A DNA stretch of 64,000 nucleotides, taken from positions 1-64,000 of the forward strand of contig NZ_BBJF01000004.1 in the NCBI RefSeq assembly GCF_000739735.1, given 5' to 3'. Positions 1 through 64,000 of this stretch are shown here, one piece after another (the first letter of the stretch is position 1; each line of letters begins with the position of its first letter). This DNA comes from Paraburkholderia ginsengisoli NBRC 100965 (GTDB lineage Bacteria; Pseudomonadota; Gammaproteobacteria; Burkholderiales; Burkholderiaceae). The notes under the pieces are model-generated. The model ran no database searches. It was given only the letters and a program-made list of their open reading frames with translations, and was not told where the DNA came from. The position numbers and the translations under genes were made by a program.

Positions 1-111
1 TCGCAGGACTTCAACCTCGGCCAGGTCGGCTGGGTCGTTGCAGCACGTGGCGCGCAGGCCGCGCTGCAACGCTCGCGCGAATTGATCTGCGCGGTGCATT
101 GCCATGCGTAA
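1..111 (+). CDS. C-terminal fragment of an unidentified protein
   Basis: The window opens inside an open frame that ends with TAA at 109-111, leaving 36 C-terminal residues that end in HCHA. Codons are GC-rich at the third position, as in the neighbouring genes, so a real gene end is plausible. The fragment is too short to assign a family, and no domain or motif is recognisable. It lies about 160 bp upstream of the FAD oxidoreductase on the same strand. Confidence 0.45.
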   Translation, partial: SQDFNLGQVGWVVAARGAQAALQRSRELICAVHCHA

Positions 112-269
112 GCGCAGCCGGATGCAATAACCCGCCATTCAACGCAGTGCACGTATCCCCGCGCGCCCTGCGGCGCACAACCCCTACGCAACACCGCATC
201 GCAACGCGAAGTACCGAAGGTTAGAGGGTAAGATGCTACGACCTGCACCCCAGCCTCGGGAGAGTCGTC

Positions 270-1670
270 ATGCCACAGCACTTTGACGCAGTCGTGATCG
301 GTACGGGACAAGGCGGCGCGCCGCTCGCCGTACGCCTCGGTGAAAGCGGCCGCCGAACCGCGGTGATCGAACGCGCGGCCTTTGGCGGGACCTGTGTGAA
401 TGTCGGCTGCACGCCGACCAAATCGTATGTGGCCAGCGCCCGCGCCGCGCACGTCGCGCGCCATGCCGCCGAACTCGGCGTGCACGTGAGCGGCTCGATC
501 AGCGTGGATCTAGCGGCGGTCAAGGCGCGCAAGGACGGGATCATCGGCCAGTCGCGCGACGGCGTCGAACAATGGCTGCGCGGCGCGGACAACGTCACCG
601 TGTTCAACGGCCATGCGCGCTTCACGGGCGCGCAGTCGCTCGCGATCAGCGGACCGGACGGGCAGGTGCTGGACGAACTCAGCGCCGACGAAATCTACAT
701 CAACACCGGCACGCGCGCGGTCGTGCCGCCGCTCGAAGGTCTCGAGCGGATTCGCTACTACACCAACTCCAATCTGCTCGAACTGACCGAGTTGCCGGGT
801 CATCTGGTGATCGTCGGCGGCAGCTATATCGCGCTCGAATTCGCGCAGATCTTTCGCCGCTTCGGTAGCCAGGTGACGGTGCTGGTGCGCGGCGATCGCG
901 TGCTCACCCGCGAGGATGCCGATTTCGCGGAATCGGTGCGCGCGGTGCTCGCGCGCGAAGGCGTCGAGTTCCGCTTCGGCGTGCAGCCGTCGCGGGTCGA
1001 GCCGCATCCGCATCGCGCGAACGATGTGTGCATCGGCTTCGAGCAGAACATTCCCGCACTGGAGGCGTCGCACCTGCTGTTCGCGACCGGCCGCGAACCT
1101 AATACCGACGATCTCGGCCTCGCCGCCGCCGGCATCGAGGTCGACCGGCACGGCACGATTCCGGTCGACGGCCACTTGCGCACCAATGTGCCGGGCGTGT
1201 GGGCGATCGGCGACGTCAACGGACGCGGCGCGTTCACGCATACGTCCTATGACGATTACCAGATCGTCGCGGCGAATCTCGCCAACCCCAACGCGCGCAG
1301 CGTCGATACGCGCATCATGGCCTACGCGGTGTTCGTCGATCCGCCGCTTGCGCGCGTCGGCATGTCGGAGGCCGAGGTGCGCAAGAGCGGCCGCGACGCG
1401 CTGATCGCGACCATGCCGATGTCGCGCGTGGGCCGCGCCCGCGAACGCGGCGAGACCGACGGCTTCATGAAGGTAATGGTCGACACGCAGAGCAAAAAGA
1501 TACTTGGCGCGGCGATTCACGGCATCGAAGGCGACGAGGCGATTCACACGTTCATCGACATCATGACGGCGGGCGCGCCGTATCCGACCTTGCAGTACGC
1601 AATGCACATCCATCCGACCATCAGCGAACTGGTGCCGACCTTGCTCGACGGCCTGAAGCCGATGCAATGA
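270..1670 (+). CDS. FAD-dependent pyridine nucleotide-disulfide oxidoreductase (mercuric reductase-like)
   Basis: A 466-residue class I flavin disulfide reductase, probably cytosolic. The N-terminal FAD-binding GTGQGG lies near residue 11. The redox-active pair is C42/C47 in GGTCVNVGCTPTKS. A second nucleotide-binding segment (VIVGGSYIALEFAQ) lies in the middle, followed by the FAD-contact motif WAIGDV. The C-terminal dimerisation domain carries HIHPTISE, the usual His-Glu pair of this superfamily. Length and order match proteins annotated as mercuric-reductase-like or FAD-containing oxidoreductase. There is no N-terminal heavy-metal domain and no terminal Cys pair, so mercury reduction is not indicated and the substrate is unknown. 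Its last bases overlap the next start codon, suggesting translational coupling with a cupin protein. Confidence 0.9.
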   Translation: MPQHFDAVVIGTGQGGAPLAVRLGESGRRTAVIERAAFGGTCVNVGCTPTKSYVASARAAHVARHAAELGVHVSGSISVDLAAVKARKDGIIGQSRDGVEQWLRGADNVTVFNGHARFTGAQSLAISGPDGQVLDELSADEIYINTGTRAVVPPLEGLERIRYYTNSNLLELTELPGHLVIVGGSYIALEFAQIFRRFGSQVTVLVRGDRVLTREDADFAESVRAVLAREGVEFRFGVQPSRVEPHPHRANDVCIGFEQNIPALEASHLLFATGREPNTDDLGLAAAGIEVDRHGTIPVDGHLRTNVPGVWAIGDVNGRGAFTHTSYDDYQIVAANLANPNARSVDTRIMAYAVFVDPPLARVGMSEAEVRKSGRDALIATMPMSRVGRARERGETDGFMKVMVDTQSKKILGAAIHGIEGDEAIHTFIDIMTAGAPYPTLQYAMHIHPTISELVPTLLDGLKPMQ

Positions 1671-2062
1671 CAGGCGCTGCACGCACGATGAAACGCGCGC
1701 TCATCACGGGGAATCTGTTCGATCGCGGGGCATGCGTGGACGCCAATGCGAATGCCGACGTCAACGCCGACGAGCGGATCGACGCGCTCGTCGAGCAGGC
1801 CGGCGTGACGATCGAGCGGATCGTATCGACCGGGCAGGCGAGTCCGCCGGGCTTCTGGTACGACAGCCCGCGCGCCGAGTGGGTCGTGTTGCTGAGCGGC
1901 GCGGCGGCGCTGCAATTCGAAGACGACCCGCAGCCGCATCCGATGAAGCCCGGCGATCACGTGCTGATCGAAGCGCATTGCCGGCATCGGGTCGCGTGGA
2001 CCAGCGACACGGAGCCGAGCGTGTGGCTCGCCGTGTACTACCCCGACGGTGTGTCGGACTGA
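1667..2062 (+). CDS. Cupin-domain protein
   Basis: A small single-domain cupin (131 residues, or 124 if the second Met at 1688 is used; the sequence MKRALITGNLFD there looks like a natural N terminus). The beta-barrel signatures are ARAEWVVLLSGAA, then KPGDHVLIEAHCRHRVAW with the typical conserved His residues, then WLAVYYPD near the end. Such proteins often bind a metal and a small ligand; no substrate can be inferred. The first start codon overlaps the oxidoreductase stop (ATGA at 1667-1670), which implies cotranscription. A joint role with the oxidoreductase is inference from this overlap alone. Confidence 0.8.
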   Translation: MTGAARTMKRALITGNLFDRGACVDANANADVNADERIDALVEQAGVTIERIVSTGQASPPGFWYDSPRAEWVVLLSGAAALQFEDDPQPHPMKPGDHVLIEAHCRHRVAWTSDTEPSVWLAVYYPDGVSD

Positions 2063-2266
2063 GCGAAGCGTATTGCGCTGCCGCGGGTCGACGCTATACA
2101 CGGAGTTCGCACCGCTCCGTTTTCTTTCTGCACTCGCACCCATGCCACCCACGCACGCGCATCGACAAAGCGCGACGGCATCGCGGATAATCGGCTGCGG
2201 CGCGGATCGTCGGCGAGATGCGGACGGGCTGTGCGCCAATCACATTCATCATCAGGAAACCCACCG

Positions 2267-2842
2267 ATGGGCAAGGGACGAGTCGAGGCCTTCAGCGATG
2301 GCGTGATCGCCATCATCATCACGATCATGGTGCTCGAGCTGAAGGTGCCCGAGGGCTTCGATCTCGCTTCGCTGCGGCCGGTGGTCCCGGTGTTCTGCGC
2401 GTACGTGCTGAGCTTCATCTACGTCGGCATCTACTGGAACAATCATCACCACATGTTCCATGCGGTGCAGAAGGTCAACGGCAGGGTGTTGTGGGCCAAC
2501 CTCCATCTGCTGTTCTGGCTGTCGCTGCTGCCGGCCGTCACGCATTGGGTCGGCGAAAACCATCTGGCCTCCTGGCCGACCGCGATGTACGGCGTCGTGC
2601 TGTTCATGTCGGCGATCGCGTATTTCATTCTGATGCGTGTGCTGATCCGTGAACACGGCAAGGAGTCGACCCTCGCGAGAGCGATCGGCAACGACTTCAA
2701 GGGCAAGGTGTCCGTCGTGCTCTATCTGGTCGGTATCGGAATCGCGTTCGTGTTGCCGTGGGGATCGGCTACGCTCTATACGCTCGTCGCCGCATGGTGG
2801 CTGATTCCGGATCAGCGCATCGAACACGTGCTGGGATCGTAA
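2267..2842 (+). CDS. TMEM175/DUF1211-family membrane protein (putative K+ channel)
   Basis: A 191-residue integral membrane protein opening with GRVEAFSDGVIAIIITIMV. The R...FSD signature in the first helix is the hallmark of the TMEM175 (DUF1211) family, whose bacterial members form weakly selective potassium channels. Several further hydrophobic segments follow, and bacterial members are typically about 200 residues. The Met at 2267 was chosen because the family motif begins directly after it; an in-frame Met 12 codons upstream adds only a polar leader. The next gene starts with GTG immediately after this stop codon, so the two are very probably cotranslated. Confidence 0.85.
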   Translation: MGKGRVEAFSDGVIAIIITIMVLELKVPEGFDLASLRPVVPVFCAYVLSFIYVGIYWNNHHHMFHAVQKVNGRVLWANLHLLFWLSLLPAVTHWVGENHLASWPTAMYGVVLFMSAIAYFILMRVLIREHGKESTLARAIGNDFKGKVSVVLYLVGIGIAFVLPWGSATLYTLVAAWWLIPDQRIEHVLGS

Positions 2843-3652
2843 GTGCTGCTCACGCTCAAGCTCCTGCTGGTGCCGGGTTTTCTTGCCGCGCTGACGATGG
2901 CCGGGCGCGTGTGGGGGCCGTCGGTGGCGGGGTGGCTGGCGGGGCTGCCGGTCGTCGCCGGGCCGATCGTGCTACTGCTCGCGCTGGAGCGTGGGCCGTC
3001 GTTCGCGGCGCAGGCGTCGGCGGCATCGATCGCGGCGATCGCCGCGTCGGAAGCGTTCAATTTCGCGTACGCGTGGACCTGCCGGCGCTTTGCGTGGCCG
3101 CTCGCGCTGGCCGCGGGCATGGCCGGCTGGCTCGGCGTCGCGCTGTTGCTCGTGCGTCTGCCCGGCTCGCTGGTGTGGGCGCTCGCGGCGGCGTGCGCGG
3201 CGGTGGCGGTGTCGCAAAGCGGCTTGCCGCGCGTGACGGGCCATGTGCCGGCGGCGCGCGTCGGCATCGTCGATCTAACCGTGCGCATGCTTGCCGGCGC
3301 CTTGCTGACGGTCGCGGTGACGACTTTGTCCGCATCGATGGGTGCGGCCTGGAGCGGGTTGCTGTCGGTGTTTCCGTTGCTCGGCATCGTGCTCGCCGTA
3401 TCGGCGCAGCGCGCGCACGGCGCGGACTTCGTCGCGTTGCTGATGCGCGGCATGGTGATCGGGCGCGGCTCGTTCGCGGCGTTCTTCGCGGTGACCGCGA
3501 CGATGCTGCCGCACGAAGGCGTGGGCGTGAGCTTCGCGTGCGCGGCGCTGGCGTCGATCGTCGTGCAGGGCGCCACGCGGCGCATGCTCGGTTCACGACG
3601 GCCCGCGCAGGCGGCGGTGTCGCGCGAGCTTGCCGGACAACAGGTGGACTGA
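2843..3652 (+). CDS. Unnamed multi-spanning membrane protein
   Basis: A 269-residue protein that is almost entirely Ala/Leu/Val/Gly-rich hydrophobic segments, probably eight to ten helices. I do not recognise the family. It starts with GTG directly abutting the TAA of the channel gene, with no separate ribosome binding site, so translation is probably coupled. Two stretches look related: AGWLAGLPVVAGPIVLLLAL near residue 30 and SGLLSVFPLLGIVLAVSAQR near residue 170. This suggests an internally duplicated transporter-like fold. The C terminus is polar and Arg-rich. Function is unknown. Confidence 0.75.
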   Translation: MLLTLKLLLVPGFLAALTMAGRVWGPSVAGWLAGLPVVAGPIVLLLALERGPSFAAQASAASIAAIAASEAFNFAYAWTCRRFAWPLALAAGMAGWLGVALLLVRLPGSLVWALAAACAAVAVSQSGLPRVTGHVPAARVGIVDLTVRMLAGALLTVAVTTLSASMGAAWSGLLSVFPLLGIVLAVSAQRAHGADFVALLMRGMVIGRGSFAAFFAVTATMLPHEGVGVSFACAALASIVVQGATRRMLGSRRPAQAAVSRELAGQQVD

Positions 3653-3683
3653 GGCCGTTGGGCCGATACCTTTCCCTAAGCCT

Positions 3684-4172
3684 ATGACTTCGCGCAAATC
3701 AGGCTCTTCGCTGACCCGCATCGGACTCATCTCCGACACGCACAACCTCGTGCGTCCCGAAGCGCTGCACTATCTCGCGGGCTGCGACGCGATCATCCAT
3801 GCGGGCGATATCTGTAATCCGGCCGTGCTCGACGCGCTGAGGCAGATCGCGCCGGTCACCGCGGTGCGCGGCAACAACGACACCGGCGAGTGGGCCGCCG
3901 CGCTGCCGACGCTCGCGAGCCTGACCGCGCAGCAGGTGACGATCCGCGTCGTACACGACATCGCCGATCTGGGCGCCGATCCGCGCAATGAAGGTGTGCG
4001 CGTGGTGGTGAGCGGCCATTCGCACAAGCCGTCGATCGTCGAGCGCGACGGCGTGCTGTTCGTCAATCCCGGCAGCGCGGGACCACGGCGTTTCAAGCTG
4101 CCGATTTGCGCGGGGCTGTTGATTGTCGAAGGCGCGCAGGTGAGTGCGTCGTTCGATTCACTGCTGACGTAA
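3684..4172 (+). CDS. YfcE/MJ0936-type metallophosphoesterase
   Basis: A 162-residue calcineurin-like phosphoesterase of the small YfcE type. The metal-binding motifs appear in order: SDTHN near the N terminus, HAGDI, RGNNDTG, a His in VVHD, and SGHSHKP near the C terminus. Family members hydrolyse phosphodiesters with two divalent metals in the cytosol; the natural substrate is unknown. The start at 3684 puts the first motif about 12 residues in, after a short polar leader; an earlier Met at 3630 lies inside the preceding gene and is less likely. The gene closes a probable three-gene run and is followed at once by a strong terminator. Confidence 0.88.
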   Translation: MTSRKSGSSLTRIGLISDTHNLVRPEALHYLAGCDAIIHAGDICNPAVLDALRQIAPVTAVRGNNDTGEWAAALPTLASLTAQQVTIRVVHDIADLGADPRNEGVRVVVSGHSHKPSIVERDGVLFVNPGSAGPRRFKLPICAGLLIVEGAQVSASFDSLLT

Positions 4173-4174
4173 AA

Positions 4175-4207
4175 AAACGGGCCGGCAAAAAATTTGCCGG
4201 CCCGTTT
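4175..4207 (+). terminator. Rho-independent terminator, probably bidirectional
   Basis: The stem AAACGGGCCGGCAAA pairs with TTTGCCGGCCCGTTT, directly after the phosphoesterase stop. A-rich and T-rich flanks on both sides would let it also stop reverse-strand transcripts coming from the ProP-like gene. Confidence 0.92.
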
Positions 4208-4316
4208 CTCAATTGTGCGCGCCTGGAGTTTTGCGCTCAGAACAGCGCACCTTGCGCAGCGTACCTCGTGCAGCCTGATCGACGCCGCGCCGTGGAACCA
4301 CCGGCGCGACCCTCGG

Positions 4317-5828
4317 TCACGCACGCGCCGTCGCAGCCGCCGCGTAACGCTCATCCATCTCTTCGGCTTCACGCTCGCCGCGCAGCACCGCATGCGCTTC
4401 GGCGCGCGTGGCCACGCACGGGCCCGAGCCGAGCAGCGGCTTGCGCGCGGTTTCGCGCAGCGCCAGCACCGACACGATACCGATCAGCGACGCACCCATC
4501 AGGTAGTAGGCGGGCATCATCAGATTGCCGGTACGGTCGACCAGCCATGCGGTCACGAGCGGCGTCGTCCCGCCGAACAGCGACACCGAGATATTGAAGC
4601 CGATCGCGAGCGCGCCGTAGCGGATCTTGGTCGGAAACAGCGCCGGCAGCGCCGACGGCATCACGCCGGTAAAGCACGACAGCAGCGCGCCGAGAATCAT
4701 CAGGCCGCTGAACACCGGCAGCACCGTGCCCATGCGGATCAGAAGCAGCGCGGGAATCGACAGCGCGAACAGCCCCACGCAACCGAACAGCATCACCGGC
4801 TTGCGGCCGATCGTGTCGGACAGGCGGCCGGCGGCGAGCGTCATCGGCATCATCAGGACCATCACGAGCAGCACGAGGAACAGGCCGTGCGTTTCGTTGA
4901 AGTGCAGCGTGGCCGACAGATAGCTCGGCAGATACGACAGCGCCATGTAATCGGTGACGTTGAAGATCAGCACGAGGCCGACGCACAGCAGGAGCGGCTG
5001 CCATTGCTGCGCGAGCAGTTGACGGAACGACTGCTTGGGCAGCGCCTTGTCTTCCGCTTCGCGTTGCTCGGCCTGCTTCTTGAACGCCGGCGTTTCTTCG
5101 AGCTTCATCCGGATGTACAGACCCACCAGACCCAGCGGACCCGCGATCAGGAACGGCACACGCCAGCCCCACGAGAGCAGCGCGTCGTTCGATAGCGTCG
5201 CGGTCAGCACGGCCACCGTGCCCGCGCCGAGCACGTAGCCGATCAGCGTGCCGAACTCGAGGAAGCTCCCCATGAAGCCGCGGCGCTTGTCGGTCGAGAA
5301 CTCGGCGATGAAGGTCGCGGCGCCGCCGTATTCGCCGCCGGTCGAGAAGCCCTGCACCAGACGTGCGACCAGCAGCAGCACCGGCGCGAAAATGCCGATC
5401 GTCGCGTAGCTCGGAATCAGGCCGATCGCGAAGGTGCCGAGCGCCATCATGATCATGGTCATCGCCAGCACGCGCTGACGGCCGATGCGGTCGCCCAGCG
5501 GCCCGAACACCATGCCGCCGACCGGACGCACGAGGAACGCCGCGGCGAACGTGCCGAAGGTGGCGATCAGCTGCGCGGCCGGACTCGCCGACGGGAAGAA
5601 CACTTTGCCGAGCGTGACGGCGATGTAGCTGTACACGCCGAAATCGAACCATTCCATCGCGTTGCCGAGCGCCATCGCGCCGACCGCACGCTTGAGGAGG
5701 GATTTGTCGACGACGGTGATGTCGTCGAGAGAAAGGCGTTGTTCTTCTTTGTGATGTCGCCAGAAGCCGTAGCTGGAAGCCGTCAAGTTGAAAACTCCAA
5801 TGACTGCGACGAAACTCATGATGCGCAT
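4317..5828 (-). CDS. proP: MFS transporter, metabolite:H+ symporter family (ProP-like)
   Basis: An inner-membrane transporter of about 500 residues and twelve predicted helices. The segment from LSLDDITVVDKSLLKRAVGA through LGNAMEWFDFGVYSYIA closely follows the N terminus of E. coli ProP, an H+ symporter for proline and glycine betaine. The MFS loop motif is visible as GDRIGRQRVLA, and the second half contains GRLSDTIGRKPVM. The extra N terminus (MRIMSFVAVIG...) is unusual; starts at 5828 or 5819 are both possible. The C terminus is short and lacks the long heptad coiled coil that E. coli ProP uses in osmosensing, so its substrate and activation may differ. It stands alone, convergent with the phosphoesterase. 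Confidence 0.85.
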   Translation of the reverse strand: MRIMSFVAVIGVFNLTASSYGFWRHHKEEQRLSLDDITVVDKSLLKRAVGAMALGNAMEWFDFGVYSYIAVTLGKVFFPSASPAAQLIATFGTFAAAFLVRPVGGMVFGPLGDRIGRQRVLAMTMIMMALGTFAIGLIPSYATIGIFAPVLLLVARLVQGFSTGGEYGGAATFIAEFSTDKRRGFMGSFLEFGTLIGYVLGAGTVAVLTATLSNDALLSWGWRVPFLIAGPLGLVGLYIRMKLEETPAFKKQAEQREAEDKALPKQSFRQLLAQQWQPLLLCVGLVLIFNVTDYMALSYLPSYLSATLHFNETHGLFLVLLVMVLMMPMTLAAGRLSDTIGRKPVMLFGCVGLFALSIPALLLIRMGTVLPVFSGLMILGALLSCFTGVMPSALPALFPTKIRYGALAIGFNISVSLFGGTTPLVTAWLVDRTGNLMMPAYYLMGASLIGIVSVLALRETARKPLLGSGPCVATRAEAHAVLRGEREAEEMDERYAAAATARA

Positions 5829-6530
5829 GAACGTTCCGCCACGGTTGCTGGGAAGTGTCGTTTCGTGAGCAAGGCGATGACTTCTCCGCCGCCGGAACCG
5901 GCAGTGCAGAGCAGGCGCAAAAGAAAACAGAACGCCCGTGCCTCGCGAGACATGTCGCGAAAAAACACTCGTCTAGATTGTGCTGACTGTCGCACCTGCG
6001 TGGCCGTGGAAGGGGGGCAGGTACATGAGGACGCCGGGGTGGCTGGAAGCTGGCCCGCGCGCCGCTGGAAGGCTTGAAACGAAAAAGGCCGGTTGCTTTA
6101 TTCGCCTCTCATGAGCGCTCATTGAGCGAGACGAGACGGGAAACGACCGACGAGCCTTCTTGTGTAAAAACGATTCGATTCAGCGCGGCACAAGGGTTGC
6201 GGCCAACGGTGAAACGAAAGGTCAATGAGGGTGAATTGCAGTTGGAACGATGCACATGATAGCACGATGACGGATGATCGTGCAAACCTTCTGTCCGGCG
6301 AGGGTCCGGCCGGCGCGCTCGATCCCTTGCCAGGTGGGGGATTGCGGCGGATTTGGCGGCGGGCTGGAGGTGAGTGAAATTGAACCGTTTAGCTCATTTT
6401 GCGGCGGCGCGCCGGCGCGGAGAATGACTTCGGAGGGGTGGCGAAAAGGTCGCAAAAAAGCCGACGAAGCATGCCACCATCCGGACGCAAAGCGACCATA
6501 ACAGAGCGGCGCAGTGGGATCAGAAAGACG
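5829..6530. other. Intergenic region without a recognisable gene
   Basis: About 700 bp upstream of the ProP-like gene. It is less GC-rich than the surrounding genes in parts. Short inverted repeats are present, for example GCACGAT/ATCGTGC at 6262-6283 and TCGCGA repeated about 6 bases apart near 5946-5960. No open frame here has convincing codon bias or a ribosome binding site. The region should hold the ProP-like promoter. Confidence 0.5.
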
Positions 6531-6557
6531 AAAAAAATCCGCGCTCGCGGCGCGGAT
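6531..6557 (-). terminator. Rho-independent terminator of argA-yggX
   Basis: Read on the reverse strand, ATCCGCGC pairs with GCGCGGAT around a small loop and is followed by a run of T. It lies about 40 bp past the yggX stop. Confidence 0.88.
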
Positions 6558-6599
6558 CCGGTCGATGCGACGAGCGGCGCCAGTAGCGCCTGTCGAGGC

Positions 6600-6872
6600 T
6601 CAGGCCGATGGCGGCACGTAACCCTGCGCGGTATCCGCACCTTCGCCGAAGAAGAACTTCTCGGTCTGCTTCATCAGATACTGGCGCGCGCGCGGATCGG
6701 CCATGTTCAGGCGGTTTTCGTTGATCAGCATGGTTTGCTGCTTCAACCAGGCCTGCCAGGCTTCCTTCGAAATGCTTTCGTAGATCCGCTTGCCGAGTTC
6801 GCCCGGCAGCGGCGGGAAATCGAGGCCTTCGGCTTCCTTGCCGAGCTTTGCGCATTGAACCATACGAGTCAT
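6600..6872 (-). CDS. yggX: Probable Fe(2+)-trafficking protein YggX
   Basis: A 90-residue soluble protein with the YggX signature: C7 in [11 protein letters not shown], then [16 protein letters not shown], and a C-terminal QTEKFFF segment. Family members protect labile Fe-S enzymes against oxidative damage and are thought to handle ferrous iron, with the N-terminal Cys important. Length equals the family norm of about 90. It begins 53 bp after the argA stop on the same strand and ends before a strong terminator, so argA-yggX is probably one transcript. Confidence 0.95.
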
Positions 6873-6925
6873 GCTGTGCTTCTCCTATCGATGTGGGGGC
6901 GGGCAGTCGCTTTATATGAGGCCGC

Positions 6926-8314
6926 TCAGAGCTGCTTCATCAGCACGAGCGACTTGCGCTGCCAGTTATAGAGTCTGCGGCGGTCTTCAGGCAGGTCGTC
7001 GACCGTGACCTTGACGAAGCCGCGCTTGAGGAACCAGTGTTCGGTGCGCGTGGTGAGCACGAAAATGCGCGTCAGGCCGCGCGCCCGCGCTCGCTGCTCG
7101 ATGCGCTTGAGCAGACGCTCGCCGTCGCCGGTGCCTTGCGCTTCGGGCGCGACCGTCAGGCACGCCATTTCGCCGATGCGCTCCTGCGGATACGGATACA
7201 GCGCCGCGCAGCCGAACAGCACGCCATCGTGCTCGATCACCGAGAAGTGATCGATATCGCGTTCGATCTGGTGGCGGCCGCGCCGCACGAGCGTCCCGTC
7301 CGCTTCGAGCGGCTCGATCAGCGAGAGAATGCCGCCGACGTCGTCCGGCGTCGCTTCGCGCAGGCTTTCGAGGTTCTCGTACGAGATCATCGTGCCGACG
7401 CCGTCGTGCAGGAACAGTTCGAGCAGCAGGCTGCCGTCGAGCGCGTAGGGGATGATGTGCGCCCGTGCGACGCCGCCGCGGCACGCGCGGATCGAATGCT
7501 TCAGATAGAAGCCAGCGTCGCCGGTGACTTCGCCGCTTTCGTGCAGCTTGTACGCGTCGTCGAGCGACAGTTCGCGCAGCAGTTCGGGGCCGTCTTCACC
7601 GGCTTCCATCAGGCCCGGCGTCTCGGTCAGGAACACGATCTTGTCGGCGCGCAGCGCGATCGCTGCCGCCGACGCGACGTCTTCCATGGACAGATTGAAC
7701 GCCTCGCCGGTGGGCGAGAAGCCGAGCGGCGACAACAGCACCAGCTTGCGGCTCGCGAGCGAGTGGCGGATCGAATCCGCGTCGATCTTGCGGACCACGC
7801 CGGTGTGCGCGAAGTCGACGCCGTCGAGAATGCCGACCGGGCGCGCCGTCACGAAATTGCCCGACACCACGCTGATGTGCGCGTGCGCCATCGGCGTGTT
7901 CGGCAAGCCCTGGCTGATCGCGGCCTCGATGTCCAGACGCACTTCGCCCGCCGCTTCTTTCGCGGATTCGAGCGCGCGCGCGTCGGTGATGCGCATGCCG
8001 TGCGAGAACTCGGACTCCACGCCGTGCAGGCTCATCTGCTCTTCGACCTGCGGTCGCGAGCCGTGCACCAGCACGATCTGGATGCCCATCGCCTGAAGCA
8101 ACGCGATGTCGGACACCAGCGCATTCAGGAGCCCCTGATGCACCACCTCGCCGCCGAAACCGACGACGAACGTCTTGTTACGGAATGCATGGATGTAGGG
8201 GGCGACTGAACGCATCCAGTCGACGAATTGCGCATGCTGTGCGAGGTTTTCCGTTGCTCCGGCGGGGGCCGGAACGCTCGCGGGCGCGGGGACGAGGTCG
8301 GTTTGGGAATTCAT
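6926..8314 (-). CDS. argA: Amino-acid N-acetyltransferase (N-acetylglutamate synthase)
   Basis: A 462-residue enzyme for the first committed step of arginine synthesis, acetyl-CoA plus glutamate giving N-acetylglutamate. An N-terminal amino-acid-kinase-like domain (KTFVVGFGGEVVHQG, then VLVHGSRPQVEEQM, roughly residues 40-290) is followed by a C-terminal GNAT domain (LTVAPEAQGTGDGERLLKRI, then LTTRTEHWFLKRGF). This is the classical ArgA architecture; the kinase-like domain normally carries arginine feedback inhibition. I chose the start at 8314 because the frame further upstream runs back into hrpA and is not ArgA-like. A later Met (MRSVAPYIHAFRN, codon 34) is possible. The start codon is only 23 bp from the divergent hrpA start, an unusually tight arrangement. 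Confidence 0.93.
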   Translation of the reverse strand: MNSQTDLVPAPASVPAPAGATENLAQHAQFVDWMRSVAPYIHAFRNKTFVVGFGGEVVHQGLLNALVSDIALLQAMGIQIVLVHGSRPQVEEQMSLHGVESEFSHGMRITDARALESAKEAAGEVRLDIEAAISQGLPNTPMAHAHISVVSGNFVTARPVGILDGVDFAHTGVVRKIDADSIRHSLASRKLVLLSPLGFSPTGEAFNLSMEDVASAAAIALRADKIVFLTETPGLMEAGEDGPELLRELSLDDAYKLHESGEVTGDAGFYLKHSIRACRGGVARAHIIPYALDGSLLLELFLHDGVGTMISYENLESLREATPDDVGGILSLIEPLEADGTLVRRGRHQIERDIDHFSVIEHDGVLFGCAALYPYPQERIGEMACLTVAPEAQGTGDGERLLKRIEQRARARGLTRIFVLTTRTEHWFLKRGFVKVTVDDLPEDRRRLYNWQRKSLVLMKQL

Positions 8315-8321
8315 GCCGGGG

Positions 8322-8329
8322 ATTATAAT
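8322..8329. promoter_or_regulatory. Self-complementary -10 element between argA and hrpA
   Basis: ATTATAAT is its own reverse complement, so a perfect TATAAT hexamer is present on both strands (8324-8329 forward, 8327-8322 reverse). It sits 8 bases before the hrpA ATG and 7 bases before the argA ATG. Any transcript starting the usual 6-8 bases downstream would have almost no leader. No convincing -35 box is seen on either side. Confidence 0.5.
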
Positions 8330-8337
8330 GCGCCCCC

Positions 8338-11300
8338 ATGTCGAATGTACCCAAAAGTCCCGCTGCGGCGAACGAGAATCCGGCGCCGGCCGCCGATCAG
8401 ATGAACACCGGCGACGCGAAGCGCCGTCCTGCGCAGGACACCGAGCCCAACACGCCGCACGCGGCGCGCGAACCGCATCGTGCGGGAGAAGGCGCGCAGG
8501 TGCCGGCGCAGGAAAATAAATCGCCGCGCGAGCGCGACTCGCGTGCGCGGCACACCGCCGGCAGCGGCGCTTCACAAGCTGCACGCGGTGACGTTCGCGC
8601 CAATCAGCAGAGCCGCGGGTCGGCGCCGGGCGGTGAGGCGCGGCGCGAAGCCGGCGCCCCCGCCCGGAAAGCGCCGCGAGAGGGCGGTGCCGAACGCGAT
8701 GGCGGGCGCCGCGAATCGCGGGAAGCGCATGAAGCAGGTGGGGCAGGCGGTTCGCGCGAGCTGCGTGAACCGCGTGAGCCACGCCTTCCCCGCGCCCCGC
8801 GAGCGGCGCGCGTCGTCGAACCGAATCCGATTCCGCCGATCACGTTCCCCGAAGCGCTGCCGGTCTCCGGCCGCCGCGACGAGATCGCCAAAGCGATCGC
8901 GGAGAATCAGGTGGTGATCGTGTCGGGTGAGACGGGCTCCGGCAAGACCACTCAGTTGCCGAAAATCTGCCTCGCGTTAGGGCGTGGGCTCGGCGCGGGC
9001 GGCGCGGGTCTGATCGGCCACACGCAGCCGCGCCGGATCGCCGCGTCGGCGACCGGGCGGCGCATTGCCGAAGAACTCGGCACGCCATTCGGCGAAGTGG
9101 TCGGCTACAAGGTGCGCTTCACCGACAACCTGTCGCCGGGCGCGTCCGTCAAGCTGATGACCGACGGCATCCTGCTCGCCGAAACGCAGACCGATCCGCT
9201 GCTCAAAGCGTACGACACGCTGATCATCGACGAAGCGCACGAGCGCAGCCTGAACATCGATTTCCTGCTCGGCTATCTGAAGGAAATTCTCGCGAAGCGT
9301 CCCGATCTGAAGCTGATCGTGACGTCGGCGACCATCGACGCCGATCGCTTCGCGCGCCATTTCGGCAGCGAAGAGAAACCCGCGCCGGTGATCGAGGTGA
9401 GCGGGCGGCTCTATCCGGTCGAGGTGCGTTATTGCCCGGTCGTCGAGGACAGCCCGGCGGTGAAGGCGGCGCAGGGGACGTCGTCTGGCGCATCGTCATC
9501 GCGTGGCGACAGGCCGAAGACCCAGCGCGAGACCGATCGCGATCTGATGGACGCGATCGTCGACGCGGTCGACGAACTGTGCCGCGAAGGTCCCGGCGAC
9601 GTGCTGGTGTTCCTGCCCGGCGAGCGCGAGATTCGCGATGCCGCCGAAGCGTTGCGCAAGCACCACCCGCCGCATACGGAAATCCTGCCGCTGTTCGCGC
9701 GGCTGTCCGCGGCCGAACAGGAGCGCGTGTTCCGCACGTCGAACGCGCGCCGTATCGTGCTGGCGACCAACGTTGCCGAAACCTCGCTGACGGTGCCGGG
9801 CATCCGCTACGTGGTCGACACCGGTCTCGCGCGCGTGAAGCGCTACTCGTATCGCAACAAGGTCGAGCAGCTGCAGGTCGAGTCGATTTCGCAGGCCGCC
9901 GCGAATCAGCGGGCCGGGCGCTGCGGCCGCGTCGCCGATGGCGTGTGCATTCGTCTCTACGAGGAAAGCGATTTCCAGGGCCGCGTGCGCTTCACCGATC
10001 CGGAGATTCTGCGCTCGTCGCTGGCGTCGGTGATCTTGCGGATGAAGTCGCTGCATCTGACCGCGATCGAAACCTTCCCCTTCATCGAGCCGCCGCCGGG
10101 CCGCGCGATCGCCGACGGTTACCAGTTGCTCAACGAGCTCGGCGCGGTCGACGACGACAACCAGCTCACGCCGCTCGGCCGCGAACTCGCGCGGCTGCCG
10201 CTCGATCCGCGCGTCGGCCGGATGATTCTCGCCGCGCGCGATCAGCAGGCGTTGAAGGAAGTGCTGATCATCGCCAGTGCGTTGTCGGTGCAGGATCCGC
10301 GCGACCGGCCGATCGAAGCGCAGGAGCAGGCCGACCAGGCGCATCGCCGTTTCGCCGACGAGCGCTCGGAATTTTTGCAGTGGCTAAAAATCTGGAACTG
10401 GTTCGAAGAGGCAATTGCGCACAAGAAGTCGAACAAGCAGCTGCACGAGGAGTGCCGCAAGAACTTCCTGTCGCAACTGCGGCTGCGGGAATGGCGCGAC
10501 GTGCACTCGCAATTGCTGACGGTGGTGCGCGAGCATGGCTGGCGCATCAACGACGCTGAGGCGACTTTCGAGCAGATCCATCTGGCGCTGCTGACCGGTC
10601 TGCTCGGCAACATCGGCCTGAAAGCCGACGACGAACCGTACTATCTCGGCGCGCGCGGCATCAAGTTCTATCTGTGGCCTGGCTCGGCGCTGGTGAAGAA
10701 GGCGGGCAAGTGGGTGATGGCCGCCGAACTGGTCGAGACGAGTCGTCTGTACGCGCGCTGCATCGCGAAGATCGAGCCCGAGTGGGTCGAGAAGATCGGC
10801 GCGCATCTGCTGAAGAAATCGCTTTCCGAGCCGCATTGGGAGAAGCGCGCGGCGCAGGTGTCCGCGTTCGAGCGCGCGATGCTCTATGGCCTGCCGATCT
10901 ATCACCGGCGGCGCGTGAGTTTCGGCAAACAGGACCCGGCGCGCGCGAGAGAGTTGTTCATTCGCGGCGCGCTGGTCGAAGGCGAGTTCGATACGAAGCT
11001 CGCGTTCTTCGCGCACAACCGCAAGCTGCTCGCCGACATCGAGCAACTGGAACACAAGTCGCGCCGTCAGGACGTGCTGGTCGACGACGAACTGATTTTC
11101 GCGTTCTACGATCAGGCGTTGCCTGGCGGCATTTACACCGGCGCGTCGTTCGAGCGCTGGTATCGCGACGAGGTGAAAAAGAGCGGCCAGCCGGAAGACA
11201 AGCTGCGCCTGCTGTATCTGTCGCGCGATGATCTGATGCGCCACGAAGCCGCCGGCGTGACGACCGATCTGTTCCCGAAACGGATGACGATGGCCGGCGT

Positions 11301-12795
11301 CGAGATGGCGCTCAGCTATCACTTCGAACCGGGCTCGCCGCGCGATGGCGTCACGCTCGCCGTGCCGCTCTACGCGCTCAATCAGGTCGACGCTCGCCGC
11401 TGCGAGTGGCTCGTGCCGGGCATGCTGAAAGAGAAGACGCAACTGTTACTGAAATCGTTGCCGCAGAAGTTGCGGCGGCATTGCGTGCCGTTGCCGGAGT
11501 ACGCGGCCGGTTTCGTCGATCGGCACAGCGGCCCGAAATTCGGCGCGGGCGGTTTGCTGGAGTCGTTGATCGCCGATATTCGCGAGCAGACCCAGGTCGC
11601 GATGAAGCAGTCGGACTTCAAGCTCGAAACCTTGCCGCCGCATCTGTTCATGAACTTCAAGATCGTCGACGAGCACGGGCGGCAGCTCGCGATGGGGCGC
11701 AATCTGTCGCAGCTACGCGCCGAACTCGGCGGGCAGGCGCAGCAGCATTTCCAGAAGATCGCGTCGAGCGCGGCGGGCGCGGCGTTGGCGGATGCGGGCG
11801 GCGGGGGTGTTGCGACGCCTGCGCAAGGAGCCGGTGCGGCAGGTGGGGCCGGTGTCGCGCGTGGCGGCGCTGCGCAGCGCGGCAAGGGCGCAGCGGTGGC
11901 CGGTCCGCAAACCGCGTTGCAAGAGGGGGCGGGGGGCACCGCGCTTTACGAAAAACTCACCACGTGGAATTTCGGCAAGCTTCCCGAGTTGCTCGAGATT
12001 CGCCGCGGCGGGCAGACGCTGTTCGGCTATCCGGCGCTGGTGGATCGCGGCACGCATTGCGATGTCGAAGTGTTCGATTCGCCGGATGAGGCCGCCCGGA
12101 TTCATCGCGCGGGATTGCGCCGGCTCTTCGCCTTGCAGTTGAAGGAACCGATCAAGTATCTGGAGAAGAACCTGCCCGGCCTGCGCGAAATGGCGATGCA
12201 GTTCATGCCGCGCGGCACGCAGGAAGAACTGCGCGACCAACTGATCGATACCGCGCTCGATCGCGCGTGTCTGCAAGACCCGCTGCCGGACGACGACGTC
12301 AGTTTCCACACGCGACGCGACGAGGGACGCAGCCGCCTGACGCTGCTCGCGCAGGAGATCGCGCGGCTGGTCGGGCAGATTCTCGGCGAATACGCGAGCG
12401 TGACGAAGAAGCTGGTGCAGGCGAAGTCGTTCACGGCCGCGTATGCCGACATGCAGAGTCAGCTGGATGGATTGATCGGTAAGCGCTTCGTGGTCGACAC
12501 GCCGTACGCGCAGTTGGCGCACTTTCCGCGCTATCTGAAGGGAATGGCGCTGCGTATCGACAAGCTGAAGGCGGAGCCGCCGCGCGACGCCCGGCAGTTT
12601 GCGGAGTTTGCGCCGCTGCTGCAGAACTATCAGCGTGCGGTGGCGCAGCGTGGGGGTGTGCTGGACCCGCGCTTGTCGGAGTTTCGCTGGCTGCTGGAGG
12701 AGTTGCGGATCTCGCTCTTTGCCCAGGAGTTGCGGACGCCGATGCCGGTTTCGGTGAAGCGGTTGTACAAGGTTTGGGAGTCGATGCAGCGGTGA
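8338..12795 (+). CDS. hrpA: DEAH-box ATP-dependent RNA helicase HrpA
   Basis: A 1485-residue helicase, longer than E. coli HrpA (about 1300). Residues 1 to about 155 are a low-complexity Ala/Arg/Gly/Glu/Pro extension. The helicase core follows: Walker A GETGSGKTTQ near residue 196, DEAH at 298-301, SAT in VTSATID, and the motif VI region QRAGRCGR. Helicase-associated and OB-fold regions and the long HrpA-specific C-terminal domain (DUF3418 type) come next. A second low-complexity Gly/Ala insert lies around residues 1140-1200. HrpA resolves stalled ribosomes and remodels structured RNA in the cytosol. The start at 8338 gives a near-leaderless message if the palindromic -10 is used; the next Met is codon 22 (8401). 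Confidence 0.95.
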   Translation: MSNVPKSPAAANENPAPAADQMNTGDAKRRPAQDTEPNTPHAAREPHRAGEGAQVPAQENKSPRERDSRARHTAGSGASQAARGDVRANQQSRGSAPGGEARREAGAPARKAPREGGAERDGGRRESREAHEAGGAGGSRELREPREPRLPRAPRAARVVEPNPIPPITFPEALPVSGRRDEIAKAIAENQVVIVSGETGSGKTTQLPKICLALGRGLGAGGAGLIGHTQPRRIAASATGRRIAEELGTPFGEVVGYKVRFTDNLSPGASVKLMTDGILLAETQTDPLLKAYDTLIIDEAHERSLNIDFLLGYLKEILAKRPDLKLIVTSATIDADRFARHFGSEEKPAPVIEVSGRLYPVEVRYCPVVEDSPAVKAAQGTSSGASSSRGDRPKTQRETDRDLMDAIVDAVDELCREGPGDVLVFLPGEREIRDAAEALRKHHPPHTEILPLFARLSAAEQERVFRTSNARRIVLATNVAETSLTVPGIRYVVDTGLARVKRYSYRNKVEQLQVESISQAAANQRAGRCGRVADGVCIRLYEESDFQGRVRFTDPEILRSSLASVILRMKSLHLTAIETFPFIEPPPGRAIADGYQLLNELGAVDDDNQLTPLGRELARLPLDPRVGRMILAARDQQALKEVLIIASALSVQDPRDRPIEAQEQADQAHRRFADERSEFLQWLKIWNWFEEAIAHKKSNKQLHEECRKNFLSQLRLREWRDVHSQLLTVVREHGWRINDAEATFEQIHLALLTGLLGNIGLKADDEPYYLGARGIKFYLWPGSALVKKAGKWVMAAELVETSRLYARCIAKIEPEWVEKIGAHLLKKSLSEPHWEKRAAQVSAFERAMLYGLPIYHRRRVSFGKQDPARARELFIRGALVEGEFDTKLAFFAHNRKLLADIEQLEHKSRRQDVLVDDELIFAFYDQALPGGIYTGASFERWYRDEVKKSGQPEDKLRLLYLSRDDLMRHEAAGVTTDLFPKRMTMAGVEMALSYHFEPGSPRDGVTLAVPLYALNQVDARRCEWLVPGMLKEKTQLLLKSLPQKLRRHCVPLPEYAAGFVDRHSGPKFGAGGLLESLIADIREQTQVAMKQSDFKLETLPPHLFMNFKIVDEHGRQLAMGRNLSQLRAELGGQAQQHFQKIASSAAGAALADAGGGGVATPAQGAGAAGGAGVARGGAAQRGKGAAVAGPQTALQEGAGGTALYEKLTTWNFGKLPELLEIRRGGQTLFGYPALVDRGTHCDVEVFDSPDEAARIHRAGLRRLFALQLKEPIKYLEKNLPGLREMAMQFMPRGTQEELRDQLIDTALDRACLQDPLPDDDVSFHTRRDEGRSRLTLLAQEIARLVGQILGEYASVTKKLVQAKSFTAAYADMQSQLDGLIGKRFVVDTPYAQLAHFPRYLKGMALRIDKLKAEPPRDARQFAEFAPLLQNYQRAVAQRGGVLDPRLSEFRWLLEELRISLFAQELRTPMPVSVKRLYKVWESMQR

Positions 12796-12884
12796 GTGGT
12801 CGGAGTTGATTCCGGCGTGGTGGAAGGGCAGGGGTGCTCGTTGTGCATTGTCTGTGTACTGCCGACGCGTTCTACACTCCTGAC

Positions 12885-12956
12885 GGCTTCGGCTTCGGCT
12901 TCGGCTTCGGCTTCGGCTTCGGCTTCGGCTTCGGCTTCGGCTTCGGCTTCGGCTTC
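12885..12956. repeat. Twelve tandem copies of GGCTTC
   Basis: An uninterrupted perfect hexamer array of 72 bp, bounded by GAC and CAGG. Because the unit is six bases, copy-number change would not shift any frame. It lies between the convergent ends of hrpA and the adhesin gene, about 90 bp past hrpA. Confidence 0.97.
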
Positions 12957-13015
12957 CAGGGGCGGCTGCTGTTGCCTGTGTGCGAGGCCGTCGCCTCGCG
13001 CGGACGACGCAGTGC

Positions 13016-13046
13016 GTGACTTCATTCCTCGTGAGAACGAAGTCAC
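13016..13046. repeat. Inverted repeat between hrpA and the adhesin gene
   Basis: GTGACTTC (13016-13023) pairs with GAAGTCAC (13039-13046), and an inner TTC/GAA continues the stem past one mismatch. No T tract follows, so it may be a weak terminator or an mRNA 3' end structure. Confidence 0.4.
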
Positions 13047-13162
13047 TGCACAGACAGCGTGGGCCGTTTCGACCCGCGCTCGTTATCGCTTCACCGCAGC
13101 GCTGAAACCACTACAGCGACTGCCCTCGAAAGTCGAAACGGTTTCGTCCCACGACGTCGGCA

Positions 13163-16099
13163 CTACCAGTGCACACCCGCGCCGATCGATGCGCCGAACT
13201 GGCCGCGCGAGTCGGTGGTCCCTTGCAGCTTGTAGGCCCACGTCCCCTTATCCGACAACTGCGACACGCCGATAGCCAGCGCCGCCTGGCCGCCATACGT
13301 GCCGCCGGCCATCGCGAACATGCCGCGACCCGGCAGTACCGCCTGCGGCAAGCCGGCGATAGCCAAGGCGGAGGCCGTGCCGCCGTATCCATCGCGACGG
13401 GTGGAGCGGATCTGATCGTCAGTATGGCGGTTTGCCTCGCTGAGCGCGCCGCCTACGCTCTGCTGCAATTGATTGACATTGACCGCGTCGGTGCCTTGCA
13501 CGCCGGCGGCGACGCTGGTGATCTGGCGTTCCTGACCCATTGCGCCCACCGACACGGTATTTGCCCGCTCGGCGACCGAGCCGTGCCCCAACGCGACCGA
13601 ATTGTCGGCGCTCGCGTTCGCTGCCGCGCCAAGCGCGGTCGCGCGGTTGCCGCCGGCAATCGCATTCGCGCCGATGGCACTCGCGTCAGCGCCCGTGGCC
13701 CGCGCGCTCGCACCCGCCGCCACCGAATGCGCGCCCGATGACACCGGGCCTTCGGTATTGCGACTGCCTTCCGCGCTGATGAACGGATTCGCCGCGTTGA
13801 CGACGGCGTTGTTGACCGCGCCGTTGACGAGCGTGTTCAACTGACCGAGATTGACCGCGTCCGATGCGTCGACGCCATCAGCGACGTTGTGGATGACCGT
13901 GCCGCCGCTTGCCGCGTCGCCGCCGAGTGTGAAGCTGTTGCGGTTGACACTGCCGTCCGGGTTCCGGTCGTACATCAATGCGCCATCGAGTTTCGCGGCA
14001 GTCGCTGTGCTCTGGTCGTTCACTGCTTTCAACTGGGCGACGTTGACCGCGTCGGTATCAGCGCTGCCGGCAGCGACGTTCGTAATCTGACGCTCCTGGC
14101 CAACGGAGCCGACCGAGACGGTTCCCGCGCGATCGGCGATCGAGCCGTGGCCGAGCGCGATCGAGTCCGCGGCAACGGCGCTCGCGTTGTACCCGAGCGC
14201 GACCGAGTTGACTGCAGCGGCTTCCGCGTTATAGCCGAACGCCGCGGAGCCGTCGCTCCCGGCCGTGGACGCTGCGCCGATTGCCGCGCTGAAACCACCC
14301 TGCGCCAGCGAGTCCGATCCCGCGGCGACGCTCGCCTCGCCTGGGCCGCGCGCCGCGTTGCCAATGGCGATCGCGTGGTTGCCGGTTGCCGAGGCGTCGT
14401 TGCTGGCATCGTTCGGATCGCTGCCGTTGACCTTGAAGTAATGCGACGCCGTTGCGGTCGCGGCATCCAGTTGGCTCAGGTTGACGGCGTCGGCTGCCGC
14501 GGTGCCCGCCGCCACGTTCGTGAGCTGGCGTTCCTGCCCGACTGAGCCTACCGACACCGTGTTCGCCCGGTCGGCGAGTGAATTGCGGCCGAGCGCGACC
14601 GCGTTGTCCGCACTGACCGTCGCGCTGTAGCCGAGCGCGACGCTCCCTTCGCCGGTGACAGCGGAGTACGCGCCAATGGCGGTCGCGTTCGGGCCGGCGG
14701 CGAGGGCAGTCGCGCCGATCGACGTGGCGTTCGCTTCTCCGGCAATCGCGCCAGCCCCGATCGATGTGGCGTCCACAGCGCCGGCAGCGGCACTCGCCCC
14801 GATCGACGTGGCGCGCGCCGCGTCCGCCATCGCGCCTGTTCCGAGTGCGACCGAACCGGTTCCGCTGGCGTGCGCTCCGGCACCGACCGCGGCCGCATCG
14901 GCGGCCGTCGCGCTTGCACCGGCGCCTGCCGCCAGCGCATGCGTACTTCCGGCGACGGCGTTATCAGAACCGTCGATACTGCCATCTGCGTTGAAGTAAC
15001 GCTGCGTGCCGCTTTGGGCAATTGCATCGACCTTGCCGTTGACCGCGCTCAACTGGCTGACGTTGACGGCGTCGGTCGGCGCGGCGCCCGCCGCGAGGTT
15101 CGTCAGACGGCGCTCGTTGTGCGTCGCGCCGAGCGACACTTCGCCGGTCGGATCGGGTGCCGCGATCAACGTGGCGCCCAACCCGTCCGGCGCATAAGCG
15201 TGCTGTGTCAGGTCCGCGTCGGTGGTGGAATCCGCGCCCAACGCGACGCTGTTGGCGGCGCTGGCAGTCGCGTGGTTGCCGAGTGCGACGGCGCTCGCGT
15301 TCGCCGCCACTGCGCCGAGGCCGAGAGCGCTCGCGTTCGGGCCGGTCGCCTGAGCGAGCGTGCCGAGCGCGATCCCGCCGACGCCGCTGACGACTGCATT
15401 ACTGCCGAGCGCAACGCTGTTGTCAGCCCCCGCGAGCGCCGAACTCCCGCCAGCGAAGGACGCGCCGCCCACGCTTTGCGCGTGAAAGCCCACTGCGACG
15501 GACGCGACGCCGGAAGCCGTTGCCTGCGCGCCGAACGCGACGGCGGCCGTGTCCGCCGCCGTCGCGGCCGAGCCCGACGCGATGGAGTCAGCGCCCAGCG
15601 CGGCAGCGTCCAGGCCAACTGCGATTGCGTGCTCGTTCGACGCGCTGGCGTCCAGGCCCACGGCGGTTGCGCCGTTGCCCAGCGCCTTGGTGCCCGTCCC
15701 TACCGAAACCGCGCCGGTGCCCTGCGCAGTGGCGTTCAGTCCGACGGCCCCGGCGCCATCGCCTTGTGCATTGGCATTCTGACCGGCTGCCAGCGCGGCG
15801 GTGCCTTGTGCGCTGGCCTGCGCGCCGAGCGCAACCGAGTCGGGGCCCGGCGCGTGTGCTTGCGAACCTATCGCGATGGCGAGATCGCCCGACGCACCGG
15901 CGGCCGTACCCAACTCAATTGCGTCGGCGCCCGCGGCGACCGCCGGCGCTCCAGTCGCCAGCACTGCCGCGCTCAACACGGCCTGCGCGATGGCCTTCTT
16001 TCGCGCCGCGGCGCGATTCCCCTTGAGACCTGCCGACCCGGATGCAGTCGGCGATGCGTGTGTTGCTGTACACCAAACCATTGAAATACTTCGATTCAT
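13163..16099 (-). CDS. Trimeric autotransporter adhesin (YadA-like)
   Basis: A 978-residue surface adhesin of type Vc. The start at 16099 is preceded by GGAGG and gives an N terminus (MNRSISMVWCTATHA) matching the extended signal peptide region of large autotransporters. A hydrophobic signal ending near APAVAAGA follows. The passenger is built of YadA-type head repeats (AIAIG, SVALG, ATAVG and similar, about 14 residues each), interrupted by five neck segments such as ERQLTNVAAGTAAADAVNLS. The C-terminal YadA anchor (about 90 residues) has a short coiled stalk, four beta strands and a terminal Trp, as expected for outer-membrane insertion. It would trimerise and export its passenger through the anchor pore. 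The ligand is unknown. It has no operon partners. Confidence 0.93.
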   Translation of the reverse strand: MNRSISMVWCTATHASPTASGSAGLKGNRAAARKKAIAQAVLSAAVLATGAPAVAAGADAIELGTAAGASGDLAIAIGSQAHAPGPDSVALGAQASAQGTAALAAGQNANAQGDGAGAVGLNATAQGTGAVSVGTGTKALGNGATAVGLDASASNEHAIAVGLDAAALGADSIASGSAATAADTAAVAFGAQATASGVASVAVGFHAQSVGGASFAGGSSALAGADNSVALGSNAVVSGVGGIALGTLAQATGPNASALGLGAVAANASAVALGNHATASAANSVALGADSTTDADLTQHAYAPDGLGATLIAAPDPTGEVSLGATHNERRLTNLAAGAAPTDAVNVSQLSAVNGKVDAIAQSGTQRYFNADGSIDGSDNAVAGSTHALAAGAGASATAADAAAVGAGAHASGTGSVALGTGAMADAARATSIGASAAAGAVDATSIGAGAIAGEANATSIGATALAAGPNATAIGAYSAVTGEGSVALGYSATVSADNAVALGRNSLADRANTVSVGSVGQERQLTNVAAGTAAADAVNLSQLDAATATASHYFKVNGSDPNDASNDASATGNHAIAIGNAARGPGEASVAAGSDSLAQGGFSAAIGAASTAGSDGSAAFGYNAEAAAVNSVALGYNASAVAADSIALGHGSIADRAGTVSVGSVGQERQITNVAAGSADTDAVNVAQLKAVNDQSTATAAKLDGALMYDRNPDGSVNRNSFTLGGDAASGGTVIHNVADGVDASDAVNLGQLNTLVNGAVNNAVVNAANPFISAEGSRNTEGPVSSGAHSVAAGASARATGADASAIGANAIAGGNRATALGAAANASADNSVALGHGSVAERANTVSVGAMGQERQITSVAAGVQGTDAVNVNQLQQSVGGALSEANRHTDDQIRSTRRDGYGGTASALAIAGLPQAVLPGRGMFAMAGGTYGGQAALAIGVSQLSDKGTWAYKLQGTTDSRGQFGASIGAGVHW

Positions 16100-16648
16100 T
16101 GTGTCGGACCTCCACGTTATTGTGCGAGTGGACGGCGGCGCGTGACTAAAGGCGATGGGGCAGGGTTCATCGCCCTGATAAATCGCTGAAAACATAAAGA
16201 CAAAATAGGCAGCGGCTCCTTCCGCATTCGCGCTGTTGTGCCTTTTGCACGTCCGGAACGCCCGCGCCACGCTGTGTGTGACGTTAATGCGCGTCAGGGC
16301 GATGAGCGGTTGATTATCTGGTTCCGCGGTGGGACGTAGATATCAGCGAAATCTTAAATGGGTGGGATAAATAACCCGTCTGAATTAATTTAAATAATTG
16401 GAGAGCGCCGATAAACAAAATAAGGAATGCTCCGATTCGCTCTTATGGATATTTATCCGGCTTTGCGATTATTTTAATTTTTGGCCGAATGGCATAGGTC
16501 GCGACTCATATTGAGCCTGCAGGTGCGCCGGAACGCCGACGCGATATCTCGCGTCCGTTATTCTCGACGTGCCGCGCACCGACCTAAGTCAACCCGCTGA
16601 CGGCGGCAAACGTTCTACAATGACCGTTGTTCTCCGAAGTGAGTTTTC
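16100..16648. other. AT-rich divergent intergenic region upstream of the adhesin
   Basis: From about 16340 to 16490 the sequence turns strikingly AT-rich (runs such as GAATTAATTTAAATAATT) compared with the GC-rich genes on either side. It should hold the adhesin promoter on the reverse strand. A TACAAT hexamer at 16616-16621 is a possible -10 for the forward beta-propeller gene, without a good -35. No gene is seen. Confidence 0.6.
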
Positions 16649-17665
16649 ATGCGTAAATTTTTTCTTCACGGCTTGACTGCCACGTTCGCCGCAAGCGCGG
16701 CACTGGTCGCCGCCGCAGGCTTTTTTTCTCCCGCGGCTCACGCCAACAACGTGATCGTGCTCAATTCCGGCGAAGCCACACTGAGTCTGATCGACGAGAC
16801 CAGCCGTCAGGTCGTGGGCACGGTGCCGACCGGCAAGGAACCGCATCACCTGATGGCCACGCCGGACAACTCGTCGCTGATCGTCGCCAACTCGGTGTCG
16901 AACAATCTGATGTTCGTCGACCCGAAGTCGGGCCAGGTGCAGCGCTGGGTCGAGAACATCGAGGACCCATATCAGATCGGCTTTTCGCCTGACCGCAAGT
17001 GGCTCGTCACCACCGGTCTGCGCCTGGACCGTCTCGACATTTACCACTACGACCAGAAGAACCAGATGACGCTGGCGTCGCGCCTGCCGCTTGCGGTCAT
17101 GCCGAGCCACATGGCGTTCACCCAGGACAGCAAGACGGTGTTCGTCACGCTGCAGGTCTCCGGCGAACTGGCCGCGATCGATCTGCCCACGCAAACCGTG
17201 AAGTGGAAGATGAAGGTCGGCAAGGTGCCGGCGGGGCTGTGGATGACGCCGGGCGAGAAGTATCTGCTGGTCGGCATGACCGGCGCGGATTACGTCGCGG
17301 TGGTCGACTGGCGCAACCAGAAGATCGTCAAGACCATCCCGACGGGCAAGGGCGCGCACAATTTCCGTTCGCTGGCCGACGGCAAGCACGTCGCGGTGTC
17401 GAACCGGGTGGCGAGCACCATCAGCATCATCGACGAGGACACGCTCACCAACGTCGGCGACATCACCGGTTTGATGCCTGGGCCGGACGACATGGAACTT
17501 TCCGCCGACAAACGGTATCTGTGGGTGACGTTCCGCTTCGCGAAGCATATCGGCATCATCGACCTGAGCACGCGCAAGCTGATCCAGACGATCGCCGTGG
17601 GCCGTTCGCCGCACGGCATCTATTTCTTCAATCGTGCGCCGGTAACGGCGCCGAACGGCGCTTGA
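16649..17665 (+). CDS. Exported YVTN-family beta-propeller protein
   Basis: A 338-residue periplasmic protein. A Lys/Arg start and a hydrophobic stretch ending in the cleavage-like SPAAHA/NN form a signal peptide. The mature part is a seven-bladed propeller of YVTN/YncE type, with repeated blade patterns such as GTVPTGKEPHHLMATPDNS, KTIPTGKGAHNFRSLADGK and QTIAVGRSPHGIYF. Such domains are scaffolds or binding platforms; some partner with redox enzymes, but no catalytic motif is visible here. The desaturase-like gene begins 66 bp downstream on the same strand and is probably cotranscribed. Substrate and partner are unknown. Confidence 0.88.
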   Translation: MRKFFLHGLTATFAASAALVAAAGFFSPAAHANNVIVLNSGEATLSLIDETSRQVVGTVPTGKEPHHLMATPDNSSLIVANSVSNNLMFVDPKSGQVQRWVENIEDPYQIGFSPDRKWLVTTGLRLDRLDIYHYDQKNQMTLASRLPLAVMPSHMAFTQDSKTVFVTLQVSGELAAIDLPTQTVKWKMKVGKVPAGLWMTPGEKYLLVGMTGADYVAVVDWRNQKIVKTIPTGKGAHNFRSLADGKHVAVSNRVASTISIIDEDTLTNVGDITGLMPGPDDMELSADKRYLWVTFRFAKHIGIIDLSTRKLIQTIAVGRSPHGIYFFNRAPVTAPNGA

Positions 17666-17731
17666 CGCCGTCGCCGTTGCCGTACCGGACGCCACGCAAG
17701 TCATGACGGATGAAGTAACCAGGCCAGCACC

Positions 17732-18739
17732 ATGTTCCATCTGATTTTCTCTACGCTCGACAGCTTCGTTTCAGCCGTGCAGACGCTGCTGTATGTCGAC
17801 GTGGTTCAGCCGCTGCTGTACCGCTTCGGCCTGATGGACTACGACGAGGACACCTACGACAGCCTGTACTGGGTGATCGTGGGCGTGCTCGAGGTGCTGG
17901 CGATGTACGCGATCCTGCGTCCGCTTGAAGCGTTGCGGCCGGTCGAGCAGTGGGAGAACCGCAAGGCGGTGCGCATCGACGTGCTTTACACGTGGATCGC
18001 CAAGCTCGGCATCCTGAACCTGTTTTTTTTCTTCGCGCTGCAGCCGTTCTTCGACACCGTGCAGGCGTGGCTGCGGCTGCACAACATCGCGAATATCGAA
18101 TTCGACAATCTGTGGCCCGGCGTCACCACGCAGCCGCTCGTGACGTTCGTGATGTATCTGCTGGTGCTCGATTTCGCCGGCTACTGGTATCACCGCTGGG
18201 AACACCGGATCGGTGTGTGGTGGGAGTTGCACGCGGTGCATCACAGTCAGCAGCAGATGTCGCTGTGGTCCGACGACCGCAACCATCTGCTCGACGATCT
18301 GCTGCAGGCGTCGTTCTTCGCGGTCATCGCGCTGGTGATCGGCGTGCCGCCGTCGCAGTTCGTCGTGCTGGTCGCAATCACGAACCTCGCGCAAAGCGTG
18401 CAGCACGCGAACATCCGTCTGTACTTCGGCTGGCTCGGCGAGCGGCTGTTGGTCAGCCCGACTTTCCATCGGCGTCACCATGCAATCGGGTACGGCCACG
18501 AGGGGCTGAACTACGGCTGCAACTTTGGCGTGCTGTTTCCATGGTGGGACATGCTGTTCCGCAGCGTGTCCTGGAGTCGCGACATGGAGCCGACCGGAAT
18601 CGGCGATCAACTCGAAGGCCGTCGTTACGGCGACGGATTCTGGGCGCAGCACTGGCTCGCGTTCGTGCGCATCGCGGGGCGCCTCACCTCGAAGCGCCGC
18701 GCCGGCGCGAGCGAAAGCAACGACGCCGCCGCCGTCTGA
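17732..18739 (+). CDS. Sterol desaturase / fatty acid hydroxylase family protein
   Basis: A 335-residue membrane-bound di-iron enzyme. The eight-histidine signature of the family appears as HRWEH (about residue 154), HAVHH (about 167) and HRRHH (about 246), with further His residues nearby. Hydrophobic helices precede and separate the motifs. Members use O2 to hydroxylate or desaturate lipids or sterols at the cytoplasmic face of the inner membrane; the substrate cannot be read from sequence. It follows the beta-propeller gene closely. The C terminus is short, polar and Ser/Ala-rich. Confidence 0.9.
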   Translation: MFHLIFSTLDSFVSAVQTLLYVDVVQPLLYRFGLMDYDEDTYDSLYWVIVGVLEVLAMYAILRPLEALRPVEQWENRKAVRIDVLYTWIAKLGILNLFFFFALQPFFDTVQAWLRLHNIANIEFDNLWPGVTTQPLVTFVMYLLVLDFAGYWYHRWEHRIGVWWELHAVHHSQQQMSLWSDDRNHLLDDLLQASFFAVIALVIGVPPSQFVVLVAITNLAQSVQHANIRLYFGWLGERLLVSPTFHRRHHAIGYGHEGLNYGCNFGVLFPWWDMLFRSVSWSRDMEPTGIGDQLEGRRYGDGFWAQHWLAFVRIAGRLTSKRRAGASESNDAAAV

Positions 18740-18898
18740 TCTCCCGTATCTGCCACACCGCTTCCATACCGCCGCTGGTTTCCCCGGCGGCGCGTCTCGT
18801 GGTTTATCCTGTGCACGTTTGCGCGCGCTCCAGGTCTCGCGACGCTGTGTGGCGCGTCTCTCTCCATTCCATCGTTTCGTTCACTGACACCGGCTCGC

Positions 18899-19732
18899 AT
18901 GAATGATCTGTTGCGCTCGTTTGGGCGCGCACTCGCCAGCGCGCTCCACCCGCGCATGCTCTGGCTGACCTTCAAACCGTTTCTCGCGGCGACGGTCGGC
19001 TGGGGTGTGATTCTCTGGTTTTCCTGGCAGACGTTGATCGGGTCGACCCGGGTCTGGCTCGACAGCTGGTCGTTTACGGTCACGCTCTATCGGCTGTTCG
19101 ACTGGCTCGGTTTTTCGGCGCTGCACGCGGCGATCGCGCCTTTCATCGTGATTGCGATGGCGATTCCGCTAATCGTCGTCACGGTGTTGCTGCTGATCGC
19201 CACGCTGTCGATGCCCGCCGTGATCCGCTTTCTGGCCGCACGTCACTTTCCGGCGCTCGAAATGCGCCGCGGCGGAACGTGGTACGGTAGCCTCGGTCAG
19301 GCGTTGTGGACCACGCTGGTATGTCTGGTGCTGCTGATCGTCACGCTGCCGTTGTGGCTGATCCCGCCGTTCTTCGCGCTGATTCCGCCGTTGCTGTGGG
19401 GCTGGCTGACCTATCGCGTAATGAGCTACGACGCGCTCGCGCTGCACGCGACGCGCGACGAGCGGCGTGAGTTGGTGCGCCGGTTCCGGCTGCCGCTGCT
19501 GTTGATCGGCATCGCGAGCGGCTTGCTGGGTTCGCTGCCGACGCTGCTGTGGGCGTCGTCGGTCTGGTTGATCGTGCTGTTCCCGGTGATCACCGCGGCC
19601 ACGATCTGGATTTATGCGTTCATCCTCGTGTTTTCGGCGCTGTGGTTCGGCTACTACTGCTTGCGCGCGCTGCAACGCCTGCGGGCGGAACAGCACGGCG
19701 GTGTGCATCACACGGCGCCGGTTCCTTATTGA
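18899..19732 (+). CDS. EI24-domain inner membrane protein
   Basis: A 277-residue protein with several hydrophobic segments. Its pattern, an amphipathic start (LLRSFGRALASALHP) and later a long hydrophobic pair with WLIPPFFALIPPLLWGWLTY and the short motif YDALALHATRDER, fits the EI24/CysZ-like family. CysZ members take up sulfate, but this group is usually annotated only as EI24-domain protein, so transport of sulfate is not asserted. The next gene starts 29 bp downstream with a good ribosome binding site, suggesting a two-gene transcript with the molybdopterin-binding protein. Confidence 0.82.
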   Translation: MNDLLRSFGRALASALHPRMLWLTFKPFLAATVGWGVILWFSWQTLIGSTRVWLDSWSFTVTLYRLFDWLGFSALHAAIAPFIVIAMAIPLIVVTVLLLIATLSMPAVIRFLAARHFPALEMRRGGTWYGSLGQALWTTLVCLVLLIVTLPLWLIPPFFALIPPLLWGWLTYRVMSYDALALHATRDERRELVRRFRLPLLLIGIASGLLGSLPTLLWASSVWLIVLFPVITAATIWIYAFILVFSALWFGYYCLRALQRLRAEQHGGVHHTAPVPY

Positions 19733-19761
19733 CTGGTTTGATTAAACGAAAGAGGCGGCAA

Positions 19762-20595
19762 ATGGCATTTGGCGTCATCATCATCGGCGATGAAATCCTG
19801 TCGGGCAGGCGTGTCGACAAGCATCTGCCGAAGGTCATCGAATTGCTGGGCGCGCGTGGGCTGTCGCTCGGCTGGGCGGAGTACATCGGCGACGACCCTG
19901 AGCGCATCACCGCGACGCTGCGGCGCACGTTCGCGTCGGGCGACATCGTGTTCTCCACGGGCGGCATCGGCGCCACGCCGGACGACCACACGCGCCAATG
20001 CGCGGCGGCGGCGCTCGGCGTGCCGCTGGAACTGCACCCGGAGGCCGCGAAGCTGATTCAGGAGCGCATTCGCGACATGCATCCGGCGACCGCGGCGGCG
20101 CCGCTCGATCTGGACTCGCCGGAAAACCGGCATCGTCTGAATATGGGCACGTATCCGCAGGGCGCGACGATCATTCCGAATGGCTACAACAAGATTCCCG
20201 GCTTCTCGATCCGGCATCATCATTTCGTGCCGGGCTTTCCGGTGATGGCGTGGCCGATGATCGAGTGGGTGCTGGATACGCAGTACGCGCACCTGCATCA
20301 CGCGATGCCGCACGCGGAGAAGTCATTGCTGGTGTTCGAGTTGCCGGAGTCGCGCCTGACGCCGCTGATGGAAAAAATCGAACGCGATTTTCCGGGCGTG
20401 CGGGTGTTCAGTCTGCCGAGCGTCGGCGATGCAGAACGCGGCGGCGTGTATGCGCGTCATCACATCGACCTCGGGGTGAAGGGCGAGCCCGAGGCGGTGG
20501 CGGCTGCGTTCGTGAAGCTGCGTGAGGGCGTGCATCTGTTGGGCGGCGATATCGTCGAACCGGACGCTGCCGCGGCGACGAAGCCGCGCGGCTGA
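19762..20595 (+). CDS. CinA-type molybdopterin-binding domain protein
   Basis: A 277-residue cytosolic protein whose first half is a MoCF/MoaB-like domain: IIIGDEILSGRRVDKHLPKV at the N terminus, and FSTGGIGATPDDHTRQ for the conserved GGxG...D site. Only the CinA N-terminal domain is present, with no C-terminal nicotinamide-nucleotide amidase domain, and this short form is often called competence/damage-inducible protein A-like. The start at 19762 follows an AGAGGCGG ribosome binding site and places the domain at the N terminus; longer frames overlap the EI24 gene. Biochemical role is uncertain. Confidence 0.85.
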   Translation: MAFGVIIIGDEILSGRRVDKHLPKVIELLGARGLSLGWAEYIGDDPERITATLRRTFASGDIVFSTGGIGATPDDHTRQCAAAALGVPLELHPEAAKLIQERIRDMHPATAAAPLDLDSPENRHRLNMGTYPQGATIIPNGYNKIPGFSIRHHHFVPGFPVMAWPMIEWVLDTQYAHLHHAMPHAEKSLLVFELPESRLTPLMEKIERDFPGVRVFSLPSVGDAERGGVYARHHIDLGVKGEPEAVAAAFVKLREGVHLLGGDIVEPDAAAATKPRG

Positions 20596-20872
20596 AACGC
20601 GGCGGGTGAGGAGCGGGGTGCAATGCTGCGCGCGCCCCCGCGTCGTCGCTGATGTTGTTGCTGTCCGACCGGCCGAGCGCGTTTTCGGCCGGTTCCGATT
20701 GAACCCTTCGTCCATCATCGCGCTGACACATTCAGCACCGACGATGTGTCTGTATTTCCACCGCCGCTGTCCCAACGGCTGAAGATTCGGCTTCCGGTAT
20801 TCAACCGGAGCTGATAACCAAAAGCCGGTAGCGGCAATCCACGACTGGCGTCGCCCTGCAATCAACCTGCCG

Positions 20873-21337
20873 TTACGCGCCGATCCACGGCAACCCGCGA
20901 AAGCACCAGCCCGACACCGTCTTCCGATGCCCCTGGCCGTCCTTGTCGCCTTCGAAGCCTTCCAGCAGGTCGTACGCCTTCGTGAAACCGGCTTGCGTCG
21001 CGGCGATCGCGGCGAGCTTCGAGCGCGCAGCGCTGCGGCACAGAAACAGCACCGGCGTATCGTGCGACGCCGCCTGATTCAACTGGGCAAGGAATTCCTG
21101 ATTCGGCACCGCGCCCGGGTAGCGCGTCCATTCCACGTGCACGTATTGCCCATCGCCGATAACCGGCCGGCCGACCCAATCGAGTTCGGCACGGGTGCGG
21201 ACGTCGACCAGACGCGTACGCGGATCGAGTTGCAGCAATTCGAACGCCTCGGCGGGCGACACCGCGCCCGCATAGGGCAGCTGGTTCTCGGTGCGGCGGG
21301 CGTCCGCCTGGGCGTACAACTGTTCGAGCGTGCTCAT
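20873..21337 (-). CDS. Single-domain rhodanese-like sulfurtransferase
   Basis: A 154-residue protein with one rhodanese domain. The first rhodanese strand motif is RLVDVRTRAELDWVGRP, and the active-site loop LFLCRSAARSK contains the catalytic Cys in a six-residue CRSAAR loop, as in sulfur-transferring members. The C terminus has the typical GFTKAYDLLEGFEGDKD and ends GWCFRGLPW. Start 21337 is supported by AAGGAGA just upstream. It is transcribed divergently from glnA across about 440 bp. The sulfur donor and acceptor are unknown. Confidence 0.9.
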   Translation of the reverse strand: MSTLEQLYAQADARRTENQLPYAGAVSPAEAFELLQLDPRTRLVDVRTRAELDWVGRPVIGDGQYVHVEWTRYPGAVPNQEFLAQLNQAASHDTPVLFLCRSAARSKLAAIAATQAGFTKAYDLLEGFEGDKDGQGHRKTVSGWCFRGLPWIGA

Positions 21338-21443
21338 GAGCGCCAATCTCCTTCGGACCAAATGGTCATTCTAGCGCGCGGCGTGCGTGCCGCACGCACG
21401 GCCTGCGCGTCGAGCTCGGCGAGTTCACGGGCGCAGGCTTCGC

Positions 21444-21458
21444 GCGCAAATATGGTGC
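21444..21458. promoter_or_regulatory. Putative NtrC binding site (distal)
   Basis: GCGCAAATATGGTGC fits the NtrC consensus GCAC-N7-GTGC with one mismatch. It lies about 200 bp upstream of the predicted sigma-54 start site, a normal distance for an enhancer. Confidence 0.6.
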
Positions 21459-21513
21459 ATTTCTGCTCATATGCACCACAATGAGGATCAACGGTATTTC
21501 TCATCGGACGAAC

Positions 21514-21528
21514 GCACTAGTTTGGTGC
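21514..21528. promoter_or_regulatory. Putative NtrC binding site (proximal)
   Basis: GCACTAGTTTGGTGC matches GCAC-N7-GTGC perfectly, with dyad arms. It lies about 130 bp upstream of the predicted start. Two sites 70 bp apart are typical of an NtrC enhancer. Confidence 0.75.
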
Positions 21529-21627
21529 GCGTGCGGGCCCGCCATTTGGAGGGCCGCATGCAGCGCGGTGCGCCGGTTCCCCGTCAAGGCGCGCGCAGAC
21601 TGCTTCTGCGCCGCGGTGGCGCATACA

Positions 21628-21643
21628 TGGCACAGAAGCTGCT
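21628..21643 (+). promoter_or_regulatory. Sigma-54 (RpoN) promoter of glnA
   Basis: TGGCACAGAAGCTGCT matches TGGCAC-N5-TTGCW with one mismatch and has exactly 10 bp between the invariant GG (-24) and GC (-12). With the NtrC sites upstream, this is a convincing nitrogen-regulated promoter. Confidence 0.82.
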
Positions 21644-21777
21644 TTACTGGTGCCGATCGATTTGTCCCGGCAGGCATTTCTGTTCATTCCCCACGTTTGA
21701 GGGTGGACGCGCCGGGACGGACCAGCTAGATTGGGCGGCGGCTGAATCCGCCGAATTCGTTAATCAGGAGATAGGTT

Positions 21778-23193
21778 ATGAGTAAATCCGTGGCCGACGT
21801 CGTGCAACTCGTCAAGGACGAGGACGTCAAGTTTGTCGACTTCCGTTTCACCGACACGCGCGGCAAAGAGCAACACGTTTCGGTGCCGGTGTCGGCATTC
21901 GATGAAGACAAGTTCGAAAGCGGCCATGCGTTTGACGGTTCGTCGATTGCCGGCTGGAAGGGCATCGAAGCATCGGACATGTTGCTGGTCCCGGACGCGA
22001 ACACCGCCTTCATCGACCCGTTCTATGAAGAGTCGACCCTCGTGCTGACCTGCGACGTCGTCGAACCGGCTGACGGCAAGGGCTACGAGCGCGACCCGCG
22101 TTCGCTGGCAAAGCGCGCTGAGGCGTACCTGAAGAGCACGGGCCTCGGCGACACCGCCTTCTTCGGTCCGGAACCCGAATTCTTCATTTTCGACTCGGTC
22201 CAGTGGAACACGGATCAGTCGGGCTGCTTCATCAAGATCGGTTCGGAAGAAGCACCGTGGTCGTCGGCGAAGGAATTCGAAGGCGGCAACACCGGCCACC
22301 GTCCGGGCACGAAGGGCGGCTACTTTCCGGTCGCTCCGGTCGACACGTTCCAGGACATCCGTTCGGAAATGTGCCTGTTGCTCGAACAGATCGGCATCCC
22401 GGTCGAAGTGCACCACCACGAAGTCGCAGGCCAAGGCCAGAACGAAATCGGCACGAAGTTCTCGACGCTCGTGCAACGCGCCGACTGGCTGCAGCAGATG
22501 AAGTACATCATCCATAACGTCGCGCACACGTATGGCAAGACGGCGACGTTCATGCCGAAGCCGGTCGTCGGCGACAATGGTTCGGGCATGCACGTTCACC
22601 AGTCGATCTGGAAGGACGGCCAGAACCTGTTCGCGGGCAACGGCTACGCAGGTCTGTCGGAATTCGCGCTGTTCTACATCGGCGGCATCATCAAGCATGC
22701 TCGCGCGCTGAACGCGATCACGAACCCGGGTACGAACTCGTACAAGCGTCTCGTGCCGCACTTCGAAGCACCGGTCAAGCTGGCTTACTCGGCTCGCAAC
22801 CGTTCGGCATCGATCCGTATTCCGCACGTGTCGAACCCGAAGGGCCGTCGTATCGAAACGCGTTTCCCGGATCCGCTGGCGAATCCGTACCTGTGCTTCT
22901 CCGCGCTGATGATGGCGGGTCTGGACGGCGTGCAGAACAAGATTCACCCGGGCGAAGCTGCCGACAAGAACCTGTACGACCTGCCGCCGGAAGAGGATGC
23001 AAAGATCCCGACCGTGTGTGCCGGCCTCGACCAGGCTCTGGACGCACTCGACGCGGACCGCGAATTCCTGACGCGCGGTGGCGTGTTCACGGACTCGATG
23101 CTCGACGCGTACATCGAACTGAAGACGGGCGAGCTGCAACGCTATCGTCAGTCGGTGCACCCGATCGAATTCGAAATGTACTACTCGCTGTAA
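21778..23193 (+). CDS. glnA: Glutamine synthetase, type I
   Basis: A 471-residue ATP-dependent ligase, glutamate plus ammonia giving glutamine, active as a cytosolic dodecamer. Recognisable are the N-terminal beta-grasp region with [12 protein letters not shown], the catalytic core segments [17 protein letters not shown] and [16 protein letters not shown], and the C-terminal NLYDLPPEE with Tyr400 as the expected adenylylation site (Tyr397 in enterics). Length is that of GSI-beta enzymes, which are shut down by GlnE adenylylation. The ribosome site GGAGATAGG precedes the ATG. Expression is predicted to be NtrC/sigma-54 driven. A strong terminator separates it from ntrB. Confidence 0.98.
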
Positions 23194-23256
23194 GCGGCCA
23201 TGGCGCTTCGCCGGTCACCTGGCGAAGCGCTTGGTCGAAGCTCGCGATCGGTCACG

Positions 23257-23282
23257 AAGGGACGGCGGCGCCGTCCCTTTTT
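23257..23282 (+). terminator. Rho-independent terminator between glnA and ntrB
   Basis: AAGGGACGGC pairs with GCCGTCCCTT around a short GC centre, followed by a T run. It lies 64 bp after the glnA stop and should cut off most read-through into ntrBC. Confidence 0.92.
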
Positions 23283-23390
23283 CGTTAGACCCGCCGACAA
23301 CATCGCAGCCTTTGCGATGCTCCGGCGACGAGCAACACAATCAACGCGGACATCTGATTTTCCACCAGCTCCTACCGGCCAGACTGCAAG

Positions 23391-24533
23391 ATGGTTCTCA
23401 AGAATCTGATCAAGGCAAGGAAAGGGCACGAGCAGTCGCTGTCGGACGATGCGCAGCTCGTGAGTTCCGGTTTGCTGCCCGGCTTCGAAACGTTGCCGAC
23501 CGTCGTGCTCGTGCTCGACAAGCGCTCGCTGCGCGTCGCGTTCGCGAACCCGTCGGCGGAGTCGATGCTGGAAATGTCGCGCCGGCAACTGACGCAGATG
23601 ACGTGGCCGGACATCTTCTCGAATGCGGACGAACTGGTTGCGACCATTACCGCGATCGCCGCACACCGTTTTCACGCGACCCATCTGGATGCCGTGCTCG
23701 AGCGTCCGGGCCACGAGCCGCTGCATGTGCATGCGATCGTCGGCTTTCTGGAGAGCGCGCAGGATTACGTGCTGCTTGAACTGTTCGAAAACGAGCGGCA
23801 TCTGCGCACCGATCGTGAGGAGCGCATCAACGATCTCACGGCGGTCAACAAGCAACTGATCCGCAATCTCGCGCACGAGATCAAGAATCCGCTCGGCGGC
23901 ATTCGCGGCGCGGCGCAACTGCTCGAGTTCGAACTCGGCGAGCGTCAGCGCGACGAGTTGCGCGAGTACACGCAGGTCATCATCAAGGAATCGGACCGGC
24001 TGCAAACGCTGGTCGACCGCCTGCTCGAACCGCATCGTCATCCGCATATCGTCGGCGACGTGAACATTCACGAAGTGTGCGAACGCGTGCGCCAGGTGAT
24101 TCTCGCGGAGTTTCCGCGCGGCCTCACCATCGAGCGCGATTATGACGTGAGCGTGCCGGATCTGCGCGGCGACAAGGAGCAACTGATCCAGGCGCTTTTG
24201 AACATCGTGCGCAACGCGGCCGAAGCATTGCGCGAACGCATTTCGCAAGGCGATGCGCGCATTGAATTGCGCACCCGTATCGCGCGCAAGATCACGATCT
24301 CGAAACGCTTATGTAAGCTGGCACTGGACTTGCATATTACCGACAACGGCCCTGGCATTCCCGAGGACATCCGTGACCGCATTTTCTATCCGCTCGTGTC
24401 GGGGCGCGAGGACGGCAGCGGTCTCGGTCTGACGCTCGCGCAGACGTTCGTGCAACAGCACGACGGTCTGATCGAAGTGGAGAGCCGGCCGGGCCACACC
24501 GAGTTTCAGATTCTGCTGCCGCTCGACTGCTAA
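23391..24533 (+). CDS. ntrB: Nitrogen regulation sensor histidine kinase NtrB (NRII)
   Basis: A 380-residue soluble kinase. An N-terminal PAS domain (about residues 35-140) is followed by the phosphoacceptor motif NLAHEIKNPLGGIRG with His162. The HATPase domain shows LLNIVRNAAEALRE (N box), ITDNGPGIPEDIR (G1) and GREDGSGLGLTLAQ (G2). With PII protein it phosphorylates or dephosphorylates NtrC according to nitrogen status. No membrane segment is present, as expected. It starts about 110 bp after the glnA terminator, so an own promoter or partial read-through must supply it. ntrC follows after 34 bp. Confidence 0.97.
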   Translation: MVLKNLIKARKGHEQSLSDDAQLVSSGLLPGFETLPTVVLVLDKRSLRVAFANPSAESMLEMSRRQLTQMTWPDIFSNADELVATITAIAAHRFHATHLDAVLERPGHEPLHVHAIVGFLESAQDYVLLELFENERHLRTDREERINDLTAVNKQLIRNLAHEIKNPLGGIRGAAQLLEFELGERQRDELREYTQVIIKESDRLQTLVDRLLEPHRHPHIVGDVNIHEVCERVRQVILAEFPRGLTIERDYDVSVPDLRGDKEQLIQALLNIVRNAAEALRERISQGDARIELRTRIARKITISKRLCKLALDLHITDNGPGIPEDIRDRIFYPLVSGREDGSGLGLTLAQTFVQQHDGLIEVESRPGHTEFQILLPLDC

Positions 24534-24567
24534 CCCTCATGCATCTCAAGACTTCTGACCGACCCAT

Positions 24568-26076
24568 ATGAAGCCGATCTGGATAGTAGACGACGATCAA
24601 TCGATTCGCTGGGTGCTCGAAAAAGCGCTCGCCCGCGAAAACTTCGCGACCCGCAGCTTCGCGAATGTCCGTGAGGCCTCGGCCGCGCTCGATCACGAGA
24701 GCCCCCAGGTGCTGGTGTCCGACATCAGGATGCCGGGCGGCTCCGGCCTCGAATTGCTGCAAACCGTGCGCGACAAGGTGCCGGGTCTGCCGGTCATCAT
24801 CATGACCGCGTTCTCGGATCTGGATAGTGCGGTCGCCGCGTTCCAGGGCGGCGCGTTCGAGTATCTTGCCAAACCCTTCGACGTCGACAAGGCAGTGGAG
24901 CTGATCCGCCGCGCGGTGGACGAAAGCATGCGCGGCGAGCAGCCGTGGGACGAGCGCGTCGCCGAAGCGCCCGAAATGCTCGGCCAGGCGCCGGCGATGC
25001 AGGACATGTTCCGCGCGATCGGCCGCCTGTCGCACTCGGCGGCCACCGTGCTCATTACCGGCGAATCAGGCACCGGGAAGGAACTGGTCGCGCGCGCGCT
25101 GCACCGACATAGCCCACGCGCGAACGGTCCGTTCATCGCGCTGAACACCGCCGCGATTCCGAAAGATCTATTGGAATCCGAACTGTTCGGCCACGAGCGC
25201 GGCGCGTTCACCGGCGCGCAGGCAATGCGCCAGGGACGCTTCGAGCAGGCCGAGAACGGCACGCTGTTTCTCGACGAAATCGGCGACATGCCGTTCGATC
25301 TGCAAACGCGTTTGTTGCGCGTGTTGTCGGACGGGCAGTTCTATCGGGTCGGCGGTCACAATCCGTTGCGCGCCAATGTGCGGGTGATCGCGGCGACGCA
25401 CCAGAATCTCGAATCGCGCGTGCGTCAGGGCCTGTTCCGCGAGGACCTGTACCACCGGCTCAACGTGATCCGCTTGCGCTTGCCGGCGTTGCGCGAGCGC
25501 AGCGAGGACATCCCGCTGCTCACGCGGCACTTCCTGCAGAAGAGCGCGCGCGATCTTGGCGTCGAATCGAAGCGCGTGTCCGAAGAAGCGCTCGCGTATC
25601 TCGCATCGTTGCCGTTTCCGGGCAACGTGCGCCAGCTGGAGAATCTCGCCAACTGGCTCACGGTGATGGCGCCCGCGCAGACCATCGAGATCAAGGACTT
25701 GCCGCCCGATCTCGGTCCCGCGCAAGCCGGCGCGAACGAACTCGGCGGCGGTGCGCTCGGCGCGGGCGACGAGAGTCTCGCGGGCGGTGTGCCGGCCAAT
25801 GGTTTGAGCACGACGGCGCATCCGGCCGGCGCTGCGGGTCTGCCGGCCGCGACCACGGTGAGCGCATGGGAGGGCGGTTTGCGCACCGAGGTCGCGCGGC
25901 TGTTGCGCGAAAACTCGGCGGACGTGATGGACGAACTCGCGCGCCGTTTCGAAGCGGCGGTGATTCGCGAGGCATTGGACTTCACGCGCGGACGCAAGGT
26001 CGAGGCAGCGGAGCGGCTGGGCATCGGCCGCAATACGATCACGCGCAAGATTCAGGAGCTCAATCTCGAGCCGTGA
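24568..26076 (+). CDS. ntrC: Nitrogen regulation response regulator NtrC (NRI)
   Basis: A 502-residue sigma-54 activator. The receiver domain carries the phosphorylation site Asp52 in VSDIRMPGG and Lys in YLAKPFD. The AAA+ domain has Walker A GESGTGKE near residue 165, the sigma-54 contact loop GAFTGA at 212-217, and Walker B TLFLDEIGDM. The C-terminal Fis-type helix-turn-helix is AAERLGIGRNTITRKIQ. The linker between the AAA+ and DNA-binding domains (about residues 385-440) is long and Gly/Ala-rich, more so than in enteric NtrC (469 residues). It probably acts on the two sites upstream of glnA. Gene order matches the enteric glnALG locus. Confidence 0.97.
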   Translation: MKPIWIVDDDQSIRWVLEKALARENFATRSFANVREASAALDHESPQVLVSDIRMPGGSGLELLQTVRDKVPGLPVIIMTAFSDLDSAVAAFQGGAFEYLAKPFDVDKAVELIRRAVDESMRGEQPWDERVAEAPEMLGQAPAMQDMFRAIGRLSHSAATVLITGESGTGKELVARALHRHSPRANGPFIALNTAAIPKDLLESELFGHERGAFTGAQAMRQGRFEQAENGTLFLDEIGDMPFDLQTRLLRVLSDGQFYRVGGHNPLRANVRVIAATHQNLESRVRQGLFREDLYHRLNVIRLRLPALRERSEDIPLLTRHFLQKSARDLGVESKRVSEEALAYLASLPFPGNVRQLENLANWLTVMAPAQTIEIKDLPPDLGPAQAGANELGGGALGAGDESLAGGVPANGLSTTAHPAGAAGLPAATTVSAWEGGLRTEVARLLRENSADVMDELARRFEAAVIREALDFTRGRKVEAAERLGIGRNTITRKIQELNLEP

Positions 26077-26093
26077 TCGCGATATCGCAGCGA

Positions 26094-26133
26094 GGGCGGG
26101 GCGGCGTGCGAGCCGCCCCGCCCGTCGTTCTTT
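26094..26133 (+). terminator. Terminator downstream of ntrC
   Basis: A perfect 12-bp stem, GGGCGGGGCGGC with GCCGCCCCGCCC, around a 6-base loop lies 17 bp after the ntrC stop. The tail GTCGTTCTTTGTT is T-rich but interrupted. Confidence 0.75.
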
Positions 26134-26232
26134 GTTGCCCGTGTTTGCCGGATATCGCTGGTTATCGCTGGTTGAGCAAGGCTCAGGCTCCCACAAGGCA
26201 TAATCAACGCTGTTTTCATTCGACAGCCGACG

Positions 26233-28386
26233 ATGCCCGCACCTCTCGCTTCCTCCGCACCTTTCTCCTGGCCGCTTTCCCCCGATCCTTTCCTGTCGCT
26301 CGAAGCGCTCGACGATCCCGCCGCGCTCGCGTGGGTCGAACAGCAGAACGCGCGCACGCGCGCCGCGTGGTGTAGCGGCGCGCAGTTCGAGTCGCTCAGG
26401 CGGCGGCTCGCCGATGCGTACCTGCCGCGCGAGCGTCCGGTGATTCCCGATCGCTGGAAAGATTGGGCCTACGATCTGTGGCAGGACGAGCGCAATCCGC
26501 GCGGCATCTGGCGGCGCACGACGTGGGCGGCATGGCGCAGCGGCGCGCCGGTCTGGCAGAACCTGCTCGATTTCGACGCGCTCGGTGCGGCCGAAGGTGC
26601 GCCGTGGGTGTGCGTCGAGCTCGACATTCTTTATCCGGACGGCGACCGCGCGCTGATCACGATGTCGCCGGGCGGCTCGGACGCGCAGGTGGTGCGCGAG
26701 TTCGATATCGACGCGCAGCGTTTCGTCGACGACGGCTTTGCTATCGCGAAGGCCGGCAAGCACACCGCGTCGTGGATCGATCGGGACACGCTGTACGTCG
26801 GCTGGGACAACGGCCGCAAGACGCTGACACGCTCGGGCTATCCGCGCGAAGTGCGCAGGTGGACGCGCGGCACCGCGCTTGCCGATGCGCCGGTGGTGTT
26901 CAGAGGCGCGTTCGGCGACATCGGCGTGGAGGCACACTACGATCCGGTGGAGTGGCGGCATACGGTCGTGAGCAGCGTCGATTTCTTCGACTCGCACACG
27001 TATTACCTCGACAGCGCCGGGGGTGCTGACGGCGCGGAGAGCGCCGCCGACGCATGGCGTCAGTACGACGTGCCGGCGCACGTGGCGGTGGGCGGCTGGC
27101 AAGGCTGGCTGCTGCTCGAACCGCGGCTCGATTGGGACTGCGAGGGCGCGCATTATCCGGGCGGCGCGTTGCTGGCGATTCGCGAAGAGGCGTTTTTGCG
27201 CGGCGAGCGCGACGTGGTGCCGTTGTTCATGCCGACGCCGCTGACGTCGGCGTGCGAATGGACGCATACGCGCAACCATCTGATCGTGTCCTACCTCGAC
27301 GATGTGCAGAACAAGACCTCGTTGTGGACGCCGTCGCAAGGCCCGGATCACGCATGGCACTGGCAGCAGCGCCTGTTTCCGTCGCATGCGGATGGGCAGG
27401 CCGACGTGTCGCCGGTGGAGCCCACGCTCAACGACGAAGTGTTCGTCGATACCGATGACTATCTGCAACCGCCGGCATACTGGCTCGCCGATCTCGCGCG
27501 TGACGATCTGCGCGAATGGGAGCTGATCGACCGCTGGCCGACGCAGTTCGACGCTACACGTTTCGTGGTCACGCGAGGTCATGCGGTGTCGGCGGATGGG
27601 ACGCGCGTGCCGTACACGGTGATCGGACCGCGCGATGTTCAGACGTCCGGGCAAGCCGCAAGGCCCTGTCTGCTAAGCGGCTACGGCGGCTTCGCGATCC
27701 CGTTGCTGCCGAGCTATCTGACCGGGCAGGGCATCGGCTGGCTGGAGCGCGGCGGCGTGTACGTGGTCGCGCATATTCGCGGCGGCGGCGAGTTCGGCAC
27801 GCGCTGGCACACGGCGGCGCAGGGCGAGCACCGTCAACGCGCGTTCGACGATTTCATCGCGGTGGCCGAAGCGCTCATCGACACCGGCGTGACGAGCGCC
27901 GCGCAACTCGGCATTCAGGGCGGCAGCAACGGCGGTTTGCTGGTGGCGGCGTGCATGGTGCAGCGTCCCGAGTTGTTCGGCGCGGTTGTGTGCGAAGTGC
28001 CCTTGCTCGATATGAGCCGCTACCACCTGCTGCACGCGGGCGCGTCATGGATCGACGAATACGGCGACCCGGACGAGCCCGACGAAGCGCGCGCGTTGGC
28101 CGCTTACTCGCCGTATCACCGCGTGTCGGCGGACGTCGCGTATCCGCCGGTGCTGTTCACGACGTCGACCGCCGACGATCGCGTGCATCCCGGCCACGCG
28201 CGCAAGATGGCCGCGCGGATGCAGGCGCTGGGCGCGCCCGCCGCGGACAGGGTCTGGTATCGGGAGAACACGGAAGGCGGGCACGGCGGCTCCGATGAGC
28301 TGGAGCAGGCCGAGCACGATGCGATGGTGTTCGAGTTCTTGTGGCGCGTGTTGAACGGCTCAGCGCAGGGTGAAGCGACGGCGTGA
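26233..28386 (+). CDS. Prolyl oligopeptidase family serine peptidase (S9)
   Basis: A 717-residue protein with an N-terminal beta-propeller (about 1-440) and a C-terminal alpha/beta hydrolase domain. The catalytic Ser565 is in GGSNGG, the acid is in TADDRVHPGH (around 648-649), and His684 is in TEGGHGG. The oxyanion-side motif RGGGEFG is also present. No signal peptide is apparent (the N terminus MPAPLASSAPFSWPLSPDP is not a typical export signal), so it is probably cytosolic. Family members cleave short peptides after Pro or basic residues; the exact specificity is not deducible. It stands alone between the ntrC terminator and convergent xth. Confidence 0.93.
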   Translation: MPAPLASSAPFSWPLSPDPFLSLEALDDPAALAWVEQQNARTRAAWCSGAQFESLRRRLADAYLPRERPVIPDRWKDWAYDLWQDERNPRGIWRRTTWAAWRSGAPVWQNLLDFDALGAAEGAPWVCVELDILYPDGDRALITMSPGGSDAQVVREFDIDAQRFVDDGFAIAKAGKHTASWIDRDTLYVGWDNGRKTLTRSGYPREVRRWTRGTALADAPVVFRGAFGDIGVEAHYDPVEWRHTVVSSVDFFDSHTYYLDSAGGADGAESAADAWRQYDVPAHVAVGGWQGWLLLEPRLDWDCEGAHYPGGALLAIREEAFLRGERDVVPLFMPTPLTSACEWTHTRNHLIVSYLDDVQNKTSLWTPSQGPDHAWHWQQRLFPSHADGQADVSPVEPTLNDEVFVDTDDYLQPPAYWLADLARDDLREWELIDRWPTQFDATRFVVTRGHAVSADGTRVPYTVIGPRDVQTSGQAARPCLLSGYGGFAIPLLPSYLTGQGIGWLERGGVYVVAHIRGGGEFGTRWHTAAQGEHRQRAFDDFIAVAEALIDTGVTSAAQLGIQGGSNGGLLVAACMVQRPELFGAVVCEVPLLDMSRYHLLHAGASWIDEYGDPDEPDEARALAAYSPYHRVSADVAYPPVLFTTSTADDRVHPGHARKMAARMQALGAPAADRVWYRENTEGGHGGSDELEQAEHDAMVFEFLWRVLNGSAQGEATA

Positions 28387-28444
28387 CGCGCACCTGCCTC
28401 GCGTGATGCGAGGCGTTACCCGCGCGTCGCATCACGCCCGAACA

Positions 28445-28478
28445 GAATCGAGTCGGATCGAATCGAGCCGAATCGAAC
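28445..28478. repeat. Short tandem 15-mer repeat
   Basis: Two near-identical 15-base units (GAATCGAGTCGGATC and GAATCGAGCCGAATC) plus a partial third lie immediately before the xth 3' end. A 7-bp hairpin, GCCTCGC/GCGAGGC, lies just upstream at 28396-28414 and may end one of the convergent transcripts. Confidence 0.7.
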
Positions 28479-28480
28479 GC

Positions 28481-29257
28481 TCAGCCGAGCAGCGCGAAGA
28501 CCGGCGCGTGATCGGACGGCTGCTCCCACTTGCGCGGCACCTTGTCGATGTCGCACGCCGAGCACACATCGGCCAACGGTTTCGACAGCAGGATGTGATC
28601 GATGCGCAGCCCGGCATTGCGGCGGAACGCCATCATCCGATAGTCCCACCACGAGTAGATCTTCTCCGGCTGTTCGAACTGGCGGAACGCATCGAGCAGG
28701 CCGAGTTCGATCAGCCGCACGAACGCCGCGCGTTCTTCAGGCGACACCAGGTTCTGGCCTTCCCATGCTTTCGGGTCGTGCACGTCGCGATCGTCCGGCG
28801 CGATGTTGTAGTCGCCGAGCAGCGCGAGCTTCGGGTGCAGCGCCATTTCGCTCGCGATCCAGTCGTGCAGCGCGGCGAGCCAGCGCAGCTTGTACTCAAA
28901 CTTCTCGGTGCCCGGCGCCTGGCCGTTGGGGAAGTAGGCGGAGATGATGCGCACGCCGTCGATGGTTGCCGCGATCACGCGTTGCTGCAGATCTTCGAAG
29001 CCGGGAATGTTGCGCACGATGCTGCTTTCGTCGACGTCCAGACCGTCGCGCACCAGGATGCCGACGCCGTTATAGGTCTTCTGACCGGCATACCAGCTTC
29101 GGTAGCCTTTTTCCGCGAGTTCGGCGCGCGGGAATTTTTCATCGGGCAGCTTCAGTTCCTGGAGACACAGCACGTCGGTGCCGCTGGATTCGAGCCAGTC
29201 GATCACGTGTTGCTGGCGGACTTTAAGGGAGTTGACGTTCCAGGTGGCGATTTTCAT
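28481..29257 (-). CDS. xth: Exodeoxyribonuclease III
   Basis: A 258-residue AP endonuclease/3'-5' exonuclease of base-excision repair. The family signature starts at the N terminus: MKIATWNVNSLKVR, then LCLQELKLPDEKFP with the metal-binding Glu. GDYNIAPDDRDVHDP holds the active-site Asp and Asn, and the C-terminal RIDHILLS and SDHAPV hold the catalytic Asp-His pair. The Met at 29257 is the natural start; upstream frame extension is unrelated to the family. It is convergent with the S9 peptidase gene and divergent from a small unknown gene. Confidence 0.96.
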   Translation of the reverse strand: MKIATWNVNSLKVRQQHVIDWLESSGTDVLCLQELKLPDEKFPRAELAEKGYRSWYAGQKTYNGVGILVRDGLDVDESSIVRNIPGFEDLQQRVIAATIDGVRIISAYFPNGQAPGTEKFEYKLRWLAALHDWIASEMALHPKLALLGDYNIAPDDRDVHDPKAWEGQNLVSPEERAAFVRLIELGLLDAFRQFEQPEKIYSWWDYRMMAFRRNAGLRIDHILLSKPLADVCSACDIDKVPRKWEQPSDHAPVFALLG

Positions 29258-29551
29258 GACATTCTCACAGTCTTGCTGGGCAAGGTTTCGTGGGGGCCTC
29301 GACCCCGCGTTTTGCTCGAGCGCCCCGGTGTGCCGCGCGTCGTCGTGACGATGGCCATTCGACTCATGGCGCGGCCGATGATGCGGTCGATTCCGCAGGC
29401 GATTCCGATAGCCCCGCATCTTATCGCGCGCGAGCGGGGCCGGTGAAAATTGGCCACGTCGCGCGGCGAAAATAAAGGCGCGAGCCAACCACGTCGCGGC
29501 GTATAGTGGGATCACATACACATTCGCACGCTTGCGAGTCGGAGAGTCATC

Positions 29552-29839
29552 ATGGCCGAACTATACCCAGCCCTTTATAAGGACTTCGAAGTGCATCCGC
29601 TGGTTTTCTCGCGATCATTCGACAAATTCGACGGCCACAAGCGCGATGCCGAAGGGTATGACGTCGCGGTGCGCGTGTGTCGTCCTGGAGCCATCAGCGG
29701 TTCGAAGGCGAGCCGCGTGTTTCGCCTCGTGCTACCCGCGACGATCGCGGACTTCGGCGTGGCCAAACGCAGTGCGAGCCAGTACGGCGCGGACATCATC
29801 GATGGCAAGGTGGAAGGCGCGACGGTCCAGGATCTTTGA
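29552..29839 (+). CDS. Small conserved-looking protein of unknown function
   Basis: A 95-residue soluble protein beginning MAELYPALYKDFEVHPLVFS. It has no signal peptide, membrane segment, Cys cluster or recognisable motif; charge is mixed and composition is not low-complexity. GGAGAG upstream of the ATG is a plausible ribosome binding site, and codon usage resembles neighbours, so I consider it a real gene. It is transcribed toward the initiator tRNA and ends about 60 bp before the tRNA promoter. Confidence 0.65.
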   Translation: MAELYPALYKDFEVHPLVFSRSFDKFDGHKRDAEGYDVAVRVCRPGAISGSKASRVFRLVLPATIADFGVAKRSASQYGADIIDGKVEGATVQDL

Positions 29840-29899
29840 CTCGCATCACGGGCGAGCGCCTGGGTGTGCACCCTGTTAGAGAATAATTCACACGAATGT

Positions 29900-29928
29900 T
29901 TGACGTTCCACGATCGGCCAGATATAAT
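29900..29928 (+). promoter_or_regulatory. Sigma-70 promoter of tRNA-fMet
   Basis: TTGACG (29900-29905), a 17-bp spacer, then perfect TATAAT (29923-29928). The spacing is ideal and the tRNA begins 13 bases further on. Confidence 0.88.
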
Positions 29929-29941
29929 CTTTTTTCTCTGA

Positions 29942-30018
29942 CGCGGGGTGGAGCAGTCTGGCAGCTCGTCGGGCTCATAACCCGAAGGTCACAGGTTCAA
30001 ATCCTGTCCCCGCAACCA
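29942..30018 (+). tRNA. tRNA-fMet (initiator), anticodon CAT
   Basis: A 77-base tRNA with encoded CCA. The acceptor stem CGCGGGG/CCCCGCA leaves the C1-A72 mismatch that marks initiator tRNAs. The anticodon stem has the three diagnostic G:C pairs (GGG...CCC) around CAT at 29976-29978. The T arm GGTTCAAATCC is standard. It lies between its own promoter and a terminator, so it is a single-gene transcript. Confidence 0.97.
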
Positions 30019-30028
30019 AGTTTTGTTG

Positions 30029-30061
30029 AAAGCCCGCTGGCGCAAGCCACGCGGGCTTTTT
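30029..30061 (+). terminator. Terminator after tRNA-fMet
   Basis: AAAGCCCGC pairs with GCGGGCTTT and is followed by T. It starts 10 bases past the tRNA end and may also stop reverse transcripts from the racemase gene. Confidence 0.9.
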
Positions 30062-30156
30062 AACTTTCAGCGCTGTTTTTAGGCCTTTTTCTCGCTGTGC
30101 GCGCGTGCGATCAGCCGCACGCGTAGCGACGCTCACTGATTCTTTGACTCGTCCGC

Positions 30157-30855
30157 TCAGTCCGAATCAATCGCCCATTCCACCGCCGCTTGCGCATGCA
30201 GCGCGGTCGTGTCGAACACCGGCAGCGCGGAATCTTCCGGCTTGATCAGCAACGTGATTTCGGTGCAGCCGAGAATCACCGCCTGAGCGCCACGCGCGGC
30301 CAACGATTGGATCACACCTTGATATACCGCTCGCGACGCATCCTGCACGTGGCCGTGACATAGCTCGTCGTAAATGATGCGATGCACGTCCGCGCGTCCG
30401 GCTTCATCGGGGACCAGCGTTTCGAGCCCGTAGCGCTCGCGCAGGCGTCCCGTGTAAAAGCTCTGCTCCATCGTATAGCGTGTGCCGAGCAGACCCACCC
30501 GCTCGATGCCCGCCGCCCGCAGCGCGTTGCCGGTCGGATCGGCGATATGCAGAAACGGCACTGTGATTGCCTGCTCGATCGATTCGTACACGCGATGCAT
30601 CGTGTTGGTCGCGAGCATCACCAGATCGGCGCCGCCGCGTTCGAGGTGCAGCGCGGCATCGGCCATCTGTTGGCCGAGCGCGGCCCAGTCGCCCGCGCGC
30701 TGGTTCGCCTCGATCGGCGCGAAGTCGACGGTCAGCATCAGGCTGCGTGCGTTGTGATGGCCGCCGAGACGCGCCTTCGCGTGACGGTTGAGGAGTTTGT
30801 AGTACTCGGTGGACGACTCCCAGCTCATCCCACCGATCACGCCGATCGTTTTCAT
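30157..30855 (-). CDS. Aspartate/glutamate racemase family protein (YgeA/RacX-like)
   Basis: A 232-residue PLP-independent racemase. It tracks E. coli YgeA closely: MKTIGVIGGMSWESS at the N terminus, then TNTMH, LLGTRYTMEQSFY and GCTEI. Most family members have two catalytic Cys; here, as in YgeA, the first position is Thr (ATNTMH) and the second is Cys (GCTE), which in YgeA goes with broad amino-acid racemase activity. The start at 30855 fits the family N terminus. Likely role: D-amino acid production or turnover in the cytosol. It is divergent from codA. Confidence 0.92.
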   Translation of the reverse strand: MKTIGVIGGMSWESSTEYYKLLNRHAKARLGGHHNARSLMLTVDFAPIEANQRAGDWAALGQQMADAALHLERGGADLVMLATNTMHRVYESIEQAITVPFLHIADPTGNALRAAGIERVGLLGTRYTMEQSFYTGRLRERYGLETLVPDEAGRADVHRIIYDELCHGHVQDASRAVYQGVIQSLAARGAQAVILGCTEITLLIKPEDSALPVFDTTALHAQAAVEWAIDSD

Positions 30856-31057
30856 AGGCCAACTCCGTGAACGGGTGACGGCTGCCGGAAGACCCGGCAT
30901 CGACCGTCTCGAACGCCGAGTATAGGCGCACGGCGTGGCGCGCAGCCGGTACGGATTGCGCGCCGCGCGCCGGTACGGGCATCCCGATAAAACGCCGCAC
31001 GACCTTTCTGTCGCCGATAGAATCGTAACCAGTCAGAAGCGGTCAAAGGAGCGATAC

Positions 31058-32350
31058 ATGGACCTGATCATCCGCCGCGCGATGTTGCCGCGCAGCGCCG
31101 CGTCGCAGGATGGACAAGCGGTCGACATCGGCATCGATGCCGGGCGCATCGTCGCCGTCGAGCCGAAGCTGGCCGCGAGCGCGGCCGAAGAAATCGACGC
31201 GGCGGGCTCGCTCGTCACGCCGCCGTTCGTCGATCCGCATTTCCACATGGACGCGACGCTGTCGTATGGCTTGCCGCGCGTGAACGCGTCGGGCACGCTG
31301 CTCGAAGGCATCGCGCTGTGGGGCGAGCTGAAACCCGATCTGACGCAGGAAGCGCTGGTCGGGCGCGCGCTCCAGTATTGCGACTGGGCGGTCGCGCGCG
31401 GCCTGCTGGCGATCCGCAGCCACGTCGACGTGTGCGATCCGCGCCTGCTCGCGGTCGAGGCGCTGCTCGAAGTAAAGCGCCGGGTCGCGCCGTATCTCGA
31501 TCTGCAACTGGTCGCGTTTCCGCAGGACGGCATATTGCGCAGCGCCGGCGCGTTCGAGAACCTCAAGCGGGCGATCGCGATGGGCGTCGACGTGGTCGGC
31601 GGCATTCCGCATTTCGAGCGCACGATGGCCGACGGCGCGCAGTCCGTGCGCCTGCTGTGCGAGTTCGCGGCGGAGCAGGGCTTGCGCGTCGACATGCATT
31701 GCGACGAATCGGACGATCCGCTATCGCGTCACATCGAAACGCTCGCGGCCGAAACGCAGCGGCTCGGTTTGCAGGGGCGAGTCACCGGCTCGCATCTGAC
31801 GTCGATGCACTCCATGGACAACTACTACGTCAGCAAGCTGCTGCCGTTGATGCGCGAGTCGGGCGTCGCCGCGATCGCGAATCCGCTCATCAACATCACG
31901 TTGCAGGGCCGCAGCGATACGTATCCGAAGCGGCGCGGCATGACGCGCGTGCCGGAGATGATGGCGGCCGGCATCAACGTCGCGTTCGGCCACGACTGTG
32001 TGATGGACCCGTGGTACAGCCTCGGTTCGGGCGACATGCTCGAAGTCGCGCACATGGGCTTGCACGTCGCGCAGATGACGGGCGTCGACGGGATGCACGC
32101 GTGCTTCGATGCGGTCACGGTGAATGCCGCGCGCATTCTCGGCCTCGAAGGTTATGGCGTCGCGCCGGGATGCGCGGCTAATCTCGTGTTGCTCGACGCG
32201 CGCGATCCGGTCGAGGCGATCCGCTTGCGCGCCGCGCGGCTCGCAGTGGTGAGCCGTGGCAAGGTAGTGAGCCGCGCGCCGGCCGCGCGTGCGGCGCTGT
32301 CGCTCGAAGGGCGGCCGGCTCAGGTGGATTTCAAGTTGCATCGCGGGTAG
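31058..32350 (+). CDS. codA: Cytosine deaminase / related metal-dependent amidohydrolase
   Basis: A 430-residue TIM-barrel amidohydrolase. The metal ligands are HFHMD (strand 1), MHCDESDD (strand 5), GSHLTSMHSMDNYY (strand 6) and the catalytic Asp in FGHDCVMDPWYSLG. The last motif and the length (426 in E. coli CodA) identify the cytosine deaminase group, which converts cytosine to uracil with Fe2+ in the cytosol. The start at 31058 follows AAAGGAG. There is no adjacent cytosine permease (codB), so salvage would rely on an unlinked transporter. Other substrates such as isoguanine-like bases cannot be excluded. Confidence 0.88.
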   Translation: MDLIIRRAMLPRSAASQDGQAVDIGIDAGRIVAVEPKLAASAAEEIDAAGSLVTPPFVDPHFHMDATLSYGLPRVNASGTLLEGIALWGELKPDLTQEALVGRALQYCDWAVARGLLAIRSHVDVCDPRLLAVEALLEVKRRVAPYLDLQLVAFPQDGILRSAGAFENLKRAIAMGVDVVGGIPHFERTMADGAQSVRLLCEFAAEQGLRVDMHCDESDDPLSRHIETLAAETQRLGLQGRVTGSHLTSMHSMDNYYVSKLLPLMRESGVAAIANPLINITLQGRSDTYPKRRGMTRVPEMMAAGINVAFGHDCVMDPWYSLGSGDMLEVAHMGLHVAQMTGVDGMHACFDAVTVNAARILGLEGYGVAPGCAANLVLLDARDPVEAIRLRAARLAVVSRGKVVSRAPAARAALSLEGRPAQVDFKLHRG

Positions 32351-32428
32351 CTCGCCGGTGCGTAGTGGAGTCGCGTCACTTCGCGTCGCATGATGGGCGC
32401 GTGCGTAGGCAAAGCGTGAGCGCATAAA

Positions 32429-32464
32429 AAAACCGGCAACCTGTTCACACAGGCTGCCGGTTTT
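32429..32464. terminator. Bidirectional terminator between codA and prlC
   Basis: AAAACCGGCA pairs with TGCCGGTTTT, with inner complementarity CCTGT/ACAGG. A and T tracts flank it on both sides, serving the two convergent genes. Confidence 0.92.
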
Positions 32465-32512
32465 CATTACGACGAGCGGCGTTCAAGACGCGCCGCCCGA
32501 TGCATCAACCGA

Positions 32513-34624
32513 TCAATGCACCGCCGCGCCCGGCGTCATGCCGTTATGGCGCAACAACGCGTCGATGTTCGGCTCGCGGCCACGGAACGCCTTGAACGAT
32601 TCCATCGCCGGACGGCTGCCGCCCACCTCCAGAATCTCCTTGCGATAGCGCATGCCGGTCGCCTGATCGAGCACGCTGCCGCTCGCGGCTTGCGCCGCTT
32701 CTTCGAACGCGGCGTACGCATCGGCGGACAGCACTTCGGCCCACTTGTAGCTGTAGTAACCCGCCGCATAACCGCCCGCGAAAATATGGCTGAACGTGTT
32801 CGGCCAACGCGAGAACGGCGCTTGCGGCACCACGTGGAAGCGCTCGTTGATCTCGCTCGCGAGTTCGGTGGCGCTCTTCGTGCCGCTCGCGTCGAAGCCG
32901 GTATGCAGTTGCATGTCGAACATCGAGAACACGATCTGGCGCAGCGTGCCCAGACCGCTCTGGAAGTTCTTCGCGGCCAGCATCTTGTCGAACAGATCGC
33001 GCGGCAGCGGCTTCGCCGTTTCGACGTGCGAGGTCATGTCGGAGAGTACGTCCCACTCCCAGCAGAAGTTCTCCATGAACTGCGACGGCAGTTCGACCGC
33101 GTCCCACTCGACGCCGTTGATGCCCGACACGCCGAGTTCATCGACGCGCGTGAGCATGTGATGCAGCCCGTGACCGAACTCGTGGAACAGCGTGATGACT
33201 TCGTCGTGAGTGAAGCAGGCGGGCTTGCCGCCAACCGGCGCCGAAAAATTGCAGGTCAGGTACGCGACCGGCGTCTGCACCCCGCCGTGCGTGTGCTTGT
33301 GACGGCCACGCGCGTCGTCCATCCAGGCGCCGCCGCGTTTGCCTTCGCGTGCATACAGGTCGAGGTAGAACTGCGCGACGAGACCGCCGTCCTGATTCTC
33401 GACGCGGAAGAAGCGCACGTCCGGATGCCACACGGCCGCTTCGTCGCGACGGATACGCACGCCGAACAGCGTCTCCGTGACCTTGAAGAGACCCTTGAAC
33501 ACGGCGTCTTCGGGGAAGTACTGTTTGACCTCGTTCTCGGAGAACGAATAGCGCTTCTGACGCAGACGTTCGGCGGCGAACGTCATGTCCCACGGTTGCA
33601 GATCGGTCATGCCGAGTTCGTTTGCGGCGAATTCGCGCAGCTCTTTCCAGTCCTGTTCCGCGTGCGGTCGCGCGCGCGTGGCGAGGTCTTCGAGGAAGCT
33701 CATGACTTGCGCGGGCGATTCGGCCATCTTCGGCGCGAGCGACACTTCGGCGAAGTTTGCGTAGCCAAGCATGTGCGCTTCTTCGGCGCGCAGCTTCAAC
33801 TGCTCGGCGAGCACCGACGTGTTGTCCCATTCGGGCTTGCCGTTGCCGTACTGCGCGCCGAGTTCGGACGCGCGCGTCACGTACGCGCGGTACATCGCTT
33901 CGCGCATCGGACGATTTTCCGAGTACTGCATCACCGGGAAATACGACGGGAAGTGCAGCGTGAATTTGTAGCCGGTCTTGCCTTCGCGCTCGGCCGCTTC
34001 CTTCGCGGCTTCGATCACGTCTTCGGGCAGGCCGGCCAGTTGCGCTTCATCGCCTGCTGCGACGATGTACGCGTAAGCGTTGGTCGCGTCGAGCACGTGG
34101 TCCGAGAACGCCTTCGACAGCCCTGCCTGCTTTTCCTGCAATTCGGCGAAGTGCGGCTTCTGGTCTTCCGGCAATTCGGCGCCCGACAGACGGAAATCAC
34201 GCAGTGCATTGCCGAGGATCTTCTTGCGCTCGCCGGTCAGCGACGCGAAATCGCTGCTTGCGTTCAGCGCCTTGTACTTCTCGTACAGCGCGAGGTTCTG
34301 GCCGACGCTCGACCAGAATTCGGTGACGCGCGGCAGGTTCTCGCCGTACACGGCGCGCAGCTCGGGCGTATCGGCGACGGCGTTCAGATGGCCGATCACG
34401 CTCCACGCGCGTGACAGCGGTTCGGTAGCGCGCTCGACCGGCTCGACCACGTCGGCCCACGACGCGGGCGTGATCGGCAGTGCGGCGCGCTCGACGGCGG
34501 CGGCCGCGTCGGCGAGCAGCACATCGAGGGCGGGTGTCACGTGTTCGGGGCGAATGTCGCCAAAGCGCGGCAGGTCGGAGAAATCGAGGAGCGGGTTGTC
34601 GTGATGCGAGGAGATAGTGGACAT
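32513..34624 (-). CDS. prlC: Oligopeptidase A (M3 metallopeptidase)
   Basis: A 703-residue zinc peptidase. The active site is LFHEFGHGLHH (HExGH variant of HEXXH) near residue 480, followed by the downstream Glu region in VEWDAVELPSQFMENFCWE. The C terminus FSHIFAGGYAAGYYSYKWAE contains the conserved Tyr residues of the M3 family. The N-terminal alpha-helical region fits the clam-shell fold. It degrades signal peptides and short oligopeptides in the cytosol. The start at 34624 (MSTISSHHDNPLLDF) equals the usual N terminus; upstream extension is Arg/Pro-rich noise. It is convergent with codA and divergent from the acyltransferase gene. Confidence 0.96.
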   Translation of the reverse strand: MSTISSHHDNPLLDFSDLPRFGDIRPEHVTPALDVLLADAAAAVERAALPITPASWADVVEPVERATEPLSRAWSVIGHLNAVADTPELRAVYGENLPRVTEFWSSVGQNLALYEKYKALNASSDFASLTGERKKILGNALRDFRLSGAELPEDQKPHFAELQEKQAGLSKAFSDHVLDATNAYAYIVAAGDEAQLAGLPEDVIEAAKEAAEREGKTGYKFTLHFPSYFPVMQYSENRPMREAMYRAYVTRASELGAQYGNGKPEWDNTSVLAEQLKLRAEEAHMLGYANFAEVSLAPKMAESPAQVMSFLEDLATRARPHAEQDWKELREFAANELGMTDLQPWDMTFAAERLRQKRYSFSENEVKQYFPEDAVFKGLFKVTETLFGVRIRRDEAAVWHPDVRFFRVENQDGGLVAQFYLDLYAREGKRGGAWMDDARGRHKHTHGGVQTPVAYLTCNFSAPVGGKPACFTHDEVITLFHEFGHGLHHMLTRVDELGVSGINGVEWDAVELPSQFMENFCWEWDVLSDMTSHVETAKPLPRDLFDKMLAAKNFQSGLGTLRQIVFSMFDMQLHTGFDASGTKSATELASEINERFHVVPQAPFSRWPNTFSHIFAGGYAAGYYSYKWAEVLSADAYAAFEEAAQAASGSVLDQATGMRYRKEILEVGGSRPAMESFKAFRGREPNIDALLRHNGMTPGAAVH

Positions 34625-34937
34625 GAGGCTTCCTGTCTGACGCGGGTGAACGGGTAATCGGTAAATCGACGGGCACGCGCAAGGTCGCCCTATGGCTGCC
34701 GGTATGAACATTATTGGGGCGGGACGCGCCAATTCCAATCCGTCGGCAGACAAATTATCAGATGTGGCGGCCGCGTGCGCGAATCGCCCGGCTTGTGCAG
34801 GCAGGTTAGGCCGAGCCGCACACCGTCGCCACAGTACGCACTCTGCGTTTTTGTGCGAAAGCGAACGGTGACGATTGTTGCTGTGCCGCAATGTGGCGTG
34901 TCGCTGCGAGTTGCGACATTTTTTGTCAGAGGTGTCG

Positions 34938-36053
34938 ATGAACCCGCTTTCGCGCGCTTTAAAGCGCAACGGCAACAACTTCGACCTCGTGCGACTGCTG
35001 GCCGCCGTGGCCGTCGTGTATGGGCATTCGTATCTGCTCCAGGCACCGGATGGCGCGACCGACTGGGTGCAGAACGCACTCGGCTTCGACGGTTTCGGCG
35101 CGTTCGGCGTCTACGCCTTTTTTCTGCTGAGCGGCATGCTGGTGACGGCCAGCTACGACCGGCAACGCTCGGGGCCACGCTTCATCGCGTTGCGGATTGC
35201 GCGGCTGTGGCCGGCGGTGGCGGTCGGCTCGGTCGTGACGGTGTTTATCATCGGGCCGCTTTTCACGACGCTGCCGCTGCGCGAATACTTCGCCTCCGGG
35301 ATGACGTGGGCGAACCTCGACAACTTTTCCACCATTGTGCTGAAGACCCGCTGGACGTTGCCGGGCGTGTTCGAGCACAACCGTATGCCGCACGAGATCT
35401 GCGCGACGCTGTGGACGCTGCCGCTCGAAGTGCGCTGCTATCTGATCGTGCTCGTGACCGGCATGCTGGGGCTGCTGTCCACGCCGCGCGGCGTGCTGCT
35501 GGCGGTGGCGCTCGGCGCCGCCGCGATCGTGTTGCGCGTGCATCTTCCGCATCTGCAACTGGGCGTGCGCGATTTCAGCCATACCGCCAACGGCTATTCG
35601 TTCTGGCCGGAGCCGTTCTTCATCCTGGGGATGCTGCTGTACGGCTGGCGCGAGCGGGTCGACATCAGCGGTCTGACGGCGCTGGGGTTCGCGATGGTCT
35701 TTCTGGTCTTTCGCGATACGGCCGGCGCGCAGCCGCTGTTCTACCTGGCCTTCGTGTACGGCGTGCTGTGGGTGGGGACGACGCCGCTGTTGCGGCGCTT
35801 CGTGCCGCGTCACGATTACTCGTACGGCATTTATCTGTACGGGTTCATGGTGCAGCAGTGCATCGCGAATCTGGCGCCGCAGTTGAGTCATGTGACGTCG
35901 CTAGTGATCGCGGCGCCGCTGATCCTTGCGAGCGCGGCGCTGTCGTGGCACTTCGTGGAGCGGCCGGTGCTGACGTGGTGTCGCACGCGGCTTGCGCCGC
36001 AGCGCAGACCACTGGCGACGGCCATGGCTGCGGGGGATCAGGCGGCGCGGTGA
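34938..36053 (+). CDS. Acyltransferase 3 family membrane protein
   Basis: A 371-residue, roughly ten-helix inner-membrane protein. The early segment NNFDLVRLLAAVAVVYGHSY contains the conserved R and the catalytic His of the acyltransferase-3 family, followed by AFFLLSGMLVTASYDRQRSG. The late DYSYGIYLYGFMVQQ is also typical. Members transfer acyl groups, often acetyl, to extracytoplasmic sugars in surface polysaccharides or lipids. No SGNH domain is fused. With no glycan genes nearby, the target cannot be inferred. The start at 34938 fits best; an earlier in-frame start at 34875 would add a Cys-rich tail. Confidence 0.9.
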   Translation: MNPLSRALKRNGNNFDLVRLLAAVAVVYGHSYLLQAPDGATDWVQNALGFDGFGAFGVYAFFLLSGMLVTASYDRQRSGPRFIALRIARLWPAVAVGSVVTVFIIGPLFTTLPLREYFASGMTWANLDNFSTIVLKTRWTLPGVFEHNRMPHEICATLWTLPLEVRCYLIVLVTGMLGLLSTPRGVLLAVALGAAAIVLRVHLPHLQLGVRDFSHTANGYSFWPEPFFILGMLLYGWRERVDISGLTALGFAMVFLVFRDTAGAQPLFYLAFVYGVLWVGTTPLLRRFVPRHDYSYGIYLYGFMVQQCIANLAPQLSHVTSLVIAAPLILASAALSWHFVERPVLTWCRTRLAPQRRPLATAMAAGDQAAR

Positions 36054-36165
36054 GGCGTACTGAGACGCGCTGGGTTAACGCTGCGCGCCATCGCCTCGCG
36101 CGTGAAACTTGCGTCGTAAAGCGGGACGTCTGCGTTTCCAGCAAGTCCCTTGCCGAGAAACAAAA

Positions 36166-36197
36166 AAAGCCGGCGCACGCACTGCGCCGGCTTTGTT
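36166..36197. terminator. Bidirectional terminator between the acyltransferase gene and folD
   Basis: AAAGCCGGCGCA pairs with TGCGCCGGCTTT around a short loop. A-rich flank on one side, T-rich on the other; it lies 15 bp past the folD stop. Confidence 0.9.
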
Positions 36198-36211
36198 TGC
36201 GCTTGCCGCGA

Positions 36212-37072
36212 TTACGCCTTCGCGTCCGCTTCGCGCTCGGCGGCTTCGATCGTGTTCACAAGCAGCATCGTGATGGTCATCGGGCCGACGCCGCCCGGCA
36301 CCGGCGTGATGTAGCCGGCCACTTCCTTGACGCCCGCGAAGTCGACGTCGCCGCACAGCTTGCCGGCGTCGTCGCGATTCATGCCGACGTCGATCACTGT
36401 CGCGCCCGGCTTCACCATGTCCGCGGTCAGGATGTTGCGCAGGCCGGTGGCGGCGACCACCACGTCGGCGTTGCGCGTGTGCGCGGCGAGGTCGCGCGTC
36501 TTGCTATGGCAGATCGTCACGGTCGCGCCGGCTTCGAGCAGCAGCAGCGCCATCGGCTTGCCGACGATGTTCGAGCGACCAATCACCACCGCGTTCGCGC
36601 CTTTCAGATCGATCCCGTACGCGTCGAACATTTTCATCACGCCGTACGGCGTGCAGGGGCGGAACAGCGGCTGGCCGGTCATCAGCGCGCCGGCGTTGGC
36701 GACGTGAAAACCGTCGACGTCCTTTTCCGGCGCGATCGCCTCGATCACCTTGTGGCTGTCGATGTGCTTCGGCAGCGGCAGTTGCACGAGAATGCCGTGG
36801 ATGCGCGGATCGCGGTTCAGCTCGTCGATACGCGCAAGCAGGTCGGCTTCCGGCAGGTCGGCCGGATAACGGTCGAACGACGAGCCGAGGCCGTTGTCCT
36901 GGCAGGCCTTGACCTTGTTGCGCACATATACTTCGCTGGCCGGATTGTCGCCGACCAGCACGACGGCGAGCCCTGGCTGGTGGCCGCGGGCGGTGAGGGC
37001 GGCGGCGCGCGCGGCGACGTCGGCGCGCAGGGTCTTGGAAAGGGCTAGGCCGTCGATCAGTTTGGCTGTCAT
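36212..37072 (-). CDS. folD: Bifunctional methylenetetrahydrofolate dehydrogenase / methenyl-THF cyclohydrolase
   Basis: A 286-residue cytosolic enzyme interconverting 5,10-methylene-, methenyl- and 10-formyl-THF with NADP. The substrate site motif is [20 protein letters not shown] with the catalytic Lys. [10 protein letters not shown] is the second conserved segment, [17 protein letters not shown] is the nucleotide-binding turn, and the C-terminal [16 protein letters not shown] is the family signature. Length is standard. It is convergent with the acyltransferase gene and followed by a shared terminator. Confidence 0.97.
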
Positions 37073-37320
37073 GGTCGGGTCGAGATAGGCAGTTTGGAAA
37101 GCGGAGCAGGGCGCGGAGGCTCAGGGCATGCCACGCGATGGCGTTTTTCAGCGGGAACGGGTCGGCACCTGAAAAGCGCGCGGCGCGAATCGGCGATAGG
37201 CGCGGCTGCGAAGTCCGACATTATACCGGCGCCGGGTCGTGCGCCGCGTACGGATTCGGGGTCGCGAAGGCGGGTTGCGCACGGGCCATAGCGGCTTTGC
37301 CTGCGGGACGAAGTTTCGCT

Positions 37321-37370
37321 GAAGCCTTGACTGAGTTGCCAAGGGCGAAGCGGTTACAGGCCGCCACGAA
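37321..37370. repeat. Diverged direct repeat, copy 1
   Basis: It begins GAAGCCTTGACTGA and ends GGCCGCCACGAA. It aligns to 37431-37479 with about 39 of 50 positions identical and one gap. Confidence 0.7.
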
Positions 37371-37430
37371 GACTATCGCCGCCGCCCCCCGGACCGCGAT
37401 GGTTTACGTGACGGGCCCGAAGTGCGCACC

Positions 37431-37479
37431 GAAGCCCTGACTGATTCACCATGGACGAATGGCTTCAGACCGCCACGAA
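37431..37479. repeat. Diverged direct repeat, copy 2
   Basis: It begins GAAGCCCTGACTGA and ends GACCGCCACGAA, offset 110 bp from copy 1 in the same orientation. The ends are better conserved than the middle. Confidence 0.7.
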
Positions 37480-37572
37480 CATGAGCGCGCCGCGACGGTC
37501 GAGACGAAGCCCCCAGCGAGCATCGCGGATAGCCTCGCAACCGGCCACAACCCCTCGCCGATCACACCCGCG

Positions 37573-38493
37573 TCACGGTTGTACAGCCTGCCACCCGTCA
37601 CCCGGGTCGAACGACTTGAGCGCCGCCGCCGCGCGCGCCGTCTGCGGCCCGAGGTTCTTCTGATACACCTGACCGTCCTGATTGACGACGAAGCTCATCA
37701 CCCCGGTTTTCCCATACTCGGCCGGCGATGCGATCAGCCCGAAGCCGCCGTCCAGCACGCCGTTCTCGATGTAGTTCTGCGCGCCGCCTTTCGCGTGCGG
37801 CCCTTGCGCGGTCAGGATCCGGTAGTGATAGCCGTGATAGGCCTCCGTCGGCAGCGTGTGACTGGGCATCGTCGCGGCGAGCGGCCCGAGCGGGCTCTCG
37901 GCTTCGCCGGGCGCGGTCGGCCAGTACAGGCCGTCGCGCTGGCCCGGCGTGCTGACGAAGCGTTGTGCGTAGTGCTTCGCCACGTTGTGGTAATCGTTCT
38001 GCGCGTCGACATACGCGAGCGACGTCAGAATCGCCGCGCGTTCGTTGCGACCGATGCGGCGCGTCAGCATCTCGTTGCGCGCGGCGGGCGGATCGAAACG
38101 CCAGCCCTGCGCCGTTTGCACGAGCGGAATCGGCACGGTCCAGCCGCTGTCGCCGACCGCCAGATGCGCGGTCGCGCGTCCGCCATCGCTGGCCGGCGTC
38201 TCGACGATCTGGTGTCCCTTCGACCACGCGCCGAGGAACTGGTAGATGTCGTCCTCGCCGATGTCCGCGGTCGGGATGAAGCGGCGAAAATCGTTGCCGA
38301 GCACATGCCTGAGCGCGCGGTCGTCGTTGCTGGCGACCGCGTCGACGAAAGCGTTGGCGGCCGCGTCGGCGCTGGGGTAGACGGCTTGCGCATGGGCCGC
38401 GCTCGCGACCGCCAGCAGCGCGCCGAGGCCGCCGACGGCGGCCAGTGCCCGAACGCACGCAGGCAGCGCGCGCCGTGAGAGTAAGCGGATCAT
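37573..38493 (-). CDS. DUF2950-family exported protein
   Basis: A 306-residue protein with a signal peptide ending around AHAQ/AVYPS. The mature part begins YPSADAAANAFVDAVASND and contains ENGVLDGGFGLIASPAEYGK and TGVMSFVVNQDGQVYQKNLG, the conserved C-terminal block of the DUF2950 family. The function of that family is unknown; it is periplasmic or surface-associated. The start at 38493 has GAGGAGA correctly spaced. It lies 20 bp downstream of the DUF3300 gene on the same strand, so the two are almost certainly one operon, a pairing I recall as recurrent. Confidence 0.9.
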   Translation of the reverse strand: MIRLLSRRALPACVRALAAVGGLGALLAVASAAHAQAVYPSADAAANAFVDAVASNDDRALRHVLGNDFRRFIPTADIGEDDIYQFLGAWSKGHQIVETPASDGGRATAHLAVGDSGWTVPIPLVQTAQGWRFDPPAARNEMLTRRIGRNERAAILTSLAYVDAQNDYHNVAKHYAQRFVSTPGQRDGLYWPTAPGEAESPLGPLAATMPSHTLPTEAYHGYHYRILTAQGPHAKGGAQNYIENGVLDGGFGLIASPAEYGKTGVMSFVVNQDGQVYQKNLGPQTARAAAALKSFDPGDGWQAVQP

Positions 38494-38513
38494 CCGAGTC
38501 TCCTCATGAATGT

Positions 38514-39824
38514 TCAACGGCGGTGGCCCATGTGACCCGCGCCACCGCCGCCGAGTCTTCCGCCTCCACCACCACCGCCAATTCCGCCGCCGCCCCGCTG
38601 GACGCCGCCGCCATGCTCGCCGAATCCGCCGCCGTGGTACGCCTCGCCGCCGCCGCGCTCGCCGAATCCGCCGCCCGCATGCTGGCCACCGCTCGCCAGA
38701 TTGGCGCGGCTCGCCGCGCCGCGCTGGGCATCGAGCCGCGCGGCATTGCCGTCGCCGGCGCCGCGCAGCGCGTTGTCGCGATTGGCGTTCTGCGCGCGGT
38801 TCTGCAGATTCTGATTTGCGACGCCGCCCTGATGAATCCCTTGCACGCGCTGACTCGCGTTGCCGCCCATCTGCTGGCCGGTGCGCTGCTGGAGGGTCTG
38901 CTGCGCCTGAGCGCGCGCGTCGTCGCGGCCGCGATACGCGTCGCGTTGCGCGGCGCCCAGGTTGTTGTTGACGTCGCTGCGGTTGACGTTGTTGCGGTTG
39001 ACGTTGGCGTTGCGATTCCAGTTCGTCGTGCCACCGTTAGCGTCGATGCGGTTGTTCACGTTGATGTTGTTGTACCGGTTCACGTTGACGTTGACGTCGT
39101 GCGTATTCCAGTTGAAGCCGCCCCACAGCGAGTTCGCCACGGCGACGCCGGCGCCGAACGCCAGCCCCGCGGCGAGTCCGCTCGCGACCGCATAACCGGG
39201 CGGCGGTGGCACATACACGGGCGGATAGGCGGGATAGGGCCACGTGCCGTAGACCACCGTCGGGTTGTAGGTCGGCACATAGACGACCTGCGGATTGGCC
39301 GGCACGATCTGGATCGTGCTCTGTTCGACCACGACCTTCTGCTGTTCGCTCGTCTTCAGATTGCCGGCCGCCTGCGCCTGCTTGCGCAGGCGTTGCACGG
39401 AGTCCATCACGTCGTTGGGCTGGGCGAGAAAGGCGCTGCCGAGTTGCGAGACCCAGTCGGGTTTCGCGGACATCGTCGCGAGCACCTGAGGGAAGGCGAC
39501 CAGCGATTGCACGCTCGGGTCCCACGGCTCGCCGGCGACCGCCTTCACCGCATCGTCACCTTGCAGCTTCGAGTTCGCTTTGGACCAGGCCGCGGCGGCC
39601 TGCACGTCCTGCGGGAAGGTGGCGGCCATCAGCACCTGGGCGAGCAGCGCGTCAGGATACAGCGCGATCGAGGCCGTCAACGAATCGAGTTGCTGGTTCG
39701 AGATTTTCGCGGCGCTTTGCGCGTACACGATGCCTGGCATCACGAGGCCGGCGCCGAGGGGCGTCCCGGCAAGGGCCGCGCAAATCAGCCACGCGCGCGA
39801 GCGGTGTGCTCCGGATCGTTTCAC
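38514..39824 (-). CDS. DUF3300-family exported protein with Asn- and Gly-rich C terminus
   Basis: A 436-residue protein. The signal peptide ends near GIVYAQ/SAAK. The N-terminal half, starting LDSLTASIALYPDALLAQVL and including FAFPQ-like VAFPQVLATMS, is the DUF3300 domain. The segment YVPTYNPTVVYGTWPYPAYP is its Tyr/Pro-rich end. The remainder is low-complexity: first an Asn/Val/Arg-rich region (NVNVNRYNNINVNN), then Gln-rich, and finally a His/Gly-rich tail. No enzymatic motif is visible. It probably occupies the periplasm or the outer surface with its DUF2950 partner. Function unknown. Confidence 0.9.
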   Translation of the reverse strand: MKRSGAHRSRAWLICAALAGTPLGAGLVMPGIVYAQSAAKISNQQLDSLTASIALYPDALLAQVLMAATFPQDVQAAAAWSKANSKLQGDDAVKAVAGEPWDPSVQSLVAFPQVLATMSAKPDWVSQLGSAFLAQPNDVMDSVQRLRKQAQAAGNLKTSEQQKVVVEQSTIQIVPANPQVVYVPTYNPTVVYGTWPYPAYPPVYVPPPPGYAVASGLAAGLAFGAGVAVANSLWGGFNWNTHDVNVNVNRYNNINVNNRIDANGGTTNWNRNANVNRNNVNRSDVNNNLGAAQRDAYRGRDDARAQAQQTLQQRTGQQMGGNASQRVQGIHQGGVANQNLQNRAQNANRDNALRGAGDGNAARLDAQRGAASRANLASGGQHAGGGFGERGGGEAYHGGGFGEHGGGVQRGGGGIGGGGGGGRLGGGGAGHMGHRR

Positions 39825-40402
39825 AATGACATCCTCCCGGTCGGGTTACACGCGACAGGTCGACGCGCGGCATGCGCGGCGACGATGCATCACGTCGGAA
39901 TCAGGGCAGGCACAGGCGGCGAGGCGGACAGGCAGACAGGCGGAGCAGCGAACGGACTGAGACTGCGCGGAACAGATGCGATCGCGATGCGGCAGCGACG
40001 CGGTGCGCGCGACGTTCGAGCCGCGCGATCCGCTGGTGGCGTTTCGCGAAACGGTGTGCGACAGGTGCCGCACGTCATGCCCGCATTGATCGCGCATCAG
40101 CGATTCCCGCTAAGGAGTTCCGTATAAATTAGGGGGCGTAGCGGGGCTTGTCAATCAAATCGGACGAAAGCGGCCCGGCTTCAGACGGGCCGAGCCGGCG
40201 GTGAGCCAGGTGAGCAATTGCCGGGCCGCATGCGGCGCTCGGCATTGCGTGTCGAAGACGCGAGAGGAGAAGCAGAGAGGGTGCAGGCGCCGGACGACGC
40301 GCGCCGGGAGCACGGGAGATGGAGCCGCGCCGGGCCGGACTCCTTCTGCAGTCCGGCCGTTGGCACTCGATAGCTTTTTGCGGGGAAGGCCGCCGGTTGC
40401 AG
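39825..40402. other. Intergenic region without a recognisable gene
   Basis: About 580 bp between the start of the DUF3300 gene and the end of the response regulator gene. A perfect 9-bp inverted repeat, GGCCGGACT/AGTCCGGCC, with an 8-base loop at 40333-40358 lies about 45 bp past the regulator stop; it lacks a T tract but may end that transcript. Otherwise nothing is seen. Confidence 0.55.
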
Positions 40403-41047
40403 TTATTGCGCGGCTTGCGGCTTGTTCGACAGCGCCAGTCGCAGCAGATCGGCGACCGTATTGACGTTCAGCTTTTCCATGATGTTCGCGCGATGCGCCT
40501 CGACCGTCTTGATGCTGATGCCGAGGTCGTCGGCGATCTGCTTGTTCAGGCGGCCCGCGATGATGCGTTCGAGCACCTGATGCTCACGCGCGGTCAGCTT
40601 GCCCAGACGCTCGGCGGCGGCGCGCTGCTGCTGCACGCTGGTGCTTTCGCTGCGCGCCTTGTCGAGCATGCGCTCGACCAGCTTGCGCAACTCGGCTTCG
40701 TCGAACGGCTTCTCGATGAAGTCCATCGCGCCTTTTTTCATCGTCGACACCGCCATCGGCACATCGCCGTGGCCCGTCACGAAGATGATCGGCAGCGACG
40801 CATTGTCGGCGATCAGGCGTTCCTGCAACTCGAGTCCGCTCATGCCGGACATCCGCACATCGAGGATCAGGCATGCGATCTGGCCCGGATGCTGATGCGG
40901 CTGCCATGCGTCGATGAACTGCTCGGCGCTGGAGAAGCATTGCACGCGGTAGCCGTTCGCCTCCAGCAGCCAGCGCAGCGAATCTCGCACGGCCTCGTCG
41001 TCGTCGACGACAAAGACAGTTTCCTGTGTGGTGACTGGGCTGTTCAT
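40403..41047 (-). CDS. FixJ/NarL-type two-component response regulator
   Basis: A 214-residue regulator. The receiver domain has the acidic pair in FVVDDDEAV, phosphoacceptor Asp63 in LILDVRMSGMSG, Thr in FVTGHGD and Lys in FIEKPFD, which is the FixJ-like pattern. The C-terminal LuxR helix-turn-helix is LTAREHQVLERIIAGRLNKQ followed by LGISIKTVEAHRANI. Its start overlaps the stop of the upstream histidine kinase by four bases (ATGA), so the two are translationally coupled and form a cognate pair. The targets are unknown; the nearby divergent pyruvate dehydrogenase genes are a candidate from position only. Confidence 0.94.
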   Translation of the reverse strand: MNSPVTTQETVFVVDDDEAVRDSLRWLLEANGYRVQCFSSAEQFIDAWQPHQHPGQIACLILDVRMSGMSGLELQERLIADNASLPIIFVTGHGDVPMAVSTMKKGAMDFIEKPFDEAELRKLVERMLDKARSESTSVQQQRAAAERLGKLTAREHQVLERIIAGRLNKQIADDLGISIKTVEAHRANIMEKLNVNTVADLLRLALSNKPQAAQ

Positions 41048-43560
41048 AGCTCTCCCGTAACGGTTTGTGGTGTCGGCGCCTCTGACCCGCCGTTGCTCGG
41101 GCCGTCAGGCTCTCCAATAGGCAGACTGCAATGGAACGTGGCGCCTGTGATGTGGCCGTCGGACTCGACGTTGTTGACCACCCACAGACGGCCGCGGTGC
41201 GATTCGATAATCGAACGGCAAATGTTCAGCCCCATGCCCATACCATCGGACTTGGTGCTGTAAAACGGTTCGAACAGCCGCTCGGCGGTCGCTTCGTCGA
41301 CGCCCGGTCCCTGGTCGACGACGCTGATGCAGACAAAGCCGCTTTCCAGCCGCACGACCACGCGGATCACCGGATCGACCGCATTCGGGCGCGCTTCGGC
41401 CATCGCTTCGGCGCCGTTCTTCAGCAGGTTGACCAGCACCTGCTCGATCAGCACCGGGTCGACGTAGATCACCGGCAGGCGCGAGCGCAGATCGGTGACG
41501 ATGCGGATGCGGCGCTTCCTCGCTTCGAGTTCGGCGAGACCCACCGCGTCCGCGACGATGTCGGCGACACGCGTGGCCTGGCGCTTCGGCTCGCTGCGCT
41601 TCACGAACTCGCGGATACGCTTGATGATCATGCCGGCGCGCACCGCCTGCTGGGCGGTCTTTTCGAGCACGGGAAGCAGATTGTCGGGCGTCGTGCGACC
41701 GGATTTAACCAGCGCGACGGTGCCGGAGCAATAGTTGTTGATCGCGGCGAGCGGCTGATTGAGTTCGTGCGCGAGCGACGAGGCCATCTCGCCCATCGTC
41801 ATCAGACGGCTCGTGAACTGCAGCTTTTCGTCCTGCTGGCGCGCCAGTTCCTGCGCGCGTTTGCGGGTGGTGATGTCGGTCGCGATCTGCATCTGCGCGA
41901 GGTGGCCGTCCACCCACTGGATGTACTGACGGCGTACTTCGAACCACTTCTGGATGCTTTGCACGTAGATTTCCTGCGCATCGGCGGTACTTTCGGTCAA
42001 CGCGGCGGCGGGCAGGCCGGCGTAGGTGTCCACCATATCGATCGAATCGGACGACGCCTGTGCGCTATCGAACCCGCCGCCCGCCAATTCCAGATGGCCG
42101 TCCGGGCGGATGCCGAACAGGTGCCGGTAGTAGCGATTGGCGAACAGCAGTTCGGCTTCGTCGGCGGCCAGCACGGACACCGCGGCGTCGAGGCTTTCCA
42201 GCACGGTGGTGAAGCGTTCGTGGGCGGCGGCGAGTTCTTCGCGCGCGCGTTTCGGTTCGGTGATGTCGGTCATCGACGACATCCAGCCGGTCTGGCGGCC
42301 CGAGCTGTCGATCAGTGGCGACACGTAAAGGCGCGCGTGAAACAGCGAGCCGTCCTTCCTGCGCACCCGCAATTCGAAGCCCGACGACGGCGCCTTGCCC
42401 CGCAGCGTCATATCGAGCTGGCGCTGCATCTCGGGATAGGCGTCGCGCGGCCAGTACGCGAACGGCGCGTTCTTGCCGACCAGATCGCTTTCGTCCCAGC
42501 CGGTCATCCGGCAGAACGCCGGGTTCACGTGGGTGATACGGCCGTGCATGTCGAGCACGCGCATGCCGATCAGCACCGAGTTTTCCATCGCGCGGCGGAA
42601 GAACGCTTCCGCGTACAACGCCTGTTGTGCCTCGAAGCGCTGCCGCGTGTGCTTCCACAGACTCCACAGGCTCCACAGCACGAAGCACGACAGGCCCGCC
42701 ACCAGCCACACCAGCGTGTTGTTGGTGAAGTTGGTCATCTGCGGGAACGCGTACACGCGCACCGAGATGCCCTGGCCCGGCGGATCGAGCGGCAGGTCGT
42801 AGAACATGTCGCGCGGCAGGCGCGGGCGGGTCGACGTGGTGGTCAACTCGCGGTTGTTCACGTCGATGATCGAAATCTTGTATTTGGCCGACAACTCGGG
42901 CGGAATGTCGCGCTTCAGAATGCCTTCGACCGAGAACACCGCGGCGATCGCGCCGAGGAACTCGCGGTCACGGAACACCGGCGTCTGCAGCGTGATGTAG
43001 CCGTTGCCGAGATCGTCGTAGATCAGCGGCGAATAGACCTGGCGGCGCGTGTCGCGCGCTTCGGTAAAGGCGGCCTTGACCGCTTCGTCCATCTGCGCGT
43101 CGTTGGGCCGCGCGAGCCGCTGGCCGAACACGGGCAGCGCGGTATTGGGCCAGCGCGGCTGCTGCGCGCTGGTGTACCAGTTCATGTAGAGGATCTCGGG
43201 ATGCCCCTGCATGATGTCCGTGGTGGACACCTGGAACGAATGCGGGTCGGCGTGGCCGGCGGCCAGATCGCGCGCGAGCGCCTGAATCTGCTCCTGCGCG
43301 CCGGTCATCGACAGGCGGATCTGCTGCTGCGCCCACGCGACGTTACGGTAAAGCGTGTCTTCCTGCTGCTGCTGTTCGCGCCGGTTCAGGCTCCACAGAA
43401 TCAGGCTCATGACGACCAAAAAAACCAGGATCGACAGGAGCGGCGTCAGCAAATAGGAATTCGACCACCATGGTCCATGGTGCCAGCGGGAGGACGGCGT
43501 CGAATCGCTCGGCGAACCGGCGGTACGCGCCGAGCGAGCGAAAAGCCGTTCGGTCAACAT
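41044..43560 (-). CDS. Membrane-bound PAS sensor histidine kinase
   Basis: An 838-residue kinase (start 43560, MLTERLFARSA; 43569 and 43602 are alternatives). One transmembrane helix near residues 36-58 and a second near 280-300 enclose a periplasmic sensing domain of about 220 residues. Two PAS regions follow: the first includes the NPAFCRMTGWDESDLVGKN segment, the second ends near WVDGHLAQMQIATDIT. The phosphoacceptor is His598 in SLAHELNQPLAA. The ATPase domain has the N box LLKNGAEAMAEA, then VVDQGPGVDEA and KSDGMGMGLNI. The architecture resembles the DctB/FixL-like group. It is divergent from aceE across about 275 bp. The signal is unknown. Confidence 0.93.
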   Translation of the reverse strand: MLTERLFARSARTAGSPSDSTPSSRWHHGPWWSNSYLLTPLLSILVFLVVMSLILWSLNRREQQQQEDTLYRNVAWAQQQIRLSMTGAQEQIQALARDLAAGHADPHSFQVSTTDIMQGHPEILYMNWYTSAQQPRWPNTALPVFGQRLARPNDAQMDEAVKAAFTEARDTRRQVYSPLIYDDLGNGYITLQTPVFRDREFLGAIAAVFSVEGILKRDIPPELSAKYKISIIDVNNRELTTTSTRPRLPRDMFYDLPLDPPGQGISVRVYAFPQMTNFTNNTLVWLVAGLSCFVLWSLWSLWKHTRQRFEAQQALYAEAFFRRAMENSVLIGMRVLDMHGRITHVNPAFCRMTGWDESDLVGKNAPFAYWPRDAYPEMQRQLDMTLRGKAPSSGFELRVRRKDGSLFHARLYVSPLIDSSGRQTGWMSSMTDITEPKRAREELAAAHERFTTVLESLDAAVSVLAADEAELLFANRYYRHLFGIRPDGHLELAGGGFDSAQASSDSIDMVDTYAGLPAAALTESTADAQEIYVQSIQKWFEVRRQYIQWVDGHLAQMQIATDITTRKRAQELARQQDEKLQFTSRLMTMGEMASSLAHELNQPLAAINNYCSGTVALVKSGRTTPDNLLPVLEKTAQQAVRAGMIIKRIREFVKRSEPKRQATRVADIVADAVGLAELEARKRRIRIVTDLRSRLPVIYVDPVLIEQVLVNLLKNGAEAMAEARPNAVDPVIRVVVRLESGFVCISVVDQGPGVDEATAERLFEPFYSTKSDGMGMGLNICRSIIESHRGRLWVVNNVESDGHITGATFHCSLPIGEPDGPSNGGSEAPTPQTVTGEL

Positions 43561-43729
43561 GCGTGGCATTGTAGCGCAGCGCGTGACTGACAAAAGGCGC
43601 AAAAAAGCGCGGAAAGTACCGTTAATCGGCGCAAACTAGCCGACGTATCCGTCGATCGGCAGTCAAATCAGGTTGCGCCGCAGCAATTTTCCGCATTATG
43701 AGAATTCATCTCGCAATTCGAAAATTTTG

Positions 43730-43759
43730 TTGCACGGACGTCGGGACCCTTATTACAAT
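43730..43759 (+). promoter_or_regulatory. Candidate sigma-70 promoter of aceE
   Basis: TTGCAC (43730-43735), an 18-bp spacer, then TACAAT (43754-43759). The expected start near 43767 would give a leader of about 70 bases before the aceE ribosome binding site CAGGAGA. Confidence 0.6.
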
Positions 43760-43835
43760 CGGCCGAAGCTGCCGCGGCCGTGCTTCGTCCGCGTCGTCTG
43801 TTCAAAGAGCGTTCCTCTATATCCAGGAGACGAGC

Positions 43836-46532
<2,697 letters not shown>

Positions 46533-46618
46533 GGCATCATTCCCCGTGTGCCAAGGCGTGCGCGCCTGCTTCTGATCGACAGAGGCAGGCCGCGTGCGCG
46601 GCCCAGGAGACACTAACA

Positions 46619-48271
46619 ATGAGTCAAGCGATCGAAGTCAAGGTGCCGGACATCGGCGATTACAAGGACATCCCTGTGATCGAGGTGCTGGTGAAGGCGG
46701 GTGATACCGTCGAGAAAGAGCAATCGCTCGTTACGCTGGAATCCGACAAGGCGACCATGGACGTGCCGAGCTCGGCCGCCGGCGTCGTCAAGGAAGTGAA
46801 GGTCAAGGTCGGCGACAACGTGTCGGAAGGTTCGCTGATCGTCGTGCTGGAAGGCGCTGAAGGCGGCGCGGCGGCTGGAGCGCCGGCTGCTGCACCGGCG
46901 CCTGCTGCTGCACCTGCGCCCGCCCCGGCCCCGGCCGCTGCGCCTGCTGCAAGCGGCGGCGGTCTGCAGGAAGTCAAAGTACCGGATATCGGCGACTACA
47001 AAGACATCCCCGTGATCGAAATCGCGGTGAAGGTCGGCGATCGCGTCGAGAAAGAGCAGTCGCTCGTGACGCTCGAATCCGATAAGGCGACGATGGACGT
47101 GCCGAGCTCGGCCGCCGGCGTCGTCAAGGAAGTGAAGGTCAAGGTCGGCGACAACGTGTCGGAAGGCTCGGTGATCGTCGTGGTGGAAGCCGAAGGCGGC
47201 GCAGCCGCGCCGGCTCCTGCACCGGCCGCGAAGCAGGCTCCCGTCGAGAAACCGTCCGATGCACCGGTTGCGCCGTCGCCGGCTCCGGCTACGCCGTCCG
47301 CGCTCGCGCAAGCGCCGCTGATTCCGGCAGGCGAGGGCGGCACGCGCCACGCGAGCCACGCGTCGCCGTCGGTGCGCAAGTTCGCGCGCGAACTCGGCGT
47401 CGACGTGACGCAGGTGAAGGGTACGGGTCCGAAGGGCCGCATTACGCAAGCCGATGTCACCGCCTTTATCAAGGGTGTGATGACCGGCCAGCGCGCGGCT
47501 CCGGCCGGTGCGGCGCCCGCAGCCGCAGGCGGCGGCGAGCTGAATCTGCTGCCGTGGCCGAAGGTCGACTTCACGAAGTTCGGTCCGATCGATCCGAAGC
47601 CGCTGTCGCGCATCAAGAAGATCTCGGGCGCGAACCTGCATCGCAACTGGGTCATGATTCCGCACGTCACGAACAACGACGAAGCGGACATCACCGAACT
47701 CGAAGCGCTGCGCGTGCAGTTGAACAAGGAAAACGAAAAGTCCGGCGTGAAGATCACGATGCTGGCGTTCGTGATCAAGGCCGTGGTGTCGGCTCTGAAG
47801 AAATTCCCGACGTTCAACGCAAGCCTCGACGGCGACAACCTCGTGTTCAAGCAGTACTACCACGTAGGTTTTGCCGCGGATACGCCGAACGGTCTCGTTG
47901 TTCCGGTGATTCGCGACGCGGACAAGAAGGGCCTCGTCGAGATCGCGAAGGAAATGACGGATCTGTCGAAGGCCGCGCGCGAAGGCAAGCTGAAGCCGGA
48001 CCAGATGCAAGGCGGCTGCTTCTCCATCTCGTCGCTGGGCGGCATTGGCGGCACGCATTTCACGCCGATCATCAACGCGCCTGAAGTCGCTATTCTCGGT
48101 CTGTCGCGCGGTGCGATGAAGCCGGTTTGGGACGGTAAGCAGTTCGTGCCGAAGCTGATGTTGCCGCTGTCGCTGTCGTATGACCATCGTGTGATCGATG
48201 GTGCCGAGGCGGCGCGCTTCAATGCCTATCTGGGTTCGATTCTTGCCGATTTCCGGCGTGTGATTCTTTGA
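46619..48271 (+). CDS. aceF: Dihydrolipoyllysine acetyltransferase (PDH E2), two lipoyl domains
   Basis: A 550-residue E2 core protein. It has two tandem lipoyl domains (about 1-77 and 118-190), each with [15 protein letters not shown], giving lipoylated Lys44 and Lys156. They are joined by Ala/Pro-rich hinges. A peripheral-subunit-binding domain ([20 protein letters not shown]) and the catalytic domain ending in [14 protein letters not shown] with the active-site His and Asp follow. E. coli AceF has three lipoyl domains; two is usual in betaproteobacteria as I recall. The two lipoyl coding regions share an exact 74-bp block. The gene is part of the aceE-aceF-lpdA run. Confidence 0.97.
46757..46830 (+). 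repeat. 74-bp exact repeat within aceF, copy 1
   Basis: It runs from the ATGGACGTGCC of the first lipoyl domain through GTGTCGGAAGG and is identical base for base to 47093-47166. Confidence 0.9.
47093..47166 (+). repeat. 74-bp exact repeat within aceF, copy 2
   Basis: The matching block in the second lipoyl domain. Sequence on either side differs at synonymous and nonsynonymous positions, for example GACAAG versus GATAAG just before it, so identity is confined to the block. Confidence 0.9.
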
Positions 48272-48374
48272 TGTGATGTTGCGCAGAGCGCGGGTTGCTT
48301 GTCTGTGATCCGCGTCTCTCTGTAGAACCTGCTTTCATGTCGGTCTATTGGCGTCGCCCCTGTGCGGGGCGGCA

Positions 48375-48408
48375 CCTACTTTTCTCTGCCTTGCCAAAGA
48401 AAAGTAGG
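48375..48408. repeat. Dispersed palindromic repeat between aceF and lpdA
   Basis: CCTACTTTTCT pairs with a near-perfect AGAAAAGTAGG across a short centre, and is followed by CAAAAGAAGGCG and preceded by GGGGCGGCA. This is the core of a short repeat that I recall as occurring in many intergenic sites of Burkholderia-group genomes. Here it lies inside the pyruvate dehydrogenase transcript, about 120 bp before lpdA. Only one copy is visible in this window. Confidence 0.7.
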
Positions 48409-48529
48409 CAAAAGAAGGCGCGTTCCTCAGCGGACAGCAAAGGATGATTCCGTCCGTCGCGCTGCCAGCTTTTTGCGCCGACAGGCGCGGGTTCTTCGCT
48501 CATCACGATCAACAAGAGAAGGGGACACC

Positions 48530-50323
48530 ATGAGTCTCGTCGAAGTAAAAGTGCCGGATATCGGTGACTTCAAGGACGTCGATGTCATCGAAGTCAATAT
48601 CAAGCCGGGCGATGCGATCGAAAAAGAGCAGTCGCTGCTGACGCTCGAATCCGATAAGGCTTCCATGGAAGTGCCGAGCGATGTCGCCGGCACCGTCAAG
48701 GAAGTCCGCGTCAAAGCCGGTGAAAAGGTCTCGCAGGGCACGGTGGTCGCGCTCGTCGAAACGTCCGGTGAAGCGGCGCCTGCTAAAGATGCACCGACGG
48801 CCGCGGCCAGGGAGCCCGAAAAAGCGGCTGCTCCGGCTCCGGCTCCCGCTCCCGCTGCTGCGCCCAAGGCCGCGGCTCCCGCGCCGCAAGCGGGCAGCTT
48901 CTCCGGCAGCGCCGACATCGAATGCGACATGCTCGTGCTCGGTTCGGGCCCCGGCGGCTATTCGGCAGCGTTCCGCTCGGCTGACCTGGGCATGAAGACG
49001 GTGCTGGTCGAGCGTTACTCGACGCTCGGCGGCGTGTGTCTGAACGTCGGCTGCATTCCGTCGAAAGCGCTGCTGCATACGGCGCTGGTGATCGACGAAG
49101 CCGAAGCGCTCGGCGCGCACGGCATCACGTTCGCCAAGCCGCAGATCGATCTGGACAAGCTGCGTGACTTCAAGTCCGGCGTCGTCAAGAAGCTGACCGG
49201 CGGTCTCGCCGGCATGGCCAAGGCGCGCAAGGTCGAAGTAGTGACGGGCACCGGCGCGTTCGTCGACCCGAATCACATGGAAGTGCAGACCGAAGGCGGC
49301 AAGAAGGTCGTCAAGTTCAAGCAGGCGATCATCGCCGCGGGCTCGGAAGCGGTGAAGCTGCCGTTCATTCCGGAAGACCCGCGTGTGGTCGATTCGACCG
49401 GCGCGCTCGAACTGCGGCAGATTCCGCAACGCATGCTGGTGATCGGCGGCGGCATCATCGGCCTGGAAATGGCGACGGTGTACGCGACGCTCGGCGCGAA
49501 GATCGACGTGGTCGAAATGCTCGACGGTCTGATGGCCGGCGCGGACCGCGATCTGGTCAAGGTCTGGGAGAAGTACAACAGCAAGCGTTTCGCGAACGTC
49601 ATGCTGAAGACCAAGACCACCGCGGCCGAAGCGAAAGACGACGGCATCTACGTGTCGTTCGAAGGCGAGAAGGCCCCGGCCGAAGCGCAGCGTTATGACC
49701 TCGTGCTGGTCGCTGTCGGCCGTTCGCCGAATGGCAAGAAGATCGGCGCGGACAAGGCCGGCGTTGCGGTGACGGAGCGCGGCTTCATCGACGTCGACAA
49801 GCAGATGCGCACCAATGTGCCGCACATCTTCGCGATCGGCGATATCGTCGGTCAGCCGATGCTCGCGCACAAGGCGGTGCACGAAGGCCACGTCGCAGCG
49901 GAAGCCGCGCATGGCGAGAAGGCATACTTCGACGCGCTGCAGATTCCGTCGGTGGCCTACACCGATCCGGAAGTGGCGTGGGCCGGCAAGACCGAAGACC
50001 AGTTGAAGGCCGAAGGCGTCAAGTACGGCAAGGCGGTGTTCCCGTGGGCCGCTTCCGGCCGGGCGATCGCCAATGGCCGCGACGAAGGCTTCACGAAGCT
50101 GCTGTTCGACGAGGAAACGCATCGCGTGATCGGCGGCGGCATCGTCGGCCTGAACGCGGGCGACCTGATCAGCGAAGTCTGTCTCGCCGTCGAGATGGGC
50201 GCGGATGCAACGGATATCGGCAAGACGATCCATCCGCATCCGACGCTCGGCGAATCGATCGGCATGGCCGCCGAGCTGTACGAAGGCGTCTGCACCGACT
50301 TGCCGCCGCAGAAAAAGAAGTAA
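48530..50323 (+). CDS. lpdA: Dihydrolipoyl dehydrogenase (PDH E3) with N-terminal lipoyl domain
   Basis: A 597-residue E3. Residues 1-78 are a lipoyl domain ([27 protein letters not shown] with the lipoyl Lys at 43). An Ala/Pro hinge to about 120 leads into the flavoprotein. FAD binding is LVLGSGPGGYSAAF, the redox pair is C170/C175 in GGVCLNVGCIPSK, and NAD binding is LVIGGGIIGLEMA. The C-terminal His-Glu pair is HPHPTLGE. Fusion of a lipoyl domain to E3 is known from Neisseria and several betaproteobacterial PDH complexes. It reoxidises the E2 dihydrolipoamide to give NADH. A ribosome site (GAAGGGG) supports the start at 48530. Confidence 0.97.
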   Translation: MSLVEVKVPDIGDFKDVDVIEVNIKPGDAIEKEQSLLTLESDKASMEVPSDVAGTVKEVRVKAGEKVSQGTVVALVETSGEAAPAKDAPTAAAREPEKAAAPAPAPAPAAAPKAAAPAPQAGSFSGSADIECDMLVLGSGPGGYSAAFRSADLGMKTVLVERYSTLGGVCLNVGCIPSKALLHTALVIDEAEALGAHGITFAKPQIDLDKLRDFKSGVVKKLTGGLAGMAKARKVEVVTGTGAFVDPNHMEVQTEGGKKVVKFKQAIIAAGSEAVKLPFIPEDPRVVDSTGALELRQIPQRMLVIGGGIIGLEMATVYATLGAKIDVVEMLDGLMAGADRDLVKVWEKYNSKRFANVMLKTKTTAAEAKDDGIYVSFEGEKAPAEAQRYDLVLVAVGRSPNGKKIGADKAGVAVTERGFIDVDKQMRTNVPHIFAIGDIVGQPMLAHKAVHEGHVAAEAAHGEKAYFDALQIPSVAYTDPEVAWAGKTEDQLKAEGVKYGKAVFPWAASGRAIANGRDEGFTKLLFDEETHRVIGGGIVGLNAGDLISEVCLAVEMGADATDIGKTIHPHPTLGESIGMAAELYEGVCTDLPPQKKK

Positions 50324-50370
50324 GGCGCTCTGGAACCCGTCCGCATGCGGGCGGGTGCGAATGGGCAAAG

Positions 50371-50406
50371 AAAAACGGCGCGTCCTGTGAAGGGCGCGCC
50401 GTTTTT
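50371..50406 (+). terminator. Terminator of the pyruvate dehydrogenase operon
   Basis: AAAAACGGCGCG pairs with CGCGCCGTTTTT around a loop. It lies 48 bp after the lpdA stop and has A and T tracts on both sides. Confidence 0.92.
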
Positions 50407-50506
50407 CATTACGCAAGAGAACTGGGCAAGGCGTTCGCGGTGCGGCAACAACACACGACGCCGAAGGCGGCAGTTTGCGCATGCTCGTCTGCATCAGCCA
50501 GCCGGC

Positions 50507-50531
50507 AAAAAAATCCCGGCTGGTCGCCGGG
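50507..50531 (-). terminator. Terminator downstream of phaP
   Basis: Read on the reverse strand, CCCGGC pairs with GCCGGG around GACCA and is followed by seven T in a row. It lies about 150 bp after the phaP stop. Confidence 0.82.
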
Positions 50532-50617
50532 CAAACGATACGCTGTTCAACGTATCGGAGCGTTCGGCCAATGAAACCGTGTGAGCGGCAACGGCACGAC
50601 GCTGTTGCTTACGATAA

Positions 50618-50645
50618 CGCCGGCACAGTTCGCACTGTGCCGGCG
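50618..50645 (-). terminator. Strong hairpin just after phaP
   Basis: A perfect 11-bp stem (CGCCGGCACAG/CTGTGCCGGCG) with a six-base loop starts 36 bp past the phaP stop. It lacks a long T tract, so it may mainly stabilise the 3' end of an abundant mRNA. Confidence 0.6.
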
Positions 50646-50680
50646 TGAGGTCTTGCCTTAAAAAACTACCGGAAGGAAGC

Positions 50681-51253
50681 TTAGACTGGCTTCTTGGCCG
50701 AGCGCGATGCTTGCGCAGCGGCTTGCGAAGCCGCCTTCGACGCGGCCGTAGCGGCTGCATTGAAGTTGCTTTCGGCGATTTCGACGGCTTGCTTGGTTGC
50801 CTTGTGGACCGTTTCGTACGTGGTGTTGGCGGCGGTGATGGCCGACTTCATCACGGCGACGGCGGTTTCCGAACCGGCCGGTGCGTTCTTCGCAACGTTT
50901 TCGACGAGCGATTGCACCTTGCGGTTTTGCTCTTCGAACTGCGCTTCGGCGACGCGGGTGAATTCACCTTGCGTTGCCGAAACGATTTCATATACGTGAC
51001 GGCCGTACGACAGCGCCTTTTCGGCCACCGGCTGCGCGAGGCTCGCTTGCAGCGCCAGCAGTTCCTGCGCGTCCTTCACCGACAGCGCGCGTTGGGCATT
51101 TTCCTGGCTTTCCGCGAGCGTCGACTTGACGACTTGCAGGTTCAGCTCAACCAGCTTTTCGACGCCTTCAAATGCTTTGGTCGTCAGGCCGAACAGCGTT
51201 TCAAAGTTGGCTTTCTGGGCTGCGGCGAATTGCTCAGGGGTCAGCAGAGTCAT
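50681..51253 (-). CDS. phaP: Phasin (PHA granule-associated protein)
   Basis: A 190-residue amphipathic helical protein starting [20 protein letters not shown], which matches the betaproteobacterial phasin family (phasin_2 / PhaP1). The body is helix-forming and lacks Cys. The C terminus is Ala-rich with a Lys/Arg-rich end (ASRSAKKPV). Phasins coat polyhydroxyalkanoate granules, controlling their number and size, and are made in large amounts during storage. The ribosome site AGGAG and the strong upstream promoter fit high expression. It is convergent with lpdA and not linked to phaCAB here. Confidence 0.95.
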
Positions 51254-51347
51254 GGTTTACGCTCCTGGATTGCGGTCTGTCTGTGCGGACCGCATTGGGG
51301 TGGGTGGTGAGACGCAGTAGTTCGTCTCCCCGGACTGCGACGTATGG

Positions 51348-51357
51348 TGCATCGCAG
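51348..51357 (-). promoter_or_regulatory. Candidate PhaR-type operator near the phaP start site
   Basis: On the reverse strand CTGCGATGCA, continuing with C, fits the CTGC-N3-GCAG pattern described for PhaR sites at 7 of 8 defined positions. It lies within a few bases of the predicted phaP transcription start, where a repressor would act. The consensus is recalled, not searched. Confidence 0.4.
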
Positions 51358-51368
51358 CAATGGTTCCC

Positions 51369-51396
51369 ATTTTAGGATGGCCACAATGAATGTCAA
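51369..51396 (-). promoter_or_regulatory. Sigma-70 promoter of phaP
   Basis: On the reverse strand TTGACA (51396-51391), a 16-bp spacer, then TAAAAT (51374-51369). This is a near-consensus promoter giving a leader of about 110 bases. Confidence 0.78.
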
Positions 51397-51403
51397 GCAT
51401 TTT

Positions 51404-51418
51404 TTGTGCGCCGCACAA
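51404..51418. promoter_or_regulatory. Palindrome upstream of the phaP promoter
   Basis: TTGTGCG-C-CGCACAA is a perfect dyad with a single central base, lying just upstream of the phaP -35 box in an AT-rich stretch. Its position suits an activator or repressor site; the binding protein is unknown. Confidence 0.5.
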
Positions 51419-51960
51419 TTTTAAGAAAATGCTGATAAAACAATACCTTATGCAGTAAGCATGACATTCGTATGACTCGGGACGAATTGGGGCGCCGCAC
51501 CTTGCTGGTGCTGCTTCCGATGCCAATTCGATGCGGTTTTTTGGCGCGGCAATCGCGGCGCGAGGCGCGCGGTGGTAATGTCCCGCGTCTCATAAAAGTT
51601 GTGTGCGGGAAGATTCGATGTAAACCAGAAACTGTCACGGAACGTTAATGCTGCATGCCGGTCGAATGCGCGTTGGCGGTCTCCAGCAGGCGTTTAAGAA
51701 CCTGAACGCGAGGCTGTCACGACGTCGTGCCGCATCGACGGCGCTGTACTTGCCGATGCCCTAACCGTATTTCCCCTGATCAAGGTTGTCTCGAAATTGC
51801 CGTTAAGCTGCGAAGAATCCCCTCGGTTCGGGCGGATGACGGCAAAGGCGGGACGCAGCGCGCTGGCGATCGTTTTTTTCGATCGAAGCGCGGCACTTAT
51901 TTGTGTTTTTGCGATCGGAGCTTACAAGCCGGTTTAAGGAGCGCTTATAAGTGCTTCAAA
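51419..51960. other. Intergenic region between divergent phaP and pbpG
   Basis: AT-rich near phaP, then GC-rich, then AT-rich again toward pbpG. A short inverted motif, AGCGCTTATAAGTGCT, lies around 51942-51957. No convincing gene is present. Confidence 0.5.
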
Positions 51961-51989
51961 TTGCTAATTTTTCGTTGTTTTACTACACT
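51961..51989 (+). promoter_or_regulatory. Candidate sigma-70 promoter of pbpG
   Basis: TTGCTA, a 17-bp spacer, then TACACT, with an AT-rich spacer. The predicted start is about 30 bases before the pbpG ATG. Confidence 0.62.
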
Positions 51990-52024
51990 TGCGGAAACCT
52001 CTCGCCGCTCCCTACCGAACACCC

Positions 52025-53209
52025 ATGAAAACCGACATGTTTTCGTCGCTAAAAGTGATCCACGGCGCGGCCCGCAGCACCGCTCTGTCGGTGGCCGTCT
52101 CTCTGGTCGTCGCAGCGGCGTTCGCCACGCCTGTCAGCACTTTTGCCGCCACGTCTGCTGCAAGTGCAAAAACTTCCAAACACGCAAAAGCCGCGAAGAA
52201 GCCGGCCGCCGCTGCCGTTGCCGCCAAGGCCCCGGCCAGAGCCGGCAAGGGCGCGGCGGCGAAAACCGTCGCCGCGGCGGACGACGATACGCCGCGTGCT
52301 TCGGCCAAGCGTAAGCGTGTGAGCTTCACGTCCAACGGCCGTCACCATTCGGTGGTGCGCCGTGTCGCGTACGAGCCGCGTCAGCCGACCGTGGGCCAGG
52401 CTTTCGGCCTGCATGAAACGCCGGACGCGCTGATGCTGCGCTCGAGCGTGGCGTACGTGATCGACCAGAACTCCGGCGAGTCGCTGTTCGACAAGAACTC
52501 GCGCGCCGTGGTGCCGATCGCGTCGATCACCAAGCTGATGACCGCGATGGTGGTGCTCGACTCGAAAGCGCCGATGACCGACCAGATCGAAGTCACCGAC
52601 GAAGACCGCGACTACGAGAAGAACACGGGCTCGCGTCTGTCGGTGGGCTCGGTGCTCTCGCGTGAAGACATGCTGCACATCGCGCTGATGGCCTCGGAAA
52701 ACCGTGCCGCCGCGTCGTTGTCGCGCTATTTCCCGGGCGGGCGCCCGGCGTTTCTCGCGGCGATGAACGCGAAGGCGAAGCAACTGGGCATGACCGACAC
52801 GCACTTCGAAAACCCGACGGGTTTGACGAGCCAGAACGTGTCGAGCGCGCGCGACCTCGTGAAGATGGTCAACGCGGCGTACCAGTATCCGCTGATCCGC
52901 CGGTTCTCGACCGATCACAGCTACGAGGTGTACACCGGCAAGCGTAACCTCGCGTACAACAGCACCAATGCGCTGGTGCGCAACCCGACGTGGGACATCG
53001 GTCTGCAGAAGACTGGGTTCATCAACGAAGCGGGCGAGTGCCTCGTGATGCAGGCGACGATTCACGGCCGTCCGATGATCATGGTGCTGCTCGATTCGTC
53101 TGGCAAGTACTCGCGTTTCGCGGACGCCACGCGTCTGCGCACGTGGCTGGATAACGGTGGCGATCAGACGCGCATCACCAGCGCGGACGCGGGCGGTCCG
53201 GGCACCTGA
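52025..53209 (+). CDS. pbpG: D-alanyl-D-alanine endopeptidase (PBP7-like)
   Basis: A 394-residue periplasmic serine peptidase (S11). The signal peptide is VSLVVAAAFATPVSTFAA; a second Met (codon 5) is an alternative start. A Lys/Ala-rich linker (about 40-95) leads into the penicillin-binding domain with SITK (Ser167, Lys170), SEN in LMASENRAAAS, and KTG in LQKTGFINEAGECL. PBP7 members cut D-Ala-meso-DAP cross-links in peptidoglycan and belong to the low-molecular-weight class. No C-terminal amphipathic membrane anchor of the DacA type is seen, favouring PBP7 over PBP5. Confidence 0.9.
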   Translation: MKTDMFSSLKVIHGAARSTALSVAVSLVVAAAFATPVSTFAATSAASAKTSKHAKAAKKPAAAAVAAKAPARAGKGAAAKTVAAADDDTPRASAKRKRVSFTSNGRHHSVVRRVAYEPRQPTVGQAFGLHETPDALMLRSSVAYVIDQNSGESLFDKNSRAVVPIASITKLMTAMVVLDSKAPMTDQIEVTDEDRDYEKNTGSRLSVGSVLSREDMLHIALMASENRAAASLSRYFPGGRPAFLAAMNAKAKQLGMTDTHFENPTGLTSQNVSSARDLVKMVNAAYQYPLIRRFSTDHSYEVYTGKRNLAYNSTNALVRNPTWDIGLQKTGFINEAGECLVMQATIHGRPMIMVLLDSSGKYSRFADATRLRTWLDNGGDQTRITSADAGGPGT

Positions 53210-53255
53210 AGCGCTTCGTGTTACGACGGCGGCCGGTTTCCCGCCGGCTGTGATG

Positions 53256-53283
53256 AAAAAGCCTCGCGAATGCGAGGCTTTTT
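53256..53283. terminator. Bidirectional terminator between pbpG and iclR
   Basis: AAAAAGCCTCGC pairs with GCGAGGCTTTTT around a four-base loop, between two convergent genes. Confidence 0.93.
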
Positions 53284-53311
53284 CATTGCGGCGGGCAGAA
53301 GCGGCGCTCTG

Positions 53312-54118
53312 TTACGCGTGGTGACTGCGCGAATGATCGTGCGGTGCCTGCGGCCGGTAGCCGAGCGCTTCGGAAATCATCAGCGCCGTCTGGCTGAGCT
53401 GGCCGAGCCACGAGTCTTGCAGACGGTCGGCCGGCGCCGAAAGCGACAGGCCGGCGACCAGCTTGCCGGTGTCGTCGTAGATGCCGGCGGCGATGCAGCG
53501 CACGCCCAGTTCCAGCTCCTCGTTATCGCGCGCGCAGGCTTGCTGACGCACGTGCGACAGCTCGCGCTCCAGTTTGGTCAGATCGGTAATGCTGTTCTGC
53601 GTGTGGCCCGACAAGCCGGTGCGCGTGGCGTACGCGCGCACGCGCGTCGATTCGTCGGCGGCGAGGAACAGCTTGCCCACCGAGGTCAGATGCAACGGAG
53701 CCCGCCCGCCGATGGCCCGCACCACCTGCATGCCGGAGCGTTCCGAATAAGCGCGTTCGATATACACGATCTCGTCGCCCTGGCGTACCGACAGGTTCAC
53801 CGTCTGGCCCGTCTGCCGGTGCAATTCGCGCATCGGCGTGAGCGCCGCGTCGCGGACCGACAGACGCGCCTTCACCAGATTGCCCAGCTCGAGCAGGCGC
53901 ATACCGAGGCGGTACGTGCCGGGATCCGACCGGTCGACCAGCCGGCACATCACCATGTCGTTCAGGATGCGGTGCGCGGTGGACGGGTGCAGCTCCGTGC
54001 GGATGGCGAGTTCTTTCAGGCTGACCGGGTCGCTATGCGCCGCGAGTGCATCGAGCAGGCGCATCATGCGTTCGATCACCTGGATCGAAGTTTTGGGATC
54101 CGGGTTCGTATCGCTCAT
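53312..54118 (-). CDS. IclR-family transcriptional regulator
   Basis: A 268-residue repressor-type regulator. The N-terminal winged helix-turn-helix is VSLKELAIRTELHPSTAHRI. The effector domain shows GRAPLHLTSVGKLFLA, ELELGVRCIAAGIYD and VAGLSLSAP, all typical of IclR. The start at 54118 gives the family N terminus, although no good ribosome binding site precedes it; a TTG further upstream is less likely. It is divergent from lutA, so lactate or a related organic acid is a reasonable but unproven effector. Candidate operator repeats lie in the shared region. Confidence 0.93.
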   Translation of the reverse strand: MSDTNPDPKTSIQVIERMMRLLDALAAHSDPVSLKELAIRTELHPSTAHRILNDMVMCRLVDRSDPGTYRLGMRLLELGNLVKARLSVRDAALTPMRELHRQTGQTVNLSVRQGDEIVYIERAYSERSGMQVVRAIGGRAPLHLTSVGKLFLAADESTRVRAYATRTGLSGHTQNSITDLTKLERELSHVRQQACARDNEELELGVRCIAAGIYDDTGKLVAGLSLSAPADRLQDSWLGQLSQTALMISEALGYRPQAPHDHSRSHHA

Positions 54119-54130
54119 GGGAGGAATCGG

Positions 54131-54142
54131 TTGACGCGTCAA
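54131..54142. promoter_or_regulatory. Perfect 12-bp palindrome upstream of iclR
   Basis: TTGACGCGTCAA is fully self-complementary and lies 12 bases before the regulator start, overlapping the first copy of the 15-base repeat. This position would suit autorepression. Confidence 0.5.
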
Positions 54143-54150
54143 ACAGCGGA
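54136..54150. promoter_or_regulatory. 15-base direct repeat, copy at the iclR side
   Basis: GCGTCAAACAGCGGA, matching the copy at 54252-54266 except for one base. It lies 17 bases upstream of the iclR start. Confidence 0.55.
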
Positions 54151-54251
54151 AATTGATTGTATCTCGTATAGTGAAAAAAGCGAACGCGGTTCGAAGGCCT
54201 GCTCAAATTTGGCTGGCGTTCGTCCTATGCCTTCTGGCCGATTGGTATTGT

Positions 54252-54266
54252 GCGCCAAACAGCGGA
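54252..54266. promoter_or_regulatory. 15-base direct repeat, copy at the lutA side
   Basis: GCGCCAAACAGCGGA, 116 bp from the first copy in the same orientation and 31 bases upstream of the lutA start. The two copies flank the divergent promoters. Confidence 0.55.
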
Positions 54267-54297
54267 TAATCAGGGACGTTTTCCCGAAGGAGGGCTC

Positions 54298-55026
54298 ATG
54301 CGAGTCGGATTGTTCGTCACCTGTCTGATCGACCTGATGCGTCCCGAGATCGGCTTTTCGGTCATCAAGCTGATCGAAGGCGCCGGTTTCGAGGTGGTGG
54401 TGCCACCCGCGCAGACCTGTTGCGGGCAGCCCGCGTACAACTCGGGCGAGCGGCGCATCGCGCGCGACCTGGCCGAGAAAACCCTGCGCGAGTTCGAACA
54501 GTTCGACTACGTGGTGGTCCCGTCGGGGTCGTGCGGCGGCATGATCCGCGCGCACTACGGCGACCTGTTCGCCGACGATCCCGAACTGATGAACCGCTTC
54601 GGCCGTTTGCGCGCCCGGGTGTTCGAGCTGACCGATTTCCTCGTCAATGTGGCCAAGGTGCAGTTGCAGCGGGGTGAATTCGCCGGGCAGCGCCAGGTGA
54701 CGTATCACGACTCCTGCTCGGGGTTGCGCGAACTCGGCGTCAAGTCCCAGCCGCGCGCGTTGCTCGCGCAAGTGGGCGTGGCGGTGACGGAGATGAAGGA
54801 TTGCGAGCACTGCTGCGGTTTCGGCGGCACGTTCGCGGTCAAGTACGGCGATATCTCCACGGCGATCGTCGACGAGAAATGCGCGAACATCAGTGCGAGC
54901 GGTACCGGTACGGTGGTGCTCGGCGACCTCGGCTGCATGCTCAACATCGAAGGCCGTCTGCGACGGACCGGCGATTCGACGACGCGGGTGCTGCATATCG
55001 CGCAGGTGCTGGCCGGCGACGTGTAG
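54298..55026 (+). CDS. lutA: L-lactate utilisation Fe-S subunit (LutA/YkgE-like)
   Basis: A 242-residue protein with two cysteine-rich CCG-domain repeats, QTCCGQPAYNSG and EHCCGFGGTFAVK, plus SGSCGGMIR and HDSCSGLRELG, which together bind a non-cubane Fe-S centre as in heterodisulfide-reductase-type subunits. The N terminus MRVGLFVTCLIDLMRP is the LutA family start and follows a strong AAGGAGG. It works with LutB in oxidising lactate to pyruvate. lutB begins about 165 bp downstream. No lutC is seen in the cluster. Confidence 0.93.
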   Translation: MRVGLFVTCLIDLMRPEIGFSVIKLIEGAGFEVVVPPAQTCCGQPAYNSGERRIARDLAEKTLREFEQFDYVVVPSGSCGGMIRAHYGDLFADDPELMNRFGRLRARVFELTDFLVNVAKVQLQRGEFAGQRQVTYHDSCSGLRELGVKSQPRALLAQVGVAVTEMKDCEHCCGFGGTFAVKYGDISTAIVDEKCANISASGTGTVVLGDLGCMLNIEGRLRRTGDSTTRVLHIAQVLAGDV

Positions 55027-55191
55027 CGGCCGGCGTCGGCGCGTGTCGCACGCGGGGGGCGTGTGCGGCCGGCATGCCTGACCCGTTCGCCGCCGTTCGC
55101 CGCGCGCTACCTCGCGCCATTCCTTTCACGCATGTCGCTTCGCGCGTTTTCCGTGCCGCGCGTTGCGTTTCGGATTCCGCCTAAGGACGCC

Positions 55192-56607
55192 ATGCAAATC
55201 CAATCGATGCAGTTCAAGGCTCGCGCCGGTCAGAAACTTGCTGACCAGCGTTTGCAGCAGAACCTGACCAAACTGTCCACCAAGTTCGTGTCGGCCCGCG
55301 CGAGCGCGATGACCGCGATCGACTTTCTCGCGACCCGCGCCGCGCTGAAGGAGCGCCGAAATCGCGCGCTGGAGAATCTCGATGTGTGGCTGGAAAGCTT
55401 CGAACGCGAAGCGACCCGGCGCGGCGTGACGGTGCTATTCGCCGAGACGACGCAGGAGGCCGCGCGGCTCGTCGGCGATATCGCGCGACGGCACGGCGTG
55501 AAGAAGGTGATCAAGACCAAGTCGATGGTCACCGAGGAAATGCGCCTGAACGAGGTGCTCGGGCAAATGGGCGTGCAGTCGATCGAAACGGATCTGGGCG
55601 AGTACATCCTGCAGATCAACGACAACGAGCCGCCGAGCCACATCATCGCGCCGGTCGTCCATAAAGATAAGGACGAGATCGCCGACCTGTTCGCCAAAAC
55701 GCACGGCCGGCCGCGTCTGACCGAAATTCCCGAGATGACACGCGAGGCGCGCGAGATGCTGCGGCCTCATTTCATGAGCGCGGACATGGGGGTGACGGGC
55801 GGCAATTTCGTGATCGCGGAGACGGGCTCGGTCGTTCTCGTGACGAACGAGGGCAACGAAGGCATGTGTACGGTGATGCCGCGCGTGCACGTCGCGGTCA
55901 CGGGTATCGAGAAGGTGCTGCCCACCCTCGAAGACCTCGCGACCGCGATGCGTTTGCTGCCGCGCTCGGCGACCGGGCAGACGACCTCGAACTATTTTTC
56001 CGTACTGACCGGGCCGCGTGGCGAGGGCGACCAGGACGGTCCCGAGCACATGTACGTCGTGCTGGTCGACGGCGGGCGCACGGGGCTGATCGGCGGCGAT
56101 TTTCAGGAGATGCTCCGGTGCATCCGCTGTGGCGCGTGCATGAATCATTGCCCCGTTTATCAGAAGGTCGGCGGCCATGCGTATGGCTGGGTCTATCCGG
56201 GGCCGATGGGTTCGGTATTGACGCCGAGCTATGTCGGAATCGACAAGGCGCTGGATTTGCCACAGGCCGCGACCCTGTGTGGCGAATGCAACAGCGTTTG
56301 TCCGGTGGGGATTCCGCTATCCGATCTGCTGCGCAAGCTGCGCGAGAAACAGGTGGAGCGGCGACTGCGTCCGTGGAAGGAGCGCGCGGGGCTCGCCGTG
56401 TGGGGTTTTCTGGCGCTGCATCCGGATGCATATGCGCTTTTCACCAAACTGGCCGTTCGCGTGCTGGAGCGCATGGGCGGGCGTAACCGTTCGATCGCCA
56501 GATTGCCGTTGGGCGGCGCGGGGTGGACCAACACGCGTGAGATGCCGGCGCCAGTCGGCCGTACTTTCAGGGAGTTGTACGCCGCGCAGCGCAGTCATAT
56601 TGGCTGA
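55192..56607 (+). CDS. lutB: L-lactate utilisation Fe-S protein (LutB/YkgF-like)
   Basis: A 471-residue protein. The N-terminal LUD-type domain (about 60-290; IKTKSMVTEEMRLNEVL, VIAETGSVVLVTNEGN) is followed by two 4Fe-4S motifs, CIRCGACMNHCP (C310, C313, C316, C320) and CGECNSVCP (C363, C366, C370). A C-terminal DUF3390-type tail (LFTKLAVRVLERM and beyond) follows. The start at 55192 (MQIQSMQFKARAGQKL) has TAAGGA upstream and equals the family N terminus; longer versions add an unrelated Arg/Pro-rich leader. Electron transfer from lactate is the inferred role, together with LutA. Confidence 0.94.
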   Translation: MQIQSMQFKARAGQKLADQRLQQNLTKLSTKFVSARASAMTAIDFLATRAALKERRNRALENLDVWLESFEREATRRGVTVLFAETTQEAARLVGDIARRHGVKKVIKTKSMVTEEMRLNEVLGQMGVQSIETDLGEYILQINDNEPPSHIIAPVVHKDKDEIADLFAKTHGRPRLTEIPEMTREAREMLRPHFMSADMGVTGGNFVIAETGSVVLVTNEGNEGMCTVMPRVHVAVTGIEKVLPTLEDLATAMRLLPRSATGQTTSNYFSVLTGPRGEGDQDGPEHMYVVLVDGGRTGLIGGDFQEMLRCIRCGACMNHCPVYQKVGGHAYGWVYPGPMGSVLTPSYVGIDKALDLPQAATLCGECNSVCPVGIPLSDLLRKLREKQVERRLRPWKERAGLAVWGFLALHPDAYALFTKLAVRVLERMGGRNRSIARLPLGGAGWTNTREMPAPVGRTFRELYAAQRSHIG

Positions 56608-56810
56608 GCGGGATGGTTCCGTTGAGAGAGGACCTGGCCGGTCTGTCGCAAGCGCTGGGAAGGTGATTGCCTGCGCTGGGAGATAACGCGCACGATGCCT
56701 TGCAAGCCGCCACGCGGGCGGAGGCGGCTCTGGTTTGTTGTCAGGCGCGGGGATCAGGCGCTCAGCCGATATGCGCTGATCAAGCGCCTGTGCCGTTTAC
56801 TTCGCGGCTA

Positions 56811-57347
56811 TTAGTGCTCCCTGAATGCGCCGTCCGGCTGGCGATTCGAAGCGTTCCGCGCCGGCCGCGCATCGTTACCGTTGCCGCGCCCGCCGCCATT
56901 GCCCGCCTGCTGCGGGGATTGCGGCGGCGGACCTCCCGCGCCGGGCCGAGGCGCATTCGACCCGCCAGGCCCGCGCGGCCCGCCGACTGCGCCCTGCGGC
57001 GGCGGCCCGCCGTTCGGTTGCCCATGTCGGCCGCCATTGTCCCCGTGGTTGTCGTGGTTTCCGTAGTTGCCGTTGTTCGGTCGGCCCCGGTCAGGGTAGC
57101 CGTGATAGCCGGGACCCGGCCCGTAATAGCGGCCCGGTCCGCCGTAATAGCCGGGGGCCGAGTAATTGCTATATCCCATATACACATTGGCCTGCGGCAC
57201 GACCGGGCCGCCGGTGGCATAGCCGTCATAACCGTCGTAGCCGCCGCCGTAACCGTTGCTGTACATCGGGGTGCCGTCCGGGTAGACGGCGCAGCCGCCA
57301 AGCAGGACGGCGATGGCGAGACCGGCGAGTGGTGCAAATCGTTTCAT
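56811..57347 (-). CDS. Putative Gly/Pro/Asn/Tyr-rich lipoprotein
   Basis: A 178-residue protein with a short signal sequence and lipobox (AVLLGGCAVYPDGTP), so Cys19 or a near position would be lipidated. The mature part is low-complexity: first Gly/Tyr-rich (NGYGGGYDGYDGYATGG), then Gly/Pro/Asn/His-rich, ending in QPDGAFREH. No domain is recognised. No clear ribosome binding site precedes the ATG. Such proteins are usually outer-membrane-attached, and the function is unknown. The lipobox and the consistent frame make it a likely gene despite its composition. Confidence 0.7.
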   Translation of the reverse strand: MKRFAPLAGLAIAVLLGGCAVYPDGTPMYSNGYGGGYDGYDGYATGGPVVPQANVYMGYSNYSAPGYYGGPGRYYGPGPGYHGYPDRGRPNNGNYGNHDNHGDNGGRHGQPNGGPPPQGAVGGPRGPGGSNAPRPGAGGPPPQSPQQAGNGGGRGNGNDARPARNASNRQPDGAFREH

Positions 57348-57608
57348 TGGGTGGACCAGTGCGAGAGGATTACGTCTGTAAGACCGCTATTATCCCCAAC
57401 CGTCATCGAAGCTTTGTATATGTTTGTAAGGATTTCATTTTCGTGCCAGCGGCGATTGCGCTGCGGGACATAATCGACAATTGACTGTTCCATTTGGAGC
57501 AACGCTGTATCTCGTGTCGGTGGGGTTTCCTGATTGCAAATTTCTATAGCATTTGCACTGGGCATAGTGCGTCACAAGCGTATGCGCCCCTAATCGGAAA
57601 ACGACATC
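57348..57608. other. AT-richer intergenic region before the small exported protein
   Basis: 260 bp with local AT-rich segments such as TTTGTATATGTTTGTAAGG near 57413. No gene is seen. It should contain the divergent promoters for the lipoprotein gene and the 78-residue gene. Confidence 0.45.
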
Positions 57609-57845
57609 ATGAAAAAGACAATATCGGTGTACTGGCCCCTTGCCATTGTTGTGCCGCTCGCTGCGGCTGCTTATCTGCACATTTGCGGCAACGCCGCTTC
57701 GCGCCCACAGGCTCCCTTGGGCGCCGATCAACTGACCGCCGAACTCGCGCGCGCTGTTTCGTACGGCATGATCGACGCCACTTCGGCGCTGCCGGCGAAA
57801 CCGATGCGCGCCGCGACGGCCATGCCGCTCGCCGAGGCATCCTGA
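57609..57845 (+). CDS. Small exported or membrane-anchored protein, unknown function
   Basis: A 78-residue protein with Lys-Lys at the start and a hydrophobic stretch (VYWPLAIVVPLAAAAYL), which is a signal peptide or single anchor. The rest (GADQLTAELARAVSYGMIDA) is helix-prone and has no recognised motif. The ribosome binding site is weak. It lies alone between the lipoprotein gene (divergent) and the phosphatase gene. Confidence 0.5.
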   Translation: MKKTISVYWPLAIVVPLAAAAYLHICGNAASRPQAPLGADQLTAELARAVSYGMIDATSALPAKPMRAATAMPLAEAS

Positions 57846-58033
57846 GCGGCACGTTCGGAAAACGCCGTGGCGCGATGCGCACCGCTCGCGCGCGCTGGCC
57901 CCTCCACAGCGCACAGCCCGCCTGAACGCGCCGAGCGTCCTCCGGCGAGATTCCGCCGGCCTTTGTATAATCGCGGCACCGTTTAAAACCCTCAGTCTCC
58001 TCGCCTAGTGCGTTGAAGCGCCCGAAACTTCTG

Positions 58034-58531
58034 ATGAAAACCGTGTCCGTCTGTTTCGTATGCCTCGGGAACATCTGCCGTTCGCCGACGGCGGAAGGCG
58101 TGATGCGCCATCTGGTCGACGAGGCGAAGCTCGCGGAGCGCATTCTGATCGATTCCGCCGGCACGGGCGACTGGCATATCGGCGCGCCGCCCGACCAGCG
58201 CGCTCAGCAAGCGGCGACGCAACGGGGCTACGAGCTGGCCGCTTTGCGCGGTCGCCAGATTGCGGCGACTGACTTCGAGCGCTTCGATCTGCTGATCGCG
58301 ATGGACGACAAGAACGTCGCCGCGCTCCGTCAAATGTGCCCGCCGGGGCAGCGCGACAAGATTCGTCTGCTGATGGAATTCGCGCCGCAGACGGACAGCC
58401 GGTGGAGCGGCACCCGCGAAGTCACCGATCCATACTTTGGCGGCGCGGAGGGTTTCGAGCAGGTGCTGGATCAGTGCGAAGCCGCTTGCCGCGGGCTAAT
58501 CGCCGCCTTGCGTCCGCAATTGTTCACCTAG
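58034..58531 (+). CDS. Low-molecular-weight protein-tyrosine phosphatase
   Basis: A 165-residue cytosolic phosphatase. The P-loop at the N terminus is FVCLGNICRSP, with nucleophile Cys10 and Arg16 (C-X5-R). The general acid is the Asp in the late loop VTDPYFGGAEGFEQV. Length and order match the LMW-PTP family. The start at 58034 (MKTVSVCFVC) places the P-loop correctly; a TTG 21 bases upstream is possible but unneeded. It lies 131 bp before iscR on the same strand and has no exopolysaccharide kinase neighbour, so its substrate is unknown. Confidence 0.94.
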   Translation: MKTVSVCFVCLGNICRSPTAEGVMRHLVDEAKLAERILIDSAGTGDWHIGAPPDQRAQQAATQRGYELAALRGRQIAATDFERFDLLIAMDDKNVAALRQMCPPGQRDKIRLLMEFAPQTDSRWSGTREVTDPYFGGAEGFEQVLDQCEAACRGLIAALRPQLFT

Positions 58532-58594
58532 CCTGGCTGGCGGCGGAATTCGGGCGCGCTAGCTATTAAGCAAATGACCCAAATTGCAATAGGG

Positions 58595-58619
58595 ATACTT
58601 GACTAAATCGCTCATGTAT
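58595..58619 (+). promoter_or_regulatory. Candidate IscR type-1 binding site, upstream copy
   Basis: It begins ATACTTGACT and ends CATGTAT; 22 of 25 positions fit the recalled E. coli type-1 consensus (ATASYYGACT...RRSTAT). It overlaps the -35 box and spacer of the iscR promoter. Confidence 0.65.
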
Positions 58620-58626
58620 TTATACT
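58599..58626 (+). promoter_or_regulatory. Sigma-70 promoter of the isc operon
   Basis: TTGACT (58599-58604), a 16-bp spacer, then TATACT (58621-58626). The predicted start is about 30 bases before iscR. Confidence 0.7.
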
Positions 58627-58646
58627 TGACCAAACTTGTCGAGAAT
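58622..58646 (+). promoter_or_regulatory. Candidate IscR type-1 binding site, downstream copy
   Basis: It begins ATACTTGACC and ends GTCGAGAAT; about 21 of 25 positions fit the same consensus. It starts 27 bp after the first site and covers the -10 box and start site. Confidence 0.55.
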
Positions 58647-58662
58647 TGCGGTTCCCACACAT

Positions 58663-59193
58663 ATGAGACTCACCACAAAAGGCCGTTTCGCCGTCACGGC
58701 GATGATTGACCTGGCGCTGCGCCAGGAGCAGGGCCCGGTGACGCTTGCGGGTATCAGCCAGCGCCAACATATCTCCCTGTCCTATCTCGAGCAGCTGTTT
58801 GGCAAGCTGCGTCGTCACGAAATCGTCGAGTCCGTGCGCGGACCGGGCGGCGGCTACAATCTTGCCCGCCGCGCCGAAGACGTCACGGTGGCCGACATCA
58901 TCATCGCGGTCGACGAGCCGCTCGACGCCACACAGTGCGGCGGCAAGGGCTCGTGCGAGGGCACCAAACAGCACGACGGCCACTGCATGACGCATGAACT
59001 GTGGTCGACGCTGAACCAGAAAATGGTCGAGTACCTCGATTCGGTCTCCCTGAAGGATCTCGTCGATCAGCAGCGTTCGCGCGAAGGCGCGCCGGCGGTG
59101 CTGCGCGACAGGCGCAACGAAGCGCCGGCGGTCGAGCCTGTCCGTACCGTGCCGAAAGGGCCCAATTCCGTTTTCAACATGGCCGGTTCGTGA
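58663..59193 (+). CDS. iscR: Fe-S cluster-sensing regulator IscR (Rrf2 family)
   Basis: A 176-residue winged-helix regulator. The N-terminal RLTTKGRFAVTAMIDLAL and the recognition region ISLSYLEQLFGKLRRHEIVE are characteristic of IscR. The cluster ligands are the three cysteines in QCGGKGSC and HC (about residues 92, 98 and 104), with the His nearby as in E. coli. Holo-IscR represses the isc operon and the apo form activates other genes. The start at 58663 gives MRLTTKGRF, the canonical N terminus. The promoter carries two matching operator candidates, consistent with autoregulation. Confidence 0.97.
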   Translation: MRLTTKGRFAVTAMIDLALRQEQGPVTLAGISQRQHISLSYLEQLFGKLRRHEIVESVRGPGGGYNLARRAEDVTVADIIIAVDEPLDATQCGGKGSCEGTKQHDGHCMTHELWSTLNQKMVEYLDSVSLKDLVDQQRSREGAPAVLRDRRNEAPAVEPVRTVPKGPNSVFNMAGS

Positions 59194-59269
59194 GGCGCGG
59201 TATCTAGCATTCGCCGCCGCCTGATCAAGAACCCAGAAGCCAGAGCACATGACGTCCCCGGAGCAATTG

Positions 59270-60493
59270 ATGAACAACGACTCTCTCCATCTGCCCATTT
59301 ACATGGACTACAGCGCTACGACGCCGATCGATCCGCGCGTGGTGGACAAGATGATTCCGTATCTGCGCGAGCAGTTCGGCAACCCCGCATCGCGCAGCCA
59401 CTCGTATGGCTGGGACGCGGAGCGCGCAGTCGAAGAAGCGCGTGAGAACGTCGCCGCGCTGGTGAACGCCGACCCGCGCGAAATCATCTGGACCTCGGGT
59501 GCAACGGAGTCGGACAACCTCGCGATCAAGGGCGCCGCGCACTTCTACAAGAGCAAGGGCAAGCACATCATCACGGTGAAGACCGAGCACAAGGCCGTGC
59601 TCGATACCTGCCGCGAACTCGAACGCGAAGGCTTTGAAGTCACGTATCTGGACGTCAAGGATGACGGTCTGATCGACCTCGAAAAGTTCAAGGCCGCGCT
59701 GCGCCCCGACACGATTCTGGTGTCGGTGATGTCGGTGAACAATGAGATCGGCGTGATCCAGGACATCGAGGCGATCGGCGAGATCACCCGCGAGAAAGGC
59801 ATCATTTTCCACGTGGACGCCGCGCAAGCCACCGGCAAGATCGCGATCGACCTGCAAAAGCTGAAGGTCGATCTGATGTCGTTCTCCGCGCACAAGACCT
59901 ACGGTCCGAAGGGCATCGGCGCGCTGTACGTGCGTCGCAAGCCGCGTATCCGTATCGAAGCGCAGATGCATGGCGGCGGTCACGAGCGCGGCATGCGTTC
60001 GGGCACGCTGGCCACGCACCAGATCGTCGGTATGGGCGAAGCGTTCCGGATCGCGCGTGAAGAAATGGCTACGGAAAACGAACGCATCCGCATGCTGCGC
60101 GATCGGCTGCTCGCCGGCCTGTCGGAAATGGAAGAAGTGTATGTGAACGGCGACATGGAAAAGCGTGTGCCGCACAACCTGAACATCAGCTTCAATTTCG
60201 TCGAAGGCGAATCGCTGATCATGGCGGTGAAGGACGTGGCGGTGTCGTCGGGTTCGGCTTGCACGTCGGCTTCGCTGGAACCGTCGTACGTGCTGCGCGC
60301 ACTGGGCCGCAACGACGAGCTCGCGCACAGCTCGATCCGCTTCACGGTGGGCCGCTTCACGACCGAGCAGGATGTCGATTACGTGATCAACCTGCTGAAG
60401 AGCAAGATTTCGAAGCTGCGCGACTTGTCGCCGCTGTGGGAAATGCACAAGGACGGGATCGATATTTCGACGATCCAGTGGGCAGCGCACTGA
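59270..60493 (+). CDS. iscS: Cysteine desulfurase IscS
   Basis: A 407-residue PLP enzyme that takes sulfur from L-cysteine and hands it to IscU. PLP-binding Lys209 is in [12 protein letters not shown]; the persulfide-forming Cys331 is in [14 protein letters not shown]. Their spacing (122) equals that in E. coli IscS. The N terminus [17 protein letters not shown] is canonical. I chose the Met at 59270; the one at 59249 would add seven residues (MTSPEQL). It lies 76 bp after iscR, with iscU 71 bp downstream. Confidence 0.97.
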
Positions 60494-60564
60494 CGCGCCA
60501 TCTGGACGAAGTTGAATTCATCGAATTGCAAATTGCAGGTTGAAACGGATCAAGGAGTTTAATC

Positions 60565-60981
60565 ATGGCTTATAGCGACAAGGTTCTGGACCACTACGAA
60601 AACCCGCGCAACGTCGGTTCCTTCGCGAAGGACGACGATGCGGTCGGCACTGGCATGGTCGGCGCGCCGGCCTGCGGCGACGTGATGAAGCTGCAGATCC
60701 GCGTGGGCGCGGACGGCGTCATCGAAGACGCGAAGTTCAAGACGTACGGCTGCGGTTCGGCGATTGCTTCGAGCTCGCTCGTCACCGAATGGGTGAAGGG
60801 CAAGACGCTCGATCAGGCAATGTCGATCAAGAACACGCAGATCGCCGAAGAACTGGCGCTGCCGCCGGTGAAGATCCACTGCTCGATCCTCGCGGAAGAC
60901 GCGATCAAGGCAGCGGTCGCCGACTACAAGCAGCGTCACGGTGAAGCGGCGGTCGTCGAAGGCGACAAGCAGCACGCGTGA
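60565..60981 (+). CDS. iscU: Fe-S cluster assembly scaffold IscU
   Basis: A 138-residue scaffold on which IscS sulfur and iron form 2Fe-2S and 4Fe-4S clusters. The ligands are Cys37 with Asp39 in GAPACGDVMKLQ, Cys63 in TYGCGSAIASSS, and His105-Cys106 in KIHCSILAEDA. The HscA recognition motif LPPVK is directly upstream of the last Cys. The N terminus MAYSDKVLDHYENPRNVG is standard. The ribosome site AAGGAG is strong. Confidence 0.98.
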   Translation: MAYSDKVLDHYENPRNVGSFAKDDDAVGTGMVGAPACGDVMKLQIRVGADGVIEDAKFKTYGCGSAIASSSLVTEWVKGKTLDQAMSIKNTQIAEELALPPVKIHCSILAEDAIKAAVADYKQRHGEAAVVEGDKQHA

Positions 60982-61155
60982 GCGTCGCTTGAACCGCGAC
61001 TGATCGCGGTTTATTGAAAGGAAGCGGACGGCGCGGATCGAATGCGCCGTCCAGCATGAGCGATATTTGATGCAGGCAGGGTCGCAGTGCGCAAACCGTC
61101 ACACGGGTGATCGACACCCCATGCGGCGGACCCGCACCGCGCAATGAGAAACGCT

Positions 61156-61479
61156 ATGGCAATTACGTTGACCGAAAAGGCAGCACAGCACGTCCAGAAG
61201 TATCTGACCCGTCGCGGTAAAGGCGTCGGACTGCGCGTCGGCGTGCGCACTACCGGTTGCTCCGGCTTGGCCTACAAGCTCGAGTACGTGGACGAACTCG
61301 CGCCCGAAGATCAGGTGTTCGAAACCAGCGGCGTGAAGATCATTGTGGACCCGAAGAGCCTCGCCTATATCGACGGCACCGAACTCGACTTCGCACGCGA
61401 AGGGTTGAACGAAGGCTTCAAGTTCAACAACCCGAACGTGAAGGACGAATGCGGTTGCGGCGAGTCGTTCCGCGTGTAA
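61156..61479 (+). CDS. iscA: Iron-sulfur assembly protein IscA (A-type carrier)
   Basis: A 107-residue A-type carrier. The three conserved cysteines are C35 (TTGCSGLAY), C99 and C101 (DECGCGESF), which bind iron or a cluster between subunits. The start at 61156 gives the canonical [10 protein letters not shown]; an ATG four codons earlier is in frame but unnecessary. It lies 174 bp after iscU. A hairpin with a T tract follows it, before hscB. Confidence 0.97.
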
Positions 61480-61507
61480 GTTCGAAGTTTTCCGCGTGCA
61501 GCGGATC

Positions 61508-61531
61508 AAAGGCGGCGCGGGCCGCCTTTTT
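61508..61531 (+). terminator. Terminator-like hairpin between iscA and hscB
   Basis: AAAGGCGG pairs with CCGCCTTT around a short GC loop, followed by a T run, 28 bp after the iscA stop. It could reduce transcription of hscB-hscA relative to iscRSUA. Confidence 0.85.
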
Positions 61532-61661
61532 AGTTTGATCCGCGCATCCGGGGCCGCATGGCTTGCCGACTTCTCTCTCACGCTGCGCCGCGTTTTCGCT
61601 TTCGAGCCACATTTTTAGACTGCACTCCGGTGCGCTTTCATCAACGGACTCCTTTTATCCG

Positions 61662-62189
61662 ATGGCCTCGCTGAACGACAGCCACTTCGACCTGTTCGAT
61701 CTGCCGGCGCAATTCGCGCTCGACGCGGCAACGCTCGATCACGCCTACCGCACGGTGCAGGCGCAAGTGCATCCGGATCGCTTCGCAGCGGCCGGCGACG
61801 CCCAAAAGCGCATCGCGATGCAATGGGCGACGCGCGCCAACGAGGCGTATCAGACGCTGCGAGATCCGTTGAAGCGCGCCACGTATCTGCTGTCGCTGCG
61901 CGGCATCGACGTCGGCGCGGAAAACAACACGGCGATGGAGCCGGCGTTCCTGATGCAGCAGATGGAGTGGCGCGAGAACATCGAGGACGCGGCCGCGGCG
62001 AAGAACGTCGACGCGCTCGACGCGTTGCTCACCGAACTGCGCGACGAAGAGCGCATGCGTTTCGACAAGCTCGGCGCATCGCTCGACAGCGGCGCGAATC
62101 AGGCGGCGGGCGAGGCGGTGCGGCAGTTGATGTTCATCGAGCGGGTGGCGTCGGAAATCGGCGCGCAGATCGAGCGGCTTGAAAACTAG
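61662..62189 (+). CDS. hscB: Fe-S cluster co-chaperone HscB
   Basis: A 175-residue J-domain protein that delivers IscU to HscA and stimulates its ATPase. The J domain is at the N terminus with HPD at residues 37-39 in [10 protein letters not shown], preceded by [14 protein letters not shown]. The C-terminal three-helix region with [15 protein letters not shown] binds IscU. The start at 61662 gives the natural [12 protein letters not shown]. It lies about 180 bp after iscA, the widest gap of the cluster, and hscA follows after 88 bp. Confidence 0.96.
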
Positions 62190-62277
62190 CGCGCGGCGCA
62201 GCACCCAGAAGCCGAAGCAATTCAATCCAGCAACGCGAAAATTCAGGACGGGGCACAGCGGCCCCGAGAAGATCCAG

Positions 62278-64000
62278 ATGGCCTTACTGCAAATCTCCGA
62301 ACCCGGCATGGCGCCGGCGCCGCACCAGCGGCGTCTGGCGGTCGGTATCGATCTCGGCACCACCAACTCCCTCGTCGCCGCGGTGCGTAGCGGCGTGCCC
62401 GACGTGCTGCCCGACGAAGACGGTCATGTGCTGCTGCCGTCGGTGGTGCGTTACCTGGAAAAGGGCGGCCGCCGCATCGGCCGCACGGCCAAGGCCGAAG
62501 CGGCGAGCGATCCACGCAACACGATCGTCTCGGTCAAGCGCTTCATGGGCCGGGGCAAGGCGGAAGTCGAAGGCGCTGAAAACGCGCCGTACGATTTCAT
62601 CGACGCGCCCGGCATGGTGCAGATCCGCACCGTCGACGGCGTGAAGAGCCCGGTCGAAGTGTCGGCCGAAATTCTTGCGACGCTGCGTCAGCGCGCCGAA
62701 GATTCGCTCGGCGACGAGCTGGTCGGCGCGGTCATCACGGTGCCGGCTTACTTCGACGAAGCGCAGCGCCAGGCGACCAAGGACGCCGCGCGGCTGGCCG
62801 GCCTGAACGTGTTGCGCCTCCTGAACGAGCCGACCGCGGCCGCGATCGCCTATGGTCTCGACAACGGCTCCGAGGGTCTGTACGCGGTGTACGACCTTGG
62901 CGGCGGCACCTTCGACCTGTCGATCCTGAAGCTCACCAAGGGCGTGTTCGAAGTGCTCGCGGCGGGCGGCGACTCCGCGCTCGGCGGCGACGATTTCGAC
63001 CACGCGCTGTATCGCCACGTGCTGGAGCAGGCGGCCATCGCACCGCAAACGCTCGCACCGGAAGACGTGCGTCTGCTGCTCGACAGCGTACGCGAGGTCA
63101 AGGAGGCGTTGTCGGCCGCACCTGAGGCAACCCTCGCGGCGACGCTCTCGAACGGCACCAGGCTCGATCTGACGATCACCGAAGCTACTTTCGAGGCGAT
63201 CACTCAGGCGCTGGTGCAGCGAACGCTTGGCCCCACGAAAAAAGCGCTGCGCGACGCCAAAGTCACGACCAAAGAGATCAAGGGCGTGGTGTTGGTCGGC
63301 GGCGCGACGCGCATGCCGGTGATCCGCCGCTCGGTCGAGTCGTTTTTCGGCCAGCCGCCGCTCGTGAACCTCGATCCGGATCAGGTCGTCGCGCTTGGAG
63401 CTGCGATCCAGGCCGATCTGCTCGCGGGTAACCGCGGCGCGGACGGCGACGACTGGCTGCTGCTGGATGTAATTCCGCTGTCGCTTGGCGTCGAGACGAT
63501 GGGCGGGTTGACCGAGAAGATCATCCCGCGCAACTCGACGATTCCGGTCGCCCGCGCGCAGGACTTCACGACCTTCAAGGACGGCCAGACCGCGATGGCG
63601 ATTCACGTCGTGCAAGGCGAGCGCGAGCTCGTCAGCGACTGCCGCTCGCTCGCGCGTTTCGAGCTGCGCGGCATTCCGCCGATGGCGGCCGGCGCGGCGC
63701 GCATTCGCGTGACCTACCAGGTGGACGCGGACGGGCTGCTGTCGGTGTTCGCGCGTGAGCAGGCCTCGGGCGTGGAAGCGTCGGTGGTGGTCAAACCGTC
63801 GTATGGCCTCGCCGACGACGACATCGCCCGCATGCTCGAAGACAGCTTTTCGACCGCCGAAGTCGACATGCGCGCGCGTGCGTTGCGCGAGGCGCAGGTC
63901 GAAGCGCGGCGTCTCGTGGAAGCGACCGACGCGGCGCTCGCCGCCGACGCCGAATTGCTCGACGACGACGAGCGTGTCGCGCTCGACGCGTTGCTCGATG
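62278..64000 (+). CDS. hscA: Fe-S assembly chaperone HscA, cut by the window end
   Basis: The first 574 codons of an Hsp70-type chaperone (full HscA is about 620); the frame is open to the last base. The ATPase domain shows the phosphate-binding [13 protein letters not shown] near residue 22, [30 protein letters not shown] and [12 protein letters not shown]. The substrate-binding domain begins after the linker [19 protein letters not shown]. It uses ATP to release clusters from IscU. The N terminus [13 protein letters not shown] matches HscA rather than DnaK. fdx and iscX would be expected next, outside the window. Confidence 0.96.

Follow-up and report, generated by a model that had tools for sequence, protein, structure and literature searches.

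What arrangement of promoter elements can serve two divergent genes whose start codons enclose only 23 bp? The question is raised by argA and hrpA in the window, that is, the whole stretch of 64,000 nucleotides analysed here. The gene for N-acetylglutamate synthase, argA, occupies 6926–8314 on the minus strand (462 aa; start ATG at 8314–8312), and its product carries AA_kinase and GNAT domains; hrpA, on the plus strand at 8338–12795 (1485 aa; start ATG at 8338–8340), encodes a DEAH-type RNA helicase with HA2, OB and DUF3418 domains, both assignments being made with Pfam. A perfect tandem repeat of the 6-bp unit CGGCTT, in 12.2 copies, lies directly downstream of hrpA (12884–12956).

The palindromic octamer in the argA–hrpA gap

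The gap (8315–8337) contains the octamer ATTATAAT at 8322–8329, the sequence identical to its own reverse complement that the preliminary description of this DNA had reported there. It can be read directly as two perfect TATAAT hexamers, one per strand, that overlap by 4 bp, and it thereby has the overlapping opposite-strand -10 elements of a bidirectional promoter. Both start codons adjoin this box: the plus-strand hexamer (8324–8329) lies 8 nt from the hrpA ATG and the minus-strand hexamer (8322–8327) 7 nt from the argA ATG, the same distances as first described. We consider that ATTATAAT is probably the core of a bidirectional sigma-70 promoter of the type described by Warman, Grainger and colleagues, with both transcripts leaderless or nearly so. 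RNA polymerase bound in one orientation would start hrpA at or within about 1–2 nt of its ATG, and polymerase bound in the opposite orientation would give an argA start no more than about 2 nt from the ATG of that gene. One polymerase at a time would occupy the site, firing either argA or hrpA, and both mRNAs, leaderless or nearly so, would be translated without a Shine-Dalgarno sequence.

The octamer is rare. It occurs once in the window, against 0.05 matches expected from dinucleotide shuffles, and the same copy is the only one in the whole 6.54-Mb genome, where the control with reversed letters is found 6 times. Across 35 genomes of the same genus, ATTATAAT totals about 104 copies, of which about 35 are the argA–hrpA site itself; the reversed control totals about 161. 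The octamer looks depleted relative to the control, the more so when this site is subtracted, which would fit an avoidance of strong symmetric -10 sequences.

The remainder of the putative promoter is less conspicuous. At spacers of 16–18 bp the best -35 candidates match 2 of 6 consensus positions for hrpA and 3 of 6 for argA, about the level of shuffled DNA and in agreement with the weak -35 boxes of the preliminary description; the same search in all loci gave chance-level matches in both directions. A scan with the sigma-70 consensus returned no promoter-like site at the gap, because there is no recognisable -35, and the gap sequence contains neither an extended -10 nor a T at -18 in either direction. 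There is likewise no GGAG-like stretch on the argA side or the hrpA side, so that, with gaps of 7 and 8 nt, each gene has a -10 element 6–9 nt before its start codon and no Shine-Dalgarno sequence, as is characteristic of leaderless genes.

Between the box and the hrpA ATG lies the discriminator GCGCCCCC (8330–8337, plus strand), whose initial GC dinucleotide does not vary among 120 distinct sequences of the family, a set picked for having the box. The hrpA core, TATAAT-GCGCCCCC-A, matches TATAAT-GCGCCACC-A of rrnB P1 in an E. coli record at 14 of 15 positions: like rrnB P1, the hrpA side has TATAAT, a GC-rich discriminator beginning GCG, and an A nine bases downstream. Transcription from rrnB P1 starts nine bases after its -10 (PMC7822876), and because of this resemblance hrpA transcription could plausibly begin at the A of its own ATG (8338). 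Only the hrpA side combines a GC-rich discriminator with a purine at the ninth base past the -10. Unlike rrnB P1, however, that side has no recognised UP element or consensus-like -35, the -35 being at chance level and the flanks GC-rich, and the A in question opens the start codon of an mRNA. The rrn-like hrpA discriminator is also confined to a core clade, and Cupriavidus-like genomes and those of family f18 differ in this respect. By analogy, the likeness raises the possibility that the hrpA promoter is sensitive to ppGpp and DksA. On the argA side the discriminator is CCCCGGC (8315–8321, minus strand), and the predicted start is the A of the ATG (8314) or at most 2 nt upstream of it. In Burkholderia cenocepacia the -10 motif of mapped promoters lies on average at -8 to -16 (PMC4603805); with starts 7–9 nt past the box, neither mRNA would begin more than about 2 nt from its ATG.

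Conservation of the octamer in related bacteria

A first pass, by DNA similarity searches and a pattern scan of named genomes, found the box between argA and hrpA in Paraburkholderia, Burkholderia, Caballeronia, Trinickia, Mycetohabitans and Pandoraea. Since such searches may be biased toward loci that have retained the box, the family and the order were sampled a second time, starting from the ArgA protein. In this second sampling 17 genera of the family had ATTATAAT intact in the interval separating divergent argA and hrpA, and members of three further families of Burkholderiales (f8, f10 and f18) had it at the same position; it was absent from f4, f49, f20 and two of the sampled f10 genomes. 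Outside the family the divergent gene pair was limited to a handful of related families, and in 40 representatives drawn from other families, most of them more distant, no hrpA match was found within about 1.3 kb upstream of argA. Retention of the octamer in close relatives had been proposed as a check on the original idea, one palindromic -10 giving two near-leaderless mRNAs; the octamer is indeed retained there, and with its spacing it is conserved across families, so that the comparative evidence supports that idea well. To judge from these sequences, the layout of the argA–hrpA box appears to be conserved through much of the bacterial order.

The best-surviving alternative is that the octamer serves as a strong -10 for one gene only, the mirror-image TATAAT being incidental and the other gene being transcribed from inside its neighbour. 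Polynucleobacter-like genomes (g37), which retain TATAAT toward argA only, would suit such an arrangement, as would the fact that the -35 comparison favours neither direction. The pattern of conservation makes it unlikely, however. Of the base pairs in the octamer, the outer ones each serve one direction only, yet the full set of eight is intact across 17 genera, and both spacings to the start codons (6–7 and 7–8 nt) are likewise kept. Moreover, in three Pandoraea-like genomes (L393–L395) the octamer is replaced by ATTATATAAT, a palindrome 2 bp longer that again provides a perfect TATAAT on both strands.

Counting against our preferred reading, that of a two-way promoter with two near-leaderless mRNAs, are the several lineages that have lost one side of it: one half of the box in g37, the hrpA side in g43 and some f8 genomes, where hrpA has a leader and starts further from the box, and the argA side in g48, where no ATG adjoins the box on that side although the octamer and a near-leaderless hrpA are intact. 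One-sided leaders combined with an intact octamer suggest that it is the two-way -10 itself, and not leaderlessness, that is kept.

Two details of these variants may be recorded. In g48 (L400–L402, L405 and L406) the position of the usual argA start codon reads ATC, and the gene seems to begin at a later codon, perhaps a GTG. On the argA side of L393–L395, a mini-ORF of 8 codons (MFAHVHSC or MFAHVHPC) begins at the ATG lying 6 nt from the box, and its stop codon overlaps the apparent start codon of argA; it could encode a leaderless leader peptide coupled to argA.

Start codons and their distance from the box

The spacing was examined in 134 distinct loci containing the box and the conserved blocks of both proteins, a set picked for the box and so a test of spacing and not of presence. 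The first in-frame ATG of argA lies 6–7 nt from the box in all 134, and that of hrpA lies 7–8 nt from it in 129. In nearly all of the loci the ATG beside the box is in frame with the conserved domain despite large variation in length. In the relatives compared, the first seven codons are strongly conserved in argA (MNSQTDL, 8294–8314, minus strand) and conserved in hrpA (MSNVPKS, 8338–8358, plus strand), and in both genes the sequences diverge abruptly thereafter. They include codons ending in A or T, which are unusual in DNA as GC-rich as this. The seven codons of argA also form the region upstream of the putative hrpA promoter and those of hrpA the region upstream of the putative argA promoter; their conservation could be due to the polymerase footprint, to leaderless translation, or to both.

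The preliminary description had allowed for later start codons, at codon 22 of hrpA and codon 34 of argA, which would give both genes ordinary 5' untranslated regions of roughly 60–100 nt. The starts lying further from the box in g48 argA and in the hrpA genes of g43 and some f8 genomes fit this proposal, but we regard it as quite improbable for the locus at hand. It is contradicted by the conservation of codons 1–7 of both proteins followed by sharp divergence, by hrpA codon 22, which is not Met in most relatives, and by the in-frame position of the ATG beside the box in nearly all loci. In f18, furthermore, HrpA lacks the N-terminal extension, and the ATG 7 nt from the box leads directly into the helicase domain. 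The later start codons were rejected as not conserved. The extension itself (8359–8830 in the window) varies greatly between genera in length and sequence.

That the palindrome is instead an operator for a dimeric regulator is suggested by its perfect symmetry between divergent genes, but this is very improbable, because the 2-bp central insertion in ATTATATAAT changes the half-site spacing while preserving both -10 elements, the sequence matches the -10 consensus and sits where mapped starts require it (PMC4603805), and an operator alone would leave both genes with no visible promoter.

Comparison with known promoters and possible competition

The best descriptions of promoters with symmetric -10 elements come from enteric bacteria; in many such promoters one side yields an antisense RNA. 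The site described here resembles them (PMC12825309, PMC10268837) in that -10 elements on opposite strands overlap within one short site, that polymerase could bind in either orientation but not in both, and that the -35 is weak or absent. It is unlike them in that two perfect hexamers share 4 bp, in that the predicted products are two near-leaderless housekeeping mRNAs, and in that the site is conserved across families. The geometry of the overlap would place the argA and hrpA starts 21–24 bp apart. This falls inside the separation of 7–25 bp by which bidirectional pairs were defined in a Salmonella study (PMC10268837). In E. coli, however, the commonest separations between paired starts are 18, 10 or 23 bp (PMC12825309), and the predicted range, not being one of these commonest values, counts against the reading that we prefer.

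Leaderless mRNAs of B. cenocepacia (PMC4603805) and Cupriavidus metallidurans (PMC7563307) provide the other comparison. In B. cenocepacia the -10 motif of leaderless genes lies directly upstream of the start, and 4.67% of the primary starts in C. metallidurans are leaderless. As at argA and hrpA, a -10-like motif and not a Shine-Dalgarno sequence precedes the start codon, but those mRNAs were described gene by gene, whereas here one box would serve two genes. The literature searched contained no description of a bidirectional promoter leaderless on both sides, and a search of it for argA or hrpA start sites in Burkholderia or Cupriavidus found none.

Leaderless genes are not exceptional in the genome under study. 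The pattern TATAAT-N5-9-ATG has 19 exact matches in it, whereas the reversed control has 11, and about 8 of the 19, argA and hrpA included, open long reading frames of high GC3. Six other frames open 6–9 nt past a perfect TATAAT (L338, L341, L344, L345, L354 and L355), and from the look of their sequences they are likely ubiH-like, mutL, Fur-family, ubiC, murJ and MarR-family genes. Among all these reading frames, only argA and hrpA share a box.

Do the two genes compete for polymerase, and is arginine synthesis thereby tied to HrpA, as the preliminary description proposed? By the geometry of the predicted elements, binding in the two orientations must be mutually exclusive. Warman et al. (2026; PMC12825309) found, however, that basal activity was too low for competition at all five of the bidirectional promoters that they tested, and that basal bidirectional promoters show no competition unless one side is strong. 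The argA–hrpA site has no recognisable -35 in either direction, and any coupling of the two genes through polymerase competition may be weak. A bolder proposal, that the shared box is an ancient and selected coupling device, is speculative, and we give it little credence. Under it, a single site would allot initiation between argA and hrpA according to growth state, by way of the rrn-like hrpA discriminator, and both messages, being leaderless, would depend on the same non-canonical route of translation.

The argA–hrpA box is clean and deeply conserved, and it is probably an example of a kind of bidirectional promoter that is already known. If the interpretation preferred here is correct, one promoter box makes two leaderless housekeeping mRNAs. 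The box has been kept while the surrounding DNA changed, and it provides a way of asking, from natural sequences, whether selection acts on bidirectionality itself. Its variants in nature, namely the 10-bp palindrome, the one-sided leaders and the one-sided box, form a ready experimental series.
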